NCBI RefSeq assembly: GCF_027595985.1
Contig: NC_073305.1
Coordinates: forward strand, 87,910,626-87,974,625
DNA length: 64,000 bases
Direction: 5' to 3'
Source of the DNA: Sorex araneus
Taxonomy: Eukaryota > Chordata > Mammalia > Eulipotyphla > Soricidae
Shown: in pieces, positions 1 through 64,000 of the stretch
Layout of the letters: each line of letters begins with the position of its first letter
How positions within the stretch are numbered: the first letter of the stretch is position 1
Position numbers and translations under genes: made by a program
The notes under the pieces: generated by a model
The model's input: only the letters and a program-made list of their open reading frames with translations
Database searches by the model: none
Told to the model about the DNA's origin: nothing

Positions 1-373
1 CTGGGGGAGCCCAGGCAGCTGGGATGCCCGTAGAAGGGCTGACCCTGTCTCCCCCAGAGACCCTGCCAGCCCTAGCTGGTGGCTGCACAGGAGGCCCCAT
101 CCTCCGGCTGAGTTTCAGCCCCGTAGCCTCAGACCCTCAGGTTCAGCAGGATGGGGAGATGAACCCCAACTTCACAGGAGACAGGGCGGGAGCATCTTCC
201 ACTCAATGCGAGCATGAATATTTGCTTTTTTTAGATTCCAGGTTTTGACACAATGAAAAGAATGAGCCAATGAACTTTAAACCGCAGTTCAGAATAAGCG
301 AGTACCTCTACAAATATTAGAATAGCTCGATGGACTGTTCTAAGTGCTGGGCTCTCTAGTAAGAAAGAAATCA

Positions 374-510
374 GGGGCTGGAATGATAGCACAGCGGGTC
401 GGGCGTTTGCCTTGCACATGCCCAACCCGGGTTCGATTCCCAGCATCCTATATGGTCCTCTGAGCACTGCCAGGAGTAACCCCTGTGCATTGCTGGTTAT
501 GACCCAAAAA

Positions 511-531
<21 letters not shown>
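374..531 (+). mobile_element. SOR-type SINE, short-body form
   Basis: The head carries the A box TAGCACAGCGGG and B box GGTTCGATTCC, and the copy ends in an A-tail. It has only one of the two 'gccaggagtaa' units that most other copies carry, so the body is about 28 bp shorter. This is either a deletion or a form older than the duplication. Confidence 0.9.
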
Positions 532-542
<11 letters not shown>

Positions 543-1417
543 GAGAAAAATCAGTAAGTTCCGGTGAAGAGAATTTCAGATCCTCTGAACTGTGAAGAAG
601 ACTATAGGCTCTGAAGGGATTTCCTTCCCAAGCTAGTATGGGAAGGGAAGTTTCTCCAGACGTTGACATTTGACTGAGATCCAGGTCAAGAGGAGGGAGC
701 CCCTTGATTGGTGGGGGGAACATTCCAAGAAGACACGCTAATTGGGACCACCCCGCCTTGAGGAAGCTGAGATGTTGCTCCAGGCCTGTGTGCACTGGAG
801 CTAGCCGGATGAGCAAGAGAGGAGGGCTGAGGACTGGGTGGGCAGATACCATCGTAGATTAGACTCAGGGCTTGGCTGTCCCCCAACATGTACTTGTAAG
901 CCATAAAGCATAATGGTGCGATTAAGCAAGCGCTTATGAAATGAAACCCAGATTCTCATCTGAGGAGGAGACAGGAGGAGAAGGGCAAGGATGGAAGCTC
1001 GGACAGAGGTGTTTCTCAAACTTGTTCCCACTTCGGTCCCTCCCCCCGCCACTCGACCCCTTATCCTGTTAGCTGCCACCCTTAATCTCAAGTCCTGGGT
1101 CCTCTGAAATATCCCTGGGGGCTCACTGGAAACCAACAGCCCCCCTCACCCTGCCTCCCTGTTGAGAAACAGTGGAGTAGAGGAAAAACAGGTTTTCCTC
1201 AACCTGCTTAGGGGTCTAACCCCCAGCCTGGCTTGAATATTAAACCAGGACACATTTAACGCAAAATTAAATTTAATATTTAACATTAAATTAACATTAA
1301 CATATGATTAACATTCAATCAGGACATATTTAATAGGAGGAAGATAGCCGCCTACTTTAAAAAAAAAACTAAAATTTTGACATATCCGTAAGAACTTTCG
1401 GAAAAGAATGAAAAACT

Positions 1418-1588
1418 GGGCCCTAGAGATCTTATGGTGGGTAAGGCACGCGCCTTGCACAGGTCCTAATTGGGTTTGATTTTGAGCACCACATATGGTC
1501 CCCTAAGCACTGCTAGGAGTGATTACTGAGCACAGAGTCAGGAGTCAGCCCTGAGCACTGCTGGATGTGGCCCCCACAAAAAGCAAAC
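1418..1588 (+). mobile_element. Diverged SOR-type SINE
   Basis: The body is recognisable ('accacatatggtcccctaagcactgctagg'-like, then 'gagtcaggagtcagccctgagcactgctgg'). The A box is decayed and the tail is short and A-rich. This is an older copy than its neighbour at 1590. Confidence 0.75.
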
Positions 1589-1589
1589 A

Positions 1590-1780
1590 AGGGGCTGGAG
1601 CAGTAGCACAGCAGATAGAGTGTTTGCCTTGCACATGGCAACCCAGGTCCGATCCCCGCCATCCCACATAATCCCCCTACACCACCAGAAGTAATTCCTG
1701 AGTAAAGAGCCAGGAATAATCCCTGAGCATTGCTGGGTGTACCCAAAAAGAAAAAAGCAAACAAACAAACAAACAAAACT
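1590..1780 (+). mobile_element. SOR-type SINE with (CAAA)n tail
   Basis: The head 'ggggctggagcagtagcacagc' is intact and the tail is a run of AAAC units. It is tandem to the older copy just upstream, suggesting insertion into that copy's A-rich tail. Confidence 0.88.
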
Positions 1781-1879
1781 TAAGGCATTGATGAGAGCAG
1801 GAAGCTTTTATGCCATGATATTCTACTTTACAGAAATACTTTTTTTGTCAGTCAAATGACAATAACATTTTTTGTTTTA

Positions 1880-2030
1880 TTTATGGATCATACTGGGCTC
1901 CATTCTATGGAAATAAATTGGGTCTGTGCTCAGGGGTTGCTCTTGGAGATGTTCGGGGGAACATGTGGTACCATGTAGGCTCACACCCAGGCTTCTGGCA
2001 TGCAAAGCCTGCACCCAGTCCTTTGAGCCT
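1880..2030 (-). mobile_element. Diverged SINE, minus strand
   Basis: Read on the minus strand it keeps a tRNA-like head and the 'gcatgcaaagcctg' segment, but identity is low. There is no clear tail. Confidence 0.5.
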
Positions 2031-2127
2031 TCTTCACCACCTCCATTTTGCTTTATGCGTATTTGGTCTTTACCCATAGTTCCTGACTCACAGCTCTCCA
2101 AACCCTAGGAATTTTCTAAGTACTGTG

Positions 2128-2253
2128 TAGAGCCTGGCAAGCTACCTGTGGCATATTCGATATGCCAAAAACAGTAACAAGTCTCACAATGAAGATGTTA
2201 CTGGTGCCCGCTTGAGCAAATCGATGAACAATGGGATGACAGTGCTACAGTGC
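2128..2253 (+). mobile_element. Tail-less long-body SINE, 5'-truncated
   Basis: This is the 3' two-thirds of the long SINE form: 'gatatgccaaaaacagtaac', then 'gagcaaatcgatgaacaatg', ending in 'acagtgctacagtgc' with no poly-A. The 7-bp duplication tactgtg (2121-2127 and 2254-2260) fits a target-site duplication, so the 5' truncation probably happened at insertion. Confidence 0.8.
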
Positions 2254-2973
2254 TACTGTGCATGATAAAGGTGGCTTTTGTTCGGGTCACAAAAGTGAGT
2301 TCTGAAAAACATCTGGGGCTAGGGCTGGTTTCTAGTGAAACCAACATGAATAGAGAATTGAGGTGAGAGGGTCTAAGATGGACTTCCCTTGCAATGGTCC
2401 AAACCTTCGTACCATAATGAGGCTCCCTAAAAATCTAAGAGGAGGGGCTTGTGAGTGAACCTGCAAAATTGAGGGAGCTACTCCCCATACTTCACCCTAT
2501 GTGCCTATTCCCATGAGTGATAGCATTTCTGAGAAATCAATACTCGAGTGAGTAAACGGGCTTCCGAGTTCTGTGTGCCAGCCACAAGTGAAGCAAAACT
2601 TCTGGGGAGCCTCTCATCTATTGCTGGTCAGAAAGAAGCACAGACAGTAGTGTGGGCATGTGGTAGGGTATCTAAGGTCTGAATAAAGTCAGGGGAACCC
2701 CCATTTAGGAGCCTGTTGGTCAAAAGCCCCTTGCCTGAGGTAAAGTAGACTGAAGTGAAGACAGTCTGGGGAGATTTTTGCCCCTTATCTGTGAAACCTG
2801 ATGCCATTTCTGGGCAAATAGTGTAGAGTACTGACTTGAATTGAATTGAATTTCTGGAAATCTGTTGGTGCCTGAGCAATGGTCTTTGATGTGGGGAGAC
2901 CTCCCACACCGAAGTTGCAACTGAGCTGCATGACCTCAAGTATACACCTTCTAGACAGAAGAATAAGAACTGT

Positions 2974-3148
2974 CGGGGCTGGAGTGATAGCACAGAAGGT
3001 AGGGCATTTGCCTTGCACACAGTAGACCTGGGTTGATTCCCAGTATCCAGTATGGTTCCCCGAGCACCGCCAGGAGTAATTCCTGAGTGCATGAACCAGG
3101 AATAACCCCTGTGCATCACCGGGTGTGACCCAAAAAGAAAAAATAAAA
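2974..3148 (+). mobile_element. SOR-type SINE
   Basis: A full-length copy flanked by the target-site duplication aagaactgt (2965-2973 and 3149-3157). The B box has lost one base. Confidence 0.9.
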
Positions 3149-3782
3149 AAGAACTGTGTCAAGAGTTGACCAGACAGAGGGATTTTGGCTAGGAGTACAG
3201 AGTGGTGAAGAAGTAACTAAGTTCCTTGATCAAGGTTTGTGTGTAAAGATTTATCAGCCTGCAATTTCCCCATTTCCGGTGAGAAGATGTCTGTCTTCCT
3301 CCTGCTACAAAGGGCATAGGATTTGAGAGCATTAGGATCTGTTTCTGAGGAGAAGGGTGAGGTGAAAAGAGTGACCTTTCACTTCTGTGTTTTCTCAGAC
3401 TCCTTTAGCTTCAGAATTTCATTATGTCCAAGTACAGGATTTAGGGAGAGTGTGTTTGACAGAAAAGACTGTGAGAAGTTTCCTGACGCTTCAAGAGCAG
3501 GTTCCCCAAGGTGGAAGTAGTCAGTCCTGACAACTGTATACACTTGGCAAGATGAGAATTGAGACTAGACTATACACTAGCTTTGATAAAAACGAAAGTG
3601 TGAAAGGCCTGAGGGGATGTGGGGGAGAAAATTTAGTAAATTTTTAGAAAATTTTAGGGGTCGGTGTATGGACCTGATTTATGAGTCTGAGAGAAAAGGA
3701 CAGTGTAGATATGGTCAGAGAAACCTTAGTCAACTCTTTTCAATTGAGTAATAGCCAGTTTACTGTCTTGATTAAAACTCAA

Positions 3783-3862
3783 AGGGCTGGAGCACCTGCT
3801 TTGTATGTGTCTTAATTCCCAGAACCATATGGTCCCATGGCCACTGCCGAAGGTGGCCCCTC
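3783..3862 (+). mobile_element. SINE fragment
   Basis: Only 'gggctggagcacctgctttgtatg' and 'accatatggtcccatggccactgcc' remain, with the centre lost. Confidence 0.5.
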
Positions 3863-4138
3863 CAACAATATTTCAAGGTTCATGAGTGAAAAATGCACTT
3901 TGATTCCTCACTGATGGAGTTGAACATTCCTCAAAACATATTGGCCGTTTCCAACCAGTGCTCAGAGGGCCCTGAGTGCTGAGAATTAAACAGTGCATGA
4001 AAAGTATCCCCATGAGCCCCTTGAACCATATTTTATTTCTATTTGTGTGTGGTGCCATGAATACAATCCAGGTCTCATGCATGCATGTCAGGTGCTTTAC
4101 CACTGAGTCGCCTCCTCAGCCCCTGAAACCACATTTTA

Positions 4139-4318
4139 TTTATTTGTTTATTTTTTGCTTTTTGGGTCACACCTGGCAGTGCACAGGGGTTACTCCTGGC
4201 TCTGCACTCAGGAATTACACCTGGCGGTGCTCAGGGGACCATATGGGATGCTGGGATTTGAACCTGGGTCAGCTGCATGCAAGGCAAACGCCCTACCCGC
4301 TGCGCTATCACTCCAGCT
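4139..4318 (-). mobile_element. SOR-type SINE, minus strand
   Basis: Full-length. It is flanked by a 17-bp target-site duplication with one mismatch, cctgaaaccacatttta (4122-4138) and its partner at 4319-4335. It sits at the edge of an older decayed SINE head (about 4060-4122). Confidence 0.92.
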
Positions 4319-4769
4319 CCTGAAACCATATTTTAAAAGACAGCACAGGGCCAGGGTTATCTCAGAGAAGTGCGGTACCTGCTTTGTATGCATTCATCCT
4401 CAAATTCAGTCCTCAGCACCTCAGGACCCGGGAGCAATGCTGACCCGAGCAATAGTCCCATCAGGCCCACACCTATGGGTCAAGTGAAAAATAGCTCTTA
4501 TTTACATATTAATCGATGAAAATAGGTATATTCTTCATTTTCCCAGTGCACTGCTGGGGAGGCCTCCCATAATTCATAAATAAAAGATAGCTGCATCATA
4601 TCTGATTCTGAGATTTCTAATAACTGGATTCATTATGGCTAGAATTAGGACTTCTGTTAGGACACTGGCTGCTGGATTGCACCCTACCTAGAGGAGTCAC
4701 ATTTGTAGCTAGAAAGTGACATGATTCTTCCCAGCCACCGGAAGGACCGGAAATGCTAGTGTTGGTTGA

Positions 4770-4925
4770 AGCTTCAGTTTTGCAAGATGAAAAGTTCTGG
4801 GTGTTGGTTACACAAGAGTGCAATGGGAATATACTTAACACTGGTGAATGCCATACTGACAGAAGTTAATACAGTAAAGCTTGTGTTATGTGCATTTTAC
4901 CACAAGGAAAGAAAATTGTTTTTAA
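4770..4925 (+). mobile_element. Ancient L1M 3' end
   Basis: The order 'gcaagatgaaaagttctggg', 'ggttacacaa', 'tatacttaacactggtgaa', 'ttatgtgcattttaccaca' matches the 3' end I know from old mammalian L1MA/MB elements. It is heavily mutated, so it predates the shrew SINEs. Confidence 0.6.
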
Positions 4926-5074
4926 CTGATGAAAAAAAGGTATTCCTGAGAACTCACATACTGAGGTCAGAAATGAACATTCCAGATGGTTTCCTCGGTG
5001 AGAAAAGAGAAAGGAAGTATGAGATTCCTAGGTGATTAATAGAGAATTCATGTAAGAGGTCTCTTTGGCGGGAG

Positions 5075-5230
5075 TTTTAGTCGCTCCCGGTAGTGCTCAG
5101 GGGTTACTCCTGGCTCTATGCTCAGGAGTGATGCCTGGAGGTGCTTGGAGACCCTATATGGTTCTGGGGTTCAAACTGGGGTGTTATTTGCAGGGCAAAT
5201 GTCTTAGCATCCTTGTTATCTCTCCAGCCC
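5075..5230 (-). mobile_element. Diverged SINE, minus strand
   Basis: Body segments such as 'ggtagtgctcaggggttact' and the head end 'tctctccagccc' are preserved. The tail is lost. Confidence 0.7.
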
Positions 5231-5424
5231 AGAAAAAGCTTTCTTGATCTCTGGAACCCCCCTCTCAACATTCCCATCTGAAACAAAAATGTTTTCGAAA
5301 GTTCGGTGCTCTGCTTCATCTACTTGCCTCCAAAGAATTTAAGTTTGTATGACATTCCTTAGTTCCGCCACCCCCTCCACTATCCTGATAACATTTGATC
5401 CTGATCTCATAAAAAAGTTTTTGA

Positions 5425-5603
5425 GGGGCAGGAGCAATAGCACAGCGGGTAGGGCGTTTGCATTGCACGAGGCCGACCCGGGTTCAAATCCCAGCATCCC
5501 ATACATATGGTCCCCTGAGCACCGCCAGGAGTAATTCCTGAGTAAAGAGCCAGGAGTAACCCCTGTGCATCACTGGGTGTGACCCAAAAAGCAAAAAAAA
5601 AAA
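5425..5603 (+). mobile_element. SOR-type SINE
   Basis: Full-length with intact A box. The duplication aagtttttga/aagttcttga (5415-5424 and 5604-5613) brackets it. Confidence 0.9.
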
Positions 5604-5613
5604 AAGTTCTTGA

Positions 5614-7411
5614 AAATATACAAAGCCCTCCCGAAGTGCCTCCCTAGACTCTGGGGATAGTGGGATTGCAGACTGACTTCATTTCCTATGCTTACTGGAC
5701 ATCAGGTTCTAGTGAGAAGCTTATCACATAATGACCAATGAATCTCAGAGCACAAATCCAAGAGCTAAGGAGAGACTCACACGAGGTCTGAGCTTGAGAG
5801 TGGCTGGAGAAGGCTGCCTGGCTGGTTAAGGTTGCCCCTTCCTTACTCTTCCCCTCTCCCCTGAAGATGCATTATCTACTTACCTACCCTCAGTGTCTGC
5901 TCTGATCCTATGGCTTTCTGTGACCTCTCAGAGGTTGTGGAACTCCTGAAGTACAGAGTTCTACAGTGCTTCTCTTGGCTGCCTGGTATGTTGATCCCTG
6001 GAAGCCAGGTATGACACAAGAAGTCAGACTAAGCTAATACTACCATGTCGGCATGTGGATAGATAGAGGGGCAACACAGACGAGCACCAGCCCTGTCGGT
6101 GAAGCTACCTTCGACCTTGTAGCCCAGTCTAGTCACCAGACAAATGCAGCTCAGTCATGGACCCAGTAGACCCCAGAAGTACCCAGCTGAGCTGTGCCTG
6201 GATTCCTGCAAGCAAGGGTGTGTTGTGTCACAGGCTGGGGTCATCAGTTAGACAATCATAGCTAACGAGCATTTCGAGGAAATGATCTTTCAAAGAGCAA
6301 TGACATTTGAGTTCCAGCCCCTAGCTGAAGATTTCTAGAATCAGGCCCTGGCAGTGGTTTTCAAATGATGATTTATAGAACCATTTCCAGTGCTCCTAGG
6401 AGAGAGTGAGAGAAGGACAATTTGTGGTGGGATACGGTTGCAAAAGAACAGATAATGTAGTGTTTGTCCAAGCAATGGAGATTTGCTTCCTCTGGACATG
6501 TGAATGCAATAACGGCAGAGGGCATGCACGCTATCTGAAAGCAAAAAGATGTGAGGATTGTTCATAGGAAATGAATAAGCATACTCCCGTGCTTTCTCTC
6601 TTTTATGGTCCCCAGCCTATCTCTGAATCAGTAAATCATTCTTTCTGGTTTTGCTAATCTGGCTCTCATCCCTTCTGCCAGAATTTCTTGGAGCTGCTCT
6701 ATGCTAAGCCTTCAAACGCTGAGCTGCAGTGGGGGGATACGTTAGAGCATTAAAAAGAAGCAATTTCCTGGACAATCTGAACGATCTGTGTCGGTGTGTC
6801 ACCAGCCCCAGGGGAGAGAAGCATTCGCTTGCTCACCAGCAATGGCAAGTTGTGCCTCTCTGTTTTCCTTAAAAGGGAACTTAAAAAGATCAAAGAAGGC
6901 AGAGGTCCCTATCTATTAATAATCTTCTCAGTTCACTTCTCAGACACTTACTGTTTTCCAGTATCTTGTTTTCAATATCAAAGCCCACAAAGAAGGAAGG
7001 ACAGTCCTTTCGTCATGGATGTCAGATCAAAAGCTCAAGAAAATATAAGTGCACTATCTAAGTTTACACCACAAGGGAAGGAGCTGGAAAGCAGGGGCCT
7101 CCCAGGAACCCTTCCACCGTTACTCAAACTTCTCTGCTTACCACCCCCTTTTCACCCCTTTTCAGATAAAAAGAAAATCAGTCTCCACCACTCACCCCAC
7201 CCTCTAAAGTTTACCTTCTTTAAGCAAACAGAAACTCTTCCGTTACTCCACACCCTGGACCCATTCAACAATCCCACCACTCAATATTGCAGCCCTGGCT
7301 CTTTCCAGCGCCCCCTGGAGGCAGAGCATCGCCACAACACCCACTTTGGGAGCTATTGTGGCTGAAGGCAGCCTTTCTAGTGGTGGGGTCACATGTTCTT
7401 TCAAAGAAAAG
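5614..7411. other. Intergenic stretch without recognised feature
   Basis: I see no exon, RNA gene or clear repeat here. The longest open frame (6796-7365, plus strand, 189 codons) is proline-rich and low in similarity to anything I know. I do not call it a gene. Confidence 0.5.
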
Positions 7412-8160
7412 ATCTTAGATGACTGGATAAAGAAGCTATGGTCCACAGTGGTATATGATACAGATACCAGGAATAATAAAGTCATGAAATTTGCTTATAG
7501 ATGAATGGACATGGAGAGTATCGTGTTGAGAGAAATGAGTCAGAAGGAGAGGGACGGACAGAATGATCACTCTCATTTGTGAGATATAAAAAAAAAAAAG
7601 GAAAATAACATAGTATGAGATCAACACTCAAGGACAGTAGAAACAGGGCCCAGGAGGATTGTTCCATAGTTGAAAGCTTGCCGCAAGTGGGGGTTCGGGT
7701 GGAGGGCAGTTAGGATAGAGAAGAGAGCATTATGACAATGAAAGTTGGAAATGAGCACTCTGGACACAAACCGAGTGCCGAAAGTAGGGAAAGGGACTAC
7801 GCATGATAACCATTCGGTACCTGCATTGCAAACCATAATGCCCAAAAGGAGAGAGAGAGAGGCAGGCAAGACAGAGAGACAGAGACAGAGACAGAGAGAC
7901 AGAGCGAGAGACAGACAGAGACAGAGACAGAGACAGAGAAAGAACAAAAGTGCCTGCCACAGAGGCAGGCTGTTGCGGGGAGGGGTGGTGGGAGAAAACT
8001 GGGGATATTGGTAGTGGGCAATGTACACTAGGCAAGGGGTGGGTGTTGGAACACCATATGACTGAAACCCAATCATGAACAACTTTGTAACTGTGTATAT
8101 CACGTTGATTCAACAATAACAACAACAACAACAAATAAATAAATAAAATTTAAATTTAAA
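7412..8160 (+). mobile_element. L1 3' end, 5'-truncated
   Basis: It starts inside the ORF2 C-terminal region ('gatgactggataaagaagct', the frame relating to 'WIKK...MEY'). It continues through a G-rich 3'UTR with an (ACAGAG)n stretch at about 7850-7945 and ends in AAC/AAAT tail units. ORF2 is broken, so there is no coding potential. Confidence 0.85.
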
Positions 8161-8791
8161 AGACAGGCGCACACACAATGGGCTGGAGACTCCAGCGGGT
8201 GCCCTCTCTTGCTGGTGTCCTGGATTCCGCTGACCTGAGATGCTGAGCTAACTCCCACTTTAGGATTCTGCCAGGATTTCAACTGGGATCATCAACTACA
8301 GAGGACAAAAGAGTCGAGCTAATAAACTCTCCGACTCCGCTTCTTGCAGACTGCTTCAGTTTTGAAGGAGAAGGCGTTATTTTTAGAATCCCTTCTTGCT
8401 TTTCATCCTGTGCCCTGAATGATTAACTCCTGGTTTCTCCTTTAACTTGAACCCAGGTTTCCTCCCCAGTGGCTCCTGGGGGAAGTGCACTTTCTTCCCA
8501 GCCTGCAACCAGAGTTTCAGAATAAATCAATTGCAGTCTGCCTCCAGTCCCCACTCCCTTCCCCTCATCTCTGCCTGTGCCCTCCGCTTCTCTCTTACTA
8601 AAATGATTTCTCTTTGGTCTCCAGGATAATTACTTGTCTGGGAAATGGCAACCTCAGGAAAAGAAACCTTAAATAATGTTTCAAATTCAGTGGATCTTGT
8701 GATCATTCTAAAGGGCACCTTCACTGCATTTTCCTGCAGACAGATAACAACATTACTCAAGCTATGTCATTGTGTCATTAAAATACAGAGG

Positions 8792-8950
8792 CTGGGGCTG
8801 AGGAGATAGTATAAGGGTAAGGCATGTGCCTTGAACATCACCAACACCCTTTTGGGTCCCTGGCACCTCATATGGTCCTTGAATACTTCCAGGAGTGATC
8901 CCTGAGCACAGCCAGTTGTGATCTAAAAATCGAGATAATAATAATAAACA
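8792..8950 (+). mobile_element. Diverged SINE
   Basis: Recognisable from 'gctgaggagatagtataagg', 'cctcatatggtccttgaata' and 'caggagtgatccctgagcac'. The tail is AT-rich. Confidence 0.65.
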
Positions 8951-9225
8951 AATGAAAGATAGAGGCTGGCTGAAGGGACAAAGGAAGTTCTCCTTGGGGG
9001 GTGGGGTTTACTGAAAACTTTCATGCTCTTCCTTCGAGAGTGCAGAGCTAGCCACTGTTTACTTAGAAACTTAGAAACTGCTTGGAAATGGAATTTCATT
9101 CTGTTTTTCTCAATTGTATTTTCTCAATTGTCTCAATAGTCTTTAAAAAAAACTCAGAGGGATTTCTAATTTTCTAATTTTCCTTCACCAAGTTCAAAAT
9201 TTGTACTCTTTTAGATACATTTATT

Positions 9226-9400
9226 TATTTATTTAGCTTTTTGGGTGACACCTGGCAATGCTCAGGCGTTACTCCTGGCTTTGCAGTCAGGAAGTACTCC
9301 TGGCAGTGCTCCGGGGACCAGGTGGGATGCTGGGAATTGCACCCAGGTCGGTCACATGCACGGCAAATGCCCTACCTGCTGTGCTATTGCTCCAGCCCCC
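9226..9400 (-). mobile_element. SOR-type SINE, minus strand
   Basis: Full-length, with a perfect 14-bp target-site duplication tagatacatttatt (9212-9225 and 9401-9414). The tail reads as TTTA units on the plus strand. Confidence 0.93.
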
Positions 9401-9546
9401 TAGATACATTTATTAAGAGTTTTATTTGGGGACTGTTTGTCCTAAAAGGAAAGAACATGTTCTAGTGAGTAGTGGGAAAGCTCTAAATTATATAATCCTT
9501 AATTATATTATTGATTGTTTGTTTTTTTTTTTTAAAGATGTGGCTT

Positions 9547-9650
9547 TGGGCCCAGGGAGATGGTTAGGTGAGTTGGGCACATATTTTACATGCAGGAGGC
9601 CAGGGTTCAATCCCGAGCACAAAACAAAAACAAACCAACAAACTATCTGA
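9547..9650 (+). mobile_element. ID-like tRNA-derived short SINE
   Basis: A short unit with 'gggcccagggagatggttag', B-box-like 'gggttcaatcccgagcac' and a CAAAA tail. It lacks the SOR body. The parent tRNA is not determined. Confidence 0.5.
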
Positions 9651-10020
9651 CTGTGGTGAATTAAAAAAGATTTAAAAATAAAAAGGTTAAGCTGAAATGC
9701 AAAATCTGGGTCTGTGAGGTAGGCAGGTGCTGGCCATGAGTGTGGCACTTCATGATTTCCCAAGAACCACTGGAGTAACTGTCAAGTGCTATGCACCGAT
9801 GGGTGCATCACCCCCCCACACACCCGTATATTAAATGCAAAGCTCATAAGTGATCTGAAATTTTGAATCAGTTTCATCAAATGCCGAACTTGTGTGATAG
9901 TTTTTTAAAGTTGCGTAGAACCTGGTAATGATGATTTTTTTTGAGAGGTAAGGATGAAAGTATTTATTAAACATAATTTACCCTTCCTTCTCAAAAGCAG
10001 GTTTTAATACAATCTGAATA

Positions 10021-10268
10021 GCACTGTAGCACTGTCGTCCAGTTGTTCATCGATTTGCTCGAGTGGGCACCAGTAACGTCTCCATTGTGAGACTTGTTGT
10101 TACTGGTTTTGGCATATCGAACATGCCACGGGGAGCTTGCCAGGCTCTGCCGTGCGGGCAAGATACTCTTGGTAGCTTGCGGGGCTCTCCGAGAGGGATG
10201 GAGGAATTGAACCTGGGTTGGCTGCGTGCAAGGCAAACGCCCTACCTGTTGTGCTATTGCTCCAGCCC
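10021..10268 (-). mobile_element. Tail-less long-body SINE, 3' half of 5S chimaera
   Basis: Read on the minus strand it begins 'gggctggagcaatagcacaac' and keeps the B box (GGTTCAATTCC). It continues with the long body and ends 'acagtgctacagtgc' with no A-tail. Its 5' end joins 5S rRNA sequence directly. The target-site duplication (10009-10020 and 10387-10398, acaatctgaata) encloses both parts, so they moved as one RNA. Confidence 0.9.
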
Positions 10269-10388
10269 TTAGGCCTACAGCACCCGGTATTCCCAGATGG
10301 TCTCCCATCCAAAAACTAACCAGGCCCGACCCTGCTTAGCTTCCGATCAGATGAGATCAGGCACGTTCTGGGTGTTATGGCTGTAAAC
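10269..10388 (-). pseudogene. 5S rRNA-derived sequence fused to SINE
   Basis: About 120 bp, close to full 5S length. The minus strand reads 'gtttacagccataac' through 'ggtcgggcctggttag' and 'tggatgggagacc' to 'gggtgctgtaggcct', matching the vertebrate 5S order. Differences include a short deletion in the 'tctgatcggaag' segment and the change of 'agtacttgg' to 'agtttttgg'. The region of the 5S internal promoter (A box, intermediate element, C box) is largely kept. The T-run terminator is absent and transcription would run into the SINE. This is a retroposed copy, not a genuine 5S gene, because it sits inside a shared target-site duplication. Confidence 0.92.
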
Positions 10389-10549
10389 AATCTGAATATG
10401 ACAGAAAATCTTGCTATTCATTCTTTATAGAGTTCCACATCATCAATCCTCAAAAGAAATTTCTCCTGTTCCTGGAAGTGGCTCATGCAAAGAGTAATTG
10501 ACATGGAAGGTCTAAGGAACACAAATATGTATGAATATTTTGGGGGGCT

Positions 10550-10687
10550 GTTGTTTGGATCACACCTAATAGTGATGGGAGGAGCCACTCCTGACTCCAT
10601 TCCCAGGGACTGTTCCTGGAGGTGTTAGGAATCAAATCAAACTTCATGCATGCAAAGGATACTCTCAAGCCATCTCCCATGCTCCTG
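10550..10687 (-). mobile_element. Diverged SINE, minus strand
   Basis: Only the general order ('ggatcacacctaatagtgat', 'aatcaaacttcatgcatgca', 'tctcccatgctcct') survives. Confidence 0.55.
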
Positions 10688-10965
10688 AAAGATAAATAAA
10701 TGGCTTTCAGGCTGATGCACAGATGGGTGAGAGGAGGGAAAGAAGACAGAAGACTCTCTCCGGTGAATCTAACATCCTGCCCCCACCCCCGCCCACCCCA
10801 AAGTTCACCTTGTACAATGTTTAAGGCCCCTGCTCCCAGGCTGGCAAAGACCGATGGAGGCATCCGAGGAAGCCATTGGGAAACATGCTAATGAAACACA
10901 TTCTTAAAGGTCTCACTTGAGACCTTTCTTGATGGGGCAGGGAAGCTGGGGAACTCTTTTATTTT

Positions 10966-11122
10966 TTTTTCCTTTCTGGGTCACACCCAGCGATGTTCAG
11001 GGGTTACTCCTGGCTCTCCACTCAAGAATTACTCCTGGCGATGCTCAGGGATTGAACCCCGGTTGGCCACGTGCAAGGTAAACGCCCTCCTGGCTGGACT
11101 ATTACTCCAGGCCCCTGGGCGC
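10966..11122 (-). mobile_element. SOR-type SINE, minus strand, internally deleted
   Basis: Bracketed by ctcttttattt (10955-10965 and 11123-11133). It lacks about 20 bp around the 'ccatatgggatgctggg' segment that other copies have. Confidence 0.88.
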
Positions 11123-11133
11123 CTCTTTTATTT

Positions 11134-12006
11134 GCTCTCTTTCCTACCCAACAATATTATCTTTGGCGACATGTCAGAGGAGATGGAAACAGGCATGACG
11201 AATCCACCATCCTAACGTGAGTGAAGAGTGTTGCCATGGTGGGTGGGTGTGGGCTCTTGCCATCTTTCATACCTATATTTTCCCTCCTGAGCTTAAGTGT
11301 ATCCAAACAAGATTAATTACATACCCCAAACGTCCCTGTCTTTATGCCTCCAGTAATTTCGGCTCTGATGTGCTTGAATGATTCTGTCATTAGCTCCTAC
11401 TGCACTCAGGATTTGCTCTGGGGTCCTGACAAGGCAGACGCAGAATCGCATGCACTGGCCCTGGCCTCTCTGCGTTCATCACCTCCCCTCGGCCTTCTGA
11501 CTTCTCCATCAATTGACCTTGACTGTTCCAGGCTCCAGCATACATCCCTGTGCCTCTCACCTCCCTTAGCTTTCCTGACTCGGACACTGAGCTGGCTTAT
11601 CACGTCCTGCTGATTCCTTTCCTGGTTTCCTTGCTCCCATCAGGCTGGGAACTATTCCCTCACTTGCGGCCCACACCAAGGTACTTGAACACATTGAAAT
11701 CCTGGTGATTGTTTCTTTGACCAGAATGCAAATCAGTCGTGTTGCAGGGGTCTGTTCTTAGGGTGGAAAAAATTTTGGATTTGGGTTCTTGTGTTTTACA
11801 GGTCTTTTTTTTTTTTTTTTTAATTGGAAGCACCGTCATTTCAAACTGCTCATGATAAAGTTCTCTATGCACACACTGTTCCAGTGCCACACCCTTCAAG
11901 CTGTTCCAGTGTCACACCGGGAGGGGGGATTGATAAATTGCTGAACCTGAACTGGGTTCTGGTTATGATTCCAACTCACAGTCAGTTCCTTGTGTGCTGT
12001 CAATGG
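11134..12006. other. Intergenic stretch without recognised feature
   Basis: No exon or clear repeat is seen. A short pyrimidine-rich segment and a T16 run (about 11806-11821) are the only notable composition. Confidence 0.5.
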
Positions 12007-12025
12007 GTAAGAACAAAGAATTCTT

Positions 12026-12280
12026 TTTTAAAAAAAAAAACTTTTTATGAGTGAATCACCATGGGGTACAGTTTCAAACTTAGGAACTTTTCGTGTTTGC
12101 ATTTCAGTCATACAACGATCATTTACATCCCTCCACCAGTGCCCCTTCTCCTCCACCAACGTTCCCAGTATCCCTCCCACCATCCCACCCCATCCCCCAC
12201 CACCCCACCCTGCCTCTGCTGGCAGGGCATTCTCTCTCCTTTTGGGTGTTGTGGTTTGTAACAGAGGTGTTGAGTGGCCA
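12026..12280 (-). mobile_element. L1 3'UTR fragment, strongly 5'-truncated
   Basis: This is 255 bp of the shrew L1 3'UTR, homologous to the 3' parts of the elements at 35.5 kb and 7.9 kb. It is flanked by a perfect 19-bp target-site duplication, gtaagaacaaagaattctt (12007-12025 and 12281-12299). That proves the truncation happened at insertion and suggests the event is young. Confidence 0.93.
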
Positions 12281-12349
12281 GTAAGAACAAAGAATTCTTC
12301 CCTGAGAATGTTTTCCTGGTCATGATTTAGCAAGATAAAAATTAGTTGG

Positions 12350-12570
12350 GGAGACAGCGCTTGACATTATTTGGTGGGGTGGAACGGGGAAGGCTTGGAG
12401 GTGTTACTTGCTTGTGTGAAGCCCCCAGTTCAATCCCTAGGACCACAGAAAAAAAGAAGAGAAAAAGGAAGAGCTAAATGCTGCTCAATGAGTGTACAGG
12501 GGTATGGCTCCAGGCGAGAGCACATGCCTTGCAGGCACAGGTCTTGAGTTCAACCCCTGGTGTCCCCCCA
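12350..12570 (+). mobile_element. Two ID-like short SINE relics in tandem
   Basis: Two tRNA-like heads follow each other. The first runs 'ttggggagacagcgcttgac' to 'cagttcaatccctaggacc' plus an A-rich tail. The second runs 'gtatggctccaggcgagag' to 'gagttcaacccctgg'. Both are diverged. Confidence 0.5.
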
Positions 12571-13082
12571 GTCATCAAGTGAAACAGATGGTTTTGCTGT
12601 GGGGATCCCGACATCACGCTATGTGTTCTATCTCTGTGGACCGAGAGTACAGTGACAAACCATAATACTGACGACAACACCACCACTAAATGTGTGCCAT
12701 TGCAGTGACAACAGTAACCACAGCAAAGGGAAGGGAAAAATTATTCTGTTGGGACAATAAAAGCTAAAGTTTATCATCACTCTTATTATAAACATATGCT
12801 AAACATCCCATTCTTTTTCCAAGTTACAATTATAACCTCCACATGTATTTCCTCCTTCCACCCTGACTCACTCCTAATACACACTCCCCACCACACACAC
12901 AGTTTTGCTCCCGCTCCCCATGTGCCACCTCTGCAGATTCTCATCTTTATTAGAGTCTCTTCCAGGAAATGCTTCCACATTTCCAAAGTCCCATCGGTTG
13001 GAAAGTCAAACTACTTGGACTTGGGTTTTTGTGTTTTGAATTCTCAGGTGAGTATCCTAATCCCAGCCAACTGCCCCCCCCA

Positions 13083-13084
<2 letters not shown>

Positions 13085-13161
<77 letters not shown>
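13085..13161. repeat. (CA)n microsatellite, about 38 units
   Basis: An uninterrupted CA run follows a short C tract. A length this uniform predicts high polymorphism. Confidence 0.98.
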
Positions 13162-13162
<1 letters not shown>

Positions 13163-13539
13163 CTTTTGGCTTCCTCAAAGAAACCAAGCAACCCATAGCA
13201 AAAATCATCAGCAACAAGCCCACAGGCCGACTTTCTGGAGTATTCCCGCAACACAGTTGAGCCCTGGCATCCTGTCACGTGGATCTGTGTGGAGCACAAA
13301 GTCAGTTCTGCAAGCCAGCTGGGTTAAAGGGCTCTTTTAGAAAGTTCACCTCATTTATTGTTGCCGGGAAGAAATGAATTCAACGAACTCTTGAACTGGA
13401 GAGTTGGGCTCCCAAATTTTTGCTGTCACTTGGGAAAAAATGACTCTTGGTCACTTCTCTGTGCTTTGTTGGAGAGTCACCAAAGTAGCTGACAATATTA
13501 TTAACTGAACTTTCTGTCTGTTTTGGTTAATACCAGACA

Positions 13540-13660
13540 AAACCTTTTTGTTTGGGGGTAGTGCTCACACTCAGTACTGCTCAGGGCTTAGTTTTGACTC
13601 TGTGCTCAGGGTCACTCACTCTACCTGCTGCTACCTGCTGTATTATCTCTCCACATCCCT
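13540..13660 (-). mobile_element. SINE fragment, minus strand
   Basis: Retains 'tactgctcagggcttagt', 'tctgtgctcaggg' and the head 'ctgtattatctctcca'. The middle is deleted and 'ctacctgctg' is duplicated. Confidence 0.6.
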
Positions 13661-14010
13661 CCACCCCCCAGATAAAACCTTTTAAGGGCAGTATTTGAAA
13701 GTCTAAACCAGACATCATTAAAAACGAGTGTCCCAATAGTCAGTATAATTTGTACTTGACAATAGACTTAAAGAACTCTTAGAACGTATACCTAAAGTCA
13801 TTCTTTGTTTCAGGAAATGAGCTTTTAGATTTAATTTAGCATCTTTTACTGTAAGTTGTCATGAAATTGCATTGACGCAAAAGACTGTCTTCTAGCTCCA
13901 CGTTTGCCTCTGTGATCCTGGCTATCATCGCAGCCTGAACTTGGCTTTCTGCAGTTGCTCAATAAAGGAATTAGATTTTGAGTTTGCTTTCAGTTCGGGC
14001 ACTTTGTTTT

Positions 14011-14196
14011 GTTTTGTTTTTTTTTTTTTTTTGCTTTTTGGGTCACACCCAGCGATGCTCAGGGGTTACTCCTGGCTTTGCACTCAGGAATTACCCCTGG
14101 CGGTGCTTGGGGGACCATATGGGATGCCGGGGATCGAACCCGGGTCGGCCGTGTGCAAGGCAAACGCCCTACCCGCTGTGCTATCGCTTCGGCCCG
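14011..14196 (-). mobile_element. SOR-type SINE, minus strand, young
   Basis: Nearly intact, with a T-tract at the plus-strand start. It has a perfect 15-bp duplication cgggcactttgtttt (13996-14010 and 14197-14211). The B box GGTTCGATCCC is kept. Confidence 0.95.
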
Positions 14197-14705
14197 CGGG
14201 CACTTTGTTTTGGATCACTCCTTAGTGGTACAAAGAAAGAGGAAGGAATGACAGTGGCAGAAAGAGCCTCATTCAGGTTCATTGTATGTAGAGGCCCTTC
14301 GCTGCCTTTGACCTCTGCCACTCTCCTGCTCCCCCCCAACTCTACCCCTGGACATGGAGCAGCAGGTTCAGCCTCAGCACTCACCTGCCAGTGCACACAC
14401 GCTGCCACACAGCATCCTCAGGTCATGGCCACATACAGTGGGCGGCCAGCCACACACAGATGAAAGCACTCAAAGAGACAACCCACTCTTGCTGTTTGAT
14501 TGCATGCTAATGGATGTTACCTAAAAAAGGGCAAACTCTGGGTTAGACTAATTTTTTTCCCAACAGAACTTCTGAGAAGTTTTATTATGTCTATACAGGT
14601 AGTGACTTTCCAATGCAGGGATAAATGGGCCGCATTTCCTATTCTTATTTGACCATAGAAGCTTTGAATATATTGTTCCTGGAGCATCTTCCTGAACTTT
14701 TTTAT

Positions 14706-15250
14706 TTTAATTGAATCATCGTGAGAACAGTTACAGAGCTTTCAGGATTAAGTCTCAGTCATACAATGATCCAACACTCATCCCTTCACCAGTGCACATG
14801 TTCCACCACCAAGAACCTCAGCATACCACCCTCCCACTCCCCATCCTGCCTGTGTGGCAGATGATTTTTACTTTACTTTGATTACATTCAATTTTCGACA
14901 GAAAACCCACTATTATTATTTGGAATTTCCCCCCCCCCCAACAATCAGACCTGCCGAAAAGGCATCATTAGATCATTTGTTTTCTATTGCTGATAATGAA
15001 GAGCATATGATGTCACACGGCTACAAAAGCGGCCGCACGGTTTTGGAATTTTGGTATTTTAGTAATTAAGTCCAGAGGTATTTCTGCCCGTAGTCAATGC
15101 GTTCCCAGATTGGTTTGTGTGCCTCTGGGATCATGGCTGTTAGGAGTGGAGGAACTGTTTGTGGGCGGCCGCTCGGGGTCTCATTTGGGCAGGGAGCAAA
15201 TCTCCATCCATCTCGAGATTTCCCATGTGCCCCATCACTGCATGCTCCTA
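14706..15250 (-). mobile_element. ORF-less retroposon, type A, 545 bp
   Basis: Homologous over most of its length to 57788-58543 and to the 3' part of 59034-59865. Shared blocks on the minus strand include 'gatgccttttcggcaggtct', 'ggtggtggaacatgtgcact' and 'ggtgaagggatgagtgttgg', then an A/AT tail. The probable target-site duplication is cctgaacttttttat versus cctgaactgttttat (14691-14705 and 15251-15265). It is 5'-truncated relative to the longer copies. No reading frame is shared between copies. Confidence 0.8.
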
Positions 15251-15326
15251 CCTGAACTGTTTTATGGGACTTATTTTCTCGAGTGAGTGGAGGGATATGG
15301 AGACAGATGCAGAGAGGGGTGCAGGC

Positions 15327-15500
15327 CACATGCAGTGGTGCTTAGGGCTCACTCCTGACTATGAGCTCGGGGATTCCTCTTGGTGGTGTTCAGGGGATAT
15401 ATATATATATATATGCATATATATATGCAGTGGCTGGGAGTGAACCAGGTCAGCTGCATGCAAAGCTGGTGTCTTAGCTCTGTGTTATTTCTCCAACCCT
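15327..15500 (-). mobile_element. Diverged SINE, minus strand, split by AT repeat
   Basis: The body and head ('gtcagctgcatgcaaagctg', 'gtgttatttctccaaccc') are separated by a TA/TGCATA microsatellite at about 15397-15430. The repeat replaced the 'ccatatggga' segment and may have grown from its ATAT core. Confidence 0.75.
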
Positions 15501-15619
15501 TTTTCATGGGATTTCTGCCAGAAAAACATAATGTATATACAGACACGATGATCAGAATGTTTTCAGAGCCTCTCCATGCAGAAAAAAAAGTAGCAATGTT
15601 CTTGACTTAATGGGCTAGT

Positions 15620-15750
15620 CCTTTTATTTTGTTTTTGAATCATACTCAGTGTTGGGGGTGGGGGGTGGTTTACATGCTGTTGGGAATGGAACCCAGGTGT
15701 CCCAATACAAACCATATACTCGAATCCATTGAACTGTCTTCTGGTTCTAG
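15620..15750 (-). mobile_element. Diverged SINE, minus strand
   Basis: Weak match: 'gaatcatactcagtgttggg', 'ggaatggaacccaggtgtcc', 'aactgtcttctggttctag'. Confidence 0.45.
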
Positions 15751-15769
15751 TTTAATTTTTTTTTCTTTT

Positions 15770-16620
15770 GAGAAGGAAATAAGAGGGAGGAAATAGGAGT
15801 AGCTGGTGAGTCAGGACCCGGGTGTGGTGCCCATCTGCTGTCTGGTAGGAGCAACAGCGTGAACTTGACCAGCTCTTGCCCTTTCTGAAGTCTCAAGTTC
15901 TTTGAAAAGTCAGATATGCGGAAGCAGTATCCTAGCAAACGAAAATACAGCTATTTCACACCCCTACCAAGAAGGCTCCTCTGGATAAAGCTTGACTAAG
16001 GGAGAAAAAAGTTTGGGTGGGAGTCCTAAGATCAAAGGGCCTTTTAAAAGCCAAGAGTAATTTTAGGGGGAAATACATGAAGGATACAAAGAATGGAGAC
16101 AGCAGTTCAGTTCATTTTGGGGGGATTGCCTTGACAAATAAAGACAAAACGTGTGGTTCACCAAAAAAACAAATACAAGAGAGCTCAGCAGACCAGCAGG
16201 GGTCTCCCTGGGTTCAACCAAGGAGTCAGCACAGAGGAGGCCACACCCACTTTTGGAGGGAGAATCTCTTCCCTTGCCTTGTCCAGCCCACACTGAAGGC
16301 AAGCTGCATTCTTTGGCTCATGGCTCCTTCTCCCATCCTCAGAGCACCAAGCACCTCTGTGACCTCATGGCATCTTCCCTGACACACACCCTCTCTAACC
16401 ATGGCTGACTGGGGTGACCCCTTTTAGGAAGCCTGGGTTCCTTGGGCTTACTCTGACAGGCCAGGATTACTCCTCCACTCGAGCTTCCTAACCATAAGAG
16501 ACTTCTTCGCTTTTATTGGTAACAGCCGACAAGCTCCAGGAGTTAAATCCAAACATCTTAGGGACTGGGGGGCATTATTTTGCCTACCATCTGGGTGAAG
16601 TATATTAAAGGAATCTAGAT
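15770..16620. other. Intergenic stretch without recognised feature
   Basis: Two overlapping plus-strand open frames (16017-16382 and 16151-16408) have no recognisable domain or splice context. I see no gene. Confidence 0.45.
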
Positions 16621-16624
16621 TAGG

Positions 16625-16699
16625 GTTGACGATGCAGCTGGCTGATAGAGCATTTAATGTCTTGTATATGAAGCCCTCTGAGTTCAATCCTCAGGACCC

Positions 16700-16702
<3 letters not shown>
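16625..16702 (+). mobile_element. ID-like short SINE
   Basis: 'gggttgacgatgcagctggc' to B-box-like 'gagttcaatcctcaggaccc'. It is followed directly by the TC/CA microsatellite in place of a poly-A tail. Confidence 0.55.
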
Positions 16703-16784
<82 letters not shown>

Positions 16785-16811
16785 GCACACACACATACAC
16801 ACACACACACT
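16703..16811. repeat. (TC)n then (CA)n compound microsatellite
   Basis: About 32 TC units are followed by about 22 CA-type units with TA and GC interruptions. It sits where the tail of the SINE just upstream would be. Confidence 0.97.
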
Positions 16812-16914
16812 CATACGAGATAATGGAAGAAACTAAAGGATATCACAAAAAAAAAGTTAGGCTTAATTTACAAGGCACCAACATGTCAAGAGATTGGCAT
16901 GAAAATTTAAAATC

Positions 16915-17596
<682 letters not shown>

Positions 17597-17765
17597 CAGG
17601 AGTTAGAACAGGAACAAAAAGAGGAAATACTAATATTAGAAGCACAATGCAGAAAAAAAGAACAAAGAAAAGAAGTTTAGTATGGGATTGTTTTTTAATC
17701 CTGCTATAATATCTCTTCCTAAAACAACTAAGTATCAAAACTAGCAACACCAAGAGAGCAAGCCT

Positions 17766-17890
17766 AGGGCCAGCAAGGGTCTCAGAGGACCTATCCTGAG
17801 AACCTGCTCTGCATGTGGGAGCCCGTTTTGGGCTGCATAGCCCTCTAGCACTGCGGGTGTGGCTCCCCCAAACCAAAGCAACACAAAAGC
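17766..17890 (+). mobile_element. SINE relic
   Basis: Short segments 'agggccagcaagggtctcag', 'ctgctctgcatgtggg' and 'gcactgcgggtgtggctccc' follow the ID/SOR order. It is heavily decayed. Confidence 0.4.
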
Positions 17891-18895
17891 AAGACTGAAT
17901 TGGCATGAAGTCAGGTGGTCCTCAAGGGCCTTGACTCCCAGGGGTGAACGTCACGAGGGAAGCCCCACGAGTGGCCAGAAATCATCCTGTAGCCGCAGAC
18001 AGTGTTTGAGAGCATTCATAGGAAGCATTTTTGGTGAGGGGAAGATAGCCTTGGATTTGTTGAATGCTTCCAGAACGGAAACAAAAAGGAACAGAGCTCA
18101 CATCCTGGAAGGACCCGTCACTGGGCCAGAGGTCAGGAAGAAGGTGAAAAATGGAAATTCAAACCCCACACCTCATCTCGAGCAAGCATCCTTAAGGCTC
18201 AACCTCACTGGTGGTTTGTGCAAGGTGACTCTTGGATGTTGAGGTCGTCTTGGGCTCTGCAGCCTGCATCAGCCTCTGCTGCTCCCCGCAGTTATACTAA
18301 CAGTCCTTCCCCAGGTGCTGACCACCCCACACTGTCCTTAGGCACTGCCAAATGGCCCTTGGAGGGGGGCAAAATCCACCCTCCCCATGAAAAGCACCTT
18401 TTACATGGAGAGAATGGGCCAGAGAGAGCAGCCAGCCCCCAGGTTGGCGCCTGCAAGGCTGCAAAAATCATTTAGGGCTGCAGGCACCCAAGGAGCCTTT
18501 CATCTTTGGGAAATATTTGATCAACAATGGGATGACAACATATCTTTGTGTGCTTATAATGATAGTGTTAGCCACAGCGGCATCTGGCATTTTTGTCAGA
18601 CGTATTACAATTCATCATTAAAATACTGCTTTTCAAAACCAGTTTTCCTGCCAAGAGTGTAAGGTTAAGCTGAAACATTCGCATTCATGATCATGCCTAT
18701 ATTTACCAAGTTACCTTTCAGCCATTTATTCTTTATAAAACTTAGTTTTGTTTTGTTTGTAGGCACCCTGATTTACCAAGCCATTGACAATAGTTTCAGG
18801 CATAGGTTGTTCTAACTCCTCCTTCAGTGTCCACCACCCTCGGGCTCCAGTCCCACTACCAGTGGCCACATCCCTCCACCAATGAGTCTTCTATC
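17891..18895. other. Repeat-poor intergenic stretch
   Basis: I see no exon. The segment 18480-18760 has no repeats and is AT-rich with no microsatellite. It could be a conserved non-coding element, but nothing in one sequence alone proves that. Confidence 0.4.
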
Positions 18896-18899
18896 TTCT

Positions 18900-19062
18900 T
18901 GTGTCCAGGGTTATCCGCAACAGTGCTCAGGGCTTACTCTCGGCTCTGCTCTCAGGGATCACTCCTGGCAGGATTCAGGAGATTGTCTGGGATGCCAGGG
19001 ATCAAACCCGGGTCGGCTGCATGCAAGGCAAGTGCACTACCGGGTGTACTCTCGCTCTGGAC
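18900..19062 (-). mobile_element. Diverged SINE, minus strand
   Basis: The full body order is kept ('acagtgctcagggcttact' to 'ggtcggctgcatgcaaggca') and the head ends 'ctctcgctctggaccc'. The A-tail is gone. Confidence 0.8.
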
Positions 19063-19734
19063 CCACCGTGTGTCTTTCTCTGGCTGCAGTGAGGACTGGC
19101 AGAGAACCACTTCCGGGCCAACAGCTCATTTGCATGCTGGCTCCACGGGCTGTGGCAGGCTCCAGGTCAGGAGAGCTCAAGTGTCTTTTGTCCAGGGCTT
19201 GCTCTCTGCCCATTGTCCATTTGTTATGCAAGCACAGGTTTCCAAAGGCAGTTCACCTGGGCAGGTGATCCCCTTGTTTGCCATCTAAACAGCTGGGGCC
19301 CTGTTATCTTGTTTCACCTCATCTAGGTTAACTGCTCGTCCTCCTGACTGATTCCTAGCGGAGAAAGGGAGGGAGGAGAAAGGGCTGAGAGCAGGATGCT
19401 TTCCCGGAGCTTAGCAAAGTGCAACCCAGGGAGATGAATTAGGGAGGAGAGTTTCTGGGAACCCAGGGGGTGGGTGAGCTGGAGAGTGTTTGTCTTGCAA
19501 ATTGGAGGCCAATGAGGCCACCAGTTGGACCTCGGCCCTGTCCCTCAGGCCACCCCAGCAGCTCTGTTCTTTGGGACCTAGTGTAAGCACCACAAATGAA
19601 GTAGGTGACACCTTCAACTCCAGAAGCAATGTAGTCAAATGTGGGAACACCATGGGCCAGTGCACTTGACCCCTGTTCCTGCAGAAGGAACAAAAAAGAA
19701 AGGGAAAAGGAAACTTTGGCGGAGGGGGGGAGCT

Positions 19735-20030
<296 letters not shown>

Positions 20031-20034
20031 AAAA

Positions 20035-20160
20035 GGGTCTGCTGAAATAGCAGATAGCAGGGTGGAGTAAAGCTCCTGCTTTGCAAGCATATGGTCATGA
20101 GTTCAAATCCCAGAGTCTCATATGTGCTTAGTACATATGAGTCCTGGAAGCTCTGTCTTC
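20035..20160 (+). mobile_element. ID-like short SINE relic
   Basis: A tRNA-like head with B-box-like 'gagttcaaatcccagagtc'. No body follows. Confidence 0.45.
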
Positions 20161-20452
20161 TGCCAGCTTCAGCTGTGCAAAAGATTTACAGCCATATAGT
20201 AGTCAGATAGATGTGAGCTGTAAAAATGATGCAACCTCTGGAGAGCATCACAACTGAAAACGTCTATTTTTCAAGAGTGGATTTTGTTATTATTATTGCA
20301 CACATATAAATTATGAATGATGAATGTTCAGTTAATGGGCTGATGAAGCTTTTAAATGAGCAAAAAATAGACATACACATTTCATGTATGACAATATATT
20401 TATAAGAAGACATTTTTGCCTTCATTTTAACAAAATCACTAATTATATTGTT

Positions 20453-21293
20453 TTTAGCATGAAAGTTTTAAATTTTATTTTATTTTATAGTTATTCACAA
20501 TAATTCATTATATTTAATATTCAATTTACTATATTTGATATTTAAACATCAATCCTACCACATTGTACCTTCCCATCACCATATTTCAAATGTTTCCACC
20601 CCAAATCCCAATATGTGCCCCCCAAAGCAGAGCCAAACTATCAATTTTGTATTGCTTGTTATTAATAATCTGCTAAAAATGGTCCAATAAAGTTTCCTTA
20701 TAGGAAAGTGTGTGAAGATTGCTGTATTTTATCCTGGAGACATTAAGTCCTTGTATAAGAGATTAGTAACATGTTTCTTGTTTGTTAAACCCAATCTAAT
20801 GTTGTGTGCTACTCTTGGTACATCAGTGGTGTACAGTATGAGAGGTCTCTCCAGGAATTCTAAAATTTAGAATACAATTACAGAGTGGATTCACTCATGG
20901 GTAAGGCCTATGTTGTCCTCTTCTGGAAGCTTTATTTCTGAGTCTCTGGATCATGGCCATTGATGAGATTATATGGCGCCAGGGGCAGTTTGTGGGTATG
21001 ACTGCCAAGCTACTGGAAAACTTGGGAGATGGGGGGAGGAGGCCCAGTCCCAATCTGAGCAAGCTTGGAGATTTCAGTCATGGGTCCCACATACTGAGTT
21101 TTTCTGCAGGTTCCCTCATGGGTGAGGTTTGTCCGAGCCTGTGGAGAGTGGCTGTGAGCATGGCGGGGATTGGATTCTGGAGGTTTTCGGCTGCTGGGGC
21201 TCTTTTGGGGTGTGGAGAGAAACTCAACTCACCCCCCTCCGAGTTGCCCCAGTGAAGACAGCCTGGCGCAGGGCCAGGACATCCTATATGACA
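20453..21293 (-). mobile_element. ORF-less retroposon, type B, 841 bp
   Basis: Flanked by a perfect 12-bp target-site duplication aattatattgtt (20441-20452 and 21294-21305). The minus-strand 3' third matches the copies at 26.8 kb and 51.0 kb ('aacatgttactaatctctta', 'cttcacacactttcctataa', 'ggaaacatttgaaatatggt'). The 5' part contains 'ggccatgatccagagactca', also found in the type A element at 58 kb. It has an A/AT-rich tail and no conserved frame. Its length is close to the 832-bp type A copy, suggesting a near full-length unit. Confidence 0.82.
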
Positions 21294-21389
21294 AATTATA
21301 TTGTTACAGACAGTATTTTTATGTCACTTGTGTTCTATAGACAACTAGATTACTGTTCTTTTTGGTTTTGGTTTTGTTTTTTTAGATAC

Positions 21390-21562
21390 CTCTTTTTTTT
21401 TCTTTTTGGATCACATCTGGAAATTCTCAGGGGTTACTCCGGGCTCTGGACTCAAGAATTATTCTTTGTCATGCATGAGGGACCATATGGGATGCTGGGA
21501 ATCAAACCCGGGTTGGCCGTGTGCAAAGTAAACACCTTACCCGCTGTACTATTGCTCCGGCC
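21390..21562 (-). mobile_element. SOR-type SINE, minus strand
   Basis: Full-length with moderate divergence. Similar short sequences on the two sides (gattactgttctt and aattactgctctt) are a possible target-site duplication. Confidence 0.85.
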
Positions 21563-21822
21563 TAAATTACTGCTCTTGCACCAATATCATGATAGCCCAA
21601 TGAATGCAAACAACCTAAATGCCTACAACTGATGAAGGAGGATATAGCATATATATATATGTACATATACATATATATACACATATATATGCACAATGGA
21701 ATACTACTCAGCTATAAAAATGACAGATTCTTACCATTGTGACAACATGGATAGGCGAACACAGAGGTTATTATGAGAAGTGAAGTATTCAGAAAGAAAG
21801 AGACAAAAGGCATCATTTCAGT
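21563..21822 (+). mobile_element. L1 ORF2 fragment
   Basis: Contains 'cacaatggaatactactcag' and 'gtgacaacatggatagg', the near-universal end of mammalian L1 ORF2. A TA/TACATA microsatellite (about 21650-21695) sits just before it. There is no intact frame. Confidence 0.8.
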
Positions 21823-21825
21823 TGT

Positions 21826-22115
21826 GATAGCGCAGTGGGTAGGGCATTCACCTAGCATGCAGCTGACCCGGGTTCAATTCCTCTGCCCCTCTCGGAGAGC
21901 CCAGAAAGCTACCGAGAGTATCTCGTCCACATGGCAGAGCCCGGCAAGCTACCGAGAGTATCTCGTCCGCATGGCAGAGCCTGGCAAGCTACCCGTGGCA
22001 TATTCAATATGCCAAAAGCAGTAACAACAAGTTTCACAATGGAGGGAGACGTTACTGGTGCTCGCTCGAGCAAATCGATGAACAATGGGATGACAGTGAC
22101 AGTGACGGTGACAGT
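21826..22115 (+). mobile_element. Tail-less long-body SINE with internal duplication
   Basis: A near full-length long form: head 'gatagcgcagtgggtagg', B box GGTTCAATTCC, then the long body, ending in a short (GTGACA)n run with no A-tail. A unit of about 40 bp ('agctaccgagagtatctcgt'...) is tandemly duplicated at about 21908-21987. Confidence 0.9.
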
Positions 22116-22442
22116 TGCATATAAGGCAAGCAAATGGACAAACCAAACTAAACCCAAGCCCTTAGTCTCTACAAGTGATACAAGTGATTGCTAAACAGAG
22201 CTTTTAAATTTTATAAAATTCCATTTATTTGTATTCTCATTTCCCTTGTTCTGAAGAAAAGTTCATAAAGACCACCAACATCAACATCGAAAAGCTTATC
22301 ATCTAAGTTTTTTCTATGTATTTTATGGTTTTTATTTTTTTAATTCAAGTCTTTGCTCCATTTGGAACTATTTTTTTGATGCAGTGTAAGATAGTGCTCT
22401 AGTTTCATTCACTTGCAGACAATTGACCCTGCACCACTTATT

Positions 22443-22639
22443 TCCTCTTTTTAAGTATTTTTATTTATTTATTTTGCTTTTTGGGTGACACTTGGCAATG
22501 CTCAGGGGTTACTACTGTCTCTGCAATCAGGAATTCGTCCTGGCAGTGCTTGAGGAACCAGATGGGATGCTGAGGATGGAACCTGGGTCAGCTGCATGCA
22601 AGGCAGACGCCCTATTTGCTGTGCTATGGCTTCAGCTCA
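22443..22639 (-). mobile_element. SOR-type SINE, minus strand
   Basis: Perfect 15-bp target-site duplication cctgcaccacttatt (22428-22442 and 22640-22654). It has a long T/TTTA tail. Confidence 0.93.
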
Positions 22640-22717
22640 CCTGCACCACTTATTACAGATACGTTCCTTTCTTCATTGTATGGTCTTGCTCCTTTGTGAT
22701 AAATTATTTGTCTAGAA

Positions 22718-22835
22718 CCAAAGAGACAGTGAAGGGTTAAAGCCTTGTACACGGCCAATCCCAGTTTGGTCTCTGGCACCACATATGGTCCCCCAAGCAC
22801 CATCAGGAGTGATCCCGAAACAAACCAATCCAGAA
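22718..22835 (+). mobile_element. Diverged SINE
   Basis: 'cttgtacacggccaatccca', 'accacatatggtcccccaag', 'caccatcaggagtgatcc'. The head and end are both eroded. Confidence 0.65.
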
Positions 22836-22854
22836 ATTATTATTAATTTGGGGA

Positions 22855-23015
22855 GTTTGCAGTATATCCCAATGTGCTCAGGGCTTATTACTGACTCTAT
22901 GCTCAGAAGTCAATCACTCCTGGTGGAGCTTAGGGGACCATAGGCAGTGCTAGGGATTATACCGGGGTCATCTGCATGCAGAAAACGTGACTTAATTCCT
23001 GCAGTAGCTCTTTGG
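22855..23015 (-). mobile_element. Diverged SINE, minus strand
   Basis: 'aatgtgctcagggcttatta' to 'gtcatctgcatgcagaaaac' and 'gcagtagctctttggcc'. Confidence 0.65.
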
Positions 23016-23169
23016 CCTTATTTCTGGGCATCGGGTTCTATTTCATTGAATTGTGTGTGTTTTTAGTCCAACACCTGTGATTAGGCTGCCTCTTGGCAGC
23101 TTGTTCTCTGCTGTTGTTAGCCTGTTTGAAATGTGGGCAGTGCTCTATTTTCCTCATTAGTAGAAGATC

Positions 23170-23290
23170 TTTTAAAGTGACAGAAGGATGCAGTGCATCA
23201 CTCGCCTTGCATGCATGAGGCTCTGGGTTCAATTCCTGGTACCTCACAAGATAAGTGATCATCTGAGGCCCATCCTGATCCAGAACCAGC
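23170..23290 (+). mobile_element. ID-like SINE relic
   Basis: 'cttgcatgcatgaggctctg' and B-box-like 'gggttcaattcctggtacc'. A SOR-type body is not clear. Confidence 0.5.
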
Positions 23291-23639
23291 AATGCACTTG
23301 TTGCTCAATAACCATATAAATTTTGTCCTTGCAACTTCTGACCTTATTAAGAGAGAAAAAAAATCTCTTTGCAGATATATCAAATTGGGGAATCTCAAGA
23401 TAAACTCATTCTGGCTAGCTGGGTAAGCACTAACTACAATGAATGACCGATGTCCTCAGAAAACTAGAAGAAAGAGGGTGAAGAGAAGGCTGTGGGAACA
23501 CAGAGGGAGACTGAAGGGTTGTAGCTATAAGGAACACTGGTAGCCTCCAGCAGCTGAAAAAGATAGAGACAAAAACAGAATTCTCCCCTAAGCCTTCAGA
23601 AAAACATGACTTCACTGATTTTGTTGCTGTTCTTTATTT

Positions 23640-23795
23640 GTTTTTTTGTGGTTTTTCTTTTTTTGCCATACCCAGTGATGCTCCAGGGTTACTCCTGGCT
23701 CTGTGCTCAGCAAGCTTGCTGTGCTCACTCTTGGCAAGCTTAGTGACCATATGGGATGTCAGATTTCAAACCTGGGTTGGCTGCGCTCTAGCCCT
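23640..23795 (-). mobile_element. SINE, minus strand, rearranged body
   Basis: The T-rich start and body are recognisable. 'ttggcaagcttagtgaccat' shows local changes and the head stops early at 'ctagccctctgc'. Confidence 0.7.
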
Positions 23796-23854
23796 CTGCT
23801 GATGGTTTAGACTTCAACCCCCCGACCTCAGAAGTGTGAAAAAAAAATTCTGTC

Positions 23855-23985
23855 AGGGGCTGCAGGAGCCGGAGCACAAGCTTTGTATGCAGAAGGTCTA
23901 GCTTTGACTTCCAGCACCACAAGGCCCTGGGCTGAAGGGCCCCTGAAGCACCACTGGATGGATGCCAAATCTCCACCCTGTCACC
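23855..23985 (+). mobile_element. SINE relic
   Basis: 'ggagccggagcacaagcttt', 'gactt ccagcaccacaag' and 'gaagcaccactggatgg' keep the order only. Confidence 0.4.
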
Positions 23986-24012
23986 CCCAAAGAAATATTT
24001 CTGTTCTTTTTC

Positions 24013-24190
24013 TTTTCATTTTTTTGCTTTTTGGGTCACACCCGGCAATGCACAAGGGTTATTCCTGGCTCTGCATTCAGGAATTACTCCTGGCGGTGCT
24101 CGAAGAACCATATGGGATGCTGGGAATTGAACCTGGGTCAGCTGTGTGCAAGACAAACGCCCTACCCGCTGTGCTATTTCTCCAGCTCCC
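24013..24190 (-). mobile_element. SOR-type SINE, minus strand
   Basis: Full-length. The 16-bp target-site duplication atttctgttctttttc (23997-24012 and 24191-24206) has one mismatch. Confidence 0.93.
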
Positions 24191-24415
24191 ATTTCTGCTC
24201 TTTTTCAGCCACCCAATTTGTGGTCGTTTTCTGGTCCAAACCACCAAATTGCTTTGGCAACTCTAGGAAATTAGAGTTAATTACAATAATCACTAACAAC
24301 GATGTCCATTGGGTCTTAGCTTCATGAGTTAGGTGCTGTTATTACTCCCAACTTTACAGATGAACAAATTCCAACAGGCTTAGCAGCTTGTCCAAAGTCA
24401 CACGGGCATATTGAT

Positions 24416-24580
24416 TTTTGTCGGTGAGCTGCACCCAGCAGTGCTCAGGCCTTACCCCTGGCTCTGTGCTCAGAGATCACTCCTAGCAGTGCTCAAGGGA
24501 TGTCTGCGGTGCCGTGAACTGGGGTCAGCCACATGCGAGGCAAGTGCCTTTTTTGCTGTACTGTCTGTGGCTCTGAGCCA
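24416..24580 (-). mobile_element. Diverged SINE, minus strand
   Basis: 'ctgcacccagcagtgctcag' to 'gtcagccacatgcgaggcaa'. The head is partly lost. Confidence 0.75.
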
Positions 24581-25257
24581 CATTGCTCCTAAGAGATGCT
24601 GGAACCGAGGTCTGTCTGACTGCCAAGATCTTGTAGCACAAAGGAAGCTGTTCTTGCTTGGTCTTCCCCAGCCAGGGCTGACGGCCCTCAGCACGGTTTC
24701 TGGCTGAGCACGCCCTGTTCTCTGGCCCCCTCCTTAGAAAGGGGCCTGGTCCCTTTCACCTCCTCTTGCCAAGCCCTGAGCTCCTCCCTACCACCCTGTA
24801 AGTGAAAACCAAACCACAGTCTCCCATTCTTTGCACTCCACAGGTCACGAGAAAGCCGTTTCTGGGTTATAAAGAAAGATCTGACGCAGACACAATCACG
24901 CACAGTTCTTTCCGTCCATTTAGACTTGGGTCACTGGGGTTGATTTGCAGAGATTGCCAGAGGAGTCAGAAATCCTAGGAAACTGTCCTTGGAGCAGAGT
25001 GGCAGGGACTTCGGGTTTTTGCTTTTTTTTTTTTTTTTTTTTTTGCTGATTTTGAACTTGTAACTATTTCACTGTCCGGGGACAAATAGAGAGAGAAGTT
25101 TGCTTTCTTAAGACTTCAAATATATTCTCTGAGCTCACTAACGTATCAGAACATCAACTCTGGGCTTTGCTGGTGGCATAGCTGAGAGGGAGTGTATCTC
25201 TTTCCTTCACTATTTTGGTTCTTTTTGTGGGGATGAGAACAGACTGTTCTCAATCTA

Positions 25258-25380
25258 AGGGTGTGGATGTGTGCGTGTGTGTGTGGGGGGGGGGGGGTGC
25301 GTGTGTGTGATGTGTTTGTGTGGGTGTGTGTGGGTGCATGTGTGTGTGTGTGTGTGTGTGGAGTGTGTGTGTGTATGTAT
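25258..25380. repeat. (TG)n microsatellite, interrupted
   Basis: TG-rich tract with a G13 run and several GGTG/CATG interruptions. It is older than the pure CA run at 13.1 kb. Confidence 0.95.
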
Positions 25381-25429
25381 GACATAGGGTGATTAGAAGA
25401 GGGTTCAAATATTACTTTGTTAGTCTTTT

Positions 25430-25605
25430 TTCTTTTTTTGCTGGCAGGGGCTATGGGGTGGGCAGGGTGATTGTTGAACCAGGCCTGGCTATGTTAGGGC
25501 TCACTCCTGGCTCTGTGCTCAAGGATCACTCCTGACAGCACTCAGGAGACCATATGCAGAGCTGGATCAGCTGCTCTAATCAGTGTGCTATTTCTCCAAT
25601 CCTAT
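25430..25605 (-). mobile_element. Diverged SINE, minus strand
   Basis: 'gctcactcctggctctgtgc' to 'gtgtgctatttctccaatcc'. The start of the body is replaced by G-rich sequence. Confidence 0.68.
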
Positions 25606-26779
25606 CCCCCTTTTTTCTCTTTTATACCAAAGGGCTACCCCCATTTTACAGGTGGAAATATTGAGTCTCCGTCTATCTAAAGACTTTCTCCAGGATAATT
25701 CAATCAGACAGATTTCATTGCAAATGTCGCACATCTGCCCTCCAGAAATCATTTTATTTGGTGAAATCAAGGGTGGATATACAATGAGTTATGAGGCTAA
25801 TCTGAAAGCAAGTCGTGTGTTCCTCCCCTTGCTCTGCCCCAATTATGAGACCAGGGTGCAAAACCACACACAAAAGCAAACCCCATCAGCAGGTTGTCCA
25901 GGAAGAATCCAGCCCATTACATGAGTGTGAGCCTGCTTTCACAGCCCCTATGGCATCTTGTCACTTGAGACTCCCTGGATGTTCCACTTAGGCCTTGCCC
26001 GGGACACCAGGCGGAGGGCACTTGAAGCCAGAGCAAGGCCCAGGGAGCTGACCTTTGGAGGTTGGCATGTTTTTCTGCCCAAATTTCCTAAGCAGGAAAG
26101 CTAGATTAACTGTGTAACCTGTCACAAAGCTGGCTTTGTACTGGGCTCATCAAAGACAGAGAAGGGAGCTTCACTTGCAGAGCCCAGAGTGCCACACAGA
26201 AGGGCTGGGAGAGCAGGGACAGACAGTCTTGGCTCACCTTGATGAAGGGGGCCCAGGGTGGGCAGGCATCTCCCCAGAGAGACGCGCTGCCTGACAAAAT
26301 GGTACCTTACCCCCCATTTTACTTGCCTGGACTCCTTCTTCCTCTCTTTCCTCCCTTCTGCTGTGGCTGTGATCATGGCAGAGCTTGCAGTGACAGGGGT
26401 AACACACAGAGAAATGCATCCTGAGAGGTCCCTTGCTTGGCTGCTGGTCTGCTGGGGTTGGCACTCTCTGTTGGGATGCTGGGGGTCACGCAAGGATGCT
26501 ACTGATGGGACCTCTATCAGCATGTGCGGGGGACACTGAATTGAGGCCCAGTGCCTGAAAAGCATGGCCACTGAGCCACAGCTGGGCCCCCACCTCCTCT
26601 GTCCACAGATTCTGCATACATAGTTGAACATGAGATCTACCCTCTTCCCTCTTTCCTCTAAACTCTATCCTACTTCTGGGAAAGAAGCTGATAAAATAAC
26701 TTACATCGAGGAGAATGGCCAAAACTTCTTCCTGGGAAGCATGTGGCCACTTCTCAAACTCCCCACCACTGATAAACCA
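25606..26779. other. Intergenic stretch without recognised feature
   Basis: Largely free of repeats. Open frames up to 169 codons (26122-26631, minus) lack splice context or known domains. I see no gene. Confidence 0.45.
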
Positions 26780-27172
26780 GGAGTAGTAGCACATCAGATT
26801 GGATGGGATGTGAAGAAGAGGGTAACTAATCTTGGTTTTAAAAATTTTAACACACAAGGCTTAGCCTGTAAAAACATGTTAGCAATCTCTTACACAAAGG
26901 CTTAAATGGCTCCCTGGTGAGATACAGCTATCCTCACACATTTTCTTCTAAGGAAACCTTTTTGATCATTTTTAGCGAATTATTCATAACAAGCAAAATA
27001 AAATAAATTATTTATGGCCTGCTAATGGGGCAGGCCTGAATGGTGATTGGGAAAATTGGAAATAATGGTGGTGGGAAGGTGCAGTGGTGGTGGGATTGGT
27101 GCTGGAACATTGAATGCAACAAATCATCATGAACAACTGTATAAAAATAAATAAATATTGGAAAAAATCTTT
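26780..27172 (+). mobile_element. ORF-less retroposon, type B, 5'-truncated
   Basis: 'aaaacatgttagcaatctct', 'cacacattttcttctaagga' and 'ggtggtgggattggtgctgg' align with 50970-51270 and with the minus strand of 20453-20900. It ends in an ATAAATAAAT tail. The left boundary is uncertain and no target-site duplication was found. Confidence 0.75.
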
Positions 27173-27214
27173 CTGGGAGAATGAACATCTGGGAGACTTA
27201 AGGCAAAAGGGAGG

Positions 27215-27350
27215 CAACAGCTCCAATGACCAGAGCACAGGCATTACACTCAGGACCCCCAGATCCCAAACCTGACACTATACAATCCCTCCAACACCAA
27301 GAACACTAAGCCTGGAGGAGGCTCTGAGTACCACCAGGTGTGGCCCAAAC
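27215..27350 (+). mobile_element. SINE relic
   Basis: 'gagtaccaccaggtgtggcc' at the end and a decayed tRNA-like head upstream. Confidence 0.35.
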
Positions 27351-27717
27351 ACTTCTTCCTACCCCCAACCCCCAATCCCCAAAAGTAATGTATCTTGATG
27401 TGTAACAGATGCCAGAAAAGTTAGGGAAGAGGGCCCCATGCTCTGGGAGGAGGGAGTGTTGACCAGTGGGCAGGAAAGAGACGGGAAAGGGGGCAGGCGT
27501 CATTGGGCAATGTCCAGGGCAGGTGGACAGAGTGGGAGCCGGAGAAGCAGAGAGCAGAAAGCTCGAGCTACAATCCCATCCCGGAACTTAACCTGCTTTG
27601 TCCTCCAGTGAGGGCGAGTTTGTAAATCACATGCTCGTTAATACCTTCATTCATTCACAGAAAACTGTGTTCCAGGGTCCCAGATATCAGAGACCAGACA
27701 TCAGAGACACAGTGAGC

Positions 27718-27718
<1 letters not shown>

Positions 27719-27788
<70 letters not shown>
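27719..27788. repeat. (GA)n microsatellite
   Basis: About 35 GA units with one AAAG interruption. Confidence 0.97.
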
Positions 27789-27789
<1 letters not shown>

Positions 27790-27790
<1 letters not shown>

Positions 27791-28515
27791 CTCTGCCGGG
27801 GCAGCCTGGCATTTTTTCTCCGAGTAGTGGGTGAGGTTTGAGCTTTGGACAAATGAAAGCGACTCAGGAGACAAGAGTGATGGAGCTGTAAGGCAGGGGC
27901 TAGGGGAGAAGGGCTTCTGACTGGGGGTCGGGAAAGGCTTCCTACACAGGGGTGTCAGATTTGGGGAGTGAAAACATGGGGTACCCAGTTGAGTGAGTCC
28001 CAGTTCAACTATTTTGTTTCAACATAAGTACATGCCACGCCACTAAATGTCTGGGACTATGGCGATGCATCTCCTCTCTGAAAATCCCTAGTGAGCTATG
28101 GCTGGAACTATGGCTTGTAGCTCTGCTCCTTTGGGTCCCACCTACCAAAGGGGGTCCAGGGTGTGGGTCAGAAGCACAGAGAATCTCTGGCAACAAAACT
28201 AGCTTGTTCAGAAAGAAGCTGCTGGGGCTGGAAAGGAAGCAGACGGCAGCAGATGAGTCAACTGAGTCAAGCAGGGGCCACATTGTGTGGCGCCCAGCCT
28301 CTAGGAAGAGATGGCAATTTTTGGTTTGGGGGTTCCCACCAAGTAGTGCTCTGCTATTGTTTCCTAACTGGGGGAACAGCATAGTTCTGGGGATCTCATA
28401 TGTCAAGTAGGAGTCCGCCCCTTGGAGTTTTTTCCCAACCCCAAAGATTACTTTGTCTTTGGGTGGTTGGTGGTAGGGTTTGACCCACACTGGGCCCAGT
28501 GCTTGAAAGATCCTG
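27790..28515. other. Intergenic stretch without recognised feature
   Basis: No repeat or exon recognised. The 161-codon minus frame (28005-28490) has no domain or motif I know. Confidence 0.45.
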
Positions 28516-28519
28516 TGAG

Positions 28520-28635
28520 TTCTGTGCTCAATGAATTGCTCCAGGTGGTGCTCAGGGTGGTCCCAGGATCAAACTGAGGTTGGTTTCATGCAAGGCAGTG
28601 CCTACCTCCATCCTGGGGCTCTCTCCAGCCCCATC
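28520..28635 (-). mobile_element. SINE fragment, minus strand
   Basis: 'aggtggtgctcagggtggtc', 'tttcatgcaaggcagtgcct', 'ctctctccagcccc'. Confidence 0.65.
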
Positions 28636-28769
28636 CAAGAGATGGTTTTGATCCTAAGCGGTGAAATGTTATACAGGGACCCCAACATGGTCATTATTCA
28701 CTCCCTTGACGGTTTGGGGTTGCTGCTGTATTTCCTAAAGCACGTGCCTCTGGCATCACTTTAAGATCA

Positions 28770-28970
28770 GATTTGGGAGGCAGAGAGATACCTTCATGGG
28801 CAGGAGCACGTGCTTTGCATGCAGGAGGCTACAGAAAGTTAAGGTTTGATCCCTGGAACTGCCTGACCTCTGAGCACCATCAGGAGTGACCCCCGCCCCC
28901 ACCAAATCCCAAGCCAGGAGTAGCCTCTGAGCACCGCTAGGTATGGCCCAAATACAAACAACAACAAAAT
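28770..28970 (+). mobile_element. Diverged SINE
   Basis: 'gaggcagagagatacctt', 'gctttgcatgcaggaggct', 'ctgagcaccatcaggagtga' and 'aagccaggagtagcctctga', then a CAA-rich tail. Both body units are present. Confidence 0.75.
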
Positions 28971-29009
28971 CATACTTAAAAATTTAAAAACTTTTATTGG
29001 GGGGGGCGG

Positions 29010-29345
29010 AGGAGGCTATAAGTGGTGATGCCCAAGACTTATTCCTAGACCAAGAATCACTTCTGGGGGCAGGAGTGATAGTACAGTGGGTAGAGCATTT
29101 GCCTTGCCTGTGGCTGACCTGGGTTCAATTGCTGATGTCCCATATGGCCTCCCAAACACCACCAGAAGTAATTCCTGAGTGCAGAGCCAAGAGTAACCTC
29201 TGAGCATCGCTGGGTGTGAACAAAAAGAAAAAAGAAAAAAAGAATCACTTCTAGTGGGCTTGGAGGATCTTACATGGTGCCAGGAATCAAACCCAGGTTG
29301 GTCACATGAAGACAAGCGTTCTATACCCCATACTACCTATCTGAC
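29010..29345 (-). mobile_element. Old SINE, minus strand, interrupted by a younger SINE
   Basis: The body ('ataagtggtgatgcccaaga') lies before 29065 and the head ('aatcaaacccaggttggtca', 'actacctatctgacccc') after 29252. The young plus-strand SINE at 29065-29239 splits it. Nesting gives the order of events. Confidence 0.75.
29065..29239 (+). mobile_element. SOR-type SINE nested in an older SINE
   Basis: Full-length with a perfect 13-bp target-site duplication aagaatcacttct (29052-29064 and 29240-29252). Confidence 0.93.
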
Positions 29346-29357
29346 CCCCTTATTCAT

Positions 29358-29527
29358 TTTTGCTTGTTTTGGGACCACACCTGGAGGTGCTCAGAACTTA
29401 CTCCTAGCTCTGTACTTAGGGATCACTCCTGGAAGGCTCAGGGGACCATATGGGGTGCTGGGGATCAAATCTGGATCAGTTTCATGCAAGGCAATACTCT
29501 ACCTTCTGTACTATCACTCCAGTCCCT
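29358..29527 (-). mobile_element. Diverged SINE, minus strand
   Basis: 'gaccacacctggaggtgctc' to 'ctgtactatcactccagtcc'. Confidence 0.82.
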
Positions 29528-29564
29528 GACTCCTGTAGGATTTTTTTTTCTTTGATTATCATAT

Positions 29565-29737
29565 ATATATTTTTTCATTTTTGGGTCACACCTAACAATG
29601 CACAGGGGTTACTCCTGGCTTTGCACTCAGGAATTACTCTTGGTGGTGCTCAGGGGGTCATATGGGATGCTGAGAACCAAACCCAGGTCGGCCGAGTGCA
29701 AGGCAAATGCCTACCTGCTGTCCTATCACTCTAGTCC
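29565..29737 (-). mobile_element. SOR-type SINE, minus strand
   Basis: Full-length body ('cacctaacaatgcacagggg' to 'cctatcactctagtccc') with a short AT/T tail. Confidence 0.88.
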
Positions 29738-30690
29738 CGACTACCATAGTTTTGACGGAAAAAACCAGTGTGCAAAGTTTGAGGGGAGATGCATGGTATC
29801 CATTAATTCATGTGATCTTCCCCGACCTCAATATCCACCCCCCCACTTCATTCACTATTGCCTCCAGATTTTATAATACCAGACAGCATCTTTCACCACA
29901 CCACAAGAAATGAGCTTAAAATCCAACTAAAGAGACCAGACTTAAGGATCCAAATTCTTACTAGGGTGTCAACGACTACTAGGACATACCTTGGAAATGA
30001 GAAAGAGAAGCACAGGCAGCTGGATCCAGAGAAAATAGGGAAATGATCAAGGGCAATTTGAGGGTACCCATATTCAGCCCTGGAAGTTTGGCTGGGCAGG
30101 CCTAGATGTGATCCCCCCAAAGCTGAGGCTGGCTGAGTGGAGCTAAGAAAGTCTCTTCCCCTGCTGTGTGGAGATTGTAAGAATCTGCCAGGGGCGGGGG
30201 TGGGGAGAGAGGCTGGCTGCAGACAGATCGTGCCAGATGGCAGAGCAGTCAAAATATTTCACTGAGGCCCACTCTGTGTTTGGGAAGAGGCTGAGCCTGC
30301 TTCCCACCTCAGACCTCAGTGGGTTCCTGTAACAGTTTCTGGTAACAGTTTCTGGGTCTGCCACCACAGGCCTCGCTGACTCAGGGGCTGACTCAGTCTC
30401 GCTCTCGACGCCTGACACGAATTCACTCTTGGGCCCAGTCTCCTCCCAGGCCTCTAACGGGGAGACGCCGACTGCTGCAAAAGGAGGGTTTTAATTTTGT
30501 TTGGAGGCGATGCTGATACCCAGGGGTCCTCAGCGGCGACTCCCAGCTTGGTGCTTGGAGAATCATGGGTGTGTGTCCTCCATCCTGCTAAGCTGGTGCC
30601 CTTTAAGCCATCTCCCTGGCCCATGAAGATGGGGTCTTGCCTGGATTTCCATGAGGTCAAGTAGCTTCATTTCCATGTGGCATGAGGGGT
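29738..30690. other. Intergenic stretch without recognised feature
   Basis: No exon seen. A weak SINE head relic on the minus strand may lie at about 30540-30620 ('gctaagctggtgcccttt', 'ccatctccctggcc'). Confidence 0.45.
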
Positions 30691-30697
30691 TTGGGGA

Positions 30698-30698
<1 letters not shown>

Positions 30699-30781
<83 letters not shown>

Positions 30782-30805
30782 TAAAAAATTTTATATATAT
30801 ATATA
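30699..30805. repeat. (CA)n and (TA)n compound microsatellite
   Basis: About 22 CA units, then two TA runs separated by an A-rich spacer. It directly precedes a SINE. Confidence 0.97.
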
Positions 30806-30817
30806 GTGAAGCAAGAT

Positions 30818-30990
30818 CTTTTATTTCTTCTTTTTGGGTCACACCTGGCATTCCACAGGGGTTACTTCTGGCTCTGCACTCAGGAATTACTCCTGGCGGT
30901 GCTCGGGGACCATATGGGATGCTGGGAATTGAACCTGGGTCAACTGCATGCAAGGCAAATGCCCTACCCGCTGTGCTATTGCTCAAGCCC
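30818..30990 (-). mobile_element. SOR-type SINE, minus strand
   Basis: Full-length. 'aagatctttta' before and 'aagatcattttta' after are a likely target-site duplication. Confidence 0.9.
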
Positions 30991-31112
30991 CAAGATCATT
31001 TTTATTGCATGAAACTTCCTTAGAAATATGAGGGAGGAGAAAAAGAAAGGAAATATGTTCAAGAGCACACGGGCTTCTCCAGAGCCAAAATAGACAAGCA
31101 AAGAAACCCAGA

Positions 31113-31312
31113 GATGGGGCTGGAGCCATAGTGCTGAGGGTAGGACACTTGCCTTGCACGCAGCTGACACGGGTTGGATCCCCAGCATCCCACATGCTCC
31201 CCAGAGCACTGCCAGGAGTAATCCTTGAGTGCAGAGCCAGGAATAAGCCCTGAGTACTAGCAGGTGTGGCCCCCAGATAAAAATCAAAACAACCAAAAAA
31301 AAAAAAAAACCA
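31113..31312 (+). mobile_element. SOR-type SINE
   Basis: Head 'ggggctggagccatagtgct', both body units, and an A15 tail. The A box is mutated. Confidence 0.87.
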
Positions 31313-31464
31313 GTGATAAGCAAGCACAATACGGGCTTGAAGAGCAAGCCTCCACGACCCTTTTGTGAGGTTAACAGCAATGCAGCTCTGTTCCTTGACT
31401 TTGGGAAACCAGTCCAGGGCTGTCTCGCCCTTGTTTCCATGTAGCAAAGTCCCATACTCGAGAC

Positions 31465-31585
31465 CAGAGCTCCCTGGGGTTAAAGCGCTTGCCTTGGACA
31501 CCCAAGCCCAGTTCAATCCCCAGCACCACATCAGGTCCCCTGCCTGAGTGTGATCTCTGCATGTAGAGTCGGGAGCCAACCATCA
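31465..31585 (+). mobile_element. SINE relic
   Basis: 'gcgcttgccttggacaccca', 'cagttcaatccccagcacca' and 'gtagagtcgggagccaacc'. Confidence 0.5.
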
Positions 31586-31589
31586 AATC

Positions 31590-32199
31590 CCATCAGGTTC
31601 CCACAGCTGACTCAGTCCTGCTGGGAGAGCAGCCACGAGTGTGAGGCGTGAATCCTGGGCTTCTGCATTCAGCACAGCCTTGCTGCATCTGGTTTCTCTG
31701 AGATGCGTCCTTGACATCTGGAGAAGAGACTTGCAGAGGACCTTGATTTTTTTTACAGCATATTTTAGATGCACGCTGATAGGGTATTGCTGAGAGACGG
31801 TCGCCGGTGTGAAATGCCGTTAGAGGACTTCAACAGCCTCTTAAAGGTCTGCACTGGCCCAGGATCCCAGGGAGGATAAACTGGGGCCCAGGAGGTGGGG
31901 CCAGACACACGGGAAGTGACATGCTTGACACCTTGGGCCACGGTCCTGGCCCAGCCAGCCCCGGAAATTCAGAATGTCTCTATTAACACGAATGCTGGGT
32001 ATTTGTTCAAATGATGGGGTATTTCTCTTAAATGATGAACAGGGAAAAATTTTAGTTGTGGCATTTTCAGCAAACTGCAGCCTCTTCCTTTCCAGTGTTC
32101 CAGTAAGTCAATAGCCTGCTGGCGATGGGAGGCTCCCCCCACGGGCCCTGCTCCCCCACTCCCCAGCATTTATCAGTGCTCATCAACCTTTCCCTGGGA
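31590..32199. other. Intergenic stretch without recognised feature
   Basis: No repeat, exon or RNA gene recognised. Confidence 0.45.
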
Positions 32200-32207
32200 C
32201 TACCTGG

Positions 32208-32448
32208 CCTGGACTGGAGCAACAACACAGCGGGTAGGGCTTGCATGTGGCCAACCCGGTTGATTCCTCTGTCCCTCTCAGAGAGCCTGGCAAGCTACCG
32301 AGAGTATCCCACCCGCACAGCAGAGCCTGGCAAGTTCTCCATGGCGTATTCAATATGCCAAACACAGTAACAACAAGTCTCACAATGGAGACATTACTGG
32401 TGCCCGCTCGAGCAAATCGATGAACAACCGGATGATAGTGCTACAGTG
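32208..32448 (+). mobile_element. Tail-less long-body SINE
   Basis: Near full-length: head 'ctggagcaacaacacagcgg', long body, ending 'gatagtgctacagtg' with no A-tail. The 8-bp repeat ctacctgg at 32200-32207 and 32449-32456 is a likely target-site duplication. Confidence 0.9.
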
Positions 32449-32456
32449 CTACCTGG

Positions 32457-33400
32457 ACAGAGACCCCGGCCCTGCCTGCTTCTACCTGGTGCGGCCAGAA
32501 ATCCTTTGCGGTGCTGAGATTTCCATAGCTGCAGGCCCGTGGGGGGCATGGGGGACATGGACACAGGAGCTGAGGCTGGGGAGGCAGGAGCCCTATGCCC
32601 AAGCACTATTCCCCGGGGTGGAAAGATTCTTAAGGTGCAATTATCCTCCCCCTGGGAGCTGAAGCTCCACTCTACACATCTCATCAATGAGAACACCCAC
32701 GTTCCGCCCTCTTCCTTCTTTATCGCCTTTGAAAAAAAGAAAACAAAAACGGCAGCTTCTTCCACACATCCGTTATTTCCCCGAAACGTGTTGTCTTGTC
32801 ACAGCTTTCTACTCATTTGCTGGTGCCTTTCTGTACCGAGGACGCAGTCATCGCCAGGCAACCTTCTGTTGCTACCCGTGGTCTTATAAGATTCTGCTTC
32901 AGCCCGCTCCTCCTCCGCAGGGCTTAAGTCCCTTACTAAGAGAGGCCAGTGCTCCTGGGCATTATGGTTGGCTAATTCCCGCCCTGCAGCACTCACCACA
33001 GACCATCTCTCTCTGTGAGTTTGATTCTAATCTAGTCAAGGCTTCAGGGGTGGGGCTGGGGGCGGGGCAGAAGTCTTTTCTCATTAACTCCCCAGTGGCT
33101 CAATACACCTAGCAAAGTCCTCATATCAAGTACTGTCCCAGTGACCCAGGGAACATGTTTCAAAACGAGCAACAAGACAGTTGAGTACCATTTGCTAGCC
33201 AGGTGATCAGAGAAGAGGCCATGGCGGAAAACCACAAGTGGATCTTTGTTATCACTTTATCATGTTACCGGCACTTGATCACGGCTCATCCTACCCCAAG
33301 CTGCGTTTCAAGGCCTTACTTCATCCATCAGCCACATCCAAATCCAGGTATGGAAAACATAAAAACTGGCTCCGGAATTTCCTTCACATGAGTACCAGAC
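32457..33400. other. Intergenic stretch without recognised feature
   Basis: GC-richer, free of clear repeats, no recognisable exon. Open frames of 116-141 codons on the plus strand overlap each other and match nothing I know. Confidence 0.45.
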
Positions 33401-33403
33401 GTA

Positions 33404-33498
33404 TCTGGGGATGGCTGGGGATGTGGCCTAGTGGGAGAGCACGTGCCTTGCCTGTATGAGGCCCAGGGTTTGATTCCCGGCACCACACATACACATAA
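33404..33498 (+). mobile_element. ID-like short SINE
   Basis: 'ggctggggatgtggcctagtgg', 'gcacgtgccttgcctgtatg', B-box-like 'gggtttgattcccggcacca', then an ACACATA/A tail. It resembles tRNA-Ala/ID-type elements. The ERH retrocopy lies immediately after its tail. Confidence 0.7.
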
Positions 33499-33511
33499 AA
33501 AGCACATTTGG

Positions 33512-34296
33512 AGTGTGCAGCGGAGGTGTCGGCAGGGGCTGCATCGAAAGTGTTTGGCGCCATGTCTCACACCATTTTACTGGTCCAGCTACCAAGAGGC
33601 CAGAAGGCAGAACTTATGCTGACTATGAATCTGTGAATGAATGCATGGAAAGTGTTTGCAAAATGTACAAAGAACATCTGAAGAGAATGAATCCCAACAG
33701 CCCGTCTATCACATACAATATCAGTCAATTGTTTGATTTTACTGATCATCTGGCAGACCTCAGATGTCTTGTTTACCGAGCTGATACTCAGACATACCAG
33801 CCTTACAACAAAGACTGGATTAAAGAGAAGATCTACGTGCTTCTTTGTCGGTAGGCCCAGCAGGCCGGGAAATAATAGAGATGGAAGCATTAGGGGGGGT
33901 GGGGGTAGGCTTGGAATGTTTTGTATTCTAATAATCCTGTTTCCATTTGGTACAATCTAGCCAGGGTTGAATGTACTGAATGAAATATGACGATCTTGTT
34001 CACTCTGAAAACCCCCATTGCCTCCTTCCGTCTCCCTACACCCTCCACCCCTTTTTTTTATGTAAAACATTTTTACGATACTTTAGATGGAAGATGTTCT
34101 TTGTCAGTTATTGTTGGTTTCAGCCCTTCCAAGTATTTGTTTCCACTTTAATAGTACTCACCATACTAACCATTCTTCAGGATCAGGTTGTGATGACACA
34201 GTTATGTCCTCAAGATAAAATCTTAGTGAAAGACAAGTAAATGTTCTTTAGTTATAAAAAAATAAATAAATAAAATTTTAAAAATTAAAAAAAAAT
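33512..34296 (+). pseudogene. ERH: ERH processed pseudogene
   Basis: An intronless copy of enhancer of rudimentary homolog, a small conserved nuclear protein involved in mRNA splicing and transcription. The copy includes some 5'UTR, the coding part (33562-33875), the 3'UTR and an A-rich tail. The start ATG is present. One base is missing after codon 9 (about 33589), which shifts the frame. The arginine near the end is followed by TAG at 33852-33854 instead of a glutamine codon, seven codons before the original stop at 33873-33875. Several conserved residues are changed (for example FID to FTD, LLRR to LLCR). A 13-bp target-site duplication, aaagcacatttgg (33499-33511 and 34297-34309), proves retroposition. 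The 113-codon open frame across it is not an intact protein. Confidence 0.96.
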
Positions 34297-34309
34297 AAAG
34301 CACATTTGG

Positions 34310-34485
34310 GGGGCTAGAGTGATAGCACAGTGGGTGGGGCATTTGCCTTGCACGTGGCAGACCCGGGTTCGATTCCCAGCATTTCATAACCCGCCCCCCG
34401 CCCCCGGCACCACCAGGAATAATTCCTGAGTGTAGAGCCAGGAGTAACCCCTGTGCATTGCTAGGAGTGACCCCCCCCCCAAAAA
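34310..34485 (+). mobile_element. SOR-type SINE in serial insertion cluster
   Basis: Full-length, with a C-rich change before the A-tail. It lies between the second (34297-34309) and third (34486-34498) copies of aaagcacatttgg. Confidence 0.93.
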
Positions 34486-34501
34486 AAAGCACATTTGGTG
34501 G

Positions 34502-34683
34502 GTTTTTTTTTTTTTTTTTTTGGTTTTTGGGTCACACCTGGCGATGCACAGGGGTTACTCCTGGCTCTGCACTCAGGAATTACCCCTCTCGATGCTCAGG
34601 GGACCATATGGGATGCTGGGATTTGAACCCGGGTCGGCCGCGTGCAAGACAAACGCCCTACCCGCTATGCTATCACTCCAGCC
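34502..34683 (-). mobile_element. SOR-type SINE, minus strand, in serial insertion cluster
   Basis: Full-length, with a T20 tract at its plus-strand start. It is bracketed by cacatttggtgg at 34490-34501 and 34684-34695, the same target word used by the two neighbouring insertions. Confidence 0.94.
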
Positions 34684-34699
34684 CACATTTGGTGGTTTT

Positions 34700-35445
34700 G
34701 GAGGGGGGTGGGGGGCGCTCATAAATGTGCCACCAGTGACAAAAATGGACTTTAAAACTATGTCTGGGGGCTCTGACTTGCTCTGGACTCTGGACACCAC
34801 CGGCTGAGTCCTCCTCTCCAGTAGCACGGTCATCTAGAATTCCCACACAATCTCCTATCTCCAACTCACCCCAAGCAAGTATGTGATCCTGGTCACTGCA
34901 ATGACAACACTAGGACCACAAGAAAGAAACAGCAAAGAAGCTAGAACCACCACTGTTCTGCTCTTCTCTGCGGGGAACAATATCCTCAGGTTAAGAATGC
35001 AGAAAATATTGAAGGGGCCCAAGGGGCTATCATGGACGAGATCTTCAAAATGAAATCACTTGATCTATCCAGGTGCCAAAACAGAACAACTGTCAGAACA
35101 CGTGGGAAGTAATAATAGAAATGATGAGTAAGAATAAAGATCAGAGACTGAAAATACTGCCCTATTTTTACAAGGAAAGGAACTCATGAGTTCAAGCTCT
35201 GGGGATTCTGGACTAGCATTTGAACATCTAGCTTTTGCTGGTCTCTTTCCCACTTCACTTGACAACAATCACCTCCCTGCCCTTTTGCTGTTGTGACCCC
35301 TTTTGTTTGCGGCTGTGTCAGCTGTGAAGCTTACAGTCCTGTCCTTTCTTTATCCAATTACTACAGCAACCAGCCTAAACAACAAAACAACAACAACAAA
35401 GAGTGAAACAAAACCCGAGTTTACCAAGAACAGCGGACTGAGCAG
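34700..35445. other. Intergenic stretch without recognised feature
   Basis: No exon or clear repeat. A small (CAA)n patch lies at about 35380-35400. Confidence 0.45.
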
Positions 35446-35458
35446 AACTGAAGTTTTG

Positions 35459-36499
35459 TTGTTGTTTTCTTTTTAATTAATTTTTTTAATTAGTGAGTCA
35501 CCGTGAGGGTACAGTTACAAATTTACCTATCTTCGTGCTTGTGTTTCCCTCATACAATGTTTGAGAACCCATCCGTCCACGTGTCCATTCTCCACCACCA
35601 ATGAACCCAGTATCCCTCCCACACCCCAATCCCGCCCCCCCATCCCACCACCCCACCCCGCCTGTGGCAGGGTATTCCATTTTGTTCTCTCTCCTTTTGA
35701 GTGTTGTGGTTTGCGATAGGGGTATTGAGTGACCATCATGTTCAGTCTCTAGTCTACTTTCCACACGCATCTCCCTTCCCGCACGGGATCTCCAACCACA
35801 TTTTACTTGGTGTTCCCTTCTCTATCCGGGCTGCCTTTCCCCCAGCATTCGTGAGGTCAGCTTCCAAGCCATGGAGCCAACCTCCTTGTATTATATTCTT
35901 GGGTGTTTGTCTCCTAATGCTATTTTATATTCCACAGATCAGTGCAATCTTTCTACGTCTGTCCCTCTCTTTCTGATTCATTTCACTTAGCGTGATACTT
36001 TCCATGTTGATCCACTTATATGCAAAGTTCATGACTTCATCTTTTCTAACAGCTGCATAGTATTCCATTGTATAGATGTACCAAAGTTTCTTTAACCAGT
36101 TATCTATTCTCGGGCACTCAGGTTTTTTCCAGATTCTGGCTATTGTAAACAGTGCTGCGATGAACATACAAGTGCAGATGCCATTTCAACTATACTTTCT
36201 TGTTTCTCCGGGATATATTCCCAGCAGTGGTATTGCTGGAACAAATGGAAGCTCAATTTCTAATTTTTTGAGAAGCGTCCATAGTTTTCCAAAAGGGCTG
36301 AACCAGTCGGCATTCCCATAAGCAGTGTAGAAGGGTCCCTTTCTCTCCACATCCTCTCCAACAGTGGTTGCTTTTGTACTTTTGGATGTGTGCCATTCTC
36401 TGTGGTGTGAGGTGGTATCTCATAGTTGTTTTGATCGGAATCTCCCTGATGATTAGTGATGCAGAGCATTTTTTCATGTGCCTTTTGGCCATTCATAAG
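35459..36499 (-). mobile_element. L1 3' end with ORF2 C-terminal remnant
   Basis: On the minus strand, 36496-36253 translates to an L1 ORF2 C-terminal segment (motifs [20 protein letters not shown] and [14 protein letters not shown]). 36167-35925 gives a further one (MFIAALFTIA, MEYYAAVRKDEV). The two lie in different frames with a stretch lost between them. A G-rich 3'UTR and an A/AT tail follow. Probable target-site duplication aactgaagttttg/aattgaagtcttg (35446-35458 and 36500-36512), two mismatches. It is dead: 5'-truncated and frameshifted. Confidence 0.92.
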
Positions 36500-36559
36500 A
36501 ATTGAAGTCTTGAAGGTAACTGTCTACATCTCCTCTGTAGAGAGCAGCTTAGTGTTTGC

Positions 36560-36715
36560 TTTAGAGCCATACCCAGCTGTGCTCAGGGCTTACTCCTGGC
36601 TCTGCACTCAGGGATCACTCCTGGTGGGCACCGTATGTACTACCCAGGATTAAACCCAGGTTGAATGAGTCTAAGGCAAGCACCCTATCAGTTGTACTAT
36701 CTCCCCAGAGCCTGT
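36560..36715 (-). mobile_element. Diverged SINE, minus strand
   Basis: 'catacccagctgtgctcagg' to 'ttgtactatctccccagagc'. The centre is shortened. Confidence 0.75.
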
Positions 36716-37337
36716 CTATATTAACTTATGTCTCCTATTGGCCTGAAGATATGAACACTATTCCTACCTGCCAATGCGAACACTGAAGTGGAGATAAAGC
36801 CATTTTCCTATAGGCTTTACATGTAAGAGTTCCAGGCAGGCAATGTGGCCCCAGATCTCCTTTCTTGAACAGGAATTCTCTGGTCCAGCCTGCTAACCCC
36901 AGGGAAAGTGAGAATGGCCTTCCATCCATTGTCTTTCCAGGTGGCAAACAAACTTGCCCCTGGGTTTCGTGCTGGAGGGAAAGGTACATGTTCGGTCTAG
37001 CTCTTCTCTCAACCTCCTCTGAAGCATGGGAAAGGGAGGGCGGCTGGGTGGACCAAGTCTCTGTTGGCAGGATAAGGCCACAACGCTGCATTTGGCACTA
37101 CCCGGGGAGTTTGTAATTGAAGTTGGGTACATTCCAGGGCTGCAGTCCAAAATTCTTTAGCAGCCAGTTCATCACTAACAGACGGAGGTGAGCTGACAAC
37201 CTTGGTCCTGCCCGTGCCAGGCCTAGTTAGCTTGTGCAACAGGATTACCGACCAGGGAAAGTTCTAGAAAGATCTATGCTTATCTTCCCCAATCCACTCT
37301 TCTCAGTAAGAGATATTTGGAGCTCCATGAGTCTGAT

Positions 37338-37400
37338 TTTTTTTTTTCTTTCTTCTTTTTGGGTCAACACCAGCAACGCTCAGGGGTTACTCCTGGTTTT
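37338..37400 (-). mobile_element. SOR-type SINE, 5'-truncated fragment
   Basis: Only the 3' 60 bp of the SINE is present (T tract, 'ctttttgggtcaacaccagc', 'gctcaggggttactcctgg'). SINE truncation like this is uncommon here. Confidence 0.8.
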
Positions 37401-37814
37401 AAACTTATGTTTTAAACTTAGATTTCAAATGCAAAGACAGGACATAACAATCACTACCCAGCCCCAAACTGTCCTTCGCACTTTTCACATAATATCTCAA
37501 ATATGCAGTGACAAGCCAGAAGGCTCCCAATAAGCACATTTGAGCCTCCACTAGGGACCCAGTGGAATGAAGGAGACACAAGTCAATAGCCCTTCATGTG
37601 GTTCCCCCACAGGGGAAGACATGGCCAGACTGGGGTGCTGGATGTGGGGGGGAACAGGATTTGGGACCTGAAAGGGTATTTTGCAAAGTGATAGAGTTTG
37701 GGGACCATTACTCTTGAAACCAAGTTCTTAAACTTTGTGGTATGTTTCTACATGACGGTGCCTTAGTGAGCGCAGGGGTGGGATGGGGGTGGAGTGCTCA
37801 TAAAAAGTCCTTGA

Positions 37815-37945
37815 AAATCTTTAAAAATTGGGTCAGAGAAATAAATTTGGAAGATCAGGGGTTAAAGGCACCTGCTTGCATGAGTCAACCCCAACTAGAT
37901 TTCTACCACCACATATGGTCTCCCATGCACTACCAGTTTTTTTTC
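37815..37945 (+). mobile_element. SINE relic
   Basis: 'gcacctgcttgcatgagtca' and 'ccaccacatatggtctccca'. Confidence 0.5.
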
Positions 37946-38011
37946 TCTCCAAAACCTATAGTATTTGCTTTAAAATTTATTTCACTAAATATTGATCTTT
38001 ATATCTATTTT

Positions 38012-38604
38012 AAATTTCGTTTTTATTGAATCACTGTGAGACAGATCCTTACAAAGCTGTAAGGATCAGCTTCATTAGGTTTCAGTCATACAGTCTGACA
38101 CCCATCCCTCCATCAATGTACATTTCCCAGCACCAGTGTCCCCAGTTTCCCTCCCATGACCCCCAGCTCACCCTGCTTCTATGGCAGGCACTTCTCTCAC
38201 ACCCTCCCTTTGGGGCACTATGGTTTGCAATACAGATACCGAGAGGCTATCAGGAACATCCCTGCACCTACTTTTAACACTCAGTTCTTGTCCAGTGTGA
38301 TCATTCCCAGCTATTTTCCCTCATACTGGTCTCTTCTCTATCCTACCTACCTTCTGCCCCTCACAAATTGTGGTTGATCCCAACCATTGGCCAGTCCTCC
38401 TAGGCCCTGTTTTCCTTTGTCGTGGCTATAGGTCTTCTACTATTTTTAATATACCACAGACAAATACAGTCATTCTATATCTGTCTCCCTCCTTCTGACT
38501 CATTTCACATTCAGCACGATACTCTCCATATCCATCCATCTATAGGAAAATTTAATGACTTCACTTTTCCTAATAGCTGCATTGTATTCCATTGTGTAGA
38601 TGTG
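38012..38604 (-). mobile_element. L1 3' end, 5'-truncated
   Basis: The minus strand encodes the very end of L1 ORF2 (TMEYNAAIRKSEVIKF-like) and then the 3'UTR. The target-site duplication tatatctatttt (about 38000-38011 and 38605-38616) is perfect. There is no coding potential. Confidence 0.9.
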
Positions 38605-38674
38605 TATATCTATTTTTTTATATCTACATATCATGTAAAAATTTCTCAGTGAAAGGGCTGAGTGGGAAAAGTTT

Positions 38675-38851
38675 TGGTTTTTTTTTTCTTTTTGGGTCAC
38701 ACCCGGCCATGCACAGGGGTTACTCCTCGCTCTGCACTCAGAAATTACTCCTGGTGGTGCTCAGAGGACCATATGTGATGCTGGGATTTGAACCCGGGTC
38801 GGCCGGGTGCAAGGCAAACGCCCTACCCGCTGTGCTATGGCTCTAGCCCCC
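38675..38851 (-). mobile_element. SOR-type SINE, minus strand, just downstream of ELOVL5
   Basis: Full-length with a perfect 17-bp target-site duplication ctgagtgggaaaagttt (38658-38674 and 38852-38868). It lies about 0.4 kb beyond the inferred ELOVL5 poly(A) site, in the same orientation as the gene. Confidence 0.95.
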
Positions 38852-39244
38852 CTGAGTGGGAAAAGTTTAAGAAGTTGTCTAAAGGTTAGAAAACCCTGTT
38901 ATTTCTTTCTTGGGACACAGGGATGGCTGTCAAGTTGTCTGTGTTCTACCAACTATGTTCTCTTGAGTACTAGCTGCAAAAGCCGAGTCTGTGCACTTAT
39001 CTTTAGAAAAAAGTATGTGATCCTCCTACCCAGAAGAAAAGCCTCCAACAGTGGGAGGTGGCAGCGGGAGGCAGGGGAGAGGGAAGAATGTGTGCTCCTT
39101 GCATACATGTACAGAGCAATCTCACCTTCAAACCGAATGACTTACAACTGCTGAGTAAATCAAACTCTTCATCTTGGTGCAGACGCTGACCTGTCCTCTC
39201 ACCTCTGAGAACTGGTAGCACATAGATAATGCAAAATACGACCA

Positions 39245-40988
39245 CGGGTAATCAAAAACGTTTTAATGATTAATGTTTAGACATTATTGAACAGTGTGGA
39301 TCTATCCAGGTGAGTTCAAGCACACTTTGACAGCATACTATCGATTGTTATAGTTTCTGTACTGAAATATGTAAAGACATTCGCAAACTAGTACCTAGGA
39401 AGACAAACATTTACAAATATACACATTCTAGATTTGATAAGGTAAATGTAAACAGATGCTATGACTCCTTCCAAAGAGAAAACCCACAAGACTAATATAA
39501 GACCCAGTCAGCTCCCTAGAATATGAATGTGCAAAATTAAAGCATGATAAACTGATATTTACATAAATATCAAACCAACAATTAGTTTACACATTGCCAA
39601 TGTCCTTCTAAGTATGTTGAGTGGTTCTATGACTATTGTCCCCAGCCCGTTCCCCCCACCCACATGTAAAAGGAGATATCCAGAGGCTAAATTCCAACAC
39701 TTTAAAATGACACATTTTAAACATGTCCTTAACTGTTTAATCTCTGCCTCAATGGGGGGGTACACATGATTTTATGAGAAGCCAGTCTACAATTTTTAAA
39801 TAAGCGCTTCTAAGCAAATTTTCAGCATCTAAAGCAGGAAGGAAAAAAATTATAGGTGCTATTAAATTCACATCAAAACTGATCTCAAATTTCCTAGTTC
39901 TGTGTTATAGCAGCTGTTTAATTTTACCTTAAAAAATTGTCAGATCCCTTTTCTCCCTATTAATTTTGGTAATCTAGGCACATTTTAAAGAAGGTTTGTG
40001 TCAAAACAGGTAGCGATCTAATACAGAAGTCAATCCAAGCTGGGACCCTGGAAACCAGCTCCCCACCGGCTATGGCGTTCTGCCACAAGGTAAATACTAA
40101 GGTCATCTCTCCTGAAAAACACGTAACTTCTCGTGAGTGAAAAGCAAAACAGGCCATTTCCTGTTAAAAAAGAAGCACAGAGCCGCTGAGGAAGTAGAAA
40201 TGGCCTACTCATCTGACTCACCTCCTAAAGATCCTGAAGACAGAGTATGCATTCATGTTCCCGCAAGACAGCTTTCCAGCCCCCTGCACGTTTCCCCCTT
40301 TTACATGAATAGTGGCACTCAAAATAAAAAAATAAGATCTGTTAAAAAGTTAAAACTGCCTGTCCCACTTAATTGGCTGTCTGACTTAGAGCCAATATAT
40401 TACAAAACCTAAGGTGTCATTTCTGATTTTTTTGTTGTTGTTGTTACAAGGTGTTTAAAATTAAGTGTCACCTGTTACGTTTCGTAAGTCACCATCTTTG
40501 ATTTATTTTTCTATACTGCATTATTAAAAATAAATTAAAACCTTGAAACATACCCTAATTGAAACTAATAAGCTTTGGGCCCTGCTTTGTAAATTTAAGG
40601 CATGTGTGTTTCTCTACGGTCACAACATTGTACAAATTTACAGTCACATGCATGATCTAGAGTAAAAAAAAAAAAAAAACAGTTGAGATTACAGTGTTTT
40701 TAAATTGTGAGTCACAATTCAGCACCTATCAGGTTATAACTAATAAGGCAACAGCAGTGTCGTCTACTACAAGAACACTCCCTCCGCGGTGGAGCGCAGG
40801 GGTAGGTGAGAGCCCAGAAATGTTAGCAATCAGATGCCTACTGCAGAATCTGTGTGCACGAGTTCTAGGGGTTTGGGACTGATGAGGCCCTACAGGGGTC
40901 ACACTAGAGTAGGCCAGAAGAGCTACGGCGGCGGCGATGTGGTGGGCACGAGTCAGACAACGGCCTGCAGGGGCCCCGCCCCGCCCCC
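39245..40988 (-). other. ELOVL5: ELOVL5 3' untranslated region
   Basis: About 1.74 kb of SINE-free sequence follows the stop codon. It is GC-rich just after the stop and AT-rich beyond. It contains a long U-run on the transcript strand (from the A16 at 40663-40679). The 3' end is inferred from the poly(A) signal at 39262-39267 and from repeats resuming below 38.9 kb. Confidence 0.7.
39262..39267 (-). promoter_or_regulatory. ELOVL5: ELOVL5 poly(A) signal ATTAAA (candidate)
   Basis: The plus strand TTTAAT reads ATTAAA on the gene strand, the commonest variant signal. It lies where the human 3'UTR length predicts. An AATAAA further upstream (plus TTTATT near 40502) could serve a shorter isoform. 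Confidence 0.55.
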
Positions 40989-41135
40989 TCAGTCCTTCCG
41001 CTGCTTCCTCAGCTTCACGCTGTTTTCCAGGGGAGTGCAGTTATCGGTGTGTCCGTTCTCGGTCACAGCCACCCAGCCGTTCTGGTGCTCCTTTGGGTGC
41101 TCTTTCCTCCGGGAGGAGCCCTTCTTGTTGTAGGT
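40989..41135 (-). CDS. ELOVL5: ELOVL5 coding exon 8 (C-terminal)
   Basis: Encodes the last 48 residues, starting TYNKKGSSRRKEHPKEHQNG and ending KLRKQRKD, then TGA (40991-40989). The acceptor is 'catttcag' at 41136 and the phase is 0. The basic tail KxRKxRKD is the cytosolic ER-retention type signal of the ELOVL family. Compared with human, the segment after HQNG is one residue longer (WVAVTENGH against SMAAVNGH) and charged or hydroxyl residues differ, which is normal for the variable tail. Confidence 0.97.
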   Translation of the reverse strand, partial: TYNKKGSSRRKEHPKEHQNGWVAVTENGHTDNCTPLENSVKLRKQRKD

Positions 41136-41234
41136 CTGAAATGCAGGAAGGTGGATGAGAGCCTCCAGCAGGGGAGGGGAGTAAAAGGATGGCAGTGTGG
41201 AGAAGGGGGGAGGGTGGTTGTACATCCCCCCTTT

Positions 41235-41402
41235 TTTGCCTTTTTTTGGGGGGGAGGGGGTCAAACTGACAATGCACAGGGGTTACTCCTGGCTCTGCAC
41301 TCAGGAATTACTCTTGGCGGTGCTCAGGGGACCATATGGGATGCTGGAAATCGAACCTGGGTCGGCCGCGTGCAAGGCAAATGCCCTACCCGCTCCAGCC
41401 CC
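41235..41402 (-). mobile_element. SOR-type SINE in ELOVL5 intron 7
   Basis: The body is intact ('gacaatgcacaggggttact' to 'ggtcggccgcgtgcaaggca'). The head lost 'tgtgctatcg' and the tail region is G-rich. Confidence 0.88.
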
Positions 41403-41560
41403 TGTACCCCCTTTGGTGACAACTTGTTTGCAAGATCTCTCCTCTCTTTTTTTTTTTCCCCTGCCTTTTTGTTCGTGGAATCAGGAGTGACCCCAGGGAC
41501 TCACTTGATGTTCAACCAACCAACTCACCCATTTACTGAGGCTTAACCTGAGGTTAGGTT

Positions 41561-41742
41561 TCTGTTTTGGTTTTTTGCTTTTTGAGTCATACCCGGCGAT
41601 GATCAGGTGTGATTCCTGGGTGTGCATGCAAGGAATTACTCCTGGTGATCCTCTGAGGACCATCTGGGATGCCGGGGATCAAACTTAGGTCGGACGTCTA
41701 CAAGGCAAAACACCCTACCTGCTGTACTATTATTCTGGCTCC
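41561..41742 (-). mobile_element. SOR-type SINE in ELOVL5 intron 7
   Basis: 17-bp target-site duplication taacctgaggttaggtt (41544-41560 and 41743-41759), one mismatch. Confidence 0.93.
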
Positions 41743-41790
41743 TAACCTGAGGTTAAGTTCACTGAAACACAGGCTGAAGAAGCACTAGTT

Positions 41791-41990
41791 AAAAAAAAAA
41801 AAAAAAAAAAAGTGTGGGGGCTGGAGCAATATAGCAAGCAAGGAGGGCACTTGCCTTACACGTGGCCAACCCAGGTTTAATCTCCAGGATCCTATACAGT
41901 CCCGAGCCCATCCCTGAGTACAGAGCCAGGACTAGCCCTAAGCACTGCCAGGTATGGGCAAAAAAGACAAACAAAATGTTAAAAAAAAAA
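41791..41990 (+). mobile_element. A21 tract and diverged SINE in intron 7
   Basis: A long A-run (41791-41811) is followed by a SOR-type SINE ('gggggctggagcaatatagc' to 'gcactgccaggtatgggcaa'). It lies antisense to the gene. Confidence 0.8.
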
Positions 41991-42121
41991 TGCTTTTTTC
42001 ATCCAATCTATACTGTACCCTGCTTGCTCTTTCACATCCTGTATAAGATAAGGGTCATATGGCCAAACTGGTTTCTCCCACCCTGAAGACCATCTCCTGC
42101 CACTCCCATCCCTGGTCCAAA

Positions 42122-42230
42122 TGAGCCTGTACATGAGCCAGAGTTGGAGCTTGGTCAGCACAGGCCTCGCATGCACGAGACCTTGGACTCAGTCCTTGGC
42201 ACTACGAAAACAAACACACACACCAACTCC
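42122..42230 (+). mobile_element. ID-like short SINE in intron 7
   Basis: 'gagccagagttggagcttgg', 'cctcgcatgcacgagacctt', B-box-like 'gactcagtccttggcacta', then a CA/A tail. Confidence 0.5.
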
Positions 42231-43006
42231 CCACCCCTGGGAAACAACAGTAAATGGTGCTCAATACTCCCTCCCTGCTTTCGCCTTGCGGGAACACGAC
42301 GCTCTGTCCGTTAGTCAGCACTTCAGTTGTGTGAGCTTTTGGTGTCACCAGGGCCGACCTGCTTCTTGAAACCTCCCATAAGGCACAGATGTCAGGGGGA
42401 CCCTAAACCGCTGAAGTGGGCACAGAAAGAGGAAACGTGGCAGAGCCACTTCCCAGTCCCAGGGCCAGGCCAGTGGGAAGGAGCAGCCTGGGGCCATGAC
42501 CACAGGGCTCCCGAGAGATCACTGCCCACCAATGACCCTTCCTGTGGGCAATGACCTCCAGGACACGGAGCACAGGGGAGAAATAGGAGCCCCGAAACCT
42601 GAGCCCCAGAAAGTCAGGACGAAAAAGCAGGTTTCTATGTCTGTATCTAAAGACAGGAATGGGCATATATATCTCTGGACATTTACATTTCCCGTGGGGT
42701 AGGCTGAGTTGCTGCGAGGTTCTGACCGAAAACCACCTCTTTCCTGGGGCTTTCCACCGCTGGTCAGAAACCATGGCAGCGCCTTCGAAGCCCGTGTACT
42801 TCTCCTGCAGGAATGCCAGTCTTGCTCTCTGGGCCGAGATGCTGGAGGTCTGAGCACTCCTGCTCTGCAGTGGAGGCTCTGCCCTGCCATGGTGGCCATG
42901 TGAGAAGCCAGCAAGGAGGTTCCCTGCCTCGTGGTCAGTGAACGAACAAGGGTCTTGGCTGGTAAGACCCTAAACCTCAACTGCCACTAGACCAAGTGAG
43001 ACTTAC
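42231..43006. other. ELOVL5 intron 7, unique part
   Basis: No repeat recognised. The open frames here on both strands (up to 153 codons) are unsupported. Confidence 0.5.
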
Positions 43007-43141
43007 CTGAACGTAGAAGTTGGTGAAGAGCGTGATCAGTGTAAGCATGTATCCGATCTGGAAGTACAACCAGCCCAGAGGGAAAGAACACGGCCAGATG
43101 ATGCCGCTGATGGTCTGTATGATGGTCAGCACAAACTGAAG
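43007..43141 (-). CDS. ELOVL5: ELOVL5 coding exon 7
   Basis: 135 bp, 45 residues, phase 0 on both sides (donor gtaagt, acceptor 'tcctgcag'). It starts [10 protein letters not shown] and ends [11 protein letters not shown], giving the last two membrane helices and the link to the cytosolic tail. The first residues complete the family motif TxxQxxQ begun in exon 6 (TQGQ-LLQ). Changes against human are conservative (for example SCGVIW to ISGIIW, IALF to ITLF). Confidence 0.98.
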
Positions 43142-43539
43142 CTGCAGGAGAAAAGGGGCCGGGGCTCAGCGCCACGGGGACAGAGGCCAGGTCCGGACCC
43201 CGCACGCCGAGTCTCTGCTTCTCCTTAGAAACCATTCTGAGCTGCCAGAAACAGGATGCACACCATACACACAATACACCAACATCCTATGTTCCATACA
43301 CAGTCACACCTACTCTCCCTCCCCACTACTGAAACCACCTTCCATAAATTTAGGGCGGAAGCGACAATATTGTGACATAAATTCCAAAGTGAAGACAGTA
43401 GCTCTTAAGAGGTCTCATTTGGGGGTAACTCAAAGCATTGGAACATAGGCTCAGGGGCCCTGCAGGCCAGCACCACTGGGTGTAGAGTGTACACGCATGT
43501 CCCAGCACGGGTTCTCTTTATATGAAGAAACATGCTACC

Positions 43540-43690
43540 TGTGTGAGGGAATGGATGCCTTAACTAAACTTAACTGCTGTGATCATTTCACAATACAACC
43601 AAGGAACAAATCATGACCTTACACTTTTAAGTACACCTTCAACTCTGCAATGTTATGTGTCAATTATTGTTCAGTGAAACTGGAGGGTCA
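43540..43690 (+). mobile_element. Ancient L1M 3' end in intron 6
   Basis: 'gctgtgatcatttcacaata', 'caaatcatgaccttacactt', 'caatgttatgtgtcaattat' and 'ttcagtgaaactgg' match the familiar end of old mammalian L1MA-type elements. Confidence 0.65.
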
Positions 43691-43699
43691 AGAAAATCT

Positions 43700-45272
43700 G
43701 TGGGCACACCTCCGACCACGATGTAAAGGCCCATTCCATGATGCCACACATGATGCTAGGGCTCTGGGAGCCTTGGAGGAAGGAAGGGCGTGGCACATCT
43801 GCTAGAGGAAACCACTGACTTCAGGGCAGGATGTTTGAGCCTGCCCTCTCCCCTAGCAACTCTGGGTGGGACCTTGGGGCTGGGGGAGGCAGATGAGTCA
43901 GACCCAAACAGTTACCAGGATGCACCCTAAGTGCACAAATTTCCAAGGCAAGCTTGAAAAGTGGTGGAAACAGGTAAGGGAGGAGTGGGGGAAGAATCGA
44001 GGGCAGTCGGCTGCCAGCAGATATGGTGGCCCCTGAGAAAGAGGGTTGGGAGGTCAGTGCCTGAGGTTCTTGGGTTTCCATCCAGAGATCTGCTTTGGTT
44101 TGTTTATTCCCCCACCTTTTTTTTTTTTTTTTTTTTTTTTTAGGGCAAGTAATCTGGCCTCAGGAATGGCAAGGCACGGTGCTTCAAATCCCCAGCCAAC
44201 CAGGTGCCATCTGCTACCTCAAAGGGCAGAGAGGGCTCTGGAGAACAGCCCCCATTCTGCTACTCTCTCTAATCCTGCTTCTTTCTTTGAGGCAAGCAAG
44301 GCAAATCAATCTGTCTGGCCTCCAGGCAAGCACCGTGAGAGGCTCACAGCAGGCTGAGAAAAAATTAAGAAGGCCCACAGAGCAGCTGGCAAGGAGGTGA
44401 TAATGAAAGGGCAAATGTGGAGTGGCTTTATGGATCTCAGGTGACACACACACACTGCTCCCCCCACACACCTCCCTCTCCCGGCTGGTATAAGAAAGTA
44501 AATCAAGACATGGAGGGCTACAAATGGGCTTGCTTTCTGCAGGAAGATGTGTTTTTTAAAGAAATCAAGAGAAAGGAAAGAGAAGGCTCAGGGCTTCTGG
44601 TCTCCCCTCCGTCTGCTCACTCTGACCTAGCCTCATCGAGTTCTCATCCGTCTAATGGGTAATAGTTAGGCTACTGCAACAACCCGAGTAGAGCTGACTG
44701 GTTGGGTCGAGGGTCTGCCAGGGATGAGGAGAGCAGGAAGGGATGCATAAGGGGAGAAGCAGGGGGTCTACAGGCAAGAAGAAGGATGGGAGGGCTCTCC
44801 AAACCGGGTGCCAACAGGTGCTGCCAGCCCATCCCTGAGCCAACGGCTGCTGCCACAGACACTACACAAAGCCTGAACTTTGGGCTCTTCTCAGCTCTGG
44901 AGACCCACACGCAGCTTCCACTGTGGATCTGGGAGCATAATCAGAGATCTCTCACACACGCACATATACACGCACACGCACATACACACGCATGCACACA
45001 GATACACACGCATGCATGCACACGCACACACTAAGACCAAACAACTGAACCTGAATGAGGGAAATTAAGATTCTAGTCCCCATCTTGCAGCATGCTATAC
45101 GCCTGGGAGTAGTTTCTCCGTTAATTAAAGCCTGAATTCCCGGCTGGGTCTACGACAGGTATCTAACTGGGGCGAGCGTGAGAGGCACGTCTCAGGTACC
45201 ATGAAGCAAAGGTCAAAGACAAGGGGCATGGTCCCCAACAGCAAGCCTGGGGGAAGAGGCCGAGCCACTCAC
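43700..45272. other. ELOVL5 intron 6, remaining part
   Basis: No exon or clear SINE. It holds a T23 run (44118-44140) and a degenerate CA/CATA stretch (about 44950-45030). Confidence 0.5.
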
Positions 45273-45397
45273 CAGCTGGCCCTGGGTGATGTACTTCTTC
45301 CACCAGATGTACGGCCGTATGGACGGGATGGAGGACAGCCCGTAGTACGAGTACATGAGCACATGGATGAAGCTGTTAAGCGTGGCCCCAAAATAAG
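45273..45397 (-). CDS. ELOVL5: ELOVL5 coding exon 6
   Basis: 125 bp. The acceptor is 'gttcctgcag'. The first two bases complete a serine codon split after exon 5. It then encodes 41 residues from [10 protein letters not shown] to [11 protein letters not shown] (donor gtgagt). It contains the family motif [12 protein letters not shown] with the conserved histidine (about H177 in whole-protein numbering). Conservative changes against human include SVPSMRPYL to SIPSIRPYI. Confidence 0.98.
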
Positions 45398-46400
45398 CTG
45401 CAGGAACAGAGCAGTTTGGGGGGAGGGGGAAAGACGTCAGTTATCTTACCCAGTGCCAGCTCCACGGCAACTAGCCCACGTGTTTTCCTGACTCTAGAAG
45501 AGATGCTTTTACATGGTGTTGGTGAGCAATCACTGCCTGCAGACGTGGTCGGGATTCAACGCCCACCTGGGCACATAGCCATCAGGAGGCTCTAAGGCCA
45601 GGATCCGTGACAGCAACGGGGTGGCCAGGAGACAGGAGACGCAGCAGACCCACTTGCAGCGCCTGGACCTGCCCGGCCCCAGACAGCTGGCACAGCAGTG
45701 TTGCCTGGCTGGCAGCAGTGGGCCCGAGGCAAACAGCTCTCTGCTTCTCTCCCCACGTCTGCCAGGGTTTGCGATTCACACTGGGTTGAGAGAGTTCAGA
45801 ATCTAGTTTTTTAGCGAGAGAAGCTCCATCTCTTATCATGCGATTCCTCATTTCTCATAGCGTGAACCAGGGATTTTTTTTTTTTTGGTCTGGGGTTAGG
45901 GGTGTTGATGGAGAGTGCTGCTGAGTGGAAACCGAGGGCTTCGTACAACCGAGACGTCGGCAGGACCTCGGAGTTACATCCCCGTCAGCAAGGCTTTTGA
46001 AAGCTCTCATCTCCTGCATGACTAATAACCAAATAACACATCCTTGCTTTGTTTTTAAATACACAAAACGGGCCACTCTCCGTGGTATTCCGGGGTTAGG
46101 TACTGGGGAAGCCTGACGGGGGCCCGTGGGCAGTGCTCAGGATGGAAGTCAGGGGCTGGACACGTGCTGGGCTGGAGCTGCCCCAGAGTGGAGACAGAGG
46201 TGGGGTCAGGGCATGCGATTCTGCTTTCGATAGCAGACCCTGGCTCAGTCACTTCTCTTCCCTGGTGGTTTCTCGAAGGCTAGGTGGGGCTACGGAAACC
46301 CTCTCATCCTGAAACCACACTGGACATGTAAACTGTTCTCGAACCGTAAGGAGATGGTTTCTATTAGAAAGCTCACACACAGCCATGAATTGTGTGGGGC
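45398..46400. other. ELOVL5 intron 5, unique part
   Basis: GC-rich and repeat-poor. No exon or RNA gene seen. Confidence 0.5.
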
Positions 46401-46404
46401 GGGG

Positions 46405-46560
46405 GAGAACACAGGAGTGGGCCCTGGAGAGAGGATTGGTAAGGTAGCCAACCTGGGTTGGCTCCCTGGCACCCCATATGGTCCCCCTGAGTCCTGCCAG
46501 GAATGATGCCCGAGCACAGAGCCAGGAGCCAGCCCTGACCACTCTGCTGGTGGTGACCCC
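46405..46560 (+). mobile_element. Diverged SINE in ELOVL5 intron 5
   Basis: 'ggccctggagagaggattgg', 'caccccatatggtccccctg' and 'gagcacagagccaggagcca'. It lies antisense to the gene. Confidence 0.75.
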
Positions 46561-47736
46561 AAAATCAACGGAAACATGGAAAAGTAGACCTGGAGCCGAG
46601 CTATGCCACCCCTCTACCACCCGTCTCAGCTTTCACCCTGAAGAAATGGAAAGCCTTCCTGAAACAGCGACGTGGCAGGGAGTCCTGGCGAGCCAGCCAG
46701 GTTCAGGGCAATGCTACCCTGGGAAAATGTAAATGAGCAAACCCAAAGGTTCTCTAGGCCTCAGTGATGGGTGGCTGAGACATGGATGGGGACAGCTGCT
46801 ACAGCTGAACCTGGGGACAACCCTGTCACTGCCTACCACCTTTAAGACCACAGGTGTCCCCCCAACCCTTGCACACCAAAATTCATATTCACCTCCTATA
46901 CCATAGGAGATGTCCTGCTAACCTGCTTCCTGATCCAGGGTCCTGGATCAGAAAACACAAACTCGGTTTGGTTGTTGCGTTCTATTCTATGGCCACAAGC
47001 CAGGGCACTAAGAGGCTGCTCCAGGGGATACACGGAGGACCTCTCGGTGCTGGGGAAGGAACCAGGGGGATCACGCTTGCCATTCTTGTGCTCTAGCCCT
47101 CTGCGCTCCCCCACTGACCCTGCTGAGACTCCTAGTGTACTACACGTAGCCAAGGTTAATTCATTAGCTGTTCCTGAACATTGTTCTCTGGCACTCAGTG
47201 CTGTGATTCCATCTTGCTGGCATGCCCGCTCCCCTTCACCCATTGAACACAATAACTATAAAGGAAAAAAAAGGGCTCAAAATAATCGGGAACAGCCGCC
47301 CTCTAGGACAGAAAAGACCGTCCCAGTTTCTTTCTATCCCCCAGGCTGGGAAGCTGATATTTTCCTCCACTTATTAATACGTCAGCACCAGGACATTTAT
47401 CAAACTAGGACAAGGTCTTCTTAGCAGACGGAATGCCTGGGCCATACAAACTATCGTTTAGAGCAACACAGCTCAGAGGCCTGATGTGGAAGTGTGCAGA
47501 CAGAACACCTCTACCACAGGCATCATCTCTGGAGGGCGCTCGGGGGCAGAGCATGCTCGTCTAGCCCATGCAAGGTTTTGTGTTGACCACAGGTACCACC
47601 TGGCCTCTGAGCTGGCTGACGCTGGCCCTGATGAAAACCAAGCCGGAGGTTTTCATTTCTATTCAGTTTCTCCAGGCACATGTGTACTGCCTCCCCATCC
47701 CACCCCCAGCCTGGTCTCCTTCCACCTCCAACTTAC
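46561..47736. other. ELOVL5 intron 5, remaining part
   Basis: No repeat or exon recognised. Confidence 0.5.
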
Positions 47737-47908
47737 AGTGTCCACAAGGGATCCAGTTCATCACAAACCACCAGATGTTCAGCATCGAGGCATGGTGGTA
47801 GACGTGCAGCACCGTGATCTGGTGGTTGTTCTTGCGCAAGATGAAAAAGAAGGTGTCCATAAATTCTATGAGTTTGGAGAAGTAGTACCACCACAGTACA
47901 TGGATGAT
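47737..47908 (-). CDS. ELOVL5: ELOVL5 coding exon 5 (catalytic core)
   Basis: 172 bp: 57 codons plus the first base of the split serine codon (donor gtaagt, acceptor 'cttcctcctag'). It encodes the elongase signatures in order: KLIEFMDT (the KxxExxDT motif, about residues 120-127), then HVYHH (the HxxHH histidine box, about 143-147). The catalytic histidines are all present. The third residue of the exon is His where human has Arg (IIHVLWW against IIRVLWW); a CpG transition would explain it. The end reads MNWIPCGH. Confidence 0.99.
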
Positions 47909-48257
47909 CTAGGAGGAAGGGTGAACAGTGCCTCAAGGTCACCTATGGGCTTGCAGACACCCCAGAACCCCACGCTGACTTGGAGAAGCCAAGATGGGAA
48001 GATCTGGTCGCTGCATGAGCCTGTAGCCAAAGGGAATGATGGGGACAAAAGGAAATGACAAGAGGACAAGTTTTAGGCGGGTCACAGACACCCTTCCAGA
48101 TCCCACAATCTGTCTATTCCCTTTGGGGCGGGGGGGGGGGGGGCTACCTGTGAAGCCATCAGCACAGAAAAACCATCCAAAAGGCTCTTTTGATTTCAGG
48201 GTGTGGCAGGGACACAGGAGCTGAGGCAGACAGAATGTGAATCAGCAGCCTCCATGT

Positions 48258-48432
48258 CTTAGCTGGAGCAATAATACAGTGGGGAGGGCGTCTGACCCGG
48301 GTTTGACCCCCCACCCCAGCATCCCATATGGTCCCCTGAGCACTGCCAGGAGTAATTCCTGAGTGTAGAGCCATGAGTAACCCGTGAGTATTGCCTAATG
48401 TGCCCCTCCCCCACCCGAAACCCCCAAAACTA
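48258..48432 (+). mobile_element. SINE in ELOVL5 intron 4
   Basis: 'agctggagcaataatacagt' and 'cagcatcccatatggtcccc' with both body units. The 3' end is C-rich. The head lost about 12 bp in the 'gccttgcacgc' segment. Confidence 0.83.
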
Positions 48433-48761
48433 AACTAAAGCATCAGTGCTCTGAGGGCATGTGGAAAAACAAGGGAGGTGTGTGGGGCGGCGGGCTCAGG
48501 ACCCTGCTTACCGCCCACAGCGCACACTGGTGAATGCACGCAAGCCCTCCCAGAGCCTCCAGGATTGCACTGCAGAAGGCTGGTGTTAGATTCCATTTTA
48601 TCACTCTAAGGTTCAAATTTTCCTTCTATGTATGTATACATACTGAAGGCCTAAATTTTTTTCCTTTTTTTTTCCCCATTGTGCCCAAGGGGGTCAGTCA
48701 ACCAATGAGGTTAAAGAGCTGTGCTTGTCTTTTGTGTAACTTTCTTAAAGAGACACACTAC

Positions 48762-48839
48762 CTTCGTATCGGATTCTCCCGCCGTGCGTGTGCCCTGACA
48801 CAAGAAGTTGTACTGGGCTTCCCATACTCCCGTCACCAG
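48762..48839 (-). CDS. ELOVL5: ELOVL5 coding exon 4
   Basis: 78 bp, 26 residues, phase 0 on both sides (acceptor 'gttttctag', donor gtagtg). It reads LVTGVWEAQY, NFLCQGTRTA, GESDTK. This is the loop between the first helices. Against human it has WEGKYNFF to WEAQYNFL and SDMK to SDTK, the densest group of changes in the gene. It is too short to be picked up as a separate open frame, but homology and splice sites agree exactly. Confidence 0.97.
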
Positions 48840-50315
48840 CTAGAAAACAAAGGGAAAAGCCAATCACCAATGACATCACTACCATGGAACTTCCTCAGTA
48901 CATTTCACTCATTTTAGAACTTGTGAAAACCAACCTCGACTTGGCTGAGGCCGGTTTGCACCGAGCCAAACCCTACACGGTAGGAGTATTAACAGCGGTG
49001 CAGTATTAATAGCAGTGGGAGTACTATCAAGGCCTAAGTATTAATCAAGAGGCCTCAGGGCCTGGGCCGTAAGTTCACAGGGAGCCACATGGAGGGTTCG
49101 GAGGTCCTCATTCCCTGGGGTCCCATCACAAGAGCCTTGCCAACTCACAGGCCCTTTCCCATGCTCCTTCCTGACCCCCATCTTCCCTCTCTGGGCCCCA
49201 GGCAGTGTGGGGAAGAGGTGGGGCCCACCTCACAACCTGGCTGAGAAGCCAGTGCCTCTCCATCTTGAGTGCATAGCCCTGTCCCCACGACACATTAAAA
49301 TATAGCCAGGGTGGGGTTGCAGGGAGGGTCATTTGTGACCAGAAAGTGTGGAGGGGGTGGGTGGTGAGGGGCTGGGTGGAAGGAGCCGAGTTCTAAGGCT
49401 CCCAGGAGACAGTGGTGCAGCCCGTCTGCAGCCCGCACCTGGAGCACCTGCGGTAAACCTAGCAATCAGCACCTGCTGTAAACCTAGCAATCAGTGTCAC
49501 CGTCCCCTGCAGCCTGGCTGCGCCCTCTGCATGGGAGGATGAGAACTTCTGGAGTCCCCAGAACTCGCCCATAAGCCGAGGAGTCACTGCTGCGTCATAA
49601 CCGAGACTGCAGAAGTGGGGCGCAATGCAGTCTGCCCCGCTCGCTGTGAGGGTCAGTTTCTCATCTGCATACCCCGAGGACGGTTGGCCTCGCTGAGCAC
49701 CAAGGACCCAGGTCCAGTGGACTAGCCAGGTGTGAGGCCGGCCAACATCCTGGGGCTGGCGAGTGCCCATGGGTGACATGATGATTACTCAAACATCTTG
49801 TGGCTGCTGTGGAGGGAGGGTCTCACGAGACCACCCTGTGCGCACACTGCAAACAACTGCTCAGGGAAAGGAGCCCGCCACTCGCTCCTGACATCCAGGG
49901 CAGCCTGAGACTCCTGTGAGTTTTTGGTGGCCTTGCGGAAGCAGACAAGGAACTCTTTTGGGTGGCCTGCCTGCCTCTGAAGGCGTTCCAGTCTCCCGCA
50001 GGAGGCACTGGCCCCTCCATCTCAACTTGTGTCCCCGACTCCAGCCGCCTTAGCATCTCCTGGGAACTCAGAAGACACACACCTCAAACATTCCTGAGCC
50101 CCAGCAGACCACAGAGCACTGAGACTGGTTTGCAAAGATGATGGCAGTGCAGTGGCACCTCCACAACGGGCACCTCCTAGAAGCCGGTCAGAAAATCTGG
50201 TCCCCGTGGCAGCTGGACGGAAACTTGATCCTCAACTGGCTGGAATGTGACCTAAGCTCTATTTTGATCATAGCTGGCTTTAAGCTGTGGCTCCCATGCT
50301 GGCTAGGATCATGAT
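48840..50315. other. ELOVL5 intron 3, repeat-poor 3' part
   Basis: No SINE recognised. It contains a 25-bp perfect-type tandem pair (49445-49469 and 49470-49494). No exon seen. Confidence 0.5.
49445..49494. repeat. Two-copy 25-bp tandem repeat
   Basis: Two units of 'cacctgcggtaaacctagca'+'atcag' in tandem, one mismatch between them. Confidence 0.95.
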
Positions 50316-50478
50316 TTTTTTCTTTTTTTTTTTACTTTTTGGGTCATACCCGGAGATGCTCAGGGGTTATTCCTGGCTCTGCACTCAGGAATCACTCCTG
50401 GCAGTGCTCGGGGCACCATATGGGATGCTGGATAAACAAACGCTCTACCCCCTACCTGCTGTACTACACTCCCGCCCC
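50316..50478 (-). mobile_element. SOR-type SINE in ELOVL5 intron 3
   Basis: 'cttttttttttactttttgg' to 'ctgctgtactacactcccgc'. The B-box region is deleted. Likely target-site duplication atcatgattttt/atcatgacttt. Confidence 0.88.
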
Positions 50479-50969
50479 ATCATGACTTTGAAAAACTCAC
50501 TAATACCTGGCCCTACACCCAAAACCATTAAACCAGGAAAGGGGGGGAGGGGACTTGGGGGGGGCGCGGGGGCTTTTATCATGCTCACAGGTAATTTTAA
50601 CCTGTGAGGACTGAAAATCATGGGTCTGGAGCCACTCACTTGCAAAGCCACAGGATGAGGAGCCGAGACAGAACCTCCTGCAGCCCCCACCTGTCCATCC
50701 TGTCGAAAAGAGCTCAGCTGGGTGAGCACACAGGGGCCCCCAAGGAACATAGGTTGATTCCAAATGCCCAAAGAGCCAGCGTTAAACGTCCACCCAGCCT
50801 GTCCTGGAAATGCATGCTCCAGTGGCGCCACAGACTCTCACTGACCACCACCCTGCTAGCTCACTCTCCTCCTACTGGCTTCCTTTGTTTGTTTTTTCCT
50901 GCAGGGTCATCTTCTACACAGGAGTGGGGGTGTAAAAAAAAAAAAAGGCACATCTAAAATGAAGAGTTA

Positions 50970-51270
50970 CCACCTTTAACAACATGTTAGTAATCTCCTA
51001 TACAAGAGATTAGTGGTTCCAGTGTGAAAAATAACAATCTTCACACACTTTCCTTGAAGGAAACTTTTTGGGATCATTTTTAGCCGATTCTTCATAATAA
51101 GCAATACAAAATAAATTATTTAGGTCCTGCTTTGGGGCAGGCTTTGGGGCTCGGGGTGGAAACGTTCCAAATGTAGTGGTGGGAAGGTATAATAGTGATG
51201 GGATTGGTGTTGGAATATTAAAGATGATAAATCATTGTCAACAACTTTATAAAAATAAAATTTAAAAAAA
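50970..51270 (+). mobile_element. ORF-less retroposon, type B, 301 bp
   Basis: 14-bp perfect target-site duplication aaaatgaagagtta (50956-50969 and 51271-51284). Homologous to the copies at 26.8 kb and 20.5 kb, ending 'caacaactttataaaaataa' plus an A-tail. It is 5'-truncated and lies in ELOVL5 intron 3, antisense to the gene. Confidence 0.9.
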
Positions 51271-51284
51271 AAAATGAAGAGTTA

Positions 51285-52095
51285 ATGATCTTTCAACCAA
51301 AGCCCTGCAGTGGGATTTAGAGTCCCTCTAAAGTGGGGAGGCAGTGTCACCGCAAAAAGCTCTGCAGAGCAGGGCCAGGGAAGCGATGTGTCCCCTTCCT
51401 CCGAGGCAGGCCCAGCTAATCTCAGCCCCTGAGTTCTTACAATGAAAAGATGGGCGGAACCAAATACACTCTCTTGGCAACATAGATCACATACCGAGCC
51501 ACACCATCGTGGAAAGAGCAGAGGCCTGAAGATCACTGGAAGGCAAGTCCTCTATACTAAGCCTGGCCGGGGAAGCACATGACACACAGACCGATCAGCG
51601 AGCCAAATATTCGAGAATTCCCATCCTAAGTGGGCGGAAGTGGGTTGAGGGTAGGGTACTGGGCAGCTTACAAACCGGAAACAGAGGGTGTCTAGGTGCT
51701 TTCCTACAAAGCCTTCCTACTCTGTCTCCAGGTGAGTAACTTCCAGCCAGTGGGAATGCCTGTGGCCAAAGGGAGCCGAGGGATGTGTGTATGTGTGTGG
51801 GGTGTCACAAGTTCTCCCATGAGTACTTACTGCCGGTGAGAACTTTTGAGAAGGTAGCCCTGTTTGTGTGCAGATGCACATGTGCAAGCGGAAGATACCT
51901 TACTTAAGGACTTGTGGGAAAGGCAAGGGAACTGGGGGTGGGGGGATGCAGACCTGGACCCCCACCTGTCACCCTGGAGCTGTCCCACCACAGGAATGGG
52001 CACAGACAGGCAGGGTGGGAGCTCTAGCAAAAGCGACTTTATAAAAATGCCTCCTCCCTTTCCGAAGATTATTCTAGAGGAATCTAGGGGAAGCA
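51285..52095. other. ELOVL5 intron 3, unique part
   Basis: No repeat or exon recognised. Confidence 0.5.
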
Positions 52096-52101
52096 TCCAA
52101 C

Positions 52102-52268
52102 TTTTTTTTTTTTGTCACACCCGGTGATGCTCAGGGGTTACTCCTGGCTCATGCACTCAGGAATTACTCCTGGCAGTGCTCGGGGGACCATAAGGGATGC
52201 TGGGAATTGAACCCGGGTCCGCCATGTGCAAGGAAAACGCCCTACCCGCTGTGCTATTGCTCCAGCCT
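52102..52268 (-). mobile_element. SOR-type SINE in ELOVL5 intron 3
   Basis: Full body with a T12 start. The 'gctttttgg' segment is lost. Likely target-site duplication catccaact/cacccaact. Confidence 0.9.
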
Positions 52269-52639
52269 CTGCACCCAACTCTTAATGCTAACCTCAAATC
52301 ACATTTGCCCCTCTTCCTAAATGGGGCGAAATGAAAAAAATCAAACACCCCTGTGACGGGAGGCTATCAGGAACTCATGACCAGGTGCTGGATGGCAGCT
52401 TTCCCGATACTAACGCATCAGGCGGGCACAGACTGGCCCTCTGAGCCACTTCCCTGCCAAGGCACCTCCGTCCAGCTCCATTGCTACAGTCGAAGGCCAG
52501 GCCACTCATCAGACCCATCACTACCTTCCTGACCGAGTTTCAAACCCAGACAGGCGCTCGGGAACTGGAACTCAGCACATAACTGCCGCGCATCTCCTAC
52601 CTCGGCACACACAAAAAGCCTCACCCAACAGTCATGCTC

Positions 52640-52770
52640 CACACTGCACAGGGGTGTGTGTGAGGAATGGGATATTGGGCCACAGCTGGCAGGGTGAGGG
52701 GTCAAGCCTGGGTCAGCTATCTGCAAGGCAAGCACCTCACCTGCCCTACAATCTCTCTGAACCAGCAATG
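52640..52770 (-). mobile_element. SINE fragment, minus strand
   Basis: 'gggtcagctatctgcaaggc', 'cacctgccctacaatctctc'. The body is mostly lost. Confidence 0.55.
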
Positions 52771-52784
52771 ACTGTTACTTTATT

Positions 52785-52918
52785 CTTTGATTCTGTTTTT
52801 GGGCCCCACCTGGCGGTGCTCGGGGATCACTCCTGGTGGGATTGGGGTGCTGGGGATCGAACCTGGGTCAGCCACGTGCAAGGCAAGCGCCCTACTGCTG
52901 CACTGGCACTCCAGCCCT
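52785..52918 (-). mobile_element. SINE, minus strand, internally deleted
   Basis: 'ccccacctggcggtgctcgg' to 'gcactggcactccagccc'. One body unit is missing. Confidence 0.82.
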
Positions 52919-53429
52919 ATTTTATTCTTTTCAAATGAGATGCTCTCTGTCGCCATCAAACCGCATTCTCCAAGCCTTAGAATTCCACCTCTATCCTTCA
53001 AAGTTCAGTTGGAAATGCTTCTGCGATTGCTCCCATGCTCACTCCAGGCTGCATCTGGTGTGGAGACGGGGAGTTACTCATTTGCTCTTTCCATTCTGGT
53101 TAACGGCCCACCGTAGGCTCCTTTTAAGATCTCAGGGTGGCTGGATGGAGCACGGGCACTTGCACACTTGAACAAATATTTGCTAAACTTAAAAACTTCA
53201 AGGTGCTGTTTTATGTCCCCCCAATCTAGGCCTCATGTTTTATTTTCTTTGCATTCTCTTTTTGTTTTCGCATCTGCTCTGCAAAATAGAGAACCCAAAT
53301 GTCGGGTTTTTTTACGAAGCTTGAATGTGACCATATATGTTCACCAGCGGAAAATTCATCTGCATCTATGTTTTTGGAAGCGCCTTACTTCGGGACGGAT
53401 GGAATAATTTAATCCCTAGGAACTAAGAA

Positions 53430-53610
53430 TCATGGTGCTAGAGAGACAGTACAGCCCGTAAGGTGCTTGCCGTGCAAATGTGACAGACCCGGGTTCAGCC
53501 CCTGGCACCACACATGGCCCCCGGGAGCCCCACCAAGAGTGACCCCTGAGTGCAGGGCCAGCAGTGAGCTCTGTGCACAGAGAAGCATGGCCCCAATACA
53601 AAATAAAGCC
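53430..53610 (+). mobile_element. Diverged SINE in ELOVL5 intron 3
   Basis: 'ggtgctagagagacagtaca', 'gacccgggttcagcccctgg' and 'gagtgcagggccagcagtga', plus an A-rich end. Confidence 0.8.
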
Positions 53611-54730
53611 AAAGTCATTTAAATGGCTCGGCACACCCCCAGCAGGGCTCTGTCCCCTCTAGCCCATGGGAAGCAGAGTAACAGAGCCCAGATGCTCTTG
53701 GAGCTGAGGCTGGGCCTTCTCTCCAGCCCCGCAAGGACACCTGAGGAGAGTGTGCTGAGTCAAGGTCACCATGGACACCAGTTCCCGTGGGGTTCAGGCC
53801 TGGCTTTTTTCCAGTGCGTGGCTCTGGTCAGTTTGCTGGACACTGGTAAGCAGCAGACACTAGGGGAGAGGCTCAGGTGGACACTGGTGAGGCACTGGGA
53901 GGAAGTTCAGGTCTCACCCAAGGCGTCTGTGAATCAGCTCTGGAGGGCAGGGCCCAGGCTCGGGGAACTGGCTGCCAGCAGGCATAGCGTCCACTCCTGC
54001 GCACTTCCCCTTCCCACCACCTACCCCAGGAGGTAATTTACCCTCACTGGTTTTTTCCACGTAACCAAGTTACCAACGGCAGCCCTGCAGACCATATGTG
54101 TTTTCTCCTCCCTTGGAGTAAATCGAACTTTAATTAGGCCTGGAGCATGGGAAGAGCTATAATTAAAGCCTCGCTAGAAGCTTTCTTCTCTCCTTATGAG
54201 ACAAATTCAATAAACCCAAGGTCGCTTCATGCATCTTTTCATTTAAAGAAGACACCTCCGACGCGGCTCCCAGCTGGGGCTCCGTGGCGCAAGTTGCAGA
54301 GTGAATCGTTTCTAACCAAGTTAACTTTTGTCGTCTAACACATTGAACCACAAATGAGCTGCAGCCCTCAACACAAGGACCATTCTTCCATGCCTCTTTC
54401 TGACTGCTGCCAAGACAACTCAGGAAATAGGGTCATTTAAAAATGCCAGGCCCCCCAAAAGCCATCCTGAGTGGCTTTTATCAGCGAGTATCCCCAACAG
54501 CCCATGATGTTGGAGCCATACAATGATCCACTCCCCAGAGGGGCAGGTGGGCTGCTTATTGTGAGAGAGACGGTCTCTCCAGACAGACATGGGATGATGG
54601 GCAATAAAGACAGATCTAAATGGGGCTCCAGCTGTACCACAGAACGTGTGTGTATGCACGCGCATGAGCCGGGAGGCATGGGTGGGAGAAGGTGACTCCC
54701 CAGACATGTACTGTTTTCTGTGGACAGGCT
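53611..54730. other. ELOVL5 intron 3, unique part with candidate enhancer
   Basis: No repeats. The segment 54030-54370 has paired homeodomain-type TAATTA words (54131-54136 and 54161-54166), the E-box words CATATG and CACGTA, and no simple repeats. See findings. Everything else is unremarkable. Confidence 0.45.
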
Positions 54731-54734
54731 TAGG

Positions 54735-54892
54735 GAACATACCTAGTGGTGGCTGAGGGTGTACTCCTGGCTCTGTGCTCAGGGATCACTCCTGGTGGGG
54801 CATGGGGGACGATACAGATGCTGGGGATTGAACCTGGGGCACCCCTGTGCAAAGCAAATGCACTATCTCCTACACTACCACTCCAGCCCCTA
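54735..54892 (-). mobile_element. Diverged SINE, minus strand
   Basis: 'ctcctggctctgtgctcagg' to 'cactaccactccagcccc'. Confidence 0.82.
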
Positions 54893-54925
54893 CCTCAGGC
54901 ATTCCTGATTATCAAGAGGTAAAGA

Positions 54926-55107
54926 CGGGCTGGAGTGATAGCACAGCAGGTAGGGCATTTACCTGGCACGCAGCCGACCTGGGTTCGATTCCCAGCATCC
55001 CATATGGACCCCCCAACACCGCCAGGAGTAATTCCTGACTGCAGAGCCAGGAATAACCTGTGTGCATCGCCGATTATGACCCCCCAAAAAAAAGCAAAAA
55101 AAAAAAA
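54926..55107 (+). mobile_element. SOR-type SINE, young
   Basis: Full-length with intact A and B boxes, an A tail, and a perfect 12-bp target-site duplication aagaggtaaaga (54914-54925 and 55108-55119). Confidence 0.95.
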
Positions 55108-55119
55108 AAGAGGTAAAGA

Positions 55120-55829
55120 TAGTACTTTTCAGGTCACAGATATGAAAATGTATTAATAGTCACTATTGTACTCTGGATCTGAAAGATCTGAAATTCATAG
55201 CCACCTTTTCATATTGCATAAATGGCACTCCCAAGATTGGGCAGGCAAAACCTTGACAAAGTGTGGCCCCAAACCAAAAAAATATATAAATAAAAAGAGA
55301 GAGAAACATCTTGGGTTGCAGCTGAATGAAACATCCTTGTGCAAACCCTAAGGTCCCAGGCTGTCCACCAGAGAAGTCTTCAGAACAAAGCACAAGGAAA
55401 CCCCCGGCCCTTGGCCCAGCTTGACACAGGGATGTCTGTCTAGCAGTTCTTTGCTCACTGCTCAGGATCCCCGACAGGTGCTCTCTGGGAGGCTGCTGCT
55501 ACACAGTGATAAAGGCTCACAGGAAGTTCCAAGCGGAAAACTGGTGGCTGAAGGTAGAATGCTCACAGCGCCGCAGGCTGAGGCATTACTGCACAAGGAT
55601 TTGGAGTACACAGATACGAATGCCAGCACCACCCCAGAACTTTCCCTCTGTGGCAAGGGAACAGGAACAGTGGAAAGAACACCAAATGAACAGCCAGCCC
55701 AGACTACCGGAATGCGGTAGACACCCCCTCCATCTTTACTACCATTGTGCCCAAATGTTCAATACTCCTGCTTCAAATAGTCCATGACCAGGTCTGTTAA
55801 GTAGGGCTGTTCCTCCTGGGAAGCCCATC
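55120..55829. other. ELOVL5 intron 3, unique part
   Basis: No repeat recognised. The 99-codon plus frame (55421-55720) is not supported by splice sites or any family I know. Confidence 0.45.
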
Positions 55830-55912
55830 TTCCTAGTCAGGCAACACTGCACAAAGACTCAAACAAAAGGACTCGCTTCGGATGCAGCAATGTGACCAGC
55901 TGAACCGCAAAG
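55830..55912. repeat. Copy 1 of an 83-bp dispersed duplicate
   Basis: Aligns with 57186-57267 at roughly 80% identity ('actgcacaaagactca', 'aaaaggact', 'cttcggatg', 'atgtgaccag'). The repeat family is unknown to me. Confidence 0.85.
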
Positions 55913-55919
55913 TTGATAT

Positions 55920-55998
55920 TTTCTGTGGAGGCAATGGTGGGGATGAACTGTGAAGGCTTGCACATGTGCGGTATTTACTACTGGGCCACACCCCCAGC
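55920..55998 (-). mobile_element. ID-like short SINE, minus strand
   Basis: 'gaaggcttgcacatgtgcgg', 'tactgggccacacccccagc'. Short and diverged. Confidence 0.45.
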
Positions 55999-56033
55999 CC
56001 ACCCTTTGCAGAAAGGTGACTACTAACTGCCTA

Positions 56034-56077
56034 CAACAACAACAACAACAACTACTACTACTACTACTACTACTACA

Positions 56078-56155
<78 letters not shown>
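56034..56155. repeat. (CAA)n then (CTA)n trinucleotide repeat
   Basis: About 6 CAA units then about 34 CTA units with one interruption (56075-56080). It lies in ELOVL5 intron 3 and reads (TAG)n on the gene strand. Confidence 0.97.
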
Positions 56156-56479
56156 ATCAACCACCTGACTACTAAGTACTCTTCCTTTGCGGAGTAAGTC
56201 TGCTTTGACAGAGGGCTTGACCTTGCTAAGCCAGCTGCAACAACACTTTACTAAAGGTGGGCAGAGACCACGCGGAGGCAGGCGTGGCTGGGACCCAAGC
56301 CATTCCTCCCCTTCTTCCGGTGGGAAGAGAAAGGCTGTCTGCGCGGCAGCCTTCTCATTCTCCCCACTCTCTGGGAGGCAGGCAGATAATCCAAGGGGCA
56401 ATAAACAAGTTTGAGTGTTTTCATTCCTTGAAGTTTCTCTTGGGAGGCATTTTTCTTTGTGGGAGGGTGGTTTAGAGGG

Positions 56480-56560
56480 GAGAGGGTCACACCTGGTGCT
56501 GGGAATCAAACCAAGATCAGCCATATGCAAGGCAAGTGTCTTAATCCCTGAGCAAGGAAT
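56480..56560 (-). mobile_element. SINE fragment, minus strand
   Basis: 'cacacctggtgctgggaatc', 'gatcagccatatgcaaggca'. The central body is deleted. Confidence 0.6.
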
Positions 56561-56610
56561 TAGAGCTATAAGGGAGCTATGAGTGAGAAATATTTCACCT
56601 AAAGGTCAGT

Positions 56611-56786
56611 CTTTTTGTTTTGGGTTTTTAGGCCACACCCAGCTATGTGCCAGTCTTACTCTGGGCTCTGCACTCAAGGATCGCTCCTGGTGGTGCTCCA
56701 GAGACCGTATGGGGGGCCAGCGGACCAAACCCAGATTAGCTGGTTGCAAGGCAAGTGCGCTGCCTGTTGTTCTCTCTCTGAGGCCC
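56611..56786 (-). mobile_element. Diverged SINE, minus strand
   Basis: 'taggccacacccagctatgt' to 'tgttctctctctgaggcccc'. Confidence 0.82.
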
Positions 56787-56789
56787 CAG

Positions 56790-57185
56790 TGGCCAGGCCT
56801 TTCTAATGAAGTTTATTAGATACGTGTCTCTCTAAACTTCTGAAAAATGGGAAAGGAGAATATAATAAAAAATGTCTTTCGCCAGTATTTTGGTAAAAAA
56901 TATTAACTTTAAATAGAAGATTAATTAAATTAAATATTATTTGCTCAATGTGTTATTCTCTATACTGTTTTTTCCATAACAACTTAATTTAGAAGAATCT
57001 GAAAAAAAAAAAAAAAAAGACAGTCAGAATGTTTCCAAAGCAACTGCTGTTCTGTCCTGTGCTTCAGTCAGGGTCATCGAAGCCAGAGGCCAGAAAGGAA
57101 GCAGCGACTAGGGCCCAAGGAGATCCCTGACAGCGCCAACGCCACAATCAGAGGGAGAGAGCCCATCAGGGGCTGGCTCTCGTCT
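56790..57185. other. ELOVL5 intron 3, AT-rich unique part
   Basis: AT-rich, with an A17 run at 57002-57018. No exon seen. Confidence 0.5.
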
Positions 57186-57267
57186 TCCTAGTCACGTAAC
57201 ACTGCACAAAGACTCATGTAAAAGGACTCACTTCGGATGTGGGTGATGTGACCAGCCGAACCAAAGA
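57186..57267. repeat. Copy 2 of an 83-bp dispersed duplicate
   Basis: Partner of 55830-55912, same orientation, 1.36 kb apart. Confidence 0.85.
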
Positions 57268-57489
57268 AAACCACCCCCACTACTCAGGCACATGAATGGG
57301 CTATGGGAAAATCACCAACTTGTCATCACTGATGCCTGTTGGGTGAGACTGTTTTCCCCCAAGAGAGGAAATGAGCTTCCACTCAAGGCCTTGGGTTTGA
57401 GGCTCCACCACAATGATTTTTAACAACTAAAAGCTGAAATTTTACTAGAAGGCTTATCGCAAAGTTTTATAAAGCTTATCGTGTTTCAT

Positions 57490-57580
57490 ATATGCTACAT
57501 TTTTTTGGTTTTTGGGGTCACACCCTGCAGTGCTCAGGGAACCAAATGCACCTTACCCAATTGTACTATCACTTCACCCC
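57490..57580 (-). mobile_element. SINE fragment, minus strand
   Basis: 'ttttggggtcacaccctgca', 'ttgtactatcacttcacccc'. A large internal deletion is present. Confidence 0.65.
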
Positions 57581-57674
57581 AAAAAACAGATGTTTAGTGA
57601 GAAATCTATGACCTTTGTCCTGGAAGTAAACACTTAAGGTTTTAGAAGATGATTAGAAGTAGTAACACTTTGAA

Positions 57675-57770
57675 TTTTTTTTTTCTTTTTGGCTTGCAGT
57701 TCTGGGATTGAACCCAGACTCTCACACATGCAAGCAAGTGCCTTATCACTGAACAATATCCCTATCCCTT
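57675..57770 (-). mobile_element. ID-like short SINE, minus strand
   Basis: B-box-like 'gggattgaacccagactctc', 'acatgcaagcaagtgcctta', T-rich start. Confidence 0.5.
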
Positions 57771-57787
57771 CTTTCAATTTTCTTTCT

Positions 57788-58543
57788 TTTATTTTTATTT
57801 ATTTTTTATTTTTTACTGAAACACCATGAGAGCAGTTTCAGAGCAGTCAGTTTAAATTTTTTGGTTTAAGTCTCGGTCATACAGTGATGAAACACCCAAC
57901 CCTTCACCATTTTCTATCACCAAAACCCCCAGTATCCCCCCATCCCATGCCCTCCCCCTACCTGCGTGACATACGATTTCCACGTTACTCTCTACTTTGA
58001 TTACATTCAACATGTTGACGCCAAACCCACAATTATTATTTGGGATCTTACCCCAATACTCAGATCTGCCGAAAAGGCAACATTAGACAATTTATTTTCT
58101 GTTGCTGATTATGAATTGCATATGATGATGCAGGGCTGCAATAGTGGCCGCGCAATTTTGGAATTCTGAAGTTTTAATAATTAAATCTAGAGGGATTTCT
58201 GCCAGAAGCCGCTGTGTTCCAAGCTTTGTTTCTGAGTCTCTGGGATCATGGCCAATACGCAGCTTGATCAGCAGAAAGAGGGCTTGTTCGTGGGTGGCAA
58301 CTTGGAGTCTCATAGGGGCGTGGGGGGGAAAGGACCAGCTCCGCCCTCATCCCATGAGGCCCCGAGTTCATCACTGTGGGCCCCTCCCTGGTTGTCCCTA
58401 GGCCTCTGGAAGATGGCGTTGGCGATCAAGTCGCCAGGGGAAATAGGCCAAGGCAGGAAACCCATTCCCATCTGGGGTGGTCTGGCACGGGAAACCTAAT
58501 GCGCAGTCCAGACACATTTCCGCCAAAAGCCACTGGGTTCTGA
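57788..58543 (-). mobile_element. ORF-less retroposon, type A, 756 bp
   Basis: 14-bp perfect target-site duplication tcaattttctttct (57774-57787 and 58544-58557). Same orientation as ELOVL5. On the minus strand a block 'gctt(t/c)tggc(g/a)gaaat' occurs twice, about 321 bp apart (near 58530 and 58209), so the 5' part is a tandem pair, the first 5'-truncated. The 3' part matches the elements at 14.7 kb and 59.4 kb and ends 'catggtgtttcagtaaaaaa' plus A/T. No open frame is shared with the other copies. Confidence 0.88.
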
Positions 58544-58557
58544 TCAATTTTCTTTCT

Positions 58558-59018
58558 ACCAAATGTACAAACCATGAACAAATCTCCTTTACCTACACTT
58601 TATACTCCATTTCACAGCTTTAAAACTATCATTTGGTTATCTTAGTTATCACTAGTAATCTTAAGGTTCCGTGACTCCCCGGCTTACATTTCCTTCTTTA
58701 TCTTCTTTTTTTCAAGATTTCTAGTGGCCTTTGAGTACCTGTTGATTGTCTGAATTAATTTAAACCTTGCCAAGACGAGTATGAACTCATGTCACAGGGT
58801 TAAACTAACAATAATATCTATGACTTCATATTTATTTTTTAAGGGAAGGGTAAATAAAGACCAATGATTATGCTGGTGGAACTCTTAGGACATTTCTCTG
58901 AAATAAAAACCTGAATTAGACTTCACAATCTCCTTACTATGTTGTCAAACTTTATGACTGCCCTTCTAGATTTAATGTAATATATAAAAAAGTGAGTATC
59001 AGTAGCCAGAATGAAATT
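58558..59018. other. ELOVL5 intron 3, AT-rich unique part
   Basis: No repeat or exon recognised between the two type A retroposons. Confidence 0.5.
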
Positions 59019-59033
59019 TAAAATTCTGACATG

Positions 59034-59865
59034 TGCCGCCCAGATATGATCCGGAGCTACGGCATGAGACACGGACCCTCTGCTCCTTAAAGACTTTGAT
59101 AGAGAGGTCTTCTAACCCATTTTGGCACCCAGAGGGCTTCTTGCAGCTATGCATCTAGACTGTGAACTGAGCTACAACCGCATGCCGCCTGGGGAGGGAT
59201 TTTCCCTCTCTGCCCTGTTTTTCTGAGCGAAAATGGCGGCGGCGGCAGCATCCATGTGGCAAGAGCCACCCTCTAAGATGCCCAACCTGGAGGCAGGACT
59301 TTTTTAGTGACATAGCCTGTAGGTGGTCCTGGGAGGGGGGGCATCACCGGCATGCCTTCCGCCCAGATATAATCCAGAACAGCGGCAAAAGACACGAACC
59401 CTCTGCTCCTAAAGACTTTGATCGAGAGGTCTTCTAACCCATTTTGGCACCCAGAGCGGCTTCTTGCAGAAATGCATCTAGACTGTGAACTGAGCTAAAA
59501 TATCAGAAACGCAAAACCACATGGCCGCGACAGAACTCAGAGTCTTCACTCTCAGCAATGAAAAGAAATTATTAAATGATGCCTTTTCAGCAGGCCTGAT
59601 TGTTGGGGGGAAATTCCAAACAATAATAGTGAGTTCTCTATTGAAATACTGAATGTATTCAAAGTATAGAGAGAATAAAGGGAAGATCATTAGCTACTTA
59701 GGTGGGGGGTGGGTGGGAGGGAGGTATATTGGGATTCTTGGTGGTGGAACATGTGCACTGGTGAAGGGATGGGGGTTTAATCAGTATATGACTGAGACTT
59801 AAACCTGAAAGCTTTGTAATTTTTTTTTCACGGTGATTCAATAAAATAAAAACTTTATAAAAAAA
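59034..59865 (+). mobile_element. ORF-less retroposon, type A, 832 bp with two 323-bp-spaced modules
   Basis: Target-site duplication taaaattctga (59019-59029 and 59866-59876), extending to 15 bp with one mismatch. A 130-bp module beginning 'gcccagatat' occurs at 59038 and again at 59361. Between them lies a CpG-containing segment (59221-59345) with GGCGG runs. The 3' part is the L1-like end shared with the other type A copies ('ggtggtggaacatgtgcact', 'cacggtgattcaataaaata'). It is the longest type A copy and opposite in orientation to 57788-58543, its neighbour. Confidence 0.9.
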
Positions 59866-59918
59866 TAAAATTCTGAAATGCACTAGTGGTGGGTGTGCAA
59901 TAGCAACCTTATGTTCTT

Positions 59919-60096
59919 TTTTTTTTTTTTGCTTTTTGGGTCACACCCGGCGATGTACAGGGGTTACTCCTGGCTCTGCACTCAGGAATTACTCCTGGCC
60001 GTGCTCAGGGGACCATATGGGATGCTGGAAATCGAACCCAGGTTGGCCATGTGCAAGGCAAACGCCCTACCCTCTGTGCTGTCTCTCCAGCCCCAC
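59919..60096 (-). mobile_element. SOR-type SINE, minus strand, young
   Basis: Full-length with a perfect 14-bp target-site duplication aaccttatgttctt (59905-59918 and 60097-60110). Confidence 0.95.
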
Positions 60097-60411
60097 AACC
60101 TTATGTTCTTGAAATGTAGTACTATCAATTATAGCTCATAGTGCCTAAAATTATTTTTTTTAATTCAATGAATATGCTACTATTGTATCTAAGTACAAAA
60201 TTAAAAAAACTGTCAGGTAAAACTAAATGTAAGGATCCTTTAACCTGGCATATTAGAGATCCTTTTGGAGATTGGGCCACTCCTGGTTGTGCTGGGGTCC
60301 GGGTTGGGAGCTGAATCTGGGCTTCTTTCCAGCCCCGGCACTTTTATTTATTTAATATGCTTCCTTCCAGCATGTTACATACCTGATCTGGTATGGAGTT
60401 TTAAAAAAATT

Positions 60412-60485
60412 TTACTCCTGTATTATCTTACTCCTGTATTATCTCTCCTGTATTATATCTCCTTACTTCTGTATTATCTCTCCTG
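60412..60485. repeat. Imperfect tandem repeat of a 14-bp unit
   Basis: Four to five variants of 'ctcctgtattatct' in a row, some shortened. Confidence 0.85.
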
Positions 60486-60569
60486 CCCCCACTGTTTATT
60501 TCTCTATTCTATATTTGTTGCTAAGACACAGCTCAATTTGATTTTGGGAGGATGGAGGGGCAGGTAAGG

Positions 60570-60710
60570 GTGTCCCACACCCGGTAGTGCTCAGGGGTTA
60601 TCCCTACTCTGCTCAGGAATCACCCCTGGCAGGCTGGGAGGACCATATGGGATACCAAGGATTGAACCCAGCAAAATACCTGAAAATTTTACTATACCTC
60701 TCTGGCCTCA
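60570..60710 (-). mobile_element. Diverged SINE, minus strand
   Basis: 'cacacccggtagtgctcagg' to 'ctatacctctctggcc'. The head is partly replaced. Confidence 0.72.
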
Positions 60711-60999
60711 ACAGCTTAGTCTTATATTACCTCTTACTCGACATGCCAAAAAAGAACATTTACTTTACAATCCTTTTGAAATCTCCCCAAATTCAGATAC
60801 CTACAATGGCAATTTATACAGCAATTTTCTTCCCCTCTTAACCAAAATATTATTTAAGAAGTTAAATAATAAAGTCACAATTCTACCTCTGGCTCTTGAC
60901 AACTGTGTTAAGGCAAAGGTGTGAATTCAGCAAGATCTGAAAGATGTTTTCCCCAAAATATTGCTACACATTCAAAAACAAGCATTTCGAGGATTTTTC

Positions 61000-61110
61000 A
61001 GTGTGCGTGTTGGGGGCACACCTGGTAGTGCTCAGGGAGCACTCCTGGCGATGCTCAGAGGAATAAAACCCAGATGGGGCAGGCACCCTACCGCTATCCT
61101 GTATCTTCGG
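61000..61110 (-). mobile_element. SINE fragment, minus strand
   Basis: 'cacacctggtagtgctcagg', 'cactcctggcgatgctcaga'. The head is decayed. Confidence 0.65.
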
Positions 61111-61465
61111 ACCAGACTCAAGCTTTCTTAAGGAACAGAATGGCTCTATCATGCATCAGCTATGGGGAAGAAAACAGCAGGGGAGCCTGGCAGTTTATTG
61201 TGTTTCTGTCCCTTGGTCAGACAGAGGCACCTGTGTGGGCCGAGGAGTCCCTCTTCATGCAACTACACCACCTTCAATCTAGAACAGGACAGAAAAACAA
61301 CAGCATACACAAAAAAAAGAGGAGTGTAAGCATTTTATGGGATGTCAAGCGTGCAAGCAACGACAGTAACCTACTAGTCTAGTCACAAATCTTGACTCGG
61401 CTTCTGAAACACGCACAGGAGAACAAGAGCTCCCACTCTAGGAAGCACCTCTGACCTCAAATCCA

Positions 61466-61510
<45 letters not shown>

Positions 61511-62487
61511 TCCAGTCCCAGGATACACCAGCAGAGCCTGACGCTGAGGGACACTCCCTGGTCCCTCTGAAGGCTAGTGCCAGCTTCCCCTCGCCTTCCT
61601 CCTTTGTCATCTTTACTATACCTTGGGGAAATAAAACTGCAGTAAAAGATTGTAACTTACAACAGGAGTGCCTGAAAGTTTTCCTTCTATTACCGCTGAA
61701 TTCCCCCATCCCCAGAGGTTAGCAACAGTTTTGAGCTATAAGCTTTAAAGGCATTTGCCTTTCTCTACACACGTGCTGGAAGGCAGCTTTCCTGGGGAGG
61801 GCTCCGGGGCTGACTGTCCTCTGCCTGTCATTTTCAAATGTAAGTTACAACACTTTCCTTGAGACCCTCAAATTTTGTCTTCAATATTCACTGTAGACAA
61901 GAAATATCTGGGCGTAAACCTATACAGACCATTCAAACTCTAAACATTGATCTGATGATCTACTCTTCAAAGTTTTGAAAAAAATAACTTGTCAAATCTA
62001 TGGCTATTTATGACTCATGGATGGCAAGAGACTCAACTTTCTACAAAACAGAGCAAACAAAAGTACTTCTCCATTCCTTCTCTCCCACTGCCAAACAAGG
62101 ATGACACATTTATTCAAAGGCTTATGATAAAATTTTCAGGTTTGGTGTTTTTTTGTGTGTGTGCATGTGTGCGCTTTGTTCATTTCCCACTCTGTATCTT
62201 GCTCGCATCAGAGTTTTTCTTAAAAGTATTTTAATTCTGAATATGAAACATAAGTAACAGAAGAATCAATAACAGTAGTTTCTATTTTAGATATTCTAAA
62301 AGGTGTATTTGTGCAAACAACTCTGGCATTTAGAAAAATCAATTCTAAAACATACTCTAAAAGCATTAACGTTCTTGCTCCGTAAGTCCCTCAACCCGCG
62401 AGCTATTTTCCTTCTTTTGGAAACACAGGTCAGAACAGCAATAGGAATGTACCTAAGTGAGGAAATCCACATCAACTTCAAACCTAC
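61111..62487. other. ELOVL5 intron 3, 5' part
   Basis: Apart from the (CA)n run at 61466-61505 I see no repeat, exon or RNA gene. Confidence 0.5.
61466..61505. repeat. (CA)n microsatellite
   Basis: About 20 uninterrupted CA units in ELOVL5 intron 3. Confidence 0.97.
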
Positions 62488-62675
62488 CTCAATGAACATA
62501 TAGAGAGACAGCAATGTGAGTCCCAGGTTATACACCACCAAAATTCCCCGGCAAGAGTATGCCTGCCTATTCTTCATATATTTTGGTCCCAGCCATACAA
62601 CTAGTAAGTATATGATGGAGAAGACAAAAGTGGGTATGTAATTGTCCATAAGAAGCCATCCTTTTACTCTGGTAT
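62488..62675 (-). CDS. ELOVL5: ELOVL5 coding exon 3 (first coding exon in window)
   Basis: 188 bp. The acceptor is 'cttttttttccag'. The first two bases complete an Asp codon begun in the missing exon 2. Then come 62 residues from TRVKGWLLMDNYIPTF to LTLLSLYMFIE (donor gtaggt). It carries the first transmembrane helix (IYLLVVWLGPKYM) and the second helix start (ILVVYNLGLTLLSLYMF). Against human: WFLLDNY to WLLMDNY, RNKQPF to KNRQAY, MFCE to MFIE. An in-frame Met occurs within the exon, but homology shows the protein starts upstream. Confidence 0.98.
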
Positions 62676-63436
62676 CTGGAAAAAAAAGAAAAAAACAGTG
62701 GGTGATTAGTAAGATAGCTATACATACTTAAAAAAATAAAAGCCACACATTTTTCTCAAACATTAAAAGGATTTCTCTCAGTGATTATTTGTCACCTAAC
62801 ATTAAAGTTTAATGCTAACAAAGTAACCAGTAGAGGAGGCAAAGAAATTTAATATACATTGTACGTGGTTTTACTTAGTCAAAGAATTTTTTTGAACATC
62901 CTTTTCAAAGACTCTTAGAGAAAATGAGAAGGCTTTGCTTTCCATTAACTGGATTTATGAACCAGATTTATTGAATTATGCATGGGATGATGAAACCCTA
63001 GAAACAAACAGTCTTTGAACTCTGGAGGCTGCCCTCTCAGCCCAGTGTCGGCAACTGCGCCCCACAGGCACAGTTCAGGAAGACCTGGGTGGCACGGGGC
63101 CCACTTGGTGCCAGTTATGGTTAAAAAGGCAGTGTTTGCCATGACGGCGGGATCAGGTCAAGAGCCAAGGAACCGATGGATGTGGAAGTGGAGCAGCCCT
63201 CGGAGAAGTGACTCTCTCAGGTACCCGAGGAGAAGCTAGAGAGAGAAGGCAGACTTAAAGCCACTGGCGTTAGAAACCCGCCGTCCCCTGCTCCCACTCC
63301 CTACGCTAGGTGAGATCAAAGAACTATTCTAGGTAGCCGCTGGAGGCAAACTGGCGATCTTCTCCACGGAGGGAGGCACAGTCCTGGCCGCCAGAGCCCC
63401 AAGGTGCTACCTGTTCCCAACAAGACTGCATTCCAG
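62676..63436. other. ELOVL5 intron 2, unique part
   Basis: I looked for exon 2 (the MEHFDASL-type start) and did not find it. Confidence 0.5.
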
Positions 63437-63620
63437 GGGCTGGAGAGATAGCACAGCGGGTAGGGCATTTGCCTTGCACGCAGCCGACCCGGGTTCGATT
63501 CCCAGCATCCCATATGGTCCCCTGAGCACTGAGAGGGATAATTCCTGAGTGCAGAGCCAGAAGTGGCCCCTGTGCATTGCCAGGTGTGACCCCCCAAAAA
63601 AAAGCCAAAGAAAAAAAAAT
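63437..63620 (+). mobile_element. SOR-type SINE, best-preserved reference copy
   Basis: Perfect Pol III A box (TAGCACAGCGGG) and B box (GGTTCGATTCC), then the two body units and the GTGTGACC end with an A-rich tail. Perfect 15-bp target-site duplication aagactgcattccag (63422-63436 and 63621-63635). It lies in ELOVL5 intron 2, antisense to the gene. Confidence 0.96.
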
Positions 63621-63635
63621 AAGACTGCATTCCAG

Positions 63636-64000
63636 CCCAGAAGCACACTCCCTCCACCTCCTGCAATGAGGAGCCCTCAGCCTGCCACTCCTCTAGCTTG
63701 TCTTCAAGGCCTGCCTCAGGACCCATGGCGCAGAAGCCACCCTTTGCCCTCCCTGACCATACTGCTTTTCTCTCCAGAGGACAAGCCCGGCTGAATACCT
63801 CCGCTATGGAACAGAGTGCGCCTCTTTTACTTGCACGCACCCTGCATTCTCCCAGGGCGCCCCCTCGTCCCTGGGCTTCAGAGGCAGACATCCCTCCCCT
63901 GCTCCCTACTAGCTATTCTAGGCAGGTGGAGGGGGTGAAAATCTTCCGTTTTCTGTCCGACCCACTTGTCACACTACCAAGTACTTCCGGAGCACTTGGC
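63636..64000. other. ELOVL5 intron 2, window edge
   Basis: No exon or repeat recognised in the last 365 bp. Confidence 0.5.

Follow-up and report, generated by a model that had tools for sequence, protein, structure and literature searches.

Composite SINE families headed by 5S rRNA, some of which also hold a tRNA-like part, include MEG-TR of fruit bats. No mention of MEG-RS or MEG-RL was found in the literature searched. Further families of this kind, described in the accessible part of PMC3747384, are AmnSINE1/SINE3 (the DeuSINEs) and, with Bov-B, Ped-1 of the springhare. The combination of RTE-type LINEs with tRNA or 5S rRNA has been given as an origin of SINEs (Kojima 2018, as cited in the accessible part of PMC13174262).

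Closely related structures have been reported for another small RNA, the U6 snRNA, which forms chimaeras with LINEs and SINEs such as Mon-1 in platypus, AnolisSINE2 in lizard and RTESINE1 in opossum (PMC4476161, accessible part). According to the same part of that paper, the elements joined to U6 are of the L1, L2 and RTE types, template switching is invoked, and in its table 49 of the 79 U6 copies analysed in Sorex araneus are fused to a repeat. Human chimaeras of 5S and LINE-1 are known as well, and twin priming was suggested for the antisense cases among them (PMC13174262, accessible part).

Here we describe a fusion of 5S rRNA and a SINE that lies within a stretch of 64,000 nucleotides of S. 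araneus DNA (contig NC_073305.1, 87,910,626 to 87,974,625; hereafter the window), and its counterparts at other sites of the same genome. No report of 5S–SINE fusions in shrews was found in titles and abstract openings, in a search that lay mostly outside the subscription literature.

Results

A 5S rRNA copy and a SINE share one target-site duplication

The 5S halves were compared with a tandem 5S rRNA array on contig C9 (about 33.22–33.29 Mb; L016–L040, among other places; unit length about 1.6 kb), the sequence of which was taken as the functional 5S. Of 25 array loci fetched, 24 were identical over 135 bases and the remaining one had a single difference in its flank; the 3′ end reads GTAGGCCTTTT. 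The shrew 5S is identical to what we take to be the human 5S, except near the 3′ end, where it reads GGCCTTTT versus, presumably, GGCTTT in human.

The window copy is one unit within one duplication, in which 5S and SINE follow each other in sense order, with the 3′ end of the 5S and the 5′ end of the SINE nearly intact. From the 5′ to the 3′ side of the element, it consists of:

10387–10398, minus strand: 5′ target-site duplication, TATTCAGATTGT in the sense of the element; its last 2 bp are possibly 5S +1/+2
10271–10388, minus strand: 5S rRNA copy, nt 1–120 of shrew 5S, sense relative to the SINE (Rfam RF00001 and alignment to the genome's own 5S)
10311–10315, minus strand: TTTTT run in the 5S half, from changes at nt 77–78; putative Pol III stop
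10269–10270, minus strand: extra bases AA at the junction of 5S and SINE
10021–10268, minus strand: full-length tRNA-headed SINE, with the tRNA-like head at about 10268–10197 and a tail ending in CAGTGCTACAGTGC, without poly(A)
10009–10020, minus strand: 3′ target-site duplication, TATTCAGATTGT in the sense of the element

At minus-strand positions 10388–10272, the complete 5S model of Rfam (RF00001) scored 82.2 bits, for a gathering threshold of 38 (E 5.9e-16). Relative to the tandem-array 5S, 13 positions were changed over nt 1–120, two deleted bases included. The junction reads ...GTAGGCCT-AA-GGGCTGG..., and since the array 5S ends in GTAGGCCTTTT, the window 5S half is short of the last U residues only. 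An earlier note on this DNA, made from the sequence alone, had described a near full-length 5S joined without linker to the head of a tRNA-derived SINE; the 5S and the order of the two parts were as described, and a linker of two bases, AA, is present.

The same note had enclosed both parts in a single duplication of 10–12 bp, and this was borne out: the 12-bp repeat ACAATCTGAATA (10009–10020 = 10387–10398) is perfect and abuts both ends of the unit. Of 8000 random placements, with 2 bases of slack allowed, two showed a repeat of 12 bp or longer in such a position. The length of the duplication is given as 10–12 bp because 2 bp (GT) at the 5′ end are ambiguous between the duplication and 5S +1/+2. 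Two separate insertions, considered as a candidate, were rejected, as a 601-bp stretch around the unit held only one family of direct repeats of at least 10 bp, at which threshold a shorter inner duplication would go unlisted.

Further 5S–SINE units lie at unrelated sites

As queries against the genome, the whole unit, its portion on the 5S side and another such unit gave 7659, 2171 and 1146 candidates, respectively. At least seven further 5S+SINE units were found at other, unrelated sites, which makes at least eight with the window copy (L001); this number, small as it is, is a lower bound because 40 candidates were scored per search. The further units are:

L002, C10: 5S+SINE unit with the tail type of the window copy
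L003, C6: 5S+SINE unit with the tail type of the window copy
L009, C2: 5S+SINE unit with the tail type of the window copy
L010, C10: 5S+SINE unit with the tail type of the window copy
L014, C4: 5S+SINE unit with the tail type of the window copy
L068, C4: 5S+SINE unit with the tail type of the window copy
L080, C2: 5S joined to an A-tailed shrew SINE, reverse complement 1430–1752, with a perfect 15-bp duplication

In all eight units the 5S comes first and both parts are in sense orientation. The SINE is without poly(A) in seven of them and A-tailed in one (L080). The 5S half starts at nt 1–4 in seven units; in L003 it starts at nt 16, as expected of an incomplete copy in which 5S copying stopped early. 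Exact repeats of at least 10 bp surround both halves in four of the eight units (12 bp in L001, 11 bp in L003, 10 bp in L068 and 15 bp in L080), the chance of such a repeat in that duplication search being 0.6%; the 11-bp repeat of L003 sits in T-rich DNA and weighs less. A duplication of 10 bp with one mismatch was seen in L014. The other three units had no good duplication: none was found in L009 and L010, and in L002 the exact search found none, a poor 12-bp likeness being visible by eye.

The sequences preceding the SINE in the first six units are GGCCT-AA, GGCCTTT-AA, GGCCTTT, GACCTTT, GCTGTA-A and GGCCTTT-G. In L068 the junction is GTAGG, which overlaps the GG of the SINE, and in L080 there are 14–15 bases between 5S and SINE.

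A search of 2.4 Gb for the exact junction pattern gave four matches, namely two true units (the window copy and L003) and two chance matches (L061 and L062); its reversed control gave none in 2.4 Gb. Next to the ordinary SINE, of which three more copies with the same tail lie in the window alone, 5S+SINE units seem rare. The earlier note had reasoned that many copies of the junction with different flanks would mean a composite SINE family, and a single copy a one-off chimaera. The outcome falls between the two: copies with other flanks exist, and their behaviour is not that of a family, the 5S halves appearing to be independent.

The 5S halves show no sign of common descent

Under a family hypothesis, a single fusion would have founded a composite 5S–tRNA SINE, transcribed from the 5S promoter, from which all units descend. 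The seven or more additional units with different flanks agree with it, and so do the junctions in which CCTTT is joined to the SINE directly (L003, L009) or with AA or G between (L002, L014). Changes common to several units point the other way. Identical non-CpG changes shared among the 5S halves numbered 3 in the first six units, versus 3.4 expected (P 0.69), and 6 in all eight, versus 6.8 expected (P 0.70); the 5S halves are thus star-like, with common changes not above chance. The same kind of test gave 40 common changes for the SINE halves of the first six units, versus 8.8 expected, a value reached in none of 3000 shuffles (L068 and L080 entered the 5S test only). For ordinary SINE copies it gave 271 versus 51 expected, in 24 copies. 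The test is therefore able to detect shared descent, and the lack of excess in the 5S halves versus the strong excess in the SINE halves indicates that the halves differ in genealogy. Judging from these comparisons, each 5S half seems to have been derived separately from functional 5S.

Further points against a family are that the junctions vary, that the SINE halves bear changes of different SINE subfamilies, that one unit has an A-tailed SINE, and that only two of the matches to the exact junction in 2.4 Gb are true units. The family hypothesis was rejected on account of the scarcity of exact junctions and the star-like pattern of the 5S halves; we hold it to be very unlikely.

The suggestion in the earlier note that the composite might be transcribed from the 5S promoter was not supported either. 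Pol III stops at a run of four or more T, and it is therefore predicted to stop at the TTTTT inside the window 5S half (10311–10315). A run of at least four T is present within three of the six units tested, which again speaks against a family. Of 73 changes in the first six units, 21 lie in the promoter region (nt 50–92), which makes up 258 of the 705 positions (P 0.18). The region was thus not significantly better preserved than the remainder, and the preservation seen is to be expected of any 5S copy of recent origin.

If the halves entered jointly, they should be of equal age. Against this expectation, the divergences of the 5S and SINE halves did not correlate in the six units (rank correlation 0.09, P 0.87), the SINE reference being biased against older subfamilies. 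The difference was significant in one of the six, L010, with 7.0% for the 5S and 15.2% for the SINE (P 0.04), measured with the same biased reference. The window copy showed 10.8% for the 5S and 6.0% for the SINE (P 0.14), the latter relative to a reference that leans to its own subfamily. This bias toward the window's subfamily may explain part of the age mismatch.

The SINE without poly(A) is probably moved by an RTE-type LINE

Shrew SINEs in the window are of two types, which have the tRNA-like head in common. In the commoner type, the head is followed by the target sequence of published Soricidae primers: the Soricidae SINE primer and probe (PMC8608897, accessible part) matched the window 19 and 18 times with at most three mismatches, where 0.00 and 0.02 matches were expected. 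Such repeats indicate shrew DNA. The SINE of the window unit has a different tail (CAGTGCTA), which ends in CAGTGCTACAGTGC(TA) without poly(A). Three SINEs of this tail type without 5S are present elsewhere in the window:

32206–32451, plus strand: full-length SINE, used as comparison copy
21827–22104, plus strand: SINE with 5′-truncated head
2129–2255, plus strand: SINE tail, 5′-truncated

Part of the tail of the copy at 21827–22104 is seemingly duplicated internally, as judged by eye.

A set of 24 ordinary copies was drawn from the best matches to the window SINE, and its consensus accordingly leans to the window's subfamily; L004, which is partly N, was left out. All 24 copies end in a CAGT(GC) tail of the short tandem-repeat kind, without poly(A), and 16 of them start with GGRCT directly in flanking DNA, without 5S.

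For RTE-clade LINEs and their SINEs, a T stretch about 10 bases, or one helical turn, before the duplication has been described (PMC13295347, accessible part). In ordinary copies with judged duplications, T was found at −11 in 11 of 14 and at −10 in 11 of 14, a small sample in which the positions were picked after looking. These 14 of the 24 copies were kept by reading of the duplications; two low-complexity copies (L044, L047) and eight without clear duplication were dropped, and the L003 row was unused. Only 4 of the 14 delimited copies had a duplication starting with TA. In the window unit, TTTT occupies −10 to −7 and the duplication starts with TA. From these signatures, the SINE without poly(A) was probably moved by RTE-type LINE machinery, which is likely because the lack of poly(A) is accompanied by a T stretch that matches the published RTE signature.

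The window has 87 ORFs of at least 110 aa; in the 10 of them scanned with Pfam, no reverse transcriptase was detected. The SINE tail had no match in viral contigs, nor had three words of it in the literature searched. A strong nested hairpin, CAGTAAC...GTTACTG around GTCTC...GAGAC, is predicted in the tail (10021–10140, minus strand; z −2.99). It might be a recognition signal for the LINE of this SINE.

Two other kinds of small-RNA match were noted in the window. ARAGORN called tRNA-Ala at five places (4243–4315, 34315–34387, 34608–34680, 54931–55003 and 63441–63513), all of which overlap SINE heads; they should be kept out of a tRNA gene annotation. On the minus strand, Rfam gave weak matches, with scores under the gathering threshold, to SCARNA7 (30619–30837, E 1.1e-4) and MIR9486 (34437–34566, E 1.1e-6); a decayed retrocopy or a chance match to a repeat is possible for these.

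A probable jump from SINE RNA to 5S rRNA

Taken together, we think it highly probable that the units arose by recurrent, independent, one-step chimaeric retroposition, in which a LINE reverse transcriptase jumps from SINE RNA to 5S RNA. The LINE enzyme would nick the target and start to copy the SINE RNA from its 3′ end; since a poly(A) tail is missing from this SINE, the enzyme was probably of RTE type. On arrival at the 5′ end of the SINE RNA, it would jump to a second template, a 5S rRNA, and resume at the 3′ end of that RNA. The 5S would then be copied to +1 and the product integrated, leaving a single target-site duplication. The earlier note had proposed that both parts were integrated jointly, either from a single RNA carrying 5S and SINE sequence or by a template switch during reverse transcription; joint integration holds, and of these routes the template switch is preferable.

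If instead 5S RNA and SINE RNA had been joined end to end before reverse transcription, and the fused RNA retroposed, the sense end-to-end structure would be accounted for equally well, and the accessible part of PMC13174262 does give ligation beside template switch for sense chimaeras. The details of the junctions, that is the extra AA, A or G, the GG overlap of L068 and the stop at GCTGTA in L010, suit a jump with untemplated additions or overlap at least as well, and we consider ligation unlikely. That the joining took place by a jump in reverse transcription rather than by prior ligation is something we infer, as is the type of the LINE.

In a third route, a SINE would have landed directly downstream of a 5S gene, such that both were read through into one Pol III RNA, which was then retroposed. 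The spacer of L080 is, by eye, loosely like the 3′ flank of the 5S gene, and this unit was perhaps derived from a read-through 5S transcript. Against read-through as a general explanation stand the 25 loci of about 3.1 kb fetched from the C9 array, in which no match to the SINE, head or whole, was found; moreover, the different SINE subfamilies and junctions would require several such genes. We regard it as extremely improbable.

The jump from SINE RNA to 5S RNA cannot be called general across abundant Pol III RNAs, since an exact junction pattern for U6–SINE, a stringent one, had no match in the genome.

Discussion

The gain of new Pol III heads by SINEs is usually argued from finished families, and the shrew genome shows the raw events: 5S fusions, apparently independent, that front SINEs with either type of tail at their 5′ end. 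With them, the template-jump origin of composite 5S/tRNA SINEs becomes testable within one genome. The repeated joining of 5S, in sense and mostly full-length, to SINE 5′ ends is new as a variant of the U6 chimaeras. It is plausible that such fusions are the seed of 5S-headed composite SINE families, the birth of which they resemble. One may go further and propose that, when an RTE-type reverse transcriptase of the shrew jumps off its SINE RNA at the 5′ end, it consistently favours the 3′ U-tail of 5S rRNA, that 5S-headed composites are thereby seeded continually, and that the window copy is a first step in the birth of families like AmnSINE1 or Ped-1. We put this forward tentatively, as a possibility rather than an expectation.

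Among known systems, the U6 chimaeras are alike in that a single insertion carries a small Pol III RNA 5′ of a LINE or SINE (PMC4476161, accessible part). They differ in that, in the part of that paper accessible, two opossum RTE cases are without clear target-site duplication and have a truncated U6. In platypus, the same part describes almost all U6 parts as 5′-truncated, whereas the shrew 5S starts at nt 1–4 in seven of eight units.

The human 5S/LINE-1 chimaeras likewise unite 5S with a retroelement in a single insertion that has one duplication (PMC13174262, accessible part). Their 5S is typically antisense and truncated, as described there, and the shrew units, in which a mostly full-length 5S is in the sense strand and on SINEs, provide the contrast. 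In the work of Kojima (2018), as cited in the accessible part of PMC13174262, 5S joined to RTE-type sequence is the seed of a SINE, as in the shrew units; however, the SINE families considered there were formed from a LINE, whereas in the shrew the 5S fronts an existing tRNA-headed SINE, and does so repeatedly.

The 5S-headed families AmnSINE1/SINE3 and Ped-1 resemble the shrew units in having a 5S head and a LINE-type tail, and Ped-1 also in the combination of 5S with RTE-type machinery (PMC3747384, accessible part). AmnSINE1/SINE3, Ped-1 and MEG-TR are amplified families, whereas each of the shrew units seems newly arisen.

Follow-up and report, generated by a model that had tools for sequence, protein, structure and literature searches.

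A 5S rRNA and a SINE inside one target-site duplication

The window, by which we mean the whole stretch of 64,000 nucleotides of shrew DNA analysed here, carries on its minus strand a composite of a 5S rRNA sequence (10271-10388), the two bases AA and a full-length tRNA-headed SINE (10021-10268). The 5S part is matched by the Rfam 5S model (RF00001, model 1-120) at 10272-10388 on the minus strand with 82.2 bits, and this is the sole 5S match within the 64-kb window. The composite and its surroundings comprise the following features:

10009..10020, minus strand: 3' copy of the 12-bp target-site duplication, sense TATTCAGATTGT
10021..10268, minus strand: long-form SINE with a tRNA-related head, a body of about 180 bp and a ACAGTGCTACAGTGC tail without poly(A)
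10269..10270, minus strand: AA (sense), two bases that separate the end of the 5S from the start of the SINE (5S gene end GTAGGCCTTTT compared with the joint)
10271..10388, minus strand: 5S rRNA nt 1-120, with 11 substitutions and a 2-nt deletion relative to the 5S gene of the same genome
10311..10315, minus strand: TTTTT (sense) in the 5S part, through A77T and C78T; a pol III terminator motif
10387..10398, minus strand: 5' copy of the 12-bp target-site duplication
10399..10410, minus strand: target flank GATTTTCTGTCA, directly upstream of the duplication

A previous reading of this DNA, made from the sequence only, had the 5S joined without linker to the SINE head. The 5S is nearly complete, and the SINE is present end to end and directly adjoins it, both on the minus strand; but the joint reads GTAGGCCT-AA-GGGCTGG, and its AA, which neither part accounts for, intervenes between the two.

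The duplication, ACAATCTGAATA, stands at 10009-10020 and 10387-10398 with 12 of 12 bases identical around the whole 5S-SINE unit, and overlaps the first two 5S bases of the window copy. The flanks agree over 12 bases around the whole unit, compared with 3 around the SINE alone and 2 around the 5S alone. Among 5,000 random placements at the same spacing, five gave 12 or more identical bases (15 to 24 bases), which we take, by assumption, to be simple repeats. A single duplication around both RNAs with none around either part is a hallmark of template switching and is present in the window copy; a second hallmark, a joint that links the acceptor RNA at its 3' end to the element at its 5' end, both in sense, is likewise found. 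The sequence-only reading is thus upheld in its view that one duplication encloses both halves and that one chimaeric product, from a template switch or a joined RNA, was inserted; neither half has a duplication of its own.

Two SINE forms in the window

The window carries two SINE forms with related tRNA-type heads. BLAST of the window with the SINE returned 33 rows, five of them for four long copies and 28 for the short form. Short copies carry A-rich tails. The long form, to which the composite belongs, has an extra body and ends without an A-rich tail in ACAGTGCTA or ACAGTGA-type repeats, a microsatellite-like 3' tail as in SINEs mobilised by RTE/Bov-B elements. The other long-form copies of the window lie at 32211-32449, 21827-22104 and, incomplete, 2129-2253. 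Copy 21827-22104 contains an internal 40-bp tandem duplication of the body (2.5 copies, at 21896-21993), and a separate 500-base AGAA microsatellite of about 125 units occupies 17092-17591. Among the genomic long-form copies described below, L007, L019 and L011 have ACAGTGATACAGTG tails (with a variant in L026), unlike the ACAGTGCTA tails of most fetched copies. The heads fit those of the shrew Sor elements, and the SINEs may be of this kind. Sor is described as a T-minus SINE of the shrew genome (PMC11240701).

Further composites in the genome

We scanned the window's own genome (2.41 Gb) with the 390-base unit as query and scored 40 of 7,659 candidates. The 40 comprised the window copy, four matches spanning both parts (L009/L002, L010/L003, L011 and L012) and 35 that covered the SINE only or a few bases more; no 5S match was found in the 25 of these 35 that were fetched. 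A check for 5S over 61 loci in total gave seven with a match, all of them the window copy, L009 or L010 fetched more than once. In all five composites the 5S and SINE parts are both in sense and in the same order.

It had been proposed beforehand that many copies of the junction would mean a composite family and a single copy a one-off chimaera. Searched with a free 4-base gap over the whole genome, the junction was found at 1,564 places at up to 3 mismatches compared with 200 for the control, an excess to be expected because the SINE head is so common; among 30 loci fetched from these places, 5S lay upstream in two, the window copy and L010. The exact junction occurs at one place in 2.4 Gb, the window copy, which speaks against a multiplied family built on the window joint. 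The four further composites among the 40 scored candidates show equally that 'one-off' is wrong. With up to 3 mismatches allowed, the direct joint GGGTGCTGTAGGCCTTT-GGRCTGGAG matched at three places, its control at 0. It is exact in L010 and has 2 mismatches in the window copy; the third place, C9:3200662 with 3 mismatches, is a long SINE without a 5S match and was not counted as a composite. Well-preserved composites of these joint forms therefore appear to be few; the genome has at least five composites in all. The joint had no match in collections of viral, bacterial and archaeal records, nor the SINE body in a collection of viral records, which says little in either case.

The other composites are less clearly bounded than the window copy. 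L010 has a duplication of 11 of 11 bases, which is T-rich, L009 one of 9 of 12 with 3 mismatches, and L011 and L012 have none that is clear. The case for insertion in a single event is consequently firm for the window copy, fair for L010 and weak for the other three.

5S genes and forms of the joint

The search for 5S genes scored 47 of 93,756 candidates, and the 30 best of the 47 were fetched (29 on contig C9, one on C2). The best matches form an array with a unit of about 1.6 kb at C9:33.22-33.39 Mb (L063, L064 and L066-L092). All 30 fetched loci have the gene end GTAGGCC-TTTT-GCGGG, and 28 of the 30 5S sequences are identical, including L065, which is in reverse orientation; the two others differ by one base. 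The 3' end of the array 5S, GTAGGCC-TTTT, has one C more than the human 5S. L065 (C2:159818804-159818922) is a dispersed, gene-identical 5S copy, and because it keeps array-like flanks on both sides it is probably a DNA-level copy rather than a retrocopy.

The joints of the five composites read GGCCT+AA (window), GGCCTTT+AA (L009), GGCCTTT (L010), GACCTTT (L011) and GCTGTA (L012), followed in each by the first bases of the SINE; these are four joint forms, one of them shared by L010 and L011. The 5S parts start at nt 1, 1, 16, 4 and 1 and reach nt 115-122; the SINE parts all start at the usual first bases of the head (GGGCTGG twice, GGACTGG twice, GGACTAG once). Four of the five joints end in the 5S U-tract, the 5S part of the fifth ending at nt 115, and the GCGGG that lies downstream of the gene is found in none of the five. 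This places the joining at the level of RNA.

The composites probably arose separately

The 5S parts carry 11 (window), 9, 5, 20 and 8 substitutions relative to the gene. Most of these are private to one composite: C26T is found in four copies, C36T and C94T in two each, and no other recurs, in a comparison without a control for the 5S. From the majority sequence of 33 copies the SINE parts differ by 5.6, 6.5, 6.8, 13.0 and 14.8%, and in a SINE tree of low support the five composites do not form one cluster. Pairs of composites share 3.8 derived SINE bases, compared with a mean of 3.81 in random sets of five plain copies; of 2,000 such sets drawn from 27 plain copies, a fraction of 0.504 shared as much as the composites or more, the plain genomic controls being the best matches to the window unit rather than a random sample of the SINE family. 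Neither the joints, nor the 5S changes, nor the shared derived SINE bases gave any sign that the composites descend from one another. For L010 and L011, which share a joint form, the joint gives no argument for separate origins. These comparisons suggest that the five composites probably arose separately, the main weakness of this case being the duplications of the four composites other than the window copy. The fusion of 5S and SINE looks like a recurring accident rather than a new multiplying element.

Insertion sites of the two SINE forms

We tested 20 of the 28 short-form rows, leaving out the partial or weaker rows 19057, 29067, 29737, 31117, 36708, 41390, 41731 and 52918. With one or two mismatches allowed, and without a null for comparison, 19 of the 20 showed a duplication; AA opens 15 of these 19, which is how L1 sites begin.

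Twenty long-form sites were read by eye. Three belong to the window composite, L009 and L010, two to plain copies within the window and 15 to plain genomic copies, of which 25 had been fetched. Left out before the count, because no duplication was clear or the only one lay in simple sequence (L016, L019), were the composites L011 and L012, the copy at 21827 in the window, and ten plain genomic copies (L008, L014, L015, L016, L018, L019, L022, L026, L029 and L031). None of the 20 sites is L1-like, and with a repeat tail in place of poly(A) the long form shows neither this LINE-1 hallmark nor the TT/AAAA site. TA stands at or across the start in 14 of the 20, and TTT lies 6-13 bases upstream in 11, a distance range that was set after the first sites had been seen. 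The T-run has a background of 14% at TA sites in the window and of 18% at TA in the copies' own flanks, against which 11 of 20 gives p = 2e-5 and p = 2e-4, respectively. The sites kept include L013, L017 and L023, which the automatic duplication pass had missed (the second copy of L017 is imperfect); without these three the T-run is found in 8 of 17 (p = 0.001 and 0.005 by background) and TA in 12 of 17.

A T-run plus TA (Tn-TA) is reported as the signature of RTE-clade LINEs and their SINEs (PMC13295347), and the flank GATTTTCTGTCA with the TA that begins the duplication of the window composite fits it. The long form resembles the Bov-B/RTE-mobilised SINEs of that report in its repeat tail and, at part of the sites read, in a T-run about ten bases upstream and a TA at the site; unlike in those SINEs the signature is weaker here, the T-run being absent from 9 of the 20 sites. 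From this resemblance we infer that the long-form SINE may have been mobilised by an RTE-type enzyme. With A-rich tails and A-rich duplication starts in one form, and repeat tails and TA sites in the other, the two SINE forms seem to use different insertion systems.

How the two RNAs were joined

We consider it likely that the composite was made by a template jump during target-primed reverse transcription. The reverse transcriptase, that of a non-L1, RTE-type LINE, would have begun at the SINE tail, copied the SINE RNA as far as its 5' end and there switched to 5S rRNA, landing on the U-tract at the 3' end of that molecule. The chimaeric cDNA would have entered as one unit, giving the single 12-bp duplication.

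The 5S and SINE sequences each occur alone in the genome, as two separate insertions side by side would have it, but neither part of the window copy is flanked by a duplication, no A tail follows the 5S, the joint falls at the natural ends of both RNAs, and the order of the parts is identical at five loci. We rejected this explanation on the duplication pattern, and its probability is negligible. Scarcely more probable is read-through of a 5S gene or pseudogene into a SINE inserted just downstream, with later retroposition. Both parts would then lie in a single RNA; however, four of the five joints stop in the U-tract, the gene's downstream GCGGG appears in none, and BLAST of the 30 fetched 5S loci (3,119 bases each) gave no SINE match at E 1e-10. 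Read-through from the 5S gene was rejected because the downstream gene DNA is absent from the composites. A SINE3-like family of 5S-tRNA composites, multiplying from a master copy and with the window copy as a member, could draw on the presence of at least five composites in one genome, on the joint form common to L010 and L011 and on the two promoter types in the sequence. Against it stand the single exact junction in 2.4 Gb, a direct joint confined at up to 3 mismatches to two known composites and one SINE without a 5S match, the four joint forms among five copies, the lack of any excess of shared derived SINE bases and the TTTTT within the 5S part of the window copy. Because scoring covered 40 of 7,659 candidates, the scan may have passed over members that are old and diverged; an amplified family was rejected on the junction counts and the shared derived bases, and we hold it to be very improbable.

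The least improbable alternative to a template jump is ligation of the 5S and SINE RNAs, followed by copying of the joined RNA in one pass, which predicts the same end-to-end, sense-sense structure and single duplication; RNA ligation and template switching are named as alternatives for U6/LINE-1 chimaeras (PMC13174262). Against ligation, the extra AA in two of the five joints (window and L009) is more readily accounted for by a jump at which the enzyme added bases without a template. In addition, a pol III SINE RNA with a 5' triphosphate and a 5S with a 3' hydroxyl are poor substrates for RtcB ligase, which also counts against ligation. We therefore regard prior ligation as rather unlikely and infer that the parts were joined by the template jump, during reverse transcription.

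Transcription of the window composite

The sequence-only reading had suggested that, as in SINE3 elements, Pol III might transcribe the composite from the 5S promoter. The window copy has no substitution in 5S nt 50-72, where the A box and the intermediate element lie; G93A and C94T fall in the C box (nt 80-97). As the TTTTT lies within the 5S, upstream of the SINE, a pol III transcript begun at the 5S should end before it reaches the SINE. With this terminator motif, and no sign of mutual descent among the composites, the suggestion finds no support, and transcription of the window composite from the 5S promoter appears unlikely. The tRNA-type promoter might still drive transcription of the SINE part by itself. 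The window composite is probably now a dead retropseudogene without a role.

Relation to known chimaeras and 5S-headed SINEs

Template-switch chimaeras of U6 are described with LINEs of the L1, L2 and RTE clades and with two L2-mobilised SINEs, Mon-1 and AnolisSINE2 (PMC4476161). The shrew composites are like the U6/LINE and U6/SINE chimaeras in combining a small structured RNA with a retroelement, template switching being invoked in each. They differ in their acceptor, 5S rRNA instead of U6, and in their element, which is a tRNA-headed SINE that ends in a repeat tail. Human 5S/LINE-1 chimaeras are reported in 27 cases, 20 of the 27 within one duplication, and are typically antisense, truncated and L1-made (PMC13174262). 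They too consist of 5S rRNA and a retroelement inside one duplication, whereas here the 5S is in sense and nearly full length and the element lacks poly(A).

For HaSE3 of Helicoverpa, the authors propose a template switch, and the shared 3' tail resembles an RTE LINE (PMC3272025). HaSE3 likewise joins 5S rRNA to tRNA-derived SINE sequence; unlike the shrew composites it is a family in which the 5S replaces the tRNA head, whereas here the whole head is kept and no family was found. The same paper names 5S-derived SINE3 families from fish, fruit bats and springhare. The composites share with SINE3 families the 5S sequence at the SINE 5' end, and differ from these multiplied families in being scattered, with four joint forms; the many copies of one structure with shared derived sites that mark SINE3 were not seen among the 40 of 7,659 candidates scored or in the junction scans. 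We found no report of 5S-SINE chimaeras in shrews in the titles and abstracts of the open-licence literature. Most likely, the window composite belongs to the LINE template-switch chimaeras, an already known class.

5S-headed SINE families arose in several animal lineages, and a template switch from SINE RNA to 5S is one proposed origin. In this one mammal several apparently separate products of such a switch can be read, with the joint visible in each, and the SINE concerned does not seem to depend on L1. The point of the jump, the orientation and the preferred acceptor thereby become directly measurable, and non-L1 template switching would be extended from U6 to 5S rRNA. We suggest tentatively, as a possibility with somewhat less than even chances, that the composites represent the birth step of 5S-headed SINEs: a non-L1 LINE enzyme would jump repeatedly from the 5' end of a tRNA-headed SINE RNA to the 5S U-tail and so give composites that have two promoters and arose independently, each with the potential to found a family.
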